In this document: piece after piece, positions 1 through 16,054 of the stretch
Layout of the letters: each line of letters begins with the position of its first letter
Numbering within the stretch: the stretch's first letter is position 1
Source of the DNA: Candidatus Omnitrophota bacterium
Lineage (GTDB): Bacteria > Hinthialibacterota > Hinthialibacteria > Hinthialibacterales > JAKPRU01
DNA length: 16,054 bases
Direction: 5' to 3'
NCBI GenBank assembly: GCA_029570205.1
Contig: JAKQSI010000083.1
Span: 1-16,054, forward strand
The notes under the pieces: generated by a model
What the model was told of the DNA's origin: nothing
Databases searched by the model: none
What the model saw: only the letters and a program-made list of their open reading frames with translations
Position numbers and translations under genes: made by a program

Positions 1-339
1 TCCGGCCCATTTCGGCTGCACGTTTCTCTGTTTATCCTGACTCGCATGGTCTCATCTCTTCAAGAAACCACTCGCCGCGATTATTCTCGCGATATCCAAC
101 CGGCCTCACCCCTCTCCCGAGAGGCTTGTGAGAAATGCGGGCTCGCGTGTGAGATAGATTTTTTGGCAAAAACTTGGAGGAGATCAGTTGCGAGAAAAAG
201 AAGGAGGATATCTCAAGCCCAATCCATCCCTGTACCGGCCGGTTTCCCGGCCCGGAGGAAATACAAAAAGATTGGATTTAATTACACTTACGGACTCGAA
301 AGGCCGGCAATCCCGGAGAGGATTCCAGGAAGGGTTCGA
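1..339. other. Intergenic stretch at window edge, no gene seen
   Basis: This lies downstream of the minus-strand dehydrogenase gene and runs to the window edge. I see no convincing gene. A plus-strand reading frame from a TTG at 188 has purine-rich sequence before it, but it runs antisense into the dehydrogenase gene and looks like chance. The stretch holds a CCTCTC-CC-GAGAGG palindrome at 111-124 and a 10-bp perfect palindrome ACCGGCCGGT at 234-243. No hairpin followed by a T-run marks the end of the dehydrogenase transcript. Confidence 0.5.
111..124. repeat. Short CT-rich palindrome, REP-like
   Basis: Perfect inverted repeat CCTCTC-CC-GAGAGG, preceded by CTCACC. It resembles the larger CT-rich palindrome at 1559-1578 and is probably a short or decayed member of the same class of intergenic palindromes. 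Confidence 0.4.
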
Positions 340-1491
340 TTACGCTTCCCGTTTATGTTGCGGATCGGTCTGGATGATCTTCTTCACCCCGGATTTCGGA
401 ATGGATTTCGCTCGAAGATCGGCGAAGAATTCATCTATCTCCTCCCGATCCAGCGGGATGTGTACCTTGCGGTTCTGATATGCGGAAAGATAGATCGCGT
501 TGGACAATTCCAGCGATCCGGTCCCAACGGAACCGTCAATCAGCAGATCTTCTTTTCCAAGGATGGCTCGCAGGAAGTTGCGTATGACGGCCCGATGGCC
601 GGTTTCGCAGGGAGTCAGTTCGACTTCCTTCATTTCCGCTTTCGGTCCACCCCAGGGTTCCGGGTTGGTTCGGGCACATTCGGAGACATCAGGCGTGACC
701 CTCGCAAAATACAGTTTCTTATCTCGATAGACCAGTTTACCCTTTTCGCCCGCGATTTCGTGAAGAAACGTGCCGGGATATTCATCCGTACTCGCCGTGA
801 GATATCCATGCGCGCCGTTTTCATATCGACAGATTGCAAAGGCGGAATCCTCGACCTCGATGTCATGCACACGGGTGTGTGTGAACCCGAGGACCTCGTG
901 CGGCAGCCCGCCAAGGGCGACAAACTGATCGAGCGCGTGGGGGGCCTGGTTAATCAGCACTCCACCGCCCTCTCCCACCCATGTGGCGCGCCATTCAGCG
1001 GAGTTATAGTAAGTCTGGGTGCGGAAATCGGTGTAGATCAGCAGCGTGCGATAAATCTCACCGAGTTCACCGCTCGCAATAATCTCCTGCGCTTTGCGAA
1101 AATACGGTTCGGCGCGGAACTGAAACATCACCGTGAAGACCTTTCCGCTCTCTTTGGCGCCTGAAACCAGCTCCTCCGCCGCGCCGATCGTCACCGCGAT
1201 GGGCTTCTCGCTGAGAACGTGCAATCCGGCCCGAAGGGCGTAAATACCGATAGGCGGATGGAAATAATGCGGGGTGGCGACAATTACCGCCTCGGCAAGG
1301 CCGCTGTCAATCAATTCCTTGTAATTGGTGAATCCCTTGACACCGTATTTCTCGGAAACGGACTTGCAGGTCTCCGGGTCAATATCGCAAATGCAGGTCA
1401 ACTCGGCTTCTTCGAGGTCCGGGGTCTGGCTGCAATGCCCCTGCCCCATTCCTCCCGTGCCGATGATACCCAGACGGACTTTGTCGGACAT
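340..1491 (-). CDS. Gfo/Idh/MocA family NAD(P)-dependent oxidoreductase
   Basis: Cytoplasmic sugar or polyol dehydrogenase of 383 residues, the usual size for the family. The N-terminal Rossmann fold shows GIIGTGGMG (residues 8-16), followed by an acidic CDID at the end of the second strand. The family signature EKP is at 95-97, with Lys96 the expected catalytic or structural lysine. The C-terminal substrate domain carries NQAPHALDQ (181-189), where His185 and Asp188 match the usual active-site H-x-x-D pattern. The start is supported by AAGGAG (1499-1504) seven bases upstream of the ATG. It is the last gene of the minus-strand sugar cluster, separated from the mutarotase gene by 164 bp of hairpin-rich sequence, so it may be cotranscribed or have its own promoter. 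The substrate cannot be read from sequence. Inositol, glucoside-type and amino-sugar dehydrogenases share this fold, so the specific reaction is left open. Confidence 0.93.
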   Translation of the reverse strand: MSDKVRLGIIGTGGMGQGHCSQTPDLEEAELTCICDIDPETCKSVSEKYGVKGFTNYKELIDSGLAEAVIVATPHYFHPPIGIYALRAGLHVLSEKPIAVTIGAAEELVSGAKESGKVFTVMFQFRAEPYFRKAQEIIASGELGEIYRTLLIYTDFRTQTYYNSAEWRATWVGEGGGVLINQAPHALDQFVALGGLPHEVLGFTHTRVHDIEVEDSAFAICRYENGAHGYLTASTDEYPGTFLHEIAGEKGKLVYRDKKLYFARVTPDVSECARTNPEPWGGPKAEMKEVELTPCETGHRAVIRNFLRAILGKEDLLIDGSVGTGSLELSNAIYLSAYQNRKVHIPLDREEIDEFFADLRAKSIPKSGVKKIIQTDPQHKREA

Positions 1492-1515
1492 GAAGGTTCT
1501 CCTTAAACCGGCATC

Positions 1516-1538
1516 ACAGGCTGGAAGCCTGTACCACC
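1516..1538 (+). repeat. Hairpin plus CCACC element
   Basis: Inverted repeat ACAGGCT-GGA-AGCCTGT (1516-1532), then one base and CCACC (1534-1538). The build matches the elements at 1586-1607 and 4897-4921: a short perfect stem, a short loop, then CCACC within two bases. Confidence 0.55.
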
Positions 1539-1558
1539 CGAATCATCTCTCACTCCAA

Positions 1559-1578
1559 CCCTCTCCTGAGGGAGAGGG
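1559..1578. repeat. REP-like CT-rich palindrome
   Basis: Perfect 8-bp inverted repeat CCCTCTCC with loop TGAG and GGAGAGGG, preceded by CAA. Palindromes of this CT-rich type are scattered between genes in many bacteria. A related one with a 10-bp stem sits inside the glycosyltransferase gene at 11898-11919. Confidence 0.6.
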
Positions 1579-1585
1579 AGAATAG

Positions 1586-1607
1586 GGTGGCGCCGGCATC
1601 TTGCCGG
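1586..1607 (-). repeat. Hairpin plus CCACC element, minus orientation
   Basis: CCGGC-ATCTT-GCCGG (1593-1607) is a perfect 5-bp stem. Read on the minus strand it is followed by two bases and CCACC (GGTGG at 1586-1590 on the plus strand). The loop core is shared with the leader hairpin at 3884-3901, so these two look like copies of one element. Confidence 0.5.
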
Positions 1608-1655
1608 TGGTTTCTCCAAAACGGCAATCCATCAAGTCGATTCGGTTACGGGACA

Positions 1656-2069
1656 CTATGATTTCACCACGCCGATGGTGAGAAGGATATTCGCGTAAGT
1701 GCGTTCCTCACCGGTGGCGATGGCCAGGCAGACTTCCGGCGATTCCGCCGCTTCATAGAACGCGAATCGATCCCGGTGCTGAAGTTCGATATCGGGAAGC
1801 AGTTTGCTGAACTCTGCGAAAATCTTCGGCTCGTGATCCGGGGGAGCCATCACCTCGGCCGCCTCAACGGGGATTTCGGTCAGAATAGTCTCCAGAACAT
1901 TCGTAACCGTGGGCAATCCGGGTCGGAGGTTGAGATACACCAGATCGGCGTTCGGCCCGGAGCGTGTACTCAAGGGATAGTTGCCATCGGCAATGAGTAC
2001 CTTCGCTCCGTGCCCGGCCCCGGCAAGAGCGGCAGAGATATGCGGGTGAATGAGTTCCGACTTGAGCAT
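1656..2069 (-). CDS. RbsD/FucU family sugar pyranase/mutarotase
   Basis: This 137-residue protein covers the whole family length. Members interconvert anomeric or ring forms of monosaccharides (ribose pyranose/furanose for RbsD, fucose anomers for FucU) and act in the cytoplasm as ring-shaped oligomers. His20 in AGHGAK and Asp28 in IADGNYP occupy the positions of the family's conserved active-site His and Asp. RFAFYE (101-106) and GEERTYANILL (120-130) are closer to FucU than to RbsD. The ATG at 2069 has AGGAG eight bases upstream, inside the end of the transketolase gene, and only two bases separate that gene's stop from this start. The two are therefore very probably translated from one mRNA. 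The position suggests it feeds a sugar in the right ring form to the neighbouring enzymes. Whether the substrate is ribose, fucose or another sugar is unknown. Confidence 0.9.
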   Translation of the reverse strand: MLKSELIHPHISAALAGAGHGAKVLIADGNYPLSTRSGPNADLVYLNLRPGLPTVTNVLETILTEIPVEAAEVMAPPDHEPKIFAEFSKLLPDIELQHRDRFAFYEAAESPEVCLAIATGEERTYANILLTIGVVKS

Positions 2070-2071
2070 GG

Positions 2072-3001
2072 CTACTTCTCCTGCACAAACGCGGCGGCTT
2101 GTCGTGCAATGCCCGCCGCATCGAGTTCGTATTTTGCATAGAGTTCCTCGGGATCGCCGGATTCTCCGAACTTATCGAGCAATCCCCAGCGACGAACGGG
2201 TACGGGGTGCGTTTCACAGACCGCCTCCGCCACGGCGCTACCCATTCCGCCCATGATATTGTGATCTTCCACGGTGAAAATACGCCCGGTCTCTTTTGCG
2301 CACCGCGCAACAAGGTCCTTGTCAATGGGTTTGATCGTGTGGATATTCACCACGCGGGCACGGATTCCCTTTTCCTGAAGGACCTTCCCGGCCTCCAGGG
2401 CTTCGGCGACCGTGGAGCCGGTAGCCATGATGGTCAGGTCTTTGCCATCCGCCAGAACAACCCCTTTTCCGACCTGGAAACGGTAATCCGGGCTGTTGAT
2501 ATCGGGGAGTTTCTGGCGTGTCAGGCGGATGTAAGAATAACCGTTGTGTTCCGCCATGAATGTGACAGCCTGTTTCGTTTCAAGTTCATCGCACGGCTGA
2601 AGGACAATCATGCCCGGCAGAGCGCGCATGAGGGCCAGGTCTTCCAGGCCCATCTGGCTGTTGCCGTCCTCTCCGATCCCGATTCCCGCGTGAGTTCCGA
2701 CGATGCGGACAGGGGCGTTTGAATAGGCCACCGACATGCGGATGGTTTCGTATCGCCCAGTCAGGAAACACGCAAAACTGCACGCAAACGGTTTCTTGCC
2801 AGCGAGGGCCAGCCCGGCAGCGATGCCGACCATGTTGGATTCCGCAATCCCGCACTCAAAAAACCGATCCGGGAACTTTTTGGCAAACAGAATGCTCATT
2901 GTGGATTTCGACAGGTCCGCGTCGAGAACGACAATCTTCTCATCCTTTTCGCCCAGTTCGGCAAGGGTTTCGCCGAATGCCAATCGTGATGCTTTCGCCA
3001 T
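2072..3001 (-). CDS. Transketolase, C-terminal subunit
   Basis: A 309-residue protein carrying the pyrimidine-binding and C-terminal domains of transketolase. With its partner it would transfer two-carbon ketol units between sugar phosphates in the non-oxidative pentose phosphate pathway. ECGIAESNMVGIAAGLA (49-65) contains Glu54, the conserved glutamate that activates the thiamine diphosphate pyrimidine. The GTHAGIGIGEDG stretch (102-113) is typical of transketolase and DXS-like C halves. I chose the ATG at 3001, giving an N-terminus MAKASRLAFG, because AAGGAG lies seven bases upstream. The frame stays open to 3094, but that extension is low-complexity and overlaps the N-half gene. It starts 26 bp after the N-half gene stops. 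Splitting transketolase into two adjacent genes is common in archaea and in many uncultured bacteria. Confidence 0.95.
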   Translation of the reverse strand: MAKASRLAFGETLAELGEKDEKIVVLDADLSKSTMSILFAKKFPDRFFECGIAESNMVGIAAGLALAGKKPFACSFACFLTGRYETIRMSVAYSNAPVRIVGTHAGIGIGEDGNSQMGLEDLALMRALPGMIVLQPCDELETKQAVTFMAEHNGYSYIRLTRQKLPDINSPDYRFQVGKGVVLADGKDLTIMATGSTVAEALEAGKVLQEKGIRARVVNIHTIKPIDKDLVARCAKETGRIFTVEDHNIMGGMGSAVAEAVCETHPVPVRRWGLLDKFGESGDPEELYAKYELDAAGIARQAAAFVQEK

Positions 3002-3027
3002 ATTCAGAGTCTCCTTGATCGTCGTGT

Positions 3028-3846
3028 TCAGTTCGCGCCCAATTCCGCGAGCGCTTTGGCGGCCTCTTCTGCGTTGGGGGCCTTGCCGTGCCAATCCACC
3101 ACATTCTCCATGAACGAAACCCCTTTGCCTTTAACGGTATCGGCAAGGATCAAGGTGGGCTGGTTTTTGGTTTCGGCGGCTTCTTTCAGGGCGCCGAGGA
3201 TTTGTTCGAAATCATGCCCATTGATCGGAATGACATGCCAGCCGAAACTGACCCATTTGTCCTTGATGGGTTCGAGCGGCATAACATCTTTCACATATCC
3301 GTCTATCTGGGCCTTATTGTAATCCAGAATGGCGCAAAGGGTGTCCGCTTTGAACTTCGGCGACGCCATGGCGGCCTCCCAGACCTGGCCTTCCTGTGTT
3401 TCGCCATCACCCATCAGGCAATAAACGCGAAACGGCGAACCGCCCATTTTGCTTGCGAGGGCCATCCCAAGCGCGACCGAGAGTCCCTGGCCGAGCGATC
3501 CGGTACAGGCTTCCAGGCAAGGCATCCTGTTCCGGTCCGGGTGTCCCTGAAGCGGGCTGCCGGTTTTCCGCAGGGTCAGCAAATCCTCGCGCGGGAAATA
3601 GCCCGCCTCGGCCAACGCCGCATACCAGACGGGAATGGCATGTCCCTTGGAGAGAATAAAGCGGTCTCGATGAGGCCAGTCGTGACGTTTGGGATTATGC
3701 CGCATTACGGCAAACAGCAGGGCGGTCACCAGGTCGGCAGCGGACAGCGAACCGCCCGGATGCCCGGAACCGGCCTCCGCAAGCATCCGAATCACATCAA
3801 TGCGGATTTTCCCGGCAATTTCTTTCAATTCAGCAATTTCCGGCAT
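3028..3846 (-). CDS. Transketolase, N-terminal (thiamine diphosphate-binding) subunit
   Basis: A 272-residue protein forming the diphosphate-binding half of a split transketolase. SGHPGGSLSAADL (27-39), SKGHA (66-70), QGHPD (100-104) and GSLGQG (116-121) are standard transketolase motifs. The thiamine diphosphate/Mg signature runs from GDGETQEG (147-154) to DYNKAQIDG (175-183), with Asn177 the expected metal ligand. Residues His29, His69 and His102 correspond to active-site histidines of the family. The ATG at 3846 is preceded by a weak AGGA and by a 5' leader that holds a hairpin and a near-consensus promoter (3916-3943). It is the first gene of the minus-strand sugar cluster. Such pairs may serve the central pentose pathway or a dedicated sugar catabolic route. 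The neighbouring mutarotase and dehydrogenase lean towards the latter, as an inference. Confidence 0.95.
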   Translation of the reverse strand: MPEIAELKEIAGKIRIDVIRMLAEAGSGHPGGSLSAADLVTALLFAVMRHNPKRHDWPHRDRFILSKGHAIPVWYAALAEAGYFPREDLLTLRKTGSPLQGHPDRNRMPCLEACTGSLGQGLSVALGMALASKMGGSPFRVYCLMGDGETQEGQVWEAAMASPKFKADTLCAILDYNKAQIDGYVKDVMPLEPIKDKWVSFGWHVIPINGHDFEQILGALKEAAETKNQPTLILADTVKGKGVSFMENVVDWHGKAPNAEEAAKALAELGAN

Positions 3847-3883
3847 AGTGTTTAATTCCTATTGGATTCTGTTGGTACAACTC

Positions 3884-3901
3884 TCCGGCCAAGATGCCGG
3901 A
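3884..3901 (-). promoter_or_regulatory. Leader hairpin of the transketolase cluster
   Basis: TCCGGC-CAAGAT-GCCGGA is a perfect 6-bp inverted repeat. It lies between the predicted transcription start (about 3909 on the minus strand) and the ATG at 3846, so it would form in the 5' untranslated RNA. Its loop core is shared with the hairpin at 1593-1607, so it may be a mobile hairpin copy and not a dedicated regulator. Confidence 0.45.
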
Positions 3902-3915
3902 TGGATGAATTCTTG

Positions 3916-3943
3916 ATTATAGGCGTTGTCCCCCGGATGGCAA
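3916..3943 (-). promoter_or_regulatory. Sigma70-type promoter for the transketolase cluster
   Basis: Read on the minus strand: TTGCCA (-35, 3943-3938), a 16-base spacer, then a perfect TATAAT (-10, 3921-3916). It faces the transketolase genes and predicts a 5' leader of roughly 60 bases. Confidence 0.65.
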
Positions 3944-3973
3944 GGAATGGACCGTGGGGCTGTCGGGAGGCTG

Positions 3974-4528
3974 TCAGGATCGGCTGTCGCCGGGACTGAG
4001 CAGACGAAGTCCCTGCACGAAATACTGCCCCACACTAATCAGGGTCAGCACCGCGGCGATCACATTGATAATCAGAGAATAGGGAGCCGGGAAAGAAAAA
4101 ACCGCCGCCACCACCGCCGCGAACTGAAAACCCGTCGCCCATTTGCTGGTCCGTGTCGGCGCGGCCTCCACCCGCCCCAGAATCGTCGCCACCAAGGCCC
4201 ACCCGATCACCACCAGGATATCCTTGCTCACAACAATCATGGCCAGCCAGATCGGCAGCCGGTTGAAAATGGTTAGAAGAATAAAGGAGGTCAGCACAAA
4301 CAGCTTGTCCGCCAGCGGGTCCAAGAGTCCCCCCAGGGCGGTCACTTGGCCGTGACGTCGGGCAAAATATCCGTCCAGAAAGTCGCTCAGGAAGATCACC
4401 ACCAGGACAATTCGCGCCCATACAACAAACTCAGGCGCGCCCACTTGGCTGTAACTGTAATAGCAAAGCCAGAAAAAGCACGGAACCAGAAGAATCCGAC
4501 CCAACGACAAAGCATTTGCGATATTCAT
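3974..4528 (-). CDS. pgsA: CDP-diacylglycerol-glycerol-3-phosphate 3-phosphatidyltransferase
   Basis: Inner-membrane enzyme that makes phosphatidylglycerol phosphate from CDP-diacylglycerol and glycerol 3-phosphate, the committed step to phosphatidylglycerol and cardiolipin. The 184-residue length is normal. The complete CDP-alcohol phosphotransferase motif D-x2-D-G-x2-A-R-x8-G-x3-D-x3-D is present: Asp49, Asp52, Gly53, Ala56, Arg57, Gly66, Asp70 and Asp74. The N-terminus MNIANALSLGRILLVP matches the usual start of PgsA proteins. Several hydrophobic segments follow (about 34-48, 78-98, 101-118, 133-147 and 151-166). A related family member such as a cardiolipin or phosphatidylinositol-type synthase is possible, but PgsA fits best. 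A TACAAT hexamer (4547-4542) just upstream could be a -10 box, though its -35 match is poor. Confidence 0.93.
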   Translation of the reverse strand: MNIANALSLGRILLVPCFFWLCYYSYSQVGAPEFVVWARIVLVVIFLSDFLDGYFARRHGQVTALGGLLDPLADKLFVLTSFILLTIFNRLPIWLAMIVVSKDILVVIGWALVATILGRVEAAPTRTSKWATGFQFAAVVAAVFSFPAPYSLIINVIAAVLTLISVGQYFVQGLRLLSPGDSRS

Positions 4529-4636
4529 AATCTCTCTGGCAATTGTACCCGAATCTTCCTATCATCATAAGGTCGTTACCGAGTAGTCAGGTGTCTCGTT
4601 TTTTCCGGGAACCGCCGCATATCAGAGGATCCGTCC

Positions 4637-4852
4637 GTGAAAATCACCGTTCGTCAACTGGAGCGTTTCCTGGCAGGGGCTTGTACCTTCCTTCTGGTCA
4701 TTCTGTACTGTCAGCTGTTCATTCAAAGTTGCGGGGGACCATTCCCGGAACGGCTCCGAGGACCGTTCGCGAAACAAAGTTATACCCGACTGGGCGATCT
4801 CCCCGAAGACGAGCGGAATTATGTTCCCAATGTCGAACTTCCGGCAAAATGA
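4637..4852 (+). CDS. Small predicted single-span membrane protein
   Basis: A 71-residue product starting at a GTG, with AGAGGA (4624-4629) seven bases upstream, which is a credible ribosome-binding site. Residues about 12-30 (LAGACTFLLVILYCQLF and onward) form one hydrophobic span after a basic N-terminus, so an N-in, single-pass inner-membrane protein is likely. The remaining tail is polar with several charged residues and no recognised motif. I do not recognise a family. It is divergent from pgsA and is followed on the same strand by the repeat protein, with a tandem hairpin array between them. The small size and lack of a family leave real doubt that it is a gene. Confidence 0.5.
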   Translation: MKITVRQLERFLAGACTFLLVILYCQLFIQSCGGPFPERLRGPFAKQSYTRLGDLPEDERNYVPNVELPAK

Positions 4853-4896
4853 CCGGACATTTCCGATTCAATCACTTTTAAGAAAGATCGCCCATC

Positions 4897-4921
4897 GACA
4901 GGCACAGAGGCCTGTCCCACC
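4897..4921 (+). repeat. Hairpin plus CCACC element leading the 21-bp array
   Basis: GACAGGC-ACAGAG-GCCTGTC (4897-4916) is a perfect 7-bp stem with a 6-base loop, followed directly by CCACC, which is also the start of the first tandem unit. The stem and loop lengths equal those of the hairpin inside the 33-bp units at the window end, but the bases differ. Confidence 0.6.
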
Positions 4922-5012
4922 AGGGGGCCAGGCATCCCCACCAGTGGGCCAGGCATCCCCACCAGTGGGCCAGGCATCCCCACCAGTGGGCCAGGCGTCC
5001 CTGCCTGGCAAA
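4917..5012 (+). repeat. 21-bp tandem repeat with a full-length terminal unit
   Basis: Three units start at 4917, 4938 and 4959, each reading close to CCACCAGTGGGCCAGGCATC plus one C. The fourth, from 4980, continues into CCTGCCTGGCA, completing the hairpin GCCAGGC (4990-4996), loop GTCCCT, GCCTGGC (5003-5009). The 21-bp units are the 33-bp unit of 15611-16054 without its right hairpin arm. The last unit is close to the complete 33-bp form. The frame is open in the plus direction as a PPVGQAS repeat, but no start is likely to read it. Confidence 0.85.
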
Positions 5013-5072
5013 GAAGGCCGGGAAGCACACTTTCTTCACCCCATCACCGGCCCTGCCGGAGCAAGGCTCATA

Positions 5073-7085
5073 ATGACGGCGAAATCCGTTCTTTCCCTCT
5101 CGCGTGTTCCATCCGTCCTATTGGTCCTATTGGTCTCATTCGTCCCATTCTCCTACGCAGAATCGGAGTTACGCGATCCCTGGACCGATGCGATGGCATC
5201 GATAGGAAAAACTCCCGATGACCTGCGATTCGACCGATACGACTCCTCGCTTTTCGGCGGCGGGGACCTGCGACTGAGTTTCTTCGATCTTCTAATCAAT
5301 AATCCCCTCAAAGTCGAACCGTATTGCATTCGAAGCAAAGAGATTTACCTGGAAAAATCCGCTTCGCTCCATGATGCGCTGATGCTGATGAGCATTCGAG
5401 TCGATGAAGGGGTGCGGCGTGGATTGTATTTCAACGACCTGGAAGAGGTTGAAAAGACTGCCGAAGAACCCGATGGCATTCTTGTGGCTTTGGACACGCT
5501 CTATAAGCAATACGGGAAACATATTCCCGCAAGCCTTCGGCGCGAAATTCGGAAATGGTCCGCAGAGGCACACCCGGAACTTGTGAAATGCCTGGCCCTG
5601 CTTCTGGGCGCATCGGCGCAGGGACTGGCCTGGCACAAAATGGCGTTTCAGCGCATCGACCGTGACAATCTCGAAAAACTCTCGGATCGCCTGCACACCT
5701 TGCCGCTCCTAGAGGAAGGCGACATGGATTGGGATGTGTACCGGCTCATCCGCGAAGTCGATTACAAGTTCCTCTATGCGGGGGCGCTGGACATCTCGCA
5801 GGCAGTGGACCGCGCAACGGCACGGTTGCTTTCCGCCTCGGATGAGTTATACACTCCGCCGCTTCGCCTCAAGACTATTCTCGGCGAAATCCAAATCGGC
5901 ACAACCGGCGATGATACCTTTGAAAGCAAGAAGCATCTCTTCCTTACAATAGACTGGGGTGGGAATGACACCTATTTCAATGCGGCATCTTCGCGCCCGC
6001 CCGTTTATCCCCTCGGCATCACAATCGACCTGAAAGGCAATGACATCTATACCGGAAACGGATCTGCCGGGGCGGGAATCCAGGGATACGGCTTTCTGGT
6101 GGACTCCGATGGAGACGACCGGTATGAAGCGGAGGAACTCGGACAGGGCTGCGGGGTGTTCGGAGTGGGTGCGATTCTGGACGCCGGCGGGGACGACACA
6201 TATCAATCCGTTACCCTGGCGCAGGGGTCCGGGCAATTCGGATTGGGTTTGCTGATAGACCGGCGAGGAAACGACACCTATTCCACCTATCGCCTGTCAC
6301 AGGGCTACGGGTTCACGAAAGGCTGCGGGCTGTTGATGGATTGCGACGGAGATGACCGTTACATTGCCGACGATACGGATATCCGGTTCCCATCTTCGCA
6401 AACAGGAGAGCATAACGGCAATCTCTGCCAGGGGGCGGGGGCCGGGTTGCGCGGGGATTTGTGGCATGGTCACAGCCTGGGCGGGGGGATCGGGATATTG
6501 ATCGACGCGCAAGGGGATGACTGCTATCAGGGCGGTATATTCGTGCAGGGGGTAGCGTACTGGTATGCGGTGGGAATGCTGGTGGATGGAGCAGGAAAGG
6601 ATCTTTATGAGGGCGTATGGTACACACAAGGTGCGGGCGCTCATTTCGGGGCCGCGGCGCTCATCGATGAGTCCGGGGATGACCGATACACGGCATCCAT
6701 CAATGTGGCACAAGGCGGGGCGCACGATTTCTCGCTTGCCATGCTGGTGGATCGCGCGGGGAACGACACCTATCAGGCTCCCAATCTCAGTATGGGAGCC
6801 GCCAATGCAAATGCCATCGGCATTCTGCTCGATCGGAATGGAAATGACCGCTATGGAACAACCGGTTCCCTGACACTCGGCGCGGCACAGATCGGTGTGG
6901 ATCAACTGAGTTTTCGCGATTTTACGTTTTCGTTCGGACTTTTCATGGATCTGGGCGGCAGAGACTCTTACCCGCGCGCTCATCAGGGTGACAATCGGAT
7001 CTGGAACCAGCGGCAATGGGAGGCTCGTTCCTTCTTTGACAATGAGAATGGAATCGGCCTTGACGGGGAATATGCAAAACCCTGA
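5073..7085 (+). CDS. Secreted protein with about 13 G-[DN]-D-x-Y solenoid repeats
   Basis: Function unknown. The chosen ATG at 5073 gives 670 residues beginning with a clear signal peptide: a basic start, a hydrophobic core at about 12-26, and probable cleavage after SYA at 29. AAGG (5063-5066) lies upstream. The frame is open back to 4821, but that extension only translates the tandem repeat. Residues 30-270 form a mixed, probably helical domain with no motif I recognise. From about 275 to 640 a unit of some 24-28 residues recurs about 13 times. It reads hydrophobic-hydrophobic-D-x-x-G-[DN]-D-x-Y, then a Q-G-x-G turn and a G-hydrophobic-G run (for example 342-367 and 368-393). Two units (near 420-475 and 585-625) carry inserts. 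The regular Asp and Gly spacing suggests a beta-solenoid, possibly calcium-binding, exported to the periplasm or surface. It is not a standard RTX nonapeptide repeat. Confidence 0.9.
   Translation: MTAKSVLSLSRVPSVLLVLLVSFVPFSYAESELRDPWTDAMASIGKTPDDLRFDRYDSSLFGGGDLRLSFFDLLINNPLKVEPYCIRSKEIYLEKSASLHDALMLMSIRVDEGVRRGLYFNDLEEVEKTAEEPDGILVALDTLYKQYGKHIPASLRREIRKWSAEAHPELVKCLALLLGASAQGLAWHKMAFQRIDRDNLEKLSDRLHTLPLLEEGDMDWDVYRLIREVDYKFLYAGALDISQAVDRATARLLSASDELYTPPLRLKTILGEIQIGTTGDDTFESKKHLFLTIDWGGNDTYFNAASSRPPVYPLGITIDLKGNDIYTGNGSAGAGIQGYGFLVDSDGDDRYEAEELGQGCGVFGVGAILDAGGDDTYQSVTLAQGSGQFGLGLLIDRRGNDTYSTYRLSQGYGFTKGCGLLMDCDGDDRYIADDTDIRFPSSQTGEHNGNLCQGAGAGLRGDLWHGHSLGGGIGILIDAQGDDCYQGGIFVQGVAYWYAVGMLVDGAGKDLYEGVWYTQGAGAHFGAAALIDESGDDRYTASINVAQGGAHDFSLAMLVDRAGNDTYQAPNLSMGAANANAIGILLDRNGNDRYGTTGSLTLGAAQIGVDQLSFRDFTFSFGLFMDLGGRDSYPRAHQGDNRIWNQRQWEARSFFDNENGIGLDGEYAKP
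5895..6992 (+). repeat. Coding repeat region of the secreted solenoid protein
   Basis: Roughly 13 imperfect units of about 75-84 bp, each coding a D-x-x-G-[DN]-D-x-Y core. DNA copies have diverged while the protein core is kept. This points to old duplication under selection, not recent slippage. Confidence 0.75.
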
Positions 7086-7577
7086 TCCGGCCTTTTATCC
7101 GGAAGAATCGCGGCATCCTCGGAAAAAGTTGGCAGATTTTTCCCTCTCGTGTGCCACATTATCCCTGCAATACTAGACCGTCGTCGCGTTGATATGGGAA
7201 CTCTGCTTTCCGGTTTGGAGGGCCACGGGGCATCAGATCAATTTCGCGGCAAATTCGATTTGACACGAATTGCATCGTAACGTAAAATAAAAGAGATGCT
7301 TCGATATGCTTCTCGTGAAGATGAGAAGCGGCGAGGTATCGGCAGCAGATATTCGAATGTATCGGAAATAACCGGATGTCAAACCGCGAAGGCATGGCAG
7401 TTGCTATACAAGAAACCGTACTTGCAATCTTCATGCGAGAGGCAAATCGTCCGCATTTCTATGCAGGTGAGTTCCGTTACTTGCCTTCGGGGAAAGCGTT
7501 AAGCTGCCTGTAGTGTCCTTAGATCGATTGCATTGCCTGCAGGCGCTTTGCGCGGAGCAAGATTCGGAGTTAGAGGG
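7086..7577. other. 492-bp gap with no convincing gene
   Basis: The first part holds weak inverted repeats after the solenoid gene: TCCGG/CCGGA at 7086-7103 and GGAAAAA/TTTTTCC at 7121-7143. Neither is a strong terminator. The middle part looks lower in GC than its surroundings and holds a near-consensus promoter (7260-7288). Short frames follow on the plus strand: 68 residues from 7296 and 45 residues from 7377. Neither has a good ribosome-binding site or a recognised family, so they could be a small unknown gene, a decayed gene or non-coding RNA. Confidence 0.5.
7260..7288 (+). promoter_or_regulatory. Near-consensus sigma70 promoter with no clear gene
   Basis: TTGACA (7260-7265), a 17-base spacer, then TAAAAT (7283-7288). 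The -35 is perfect and the -10 differs from TATAAT at one base. The predicted start at about 7295 coincides with an ATG at 7296, so a translated product from it would be leaderless. Otherwise the transcript may be non-coding. Confidence 0.6.
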
Positions 7578-7964
7578 ATGTCTGCTCGCTGGCTGATTTC
7601 AATCGTTCTGGCAGCGTTCTTGTACGGTTGTACAACCTCGCCCACCCAGACCGGTGTGCCTCTGATACTGGACCCGATCTCCAGTGTCCCAGACAGCGAA
7701 GCACGCGCGTTGGAGAAGCAGCGGGAAGAACGTCGGCAACTTGCCGAGCGGTTGCTCAGCCAGGCAGAGCAACGGTCCAAGACCCGGCAGCCGAGTATGT
7801 GGAATCCCCTGGGGCAAAGCGGGCATCAGGGCGCGCCATCCAACCTCGAACCGATTAAAATCCTGAATGAACCATGGTCGGCGCTGAGAAAAGCTATTGC
7901 GCCCGCGGGTTCCCCAATCAGTGTCACTCCCCAGCATTCTCTTCGCGAGCAAATGTTCAAGTGA
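7578..7964 (+). CDS. Small predicted lipoprotein
   Basis: A 128-residue product starting at the ATG at 7578, with GGAG (7566-7569) eight bases upstream. The frame is open to an earlier ATG at 7533, but only the inner start puts a signal peptide at the N-terminus: MSARW, a hydrophobic core (6-15), then the lipobox Leu15-Tyr16-Gly17-Cys18. Signal peptidase II would cleave before Cys18 and leave a lipid-anchored protein. Residues about 39-65 are rich in Glu, Arg and Gln and could form a short coiled coil. The remainder is Pro- and Ser-rich and probably disordered. No family is recognised. It converges on the pseudopilin gene with 36 bp between them, but I see no evidence that the two work together. 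Confidence 0.75.
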   Translation: MSARWLISIVLAAFLYGCTTSPTQTGVPLILDPISSVPDSEARALEKQREERRQLAERLLSQAEQRSKTRQPSMWNPLGQSGHQGAPSNLEPIKILNEPWSALRKAIAPAGSPISVTPQHSLREQMFK

Positions 7965-8000
7965 CCCCGATCCCCTGGCGTGTTCCAGCACACAGAGGCA

Positions 8001-8621
8001 TCAGTCATCGCCGTAACCGGAAATGTGGGCATCGCCGCCATACCGGACAATATCCCCTGCGCTGACCGTGCCGTTGGAGGGGTGATAAAAACACGATCCG
8101 CTGACCGCCTCGCCGCGAGCCTGCTGGACCGCAGGCCAGACTCCGCCGCTGTCATATTTATCCGGACCGAAACTGGCAAGCCCATACCCATCGATCAGCG
8201 GATCAACCACAAACGATAATCCCCATCGCCCCTTATAGTTCACGTAGGTATAGCTGGAATACGCCGGGACCGTAGCAATCCAAAATCCCTCGCCGGTTTT
8301 AAAAAAAGGATCCGCATAATCCACACTGGACATATACGCCACTGGAGTGGTGAGTTCCACCAGTGCCTTCACAATATGATTCGCGGTGTGAAGTTGACCT
8401 TTGGCGGGGTATTTCTCCATCAGCGGGTACGGGTATTGCCCGTTATCCGTGCGGTACAGCTCCAGCGCGGAGGAAAACGAGCGCAGCTCCGCTTTCACCC
8501 GCGCTACTTTCGCGCGGACCTGCGCATTCAGGAAATTCGGGACTGCAATGGCCGCCAGAATCCCGATGATGGCCACAACAATCAGCAACTCGATCAGTGT
8601 GAAGCCCTGTTTTCTGTCCAT
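8001..8621 (-). CDS. Type II secretion / type IV pilin-like pseudopilin
   Basis: A 206-residue prepilin. MDRKQG is a short basic leader, and cleavage and N-methylation are expected between Gly6 and Phe7. The hydrophobic helix FTLIELLIVVAIIGILAAIA follows, with the conserved Glu at +5 of the mature protein. The next stretch, VPNFLNAQVRAKVARVKAEL, and the C-terminal NGTVSAGDIVRYGG resemble a pseudopilin group seen in planctomycete- and sumerlaeote-like bacteria, where many copies with different globular domains exist. The globular domain (about 60-190) is rich in aromatic residues and Gly. GGAG lies about ten bases before the ATG. It has no other secretion genes nearby, so it probably works with an assembly machine encoded elsewhere, or in a minor role such as a tip subunit. 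Confidence 0.92.
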   Translation of the reverse strand: MDRKQGFTLIELLIVVAIIGILAAIAVPNFLNAQVRAKVARVKAELRSFSSALELYRTDNGQYPYPLMEKYPAKGQLHTANHIVKALVELTTPVAYMSSVDYADPFFKTGEGFWIATVPAYSSYTYVNYKGRWGLSFVVDPLIDGYGLASFGPDKYDSGGVWPAVQQARGEAVSGSCFYHPSNGTVSAGDIVRYGGDAHISGYGDD

Positions 8622-8740
8622 GGTTCCGATTCTCCGGACAGTCCTTTCCCCATAAAAAGAATAACATGGATCTCCTTGCTGTGGAAGCCGGAAAAAAGAG
8701 TATCGGGAACACCCTCACCCCACCACGACAGGATACCCAA

Positions 8741-10705
8741 CTACTGTGGCGGTTTTCTCAGTATTGCCTCATTTTTAGCCAGTTCTTCCAAGAATCTGCC
8801 GATCTCCTTTTTCCCCTGCGGTGTCGGTTCAAGTTGAAGAGCGCGGTTGTATGCGGCGCGGGATTCCTCGATTCTACCCAGTGTTCCCAGCGCTCCTGCG
8901 TAGTTTCTCCAATGCTCTGCGCGCTCCGGGTCCATCCGGCAGGCCTTCTCCCACCACGGAATCGAGTCCCGGTACATTTTCATCGCGGATCCATGAAATC
9001 CGAAATGCATATACTCCGCTCCCTCACGGATACAGCACTTCCCGATATTGGGAATGGTATCCACAAAAGGACCCTCCAGCTTGAGGGTGCGCATGTATTC
9101 ATCCCTGGCGGCGGCATACTCCCCCGATTCGTAATAGGCCCATGCACGCCAATAAAGGCTCTCCTTGCGCACCGGACCCAGACTGTCGGCTTTAGCCAGT
9201 AAATCGAGCGCCAAGTGTCGCATTTGAGCCTTCCGGCTTGCCGGACCCTCCTCAAGAGCCTGGTCGATAATATCGCTCGCCCGGCGAAGATACCGGTCGC
9301 ATTGATCCTCCCGTACTCCATGCCACCACACAAGCGGCCCGCCGGCTATCAGCAGCGCAAGCCCCACCCAACGCCATATCTTACCCCGCCGGTCTCCCCG
9401 CTGTTCTTCCGGCGCGCTCAATGCTCCCATTGCGAAACCGAACATCGACCAGAACATTGCTGCGCTGGAGGTATGACGCAACGTTACGGTGAACAAGTTA
9501 TGCCCCAACGTTCCCGCAACGGCCACCCAACAAGCCCCGGCGAGCAACCCTGCTGTGCGATCCGAACTGCGAAGTTGTTGGAGCAGTGTCCTTCCCCAAA
9601 AAAATAAGGCCCCCATCCACAACAAAAATCCCAGCAGACCCAGATTCACCAGAACCTCAAGAAACTCGCTATGTGCGTGCTCCACATAAAATCCGCCAAT
9701 CGGAAGATACCGCGACAGCCTGGGATCCCTCACATCCGGGAATCGAACTGGAAAAGCATCCAGCCCGACCCCGCAAAGCGGACTTTCTTTGAGCAACTTC
9801 ATACAGGATGTATAAATCAGGCCGCGCTCTTCCAATGACGAGCCGACCCCTCCGGCGAATCGCCGGTAAAGACCTGCAAGCGCAGGCCACAACACAATGA
9901 CCAGAATAACGGCTGTAACCGTTCCGGCCACGAGAGTTCTCGGCCTCCTGATTATCTCCCCCGCTCTTCTGAGGTATTCCCTCCTGTTTGGAAGGATGAC
10001 AAGAAGCGCCACAAACGACCAGGCAACACCAACCCAGACGCCACGACTCAGGCTGAGAACAATCGCGATCACCTGCAATCCCGCCGAAATCCCGGCCAGA
10101 ACCCCGCGCCATCGTTTCTCTGATTCCAGGCCGAATGCCGCCGCTAATGGAATGGTTGTCAGGAGATACCCCGCCATGAAATCGGGATTGCCCAGTGTGC
10201 TTGTGACACGCTTGAAATCTCCGCCCCAGTCAAAATCCCCCCAAAGAAAGAAATCATATCCAAGGCTTTGCACACAGGCATACACGGCAACAATCAGCGG
10301 AATCACGGTTCCAAACCAGAGAACCTGACGCCGAAACCACTCCGACCGGCCCGCGCCGATGGATACGACAACGAGAGTCATCAATGCCAGCATCCGGGAG
10401 AGTTCGCGAAACGAGCGTGGAATCGGCGCGATCCACACCGCCGAGATCACGCACCAGAGCAGGTAGGCTGCCAGGCAAATCAGGGTCGCCCGCCATAACC
10501 TCCCCCCGGGCCATCCTTCCCGCCACATCAGCACAATCTCCACAATCAATGTCAGCCACACCAGCACATAAAGCGTGGTGGTTTTGGAAAAAGCGGTTGT
10601 AGTATGCTGACCGGAGAACAGAAGGGCAATCAGACTCAGGATGGTAAGAACCAGAAGGTCGCGGTATCGGCGAAGGAACTCAAACGGCGCAGGGGGTTCC
10701 ATCAT
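8741..10705 (-). CDS. O-antigen ligase-like polymerase with C-terminal TPR domain
   Basis: A 654-residue inner-membrane protein. Residues about 15-460 hold many hydrophobic spans with Wzy/WaaL-type features: GNPDFMAGYL (172-181), LSLSRGVW (217-224), and a large outer loop (about 275-345) with SPLCGVGLDAFPVRFPD and then HAHSEFLEVL (343-352), matching the conserved AH-x-x-x-L-E ligase motif. This family joins or transfers lipid-linked glycans, such as O-antigen to lipid A core or glycans to proteins. Residues about 480-640 form tetratricopeptide-like helices, for example AYYESGEYAAARDEYMRTL and ALGTLGRIEESRAAYNRAL, probably outside the membrane. Two ATGs are adjacent, and neither has a strong ribosome-binding site. 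It diverges from acpS across 88 bp. Glycosyltransferases lie about 500 bp beyond acpS, so a shared role in surface glycan assembly is likely. Ligase versus polymerase cannot be settled from sequence. Confidence 0.9.
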   Translation of the reverse strand: MMEPPAPFEFLRRYRDLLVLTILSLIALLFSGQHTTTAFSKTTTLYVLVWLTLIVEIVLMWREGWPGGRLWRATLICLAAYLLWCVISAVWIAPIPRSFRELSRMLALMTLVVVSIGAGRSEWFRRQVLWFGTVIPLIVAVYACVQSLGYDFFLWGDFDWGGDFKRVTSTLGNPDFMAGYLLTTIPLAAAFGLESEKRWRGVLAGISAGLQVIAIVLSLSRGVWVGVAWSFVALLVILPNRREYLRRAGEIIRRPRTLVAGTVTAVILVIVLWPALAGLYRRFAGGVGSSLEERGLIYTSCMKLLKESPLCGVGLDAFPVRFPDVRDPRLSRYLPIGGFYVEHAHSEFLEVLVNLGLLGFLLWMGALFFWGRTLLQQLRSSDRTAGLLAGACWVAVAGTLGHNLFTVTLRHTSSAAMFWSMFGFAMGALSAPEEQRGDRRGKIWRWVGLALLIAGGPLVWWHGVREDQCDRYLRRASDIIDQALEEGPASRKAQMRHLALDLLAKADSLGPVRKESLYWRAWAYYESGEYAAARDEYMRTLKLEGPFVDTIPNIGKCCIREGAEYMHFGFHGSAMKMYRDSIPWWEKACRMDPERAEHWRNYAGALGTLGRIEESRAAYNRALQLEPTPQGKKEIGRFLEELAKNEAILRKPPQ

Positions 10706-10793
10706 GTCGGATCGGGGATACTTTCCGGTTTTACTCTGGTATTCTCGGTATGCTGCCTTCTTTGGACAGTGACATCAAGATTGGAGGTCTTTC

Positions 10794-11180
10794 ATGGCGC
10801 TCATCGGGATCGGGATCGATATCGCTCAAATCGACCGATTTGAGCGAATGGAACGTCTGTACGGAGAACGGTTTCTCCGCCGGATTCTTCATCCGATTGA
10901 ACGGAACCTTCTGGAACGGCGGAAGAACCGGGCGGAGTTCCTTGCGGGACGATTCGCCTGTAAGGAAGCCGCAAAAAAAGCGCTCGGAGAGTTCCCCGGA
11001 TGGGGCATTGCCTGGAATGACATCTACGTAGTTGAACGAAAAAACGGCCGTCCGGTCCTTTTTTTCGAGGGCCGGGCAGCCGCACTTGCTGCACAATTGG
11101 GGGTCTGCGCCGGACAGGTTTCCATCAGTCATGACGGAGCCATCGCTGTGGCAGAGGTTGTTCTTGAATCGGCTCAATAG
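10794..11180 (+). CDS. acpS: Holo-[acyl-carrier-protein] synthase
   Basis: Cytoplasmic phosphopantetheinyl transferase that moves the 4'-phosphopantetheine arm from coenzyme A onto acyl carrier protein, needed for fatty acid synthesis. Its 128 residues are the normal length. GIGIDI (5-10) supplies Asp9 and FACKEAAKKAL (54-64) supplies Glu58, the two magnesium ligands. SISHDGAIAVAEVVLE (110-125) is the typical C-terminal end. The usual F-A-A/V-K-E-A has Cys at one position (FACKEA), which is tolerated in the family. The ATG at 10794 has GGAGGT (10783-10788) five bases upstream. It stands alone on this strand between minus-strand glycan genes, and it converges on the GT-C gene with only 44 bp between stops. 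Confidence 0.95.
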   Translation: MALIGIGIDIAQIDRFERMERLYGERFLRRILHPIERNLLERRKNRAEFLAGRFACKEAAKKALGEFPGWGIAWNDIYVVERKNGRPVLFFEGRAAALAAQLGVCAGQVSISHDGAIAVAEVVLESAQ

Positions 11181-11224
11181 TGATCGCCGATCTTTTCTCC
11201 CATCTATCCTTCTGTCTCTCTCTT

Positions 11225-12901
11225 CTATCCAGGGATTTTTCCGAACAGCATGAACAGAGGCACTCCATCCCGCACCTGGACCAGAAGCGGTTTCGCATTT
11301 CGATACAGATACCATTCAATACCGACAAACATTCCCTGCCTGCATTGAAGCAGGTGAAAGTCGTACGGGGGATCGCAATCATAAATGATGTCGGGATTGA
11401 GGACACCCCGCTCCTGCCAGTATCCAATCACCGCATAGTTCATGGAAAGCGGGCGCATCTTCGCCCCGGGCGGAACGATCCGGTTGACTTCCTCCACAAA
11501 CGGACGGGTCAAGGCATCACACCAGTAAGTCGATTCCATGCCGAGCCGTTGCGCACCCGGAAGTCCGCCGCACAAAAAGTTGAAATAGGACAACTGGCAC
11601 GGGTGAATGCGAATGATATCTAATCCTGCCGGAACCGATACCCCCACCGCAATCAACACACACAGCAATATCTTCTGGTTTCGCGGAGCGTTCAAACGAT
11701 CCACTTGGTTCAAAATGAACTGATATCCGTACCCTGCCAGAACCGCAAAACAGGGAAACGCGGGCAGGAACAGGCGGACCCCATCATATCCCTGCGCCAT
11801 CGGCAGCATCAGCACGACAAGGGGGACTAGCGCGCCCAGAACCATGAGAGACCAGCCGGGTAGGATGGCGGTCGTCGGTCTGGTGGGTTCAACCCCATCT
11901 CCCCCAATCTTGGGGGAGAGGCTTTTGCGCCATCCCGTGCCGACCCCTATGCCGATCAGGATTAAAATCCCTGTCGGAACCGTGAACAACGTCATCACAC
12001 AGGGGTAATGCCATGGTGTGTCGTTCAAGTACCGTCGGCCGAAATACCACAAACCGATGGGGTGTACGGTTGTTTTCCGCGCATAATCGAAAAAACGTTC
12101 GTAAATCCGCGTTGCCGTGTCATGCCAGAGCCAGGGCTGCGTGGCCAGATAGACCAGCGGTGTTAAGATGGCTGCCGCTCCGGCAAGCATCAATCCTCTT
12201 CTGAGAAGGAACCGGCGATTTTCACTTCTCAAACAGACCAGGCCGAGCCACAAAACAAGAACGGGCGGCAAAAACACCGCATGAAGTTTTGTGGCGAACG
12301 CCATGGCATAAACCAGCCCCGCCATCCAAACGGAACATCTTCCTTCCACCGCTGCCGCCGCAACAAACAACACCCAAATCCACCAGCACATAATATGCGC
12401 ATCCAGGCTGAACAGGTGCGCATGACCGAATACGCGCGGCATCATCACCAGGCACAGCGCCGACATCCACGCAGCCCCCGACCCGATATGCCTTTTGCAC
12501 CAGAAAAACACCGTGCCGACCAGGATCGAAAACAACACCGCCGAGGGCAGTCGGTAGGCTCTGATTTCATCCAGGAATCCGCCGACGATCAACTTACTGA
12601 GCGCTGCGCATGTCCGGGGAAAAGACGGGTGGTCTGAGGTCGTAAACCAGTACCGGTCGATTGTTTCGCGGGAGAATGCCCCTTCGCCCTTGAATAGGAG
12701 CTGGAACCATTCCGCCTGACGTTTGGCGGCATCGAAGTTGGGATACGCCTCATCCCAGGTAACCCCCGGATCGTCCAATGTCGCAAACAGGATGAGAAAA
12801 ACAACGATGGACAGCGCGATGCCGGGAATCCGGTCACCCGCTTTTCCGCGCCACCACAATATAGTTGAGGGCAAAGATCTTTCGTCGTTCAATCCGTTCA
12901 T
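11225..12901 (-). CDS. GT-C type (family 39/ArnT-like) membrane glycosyltransferase
   Basis: A 558-residue multi-span inner-membrane protein. After a short cytoplasmic N-terminus and a first span (about 27-41) comes TWDEAYPNF (48-56), whose Asp50-Glu51 pair is the catalytic acidic motif on the first outer loop of GT-C enzymes using polyprenyl-phosphate sugars. GHAHLFSLDAH (159-169) and further spans follow, then a soluble end from about 440. It probably transfers a sugar from a lipid-linked donor onto a surface glycan, lipid or protein. The ATG start overlaps the methyltransferase gene by 68 bp; in-frame TTG codons at 12892, 12877 and 12862 are alternatives within the overlap, and no start has a convincing ribosome-binding site. 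Residues about 328-335 (LSPKIGGD) are encoded by a perfect REP-like palindrome, which appears to have been inserted in a loop. Confidence 0.88.
   Translation of the reverse strand: MNGLNDERSLPSTILWWRGKAGDRIPGIALSIVVFLILFATLDDPGVTWDEAYPNFDAAKRQAEWFQLLFKGEGAFSRETIDRYWFTTSDHPSFPRTCAALSKLIVGGFLDEIRAYRLPSAVLFSILVGTVFFWCKRHIGSGAAWMSALCLVMMPRVFGHAHLFSLDAHIMCWWIWVLFVAAAAVEGRCSVWMAGLVYAMAFATKLHAVFLPPVLVLWLGLVCLRSENRRFLLRRGLMLAGAAAILTPLVYLATQPWLWHDTATRIYERFFDYARKTTVHPIGLWYFGRRYLNDTPWHYPCVMTLFTVPTGILILIGIGVGTGWRKSLSPKIGGDGVEPTRPTTAILPGWSLMVLGALVPLVVLMLPMAQGYDGVRLFLPAFPCFAVLAGYGYQFILNQVDRLNAPRNQKILLCVLIAVGVSVPAGLDIIRIHPCQLSYFNFLCGGLPGAQRLGMESTYWCDALTRPFVEEVNRIVPPGAKMRPLSMNYAVIGYWQERGVLNPDIIYDCDPPYDFHLLQCRQGMFVGIEWYLYRNAKPLLVQVRDGVPLFMLFGKIPG
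11898..11919. repeat. REP-like palindrome inside the glycosyltransferase gene
   Basis: TCTCCCCCAA-TC-TTGGGGGAGA is a perfect 10-bp inverted repeat with a 2-base centre. It is preceded by CAACCCCA, comparable to the CAA before the palindrome at 1559-1578. It keeps the reading frame and codes part of a loop between two membrane spans. Confidence 0.7.
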
Positions 12902-13556
12902 CCAGCCAGGCCACCATCCTCGACCAACCGCCGTTCAACAACAGAAAACCATCGTACACCAACGGCACGGGACGAAGGAGTGCTTTGCCCGCAACCGACG
13001 GAATGTGCCCCAAAAACGAAAGAAGCCCGCCCGCCGGTCGAATCTCCTCGACCTCCAACCCCGCGCTTGCGCACAGATACCTCAAGCCATGGCAGGTGAA
13101 TCGGAAATAATCGTGAGGTTCATTATGGAGATAGGCAAGATGCGGCGCGGTCAAAATCAACATTCCACCCGGAAGAAGCACACGCGCGACTTCCCTCAAC
13201 GCCCTCGCGGGTTCGGGCACATGCTCCAGAACCTGTGAACAGAATACCGTATCGAAACACCCATCCGCAAACGGCAAGTCGAGAAGGGACCCCACCACCG
13301 AAGGCGCAGCCCGCTCAACCGTCACATCCAGGCTCACATACTCCGCCGCAAACGCCGACAAACGTGCTGCGTAGGCTTTCGATCCGGCTCCGGCGTCCAG
13401 CGCTCTTCCACGGACATATTTTTCAATCAGGGGTTTCAGCGCTCGAATTAAACTCGCCCGTGTCGGCGACAGTAGAAAATAGTCTTCTTTTCCCGTGGTT
13501 TCCCGGGCGATTGTCCGATCCCTGTCACGAATGCGATCATAGATGGATTTCGTCAT
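12834..13556 (-). CDS. Class I SAM-dependent methyltransferase
   Basis: A 240-residue cytoplasmic protein of the methyltransferase 11 type. Motif I, ALDAGAGSKAY (52-62), binds S-adenosylmethionine. The acidic residue ending the second strand is in SLDVT (75-79), and CFDTVFCSQVLEHVPEPARALRE (100-122) and LLPGGMLILTAPH (127-139) are the standard later motifs. The frame is open to 13718, but the ATG at 13556 is preferred because it forms an ATGA overlap with the stop of the GT4 gene, implying coupled translation, and because homologous proteins normally begin near such a residue. NEPHDYFRFT (145-154) is seen in methyltransferases of polysaccharide clusters. It may methylate a sugar or a lipid-linked glycan, but the acceptor is unknown. 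Its 3' end overlaps the start of the GT-C gene. Confidence 0.9.
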   Translation of the reverse strand: MTKSIYDRIRDRDRTIARETTGKEDYFLLSPTRASLIRALKPLIEKYVRGRALDAGAGSKAYAARLSAFAAEYVSLDVTVERAAPSVVGSLLDLPFADGCFDTVFCSQVLEHVPEPARALREVARVLLPGGMLILTAPHLAYLHNEPHDYFRFTCHGLRYLCASAGLEVEEIRPAGGLLSFLGHIPSVAGKALLRPVPLVYDGFLLLNGGWSRMVAWLDERIERRKIFALNYIVVARKSG

Positions 13557-14713
13557 TTGCCGACAATCCGGCGAAACAAATGGAGGTATTGTTCTGCCAC
13601 AGAAGACCAGGACCGGCCTTCCGCAATCCTGCGGGATGTCGCTCCCCATTGCCCCCAACGCCCCGGTGTGTCCAGCATCCTCACCAAAGCGGAACGCAGT
13701 GCCGCCACATCGCCGCACGGGACTACCTCACCGTTGTTCTGTACGAGATCCTGCGCGCCCCCTGTGTCGCTCAGAAGGACCGGCAAACCGCAAGCCATCG
13801 CCTCCAGCGCCGCGTTCGACATCCCTTCCGCCAATGACGGCAGGATGAACAGGTCGCATTCCGGCAAAGTCCGCGCAATCCAGTCGCGGTCACGGTCCCC
13901 CGCGAACTCCACACGGTTATCGATCCCCGATTTCGTTACCAGTGTGGATAATGCGGGCTTTTCCGGACCATCCCCGATGACCAGGAGCCGCCAGGGTCTG
14001 TCCTGCAACTGCCCCAGTGCGGTGATCAGCAAATCAACTCCTTTGCGCGGAATCAACCGGGCCACCGTAACCAATACCGGCGCATCCCCCGGAGAGTGCG
14101 GCTTCGGAACAAAACAATTTGTGTCGACCCCATTCGGGATCACCTGAATGGGCAAATCGCCAAATGCTTTCCCCGCCAGTCTTCGCAATCCCTCGCTGTT
14201 TGCCACAACCGCCGCTGCGGACTCCCAGCTGCGACGCACCAGCGGACGCAGCAACCTGTGATCCAATGTGAACCGCTGATTGTAGCCGGGAACATCCGAA
14301 CCCCGCAATGAAATCACGTATGGCATTCGTTTCCGCAGCCGGTATGCGACCAGCCCGGATGGAATGCCGAAAAACGCGTGGCAGATATCGTAAGGCTCTC
14401 GTCGCAACTCCCGTTTTGTCTCCCCCCACGCCCCCAGAAGATACCGCAAAACCTCGCTTCGACGCCAGAAGCGAAAGTCCCTCTTTCCCACCGGAATGCG
14501 AAGGATTCGGAAATTCGACTGGGGGTTTAATTCCTCTTTCTGCTTCCCTGTTCCGGATGTGATGAGTAAAACACGACATCCGGCGTCCCGGACAATTTCA
14601 CGCAGAATGGCCTCGTGGGCGGTTGCTCCCCCGCCGCCGATGGGTGGATATTCGTAATTGAGTGCAAGAATGGACAGGTTGGAGAATTTGTCTGTGGAGG
14701 GGTTGCCGTTCAT
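13553..14713 (-). CDS. Glycosyltransferase family 4 (GT-B fold)
   Basis: A 386-residue cytoplasmic or membrane-associated retaining glycosyltransferase. It has the N-terminal acceptor domain loop YPPIGGGGATAHEA (22-35), then VIPNGVD (191-197) at the domain hinge and VARLIPRKGVDLLI (217-230), where Arg and Lys bind the nucleotide-sugar phosphates. The E-x7-E motif is in AEGMSNAALEAMACGLPVL (295-313), with Glu296 and Glu304. It would transfer a sugar from a nucleotide donor during surface polysaccharide or lipid-linked glycan assembly; donor and acceptor are not readable from sequence. It begins 42 bp after the zapA stop, without a strong ribosome-binding site, and ends in a 4-bp overlap with the methyltransferase gene. 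Confidence 0.93.
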   Translation of the reverse strand: MNGNPSTDKFSNLSILALNYEYPPIGGGGATAHEAILREIVRDAGCRVLLITSGTGKQKEELNPQSNFRILRIPVGKRDFRFWRRSEVLRYLLGAWGETKRELRREPYDICHAFFGIPSGLVAYRLRKRMPYVISLRGSDVPGYNQRFTLDHRLLRPLVRRSWESAAAVVANSEGLRRLAGKAFGDLPIQVIPNGVDTNCFVPKPHSPGDAPVLVTVARLIPRKGVDLLITALGQLQDRPWRLLVIGDGPEKPALSTLVTKSGIDNRVEFAGDRDRDWIARTLPECDLFILPSLAEGMSNAALEAMACGLPVLLSDTGGAQDLVQNNGEVVPCGDVAALRSALVRMLDTPGRWGQWGATSRRIAEGRSWSSVAEQYLHLFRRIVGK

Positions 14714-14755
14714 CGACCCGATGCACTGTAGAGCATTGTAGAGAGCCTGATGCCC

Positions 14756-15022
14756 CTATTCCAGCGAGTGCAGCATCAAGCGAACCTTATCCACGGCCTT
14801 AATATACTCGGCACGTTCCTGCTCACGCTCTTTGTACATCTGTTCGGCGATGTTTAATGCGGTAAGGAGGGCAATTTGAAGAGGTTGAGCGTTCGGAGCG
14901 GCCTGACTTACATCCTCGATACGCTTTTCTACAAACTCCACAATCCTGCGCACCACTTCCGGGTTGTCACCCGGCGCCAAACGCAACCGGATTCCCAAGG
15001 CGGAAAACTCAATCGGTTCCAT
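14756..15022 (-). CDS. zapA: Cell division protein ZapA
   Basis: An 88-residue protein, close to the usual ZapA length. It cross-links FtsZ filaments at midcell. The N-terminal globular part contains LGIRLRLAPGDNPE (9-22), equivalent to the conserved 'G-x-x-Y/L-x-L' strand of ZapA, then VRRIVEFVEKRIEDV (24-38). A long helix follows with QIALLTALNIAEQMYKEREQ (49-68), the most conserved ZapA segment, and the end is a coiled coil. No clear ribosome-binding site precedes the ATG. It follows the ZapB-like gene by 97 bp on the same strand. A 6S RNA gene often follows zapA in proteobacteria, but only 42 bp separate it from the GT4 gene here, so none fits. Confidence 0.85.
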   Translation of the reverse strand: MEPIEFSALGIRLRLAPGDNPEVVRRIVEFVEKRIEDVSQAAPNAQPLQIALLTALNIAEQMYKEREQERAEYIKAVDKVRLMLHSLE

Positions 15023-15119
15023 GACGTTTTCGACCGGCTCCGAATGTTATTCCTGTCACAGCAGGTTACCGAATCGGCATTGAACTCGAAACAGACAAAT
15101 CCCCCCGTCGCACTCAGGT

Positions 15120-15368
15120 TCACGCCGCCCCATGCTCGATCTCATCAATTCGCTTAATCAAGGCCTCCAGGCGTTGCCTTACCTGATCCCGTTCCTGCAA
15201 CAGGACCTCCACCTTCTCTTTCCAGTCTCCACCTTGCAACTGGGTCTGTTCCACCTCCTCACGCAATCGGTCACGCTCCTCCTCCAGGTCTCGGACTCGC
15301 AAGGATAAGGAGTTTACACGCTGCTCCAGGGCGTCCAGGCTCGCAAAAAGCTCTTCCATCATTAACAT
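15120..15368 (-). CDS. ZapB-like coiled-coil protein
   Basis: An 82-residue, highly charged protein that is almost all heptad repeat, for example LDALEQRVNSLSLRVRDLEE and LREEVEQ, then VEVLLQERDQVRQRLEALIKRIDEIE, with a short break at QGGDWKE (45-51). The size and coiled-coil build match ZapB and related divisome accessory proteins, and the position directly upstream of zapA supports that role. Similar short coiled coils upstream of zapA are common in bacteria. Sequence alone cannot separate ZapB from other small coiled coils. GGAAGG lies 12 bases before the first ATG, and ATG codons at positions 3 and 4 are alternative starts, giving 79-80 residues. Confidence 0.72.
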   Translation of the reverse strand: MLMMEELFASLDALEQRVNSLSLRVRDLEEERDRLREEVEQTQLQGGDWKEKVEVLLQERDQVRQRLEALIKRIDEIEHGAA

Positions 15369-15610
15369 CGAAATTGATAACCTTCCAGGAATTCAGGGTT
15401 TAATTGCAATTTTCATACTCCCGGGAAAGTCCGCCTGCAACCGCCATTGCGAACTGATACCAAAATTGGGCGCTTCAATGAGACTTCTCCCTTCGGTCAA
15501 AATGACAGACCTGTTGTCATTCCGAACGAATGTGAGGAATCTCGGCAAGCCTGAGATCGCAACGTCGCAGCCCTTCGCGAACTCCGGGCTGTTCCTCCTG
15601 ACAAAGCCCG
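15369..15610. other. Intergenic region upstream of the zapB-like gene
   Basis: A 242-bp stretch with no gene seen. Near the zapB-like gene it has a perfect palindrome AATTGCAATT (15402-15411) and a weak promoter-like pair on the minus strand: TTGCAG (15440-15435), 17 bases, TATGAA (15417-15412). Further up is a long imperfect inverted repeat (15480-15543) and a CAGCCC/GGGCTG pair (about 15568-15591). The 33-bp array follows. Confidence 0.5.
15480..15543. repeat. Long imperfect inverted repeat
   Basis: The left arm (15480-15507, GAGACTTCTCCC to AATGACA) and right arm (15515-15543, TGTCATTCCGAA to GGAATCTC) pair over about 28 bases with several mismatches, around a 7-base centre. Sequences of the TGTCATTCCGA-CGA-GAGGAATCTC kind are familiar as dispersed intergenic repeats in many bacterial genomes. 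This looks like one such two-armed copy. Confidence 0.65.
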
Positions 15611-16054
15611 CCCACCAGTAGGCCAGGCGTCTCTGCCTGGCAGCCCACCAGTAGGCCAGGCGTCTCTGCCTGGCAGCCCACCAGTAGGCCAGGCGTCTCT
15701 GCCTGGCAGCCCACCAGTAGGCCAAGGGTCTCTGCCTGCCCGCCCACCAGTAGGCCAGGCGTCCCTGCCTGGCACCCCACCAGTAGGCCAGGCGTCTCTG
15801 CCTGGCAGCCCACCAGTAGGCCAGACGTCTCTGCCTGGCAGCCCACCAGTAGGCCAGACGTCTCTGCCTGGCAGCCCACCAGTAGGCCAGGCGTCTCTGC
15901 CTGGCAGCCCACCAATAGGCCAGGCGTCTCTGCCTGCCCGCCCACCAGTAGGCCAGGCGTCTCTGCCTGGCAGCCCACCAGTAGGCCAGGCGTCTCTGCC
16001 TGGCAGCCCACCAGTAGGCCAGGCGTCTCTGCCTGGCAGCCCACCAGTAGGCCA
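15611..16054. repeat. 33-bp tandem hairpin array, continuing past the window end
   Basis: Thirteen contiguous 33-bp units start at 15611, 15644, 15677 and so on to 16007, with a 15-bp partial unit at 16040-16054. Each typical unit contains CCCACCAGTAGGCCAGGC, then GTCTCT, then GCCTGGCAG, so GCCAGGC and GCCTGGC form a 7-bp stem with a 6-base loop. Variants are few. Units 4 and 10 end in GCCTGCCCG, units 7 and 8 have CCAGACG, and unit 5 has GTCCCT. There are no unique spacers. Because 33 is a multiple of three, the three minus frames and two of the three plus frames stay open throughout. Confidence 0.95.

Follow-up and report, generated by a model that had tools for sequence, protein, structure and literature searches.

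The window, by which we mean the whole stretch of 16,054 nucleotides analysed here, carries three intergenic clusters of short hairpin elements (1515-1609, 4897-5009 and 15617-16054), which together comprise 16 well-matching REP copies (E < 1e-4 with a model built on 20 variants; Table 1). The first-pass annotation had pointed to three hairpins with CCACC 0-2 bases away, and all three were recovered where it had placed them, namely at 1516-1538 (stem 7, loop 3), on the minus strand at 1586-1607 (stem 6, loop 3) and at 4897-4921 (stem 7, loop 6). On the complementary strand, CCACC reads GGTGG, and the element there consists of GTGG or GTAG followed directly by the hairpin; the conserved block is better read as a GTGG/GTAG foot at the 5' side. 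The stems are in fact 8 bp long and enclose a TCY triloop, and all types share the scheme foot, 8 bp, TCC or TCT, 8 bp. In the main type (type I), to which the 4897-4921 copy and the array at the end of the window belong, a single bulged T follows the first 3' pair. The 4897-4921 copy has the stem GACAGGCC/G(T)GCCTGTC with the bulged T and the loop TCT. A search of the window against Rfam did not match any family.

Table 1. Hairpin elements and associated repeats in the window
Feature	Coordinates	Strand	Sequence or form	Remarks
REP-A	1515..1538	-	GGTGG-TACAGGCT-TCC-AGCCTGTG	34.7 bits
REP-A head	1534-1537	-	GTGG	read on minus strand
Doublet spacer	1539..1585	.	CCCTCTCC...GGAGAGGG	contains this inverted repeat
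REP-B	1586..1609	+	GGTGGCGCCGGCATCTTGCCGG	32.6 bits; second half of doublet
Possible decayed, headless REP-B	3884..3901	-		10.4 bits, E 0.43: not significant
Outer interspersed repeat	4879..5070	+	TAAGAAA...TTTCTTCACCCCATCACCGGCCCTGCCGG	encloses type I doublet
Type I REP	4897..4921	-	GGTGGGACAGGCCTCTGTGCCTGTC	41.6 bits
Three 21-bp tandem units, family D2	4917..4984	+	CCCACCAGTGGGCCAGGCATC	head and 5' arm, without 3' arm
Type I REP, partner	4985..5009	+	GTGGGCCAGGCGTCCCTGCCTGGC	41.0 bits; faces 4897-4921 copy
Type I REP tandem array	15611..16054	+	CCCACCAGTAGG-CCAGGCGTCTCTGCCTGG-CAG	period 33 bp

In the first cluster, two unlike REPs, REP-A and REP-B, form a head-to-head doublet. REP-A is also present in many of the about 80 genome stretches from which REP surroundings were sampled, and the REP-A/REP-B doublet recurs with other spacers in five of them (L007, L101, L118, L120 and L123). 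The terminal array contains 12 copies scoring 25-40 bits. That its units and those at 4917-5012 hold the same pieces, a stem-loop and CCACC, had been noticed before and was confirmed. The terminal array reaches the end of its contig, C108, at position 16054, and contigs C14, C16 and C19 of the same genome (G000) likewise end within REP arrays. Arrays therefore seem to break the assembly, which makes the copy numbers given below lower bounds. A different interspersed repeat (CTTCGGTCAAAATGACAG...TGTCATTCCGAACGAATGTGAGGAATCT) lies directly before the array at 15440-15611, and a similar stretch precedes REPs in locus L142. The product of the gene at 5073-7085 is probably secreted; it contains GNDTY-like motifs that are repeated, and it has no Pfam match.

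Are the hairpins simply a product of chance in a GC-rich genome? A scan of the window for a hairpin with CCACC gave four matches, the fourth of which (14473-14492, inside the gene 13553-14713) is probably fortuitous. After removal of both arrays, which also takes away the CCACC of the 4897 copy and leaves the 14473 match among those counted, three matches remained versus 0.48 +/- 0.70 in dinucleotide shuffles. Three to four matches where about 0.5 are expected constitute a modest excess when the window is taken by itself. Genome-wide, the excess is decisive. In the genome of 4.39 Mb, 555 copies of the pattern GTRGGNCAGGCN6GCCTGNC were counted, along with 98 of ACAGGCN(3-12)GCCTGTNCCACC and 60 of the joint REP-A/REP-B pattern, and the reversed control pattern was found 0 times in each case. 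A chance origin is thereby refuted. A search of the genomes with a covariance model, in which 150 first-look candidates per genome were scored, returned at least 180 matches in the genome of origin, a figure that is therefore not a copy number. In the suggested comparison of positions between and within genes, which used simple codon-usage gene calls, 22 of the 23 sampled REP clusters proved intergenic, in surroundings where coding sequence makes up 80% of the remaining bases. The single genic cluster is an array that may itself create the open frame.

The earlier observation that stems change while pairing is kept was borne out by abundant compensatory changes, which were found at stem positions 1, 2, 4 and 8. 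The second stem pair varies freely, using A-T, C-G, T-A and G-C, and its two bases match each other in 285 of 303 copies, whereas 142 would be expected if the two sides were independent. The loop-closing pair alternates between G-C and C-G and is complementary in 295 of 298 copies (174 expected). At both pairs, covariation also holds in two further genomes of the genus, G001 and G002. A set of 411 copies was selected solely on the foot, the loop and a portion of the 5' arm, ignoring the 3' arm; pairing was complete at all 8 stem positions in 340 of these and extended over at least 7 positions in 390. Among 93 distinct sequences, 44 were fully paired, compared to a mean of 12.8 and a maximum of 22 in 1000 reshufflings of the 3' arms. 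An alignment of 20 rows gave a covariation score of 0.543; shuffling lowered it to 0.100 and sliding to 0.101 or less. As these rows had been picked among well-paired variants, the weight rests on the tests with 303, 411 and 93 sequences.

The first-pass annotation had also proposed a REP-type transposase, and a RAYT gene was indeed found within a nest of the same hairpins. Y1_Tnp genes are present on contigs C89, C48 and C51 of the genome, and a further RAYT-like gene lies on C126. The C89 and C48 proteins score 86.6 and 96.4 bits, respectively, both above the cut-off of 80 for the NCBIfam REP-associated tyrosine transposase. The C89 protein carries a HuH motif (residue 81), WQ (120) and the tyrosine of YISKNP (141), and aligns weakly (E 0.033) with the solved TnpA-REP 4er8. 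Its gene sits amid about 20 near-identical copies of GTAGGACAGGCCTCCGTGCCTGTC that form arrays on both sides, each array including an inverted GTAGGTCAGGCGTCTCTGCCTGAC copy. These repeats are the type I REPs of the window: the 4897-4921 copy is identical to the REP of the C89 nest save for GTAG/GTGG and TCC/TCT. The RAYT gene is thus flanked by its own REPs. No RAYT adjoining REP-A/REP-B was found in the three draft genomes of the genus; it is possible that these elements are served by the same RAYT, or that a dedicated one has been lost or is missing from the assembly. Elsewhere in the genome, a second RAYT gene (C48, 1240-2260 in L033) lies within a nest of GGAG-footed repeats (GGAGTGCGGGAGCGTCAGCTCCCGC), and an IS200-type transposase gene (C51, 900-2100 in L031) follows long repeats with hairpins such as CCACCGTTTCAACGGTGG and CCCGGCATTGAAATGCCGGG. 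At least three separate RAYT-repeat nests were counted in this genome.

The type I doublet of the window is enclosed by an outer repeat of about 200 bp, and the same frame surrounds REP doublets in L014, L015, L017, L020, L101 and L132. Type I doublets often lie within this conserved frame (TAAGAAA...TTTCTTCACCC), as would be expected if the hairpins were passengers of a larger MITE moved by another kind of transposase. Many REPs are, however, located outside the frame, the frame may carry REP-A/B or no REP, and the RAYT gene is flanked by REPs and not by the frame. We therefore regard the passenger model as very improbable. In the window (4879-5070) and in L007, L014 and L101, the frame holds, at one and the same position, REP doublet I, REP doublet II or a REP-free insert. 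An empty frame, with TAAGAAA no more than 30 nt from TTTCTT, was searched for and not found.

Comparison with related genomes revealed a narrow distribution. Within the genus, for which three genomes were searched, the type I pattern was counted 555 times (G000), 159 times and 59 times (G001); it was absent from six genomes of other members of the order, and 5 and 9 copies were present in two genomes of the same class. REP-A/REP-B numbered 60 (G000), 63 (G001) and 26 (G002). In G002, a second species of the genus, a RAYT 90% identical to the C89 gene lies between the same neighbours and is surrounded by 5 copies of the REP pattern versus 22 in the corresponding stretch of G000. From the shared neighbours and the differing counts, the RAYT appears to have been passed on at a fixed position, with the number of REPs changing around it. 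Although type I (59 copies) and REP-A/B (63 copies) are both present, a RAYT was not found in the 810 contigs of G001, a third species, where an assembly gap or loss could be responsible. At two REP sites of the window, REPs are missing in G001. The interval between the rbsD-like and mocA-like genes carries a doublet common to G000 and G002 and none in G001. Upstream of the gene corresponding to 5073-7085, G001 has no REPs and G002 has REPs at a contig end. The REP-free sites are too diverged for exact insertion junctions.

These data also bear on the idea that the hairpins are non-mobile regulatory elements of the host, i.e. terminators, mRNA stabilisers or protein-binding sites under selection for RNA structure. 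E. coli REPs have such roles, and the intergenic position and kept pairing would agree with them. On the other hand, non-mobile elements would account poorly for nests around a RAYT gene, tandem arrays, conservation of the unpaired head, or copies that are restricted to a clade and present or absent at orthologous sites; the lack of an Rfam match in the window points in the same direction. We consider a purely regulatory origin highly unlikely, and selection on host RNA or DNA structure, which had been put forward earlier, is not needed to account for the data. The companion proposal of a mobile hairpin read by a REP-type transposase is supported, with the RAYT itself being the presumed agent of movement.

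We conclude with high confidence that the elements are REPs, non-autonomous mobile repeats that have most likely been spread by the C89 RAYT, a Y1 HuH transposase of the TnpA-REP type. The enzyme would most likely recognise foot and hairpin in single-stranded DNA, cut at the foot and rejoin the ends. Pairs of REPs would be excised or copied and then inserted elsewhere, and arrays may grow through slippage, recombination or repeated insertion. If the enzyme reads foot, loop and pairing more than the sequence of the stem, stems would be able to drift by paired substitutions.

With regard to the orientation of the heads, the doublets differ from REPINs, as the heads face inward here, 2 to about 50 nt apart. 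In the Pseudomonas REPINs (PMC3116915), the unit likewise consists of two inverted REPs, and a RAYT is presumed to serve it. The canonical definition of a REP, GTAG or GTGG at 0-2 nt from a paired stem with a loop of 2-5 nt (PMC6006769), applies to the elements described here: the foot, GTAG in 212 and GTGG in 91 of 303 copies, stands 0-2 nt 5' of a short GC-rich stem of 8 bp with the triloop TCY, copies are numerous and chiefly located between genes, and dimers and clusters in alternating orientation are formed. According to PMC2817692, PMC3733652 and PMC6006769, features shared with GTAG-family REPs and REPtrons are the 5' GT[AG]G foot, a stem of 7-8 bp, a loop of 3, hundreds of intergenic copies, head-to-head dimers and clusters, and a RAYT within a nest of its own repeats, whereas the TCC/TCT triloop, the bulged T in the main type and the heterodimers of two stem sequences set the present elements apart. 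Head-to-head dimers 1-2 bp apart, Opitutus GTGG heads, clusters in tandem and REPs lying within RAYT genes have already been described (PMC6006769 and PMC3733652). With respect to heads and dimer spacing, the latter source reports for Opitutus terrae (Verrucomicrobia) a GTGG head, which also occurs here, in most GTAG-20 copies, and GTAG-17 head-to-head dimers 1-2 bp apart, like the type I doublets (CCAC-CA-GTGG). Our literature search did not reveal a description of REPs in Omnitrophota. We are dealing with a new REP family of an already known kind.

The neighbourhoods of 56 RAYT relatives from many phyla were inspected for GTRG- or GGAG-footed hairpins of at least 7 bp. Such a hairpin was present within 600 nt of the gene in 43 cases. 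In total, 132 hairpins were found, compared to 1.3 in shuffled sequence and 21 in stretches of equal length 1.5-2.1 kb away. Although no particular loop had been required in the search, 68 of the loops are TCC and 31 are TCT, and the hairpins comprise 58 distinct foot-plus-stem sequences. In a quick tree, which serves as a hint only in view of its long, poorly extracted rows (L039, L170 and L176), RAYTs with GGAG feet mostly group together. We tentatively propose, at somewhat less than even odds, that what RAYTs recognise in this branch is a fixed code of foot (GTRG, or GGAG in another clade) and TCY triloop, with the stem left free, so that one RAYT could serve several REP stems in a genome.

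The novelty of the system is modest and lies in a GTRG/GGAG head and a TCC/TCT triloop that are kept in relatives of many phyla while the stems vary. The findings extend RAYT/REP systems to an uncultured lineage, in which one genome holds several REP types and a mapped RAYT nest at a conserved chromosomal position. They also provide a clean data set on stem change under kept foot, loop and pairing, with which the features read by a RAYT become directly testable with short oligonucleotides. If the proposal is true, foot and loop, and not the stem, would define REP families across phyla.
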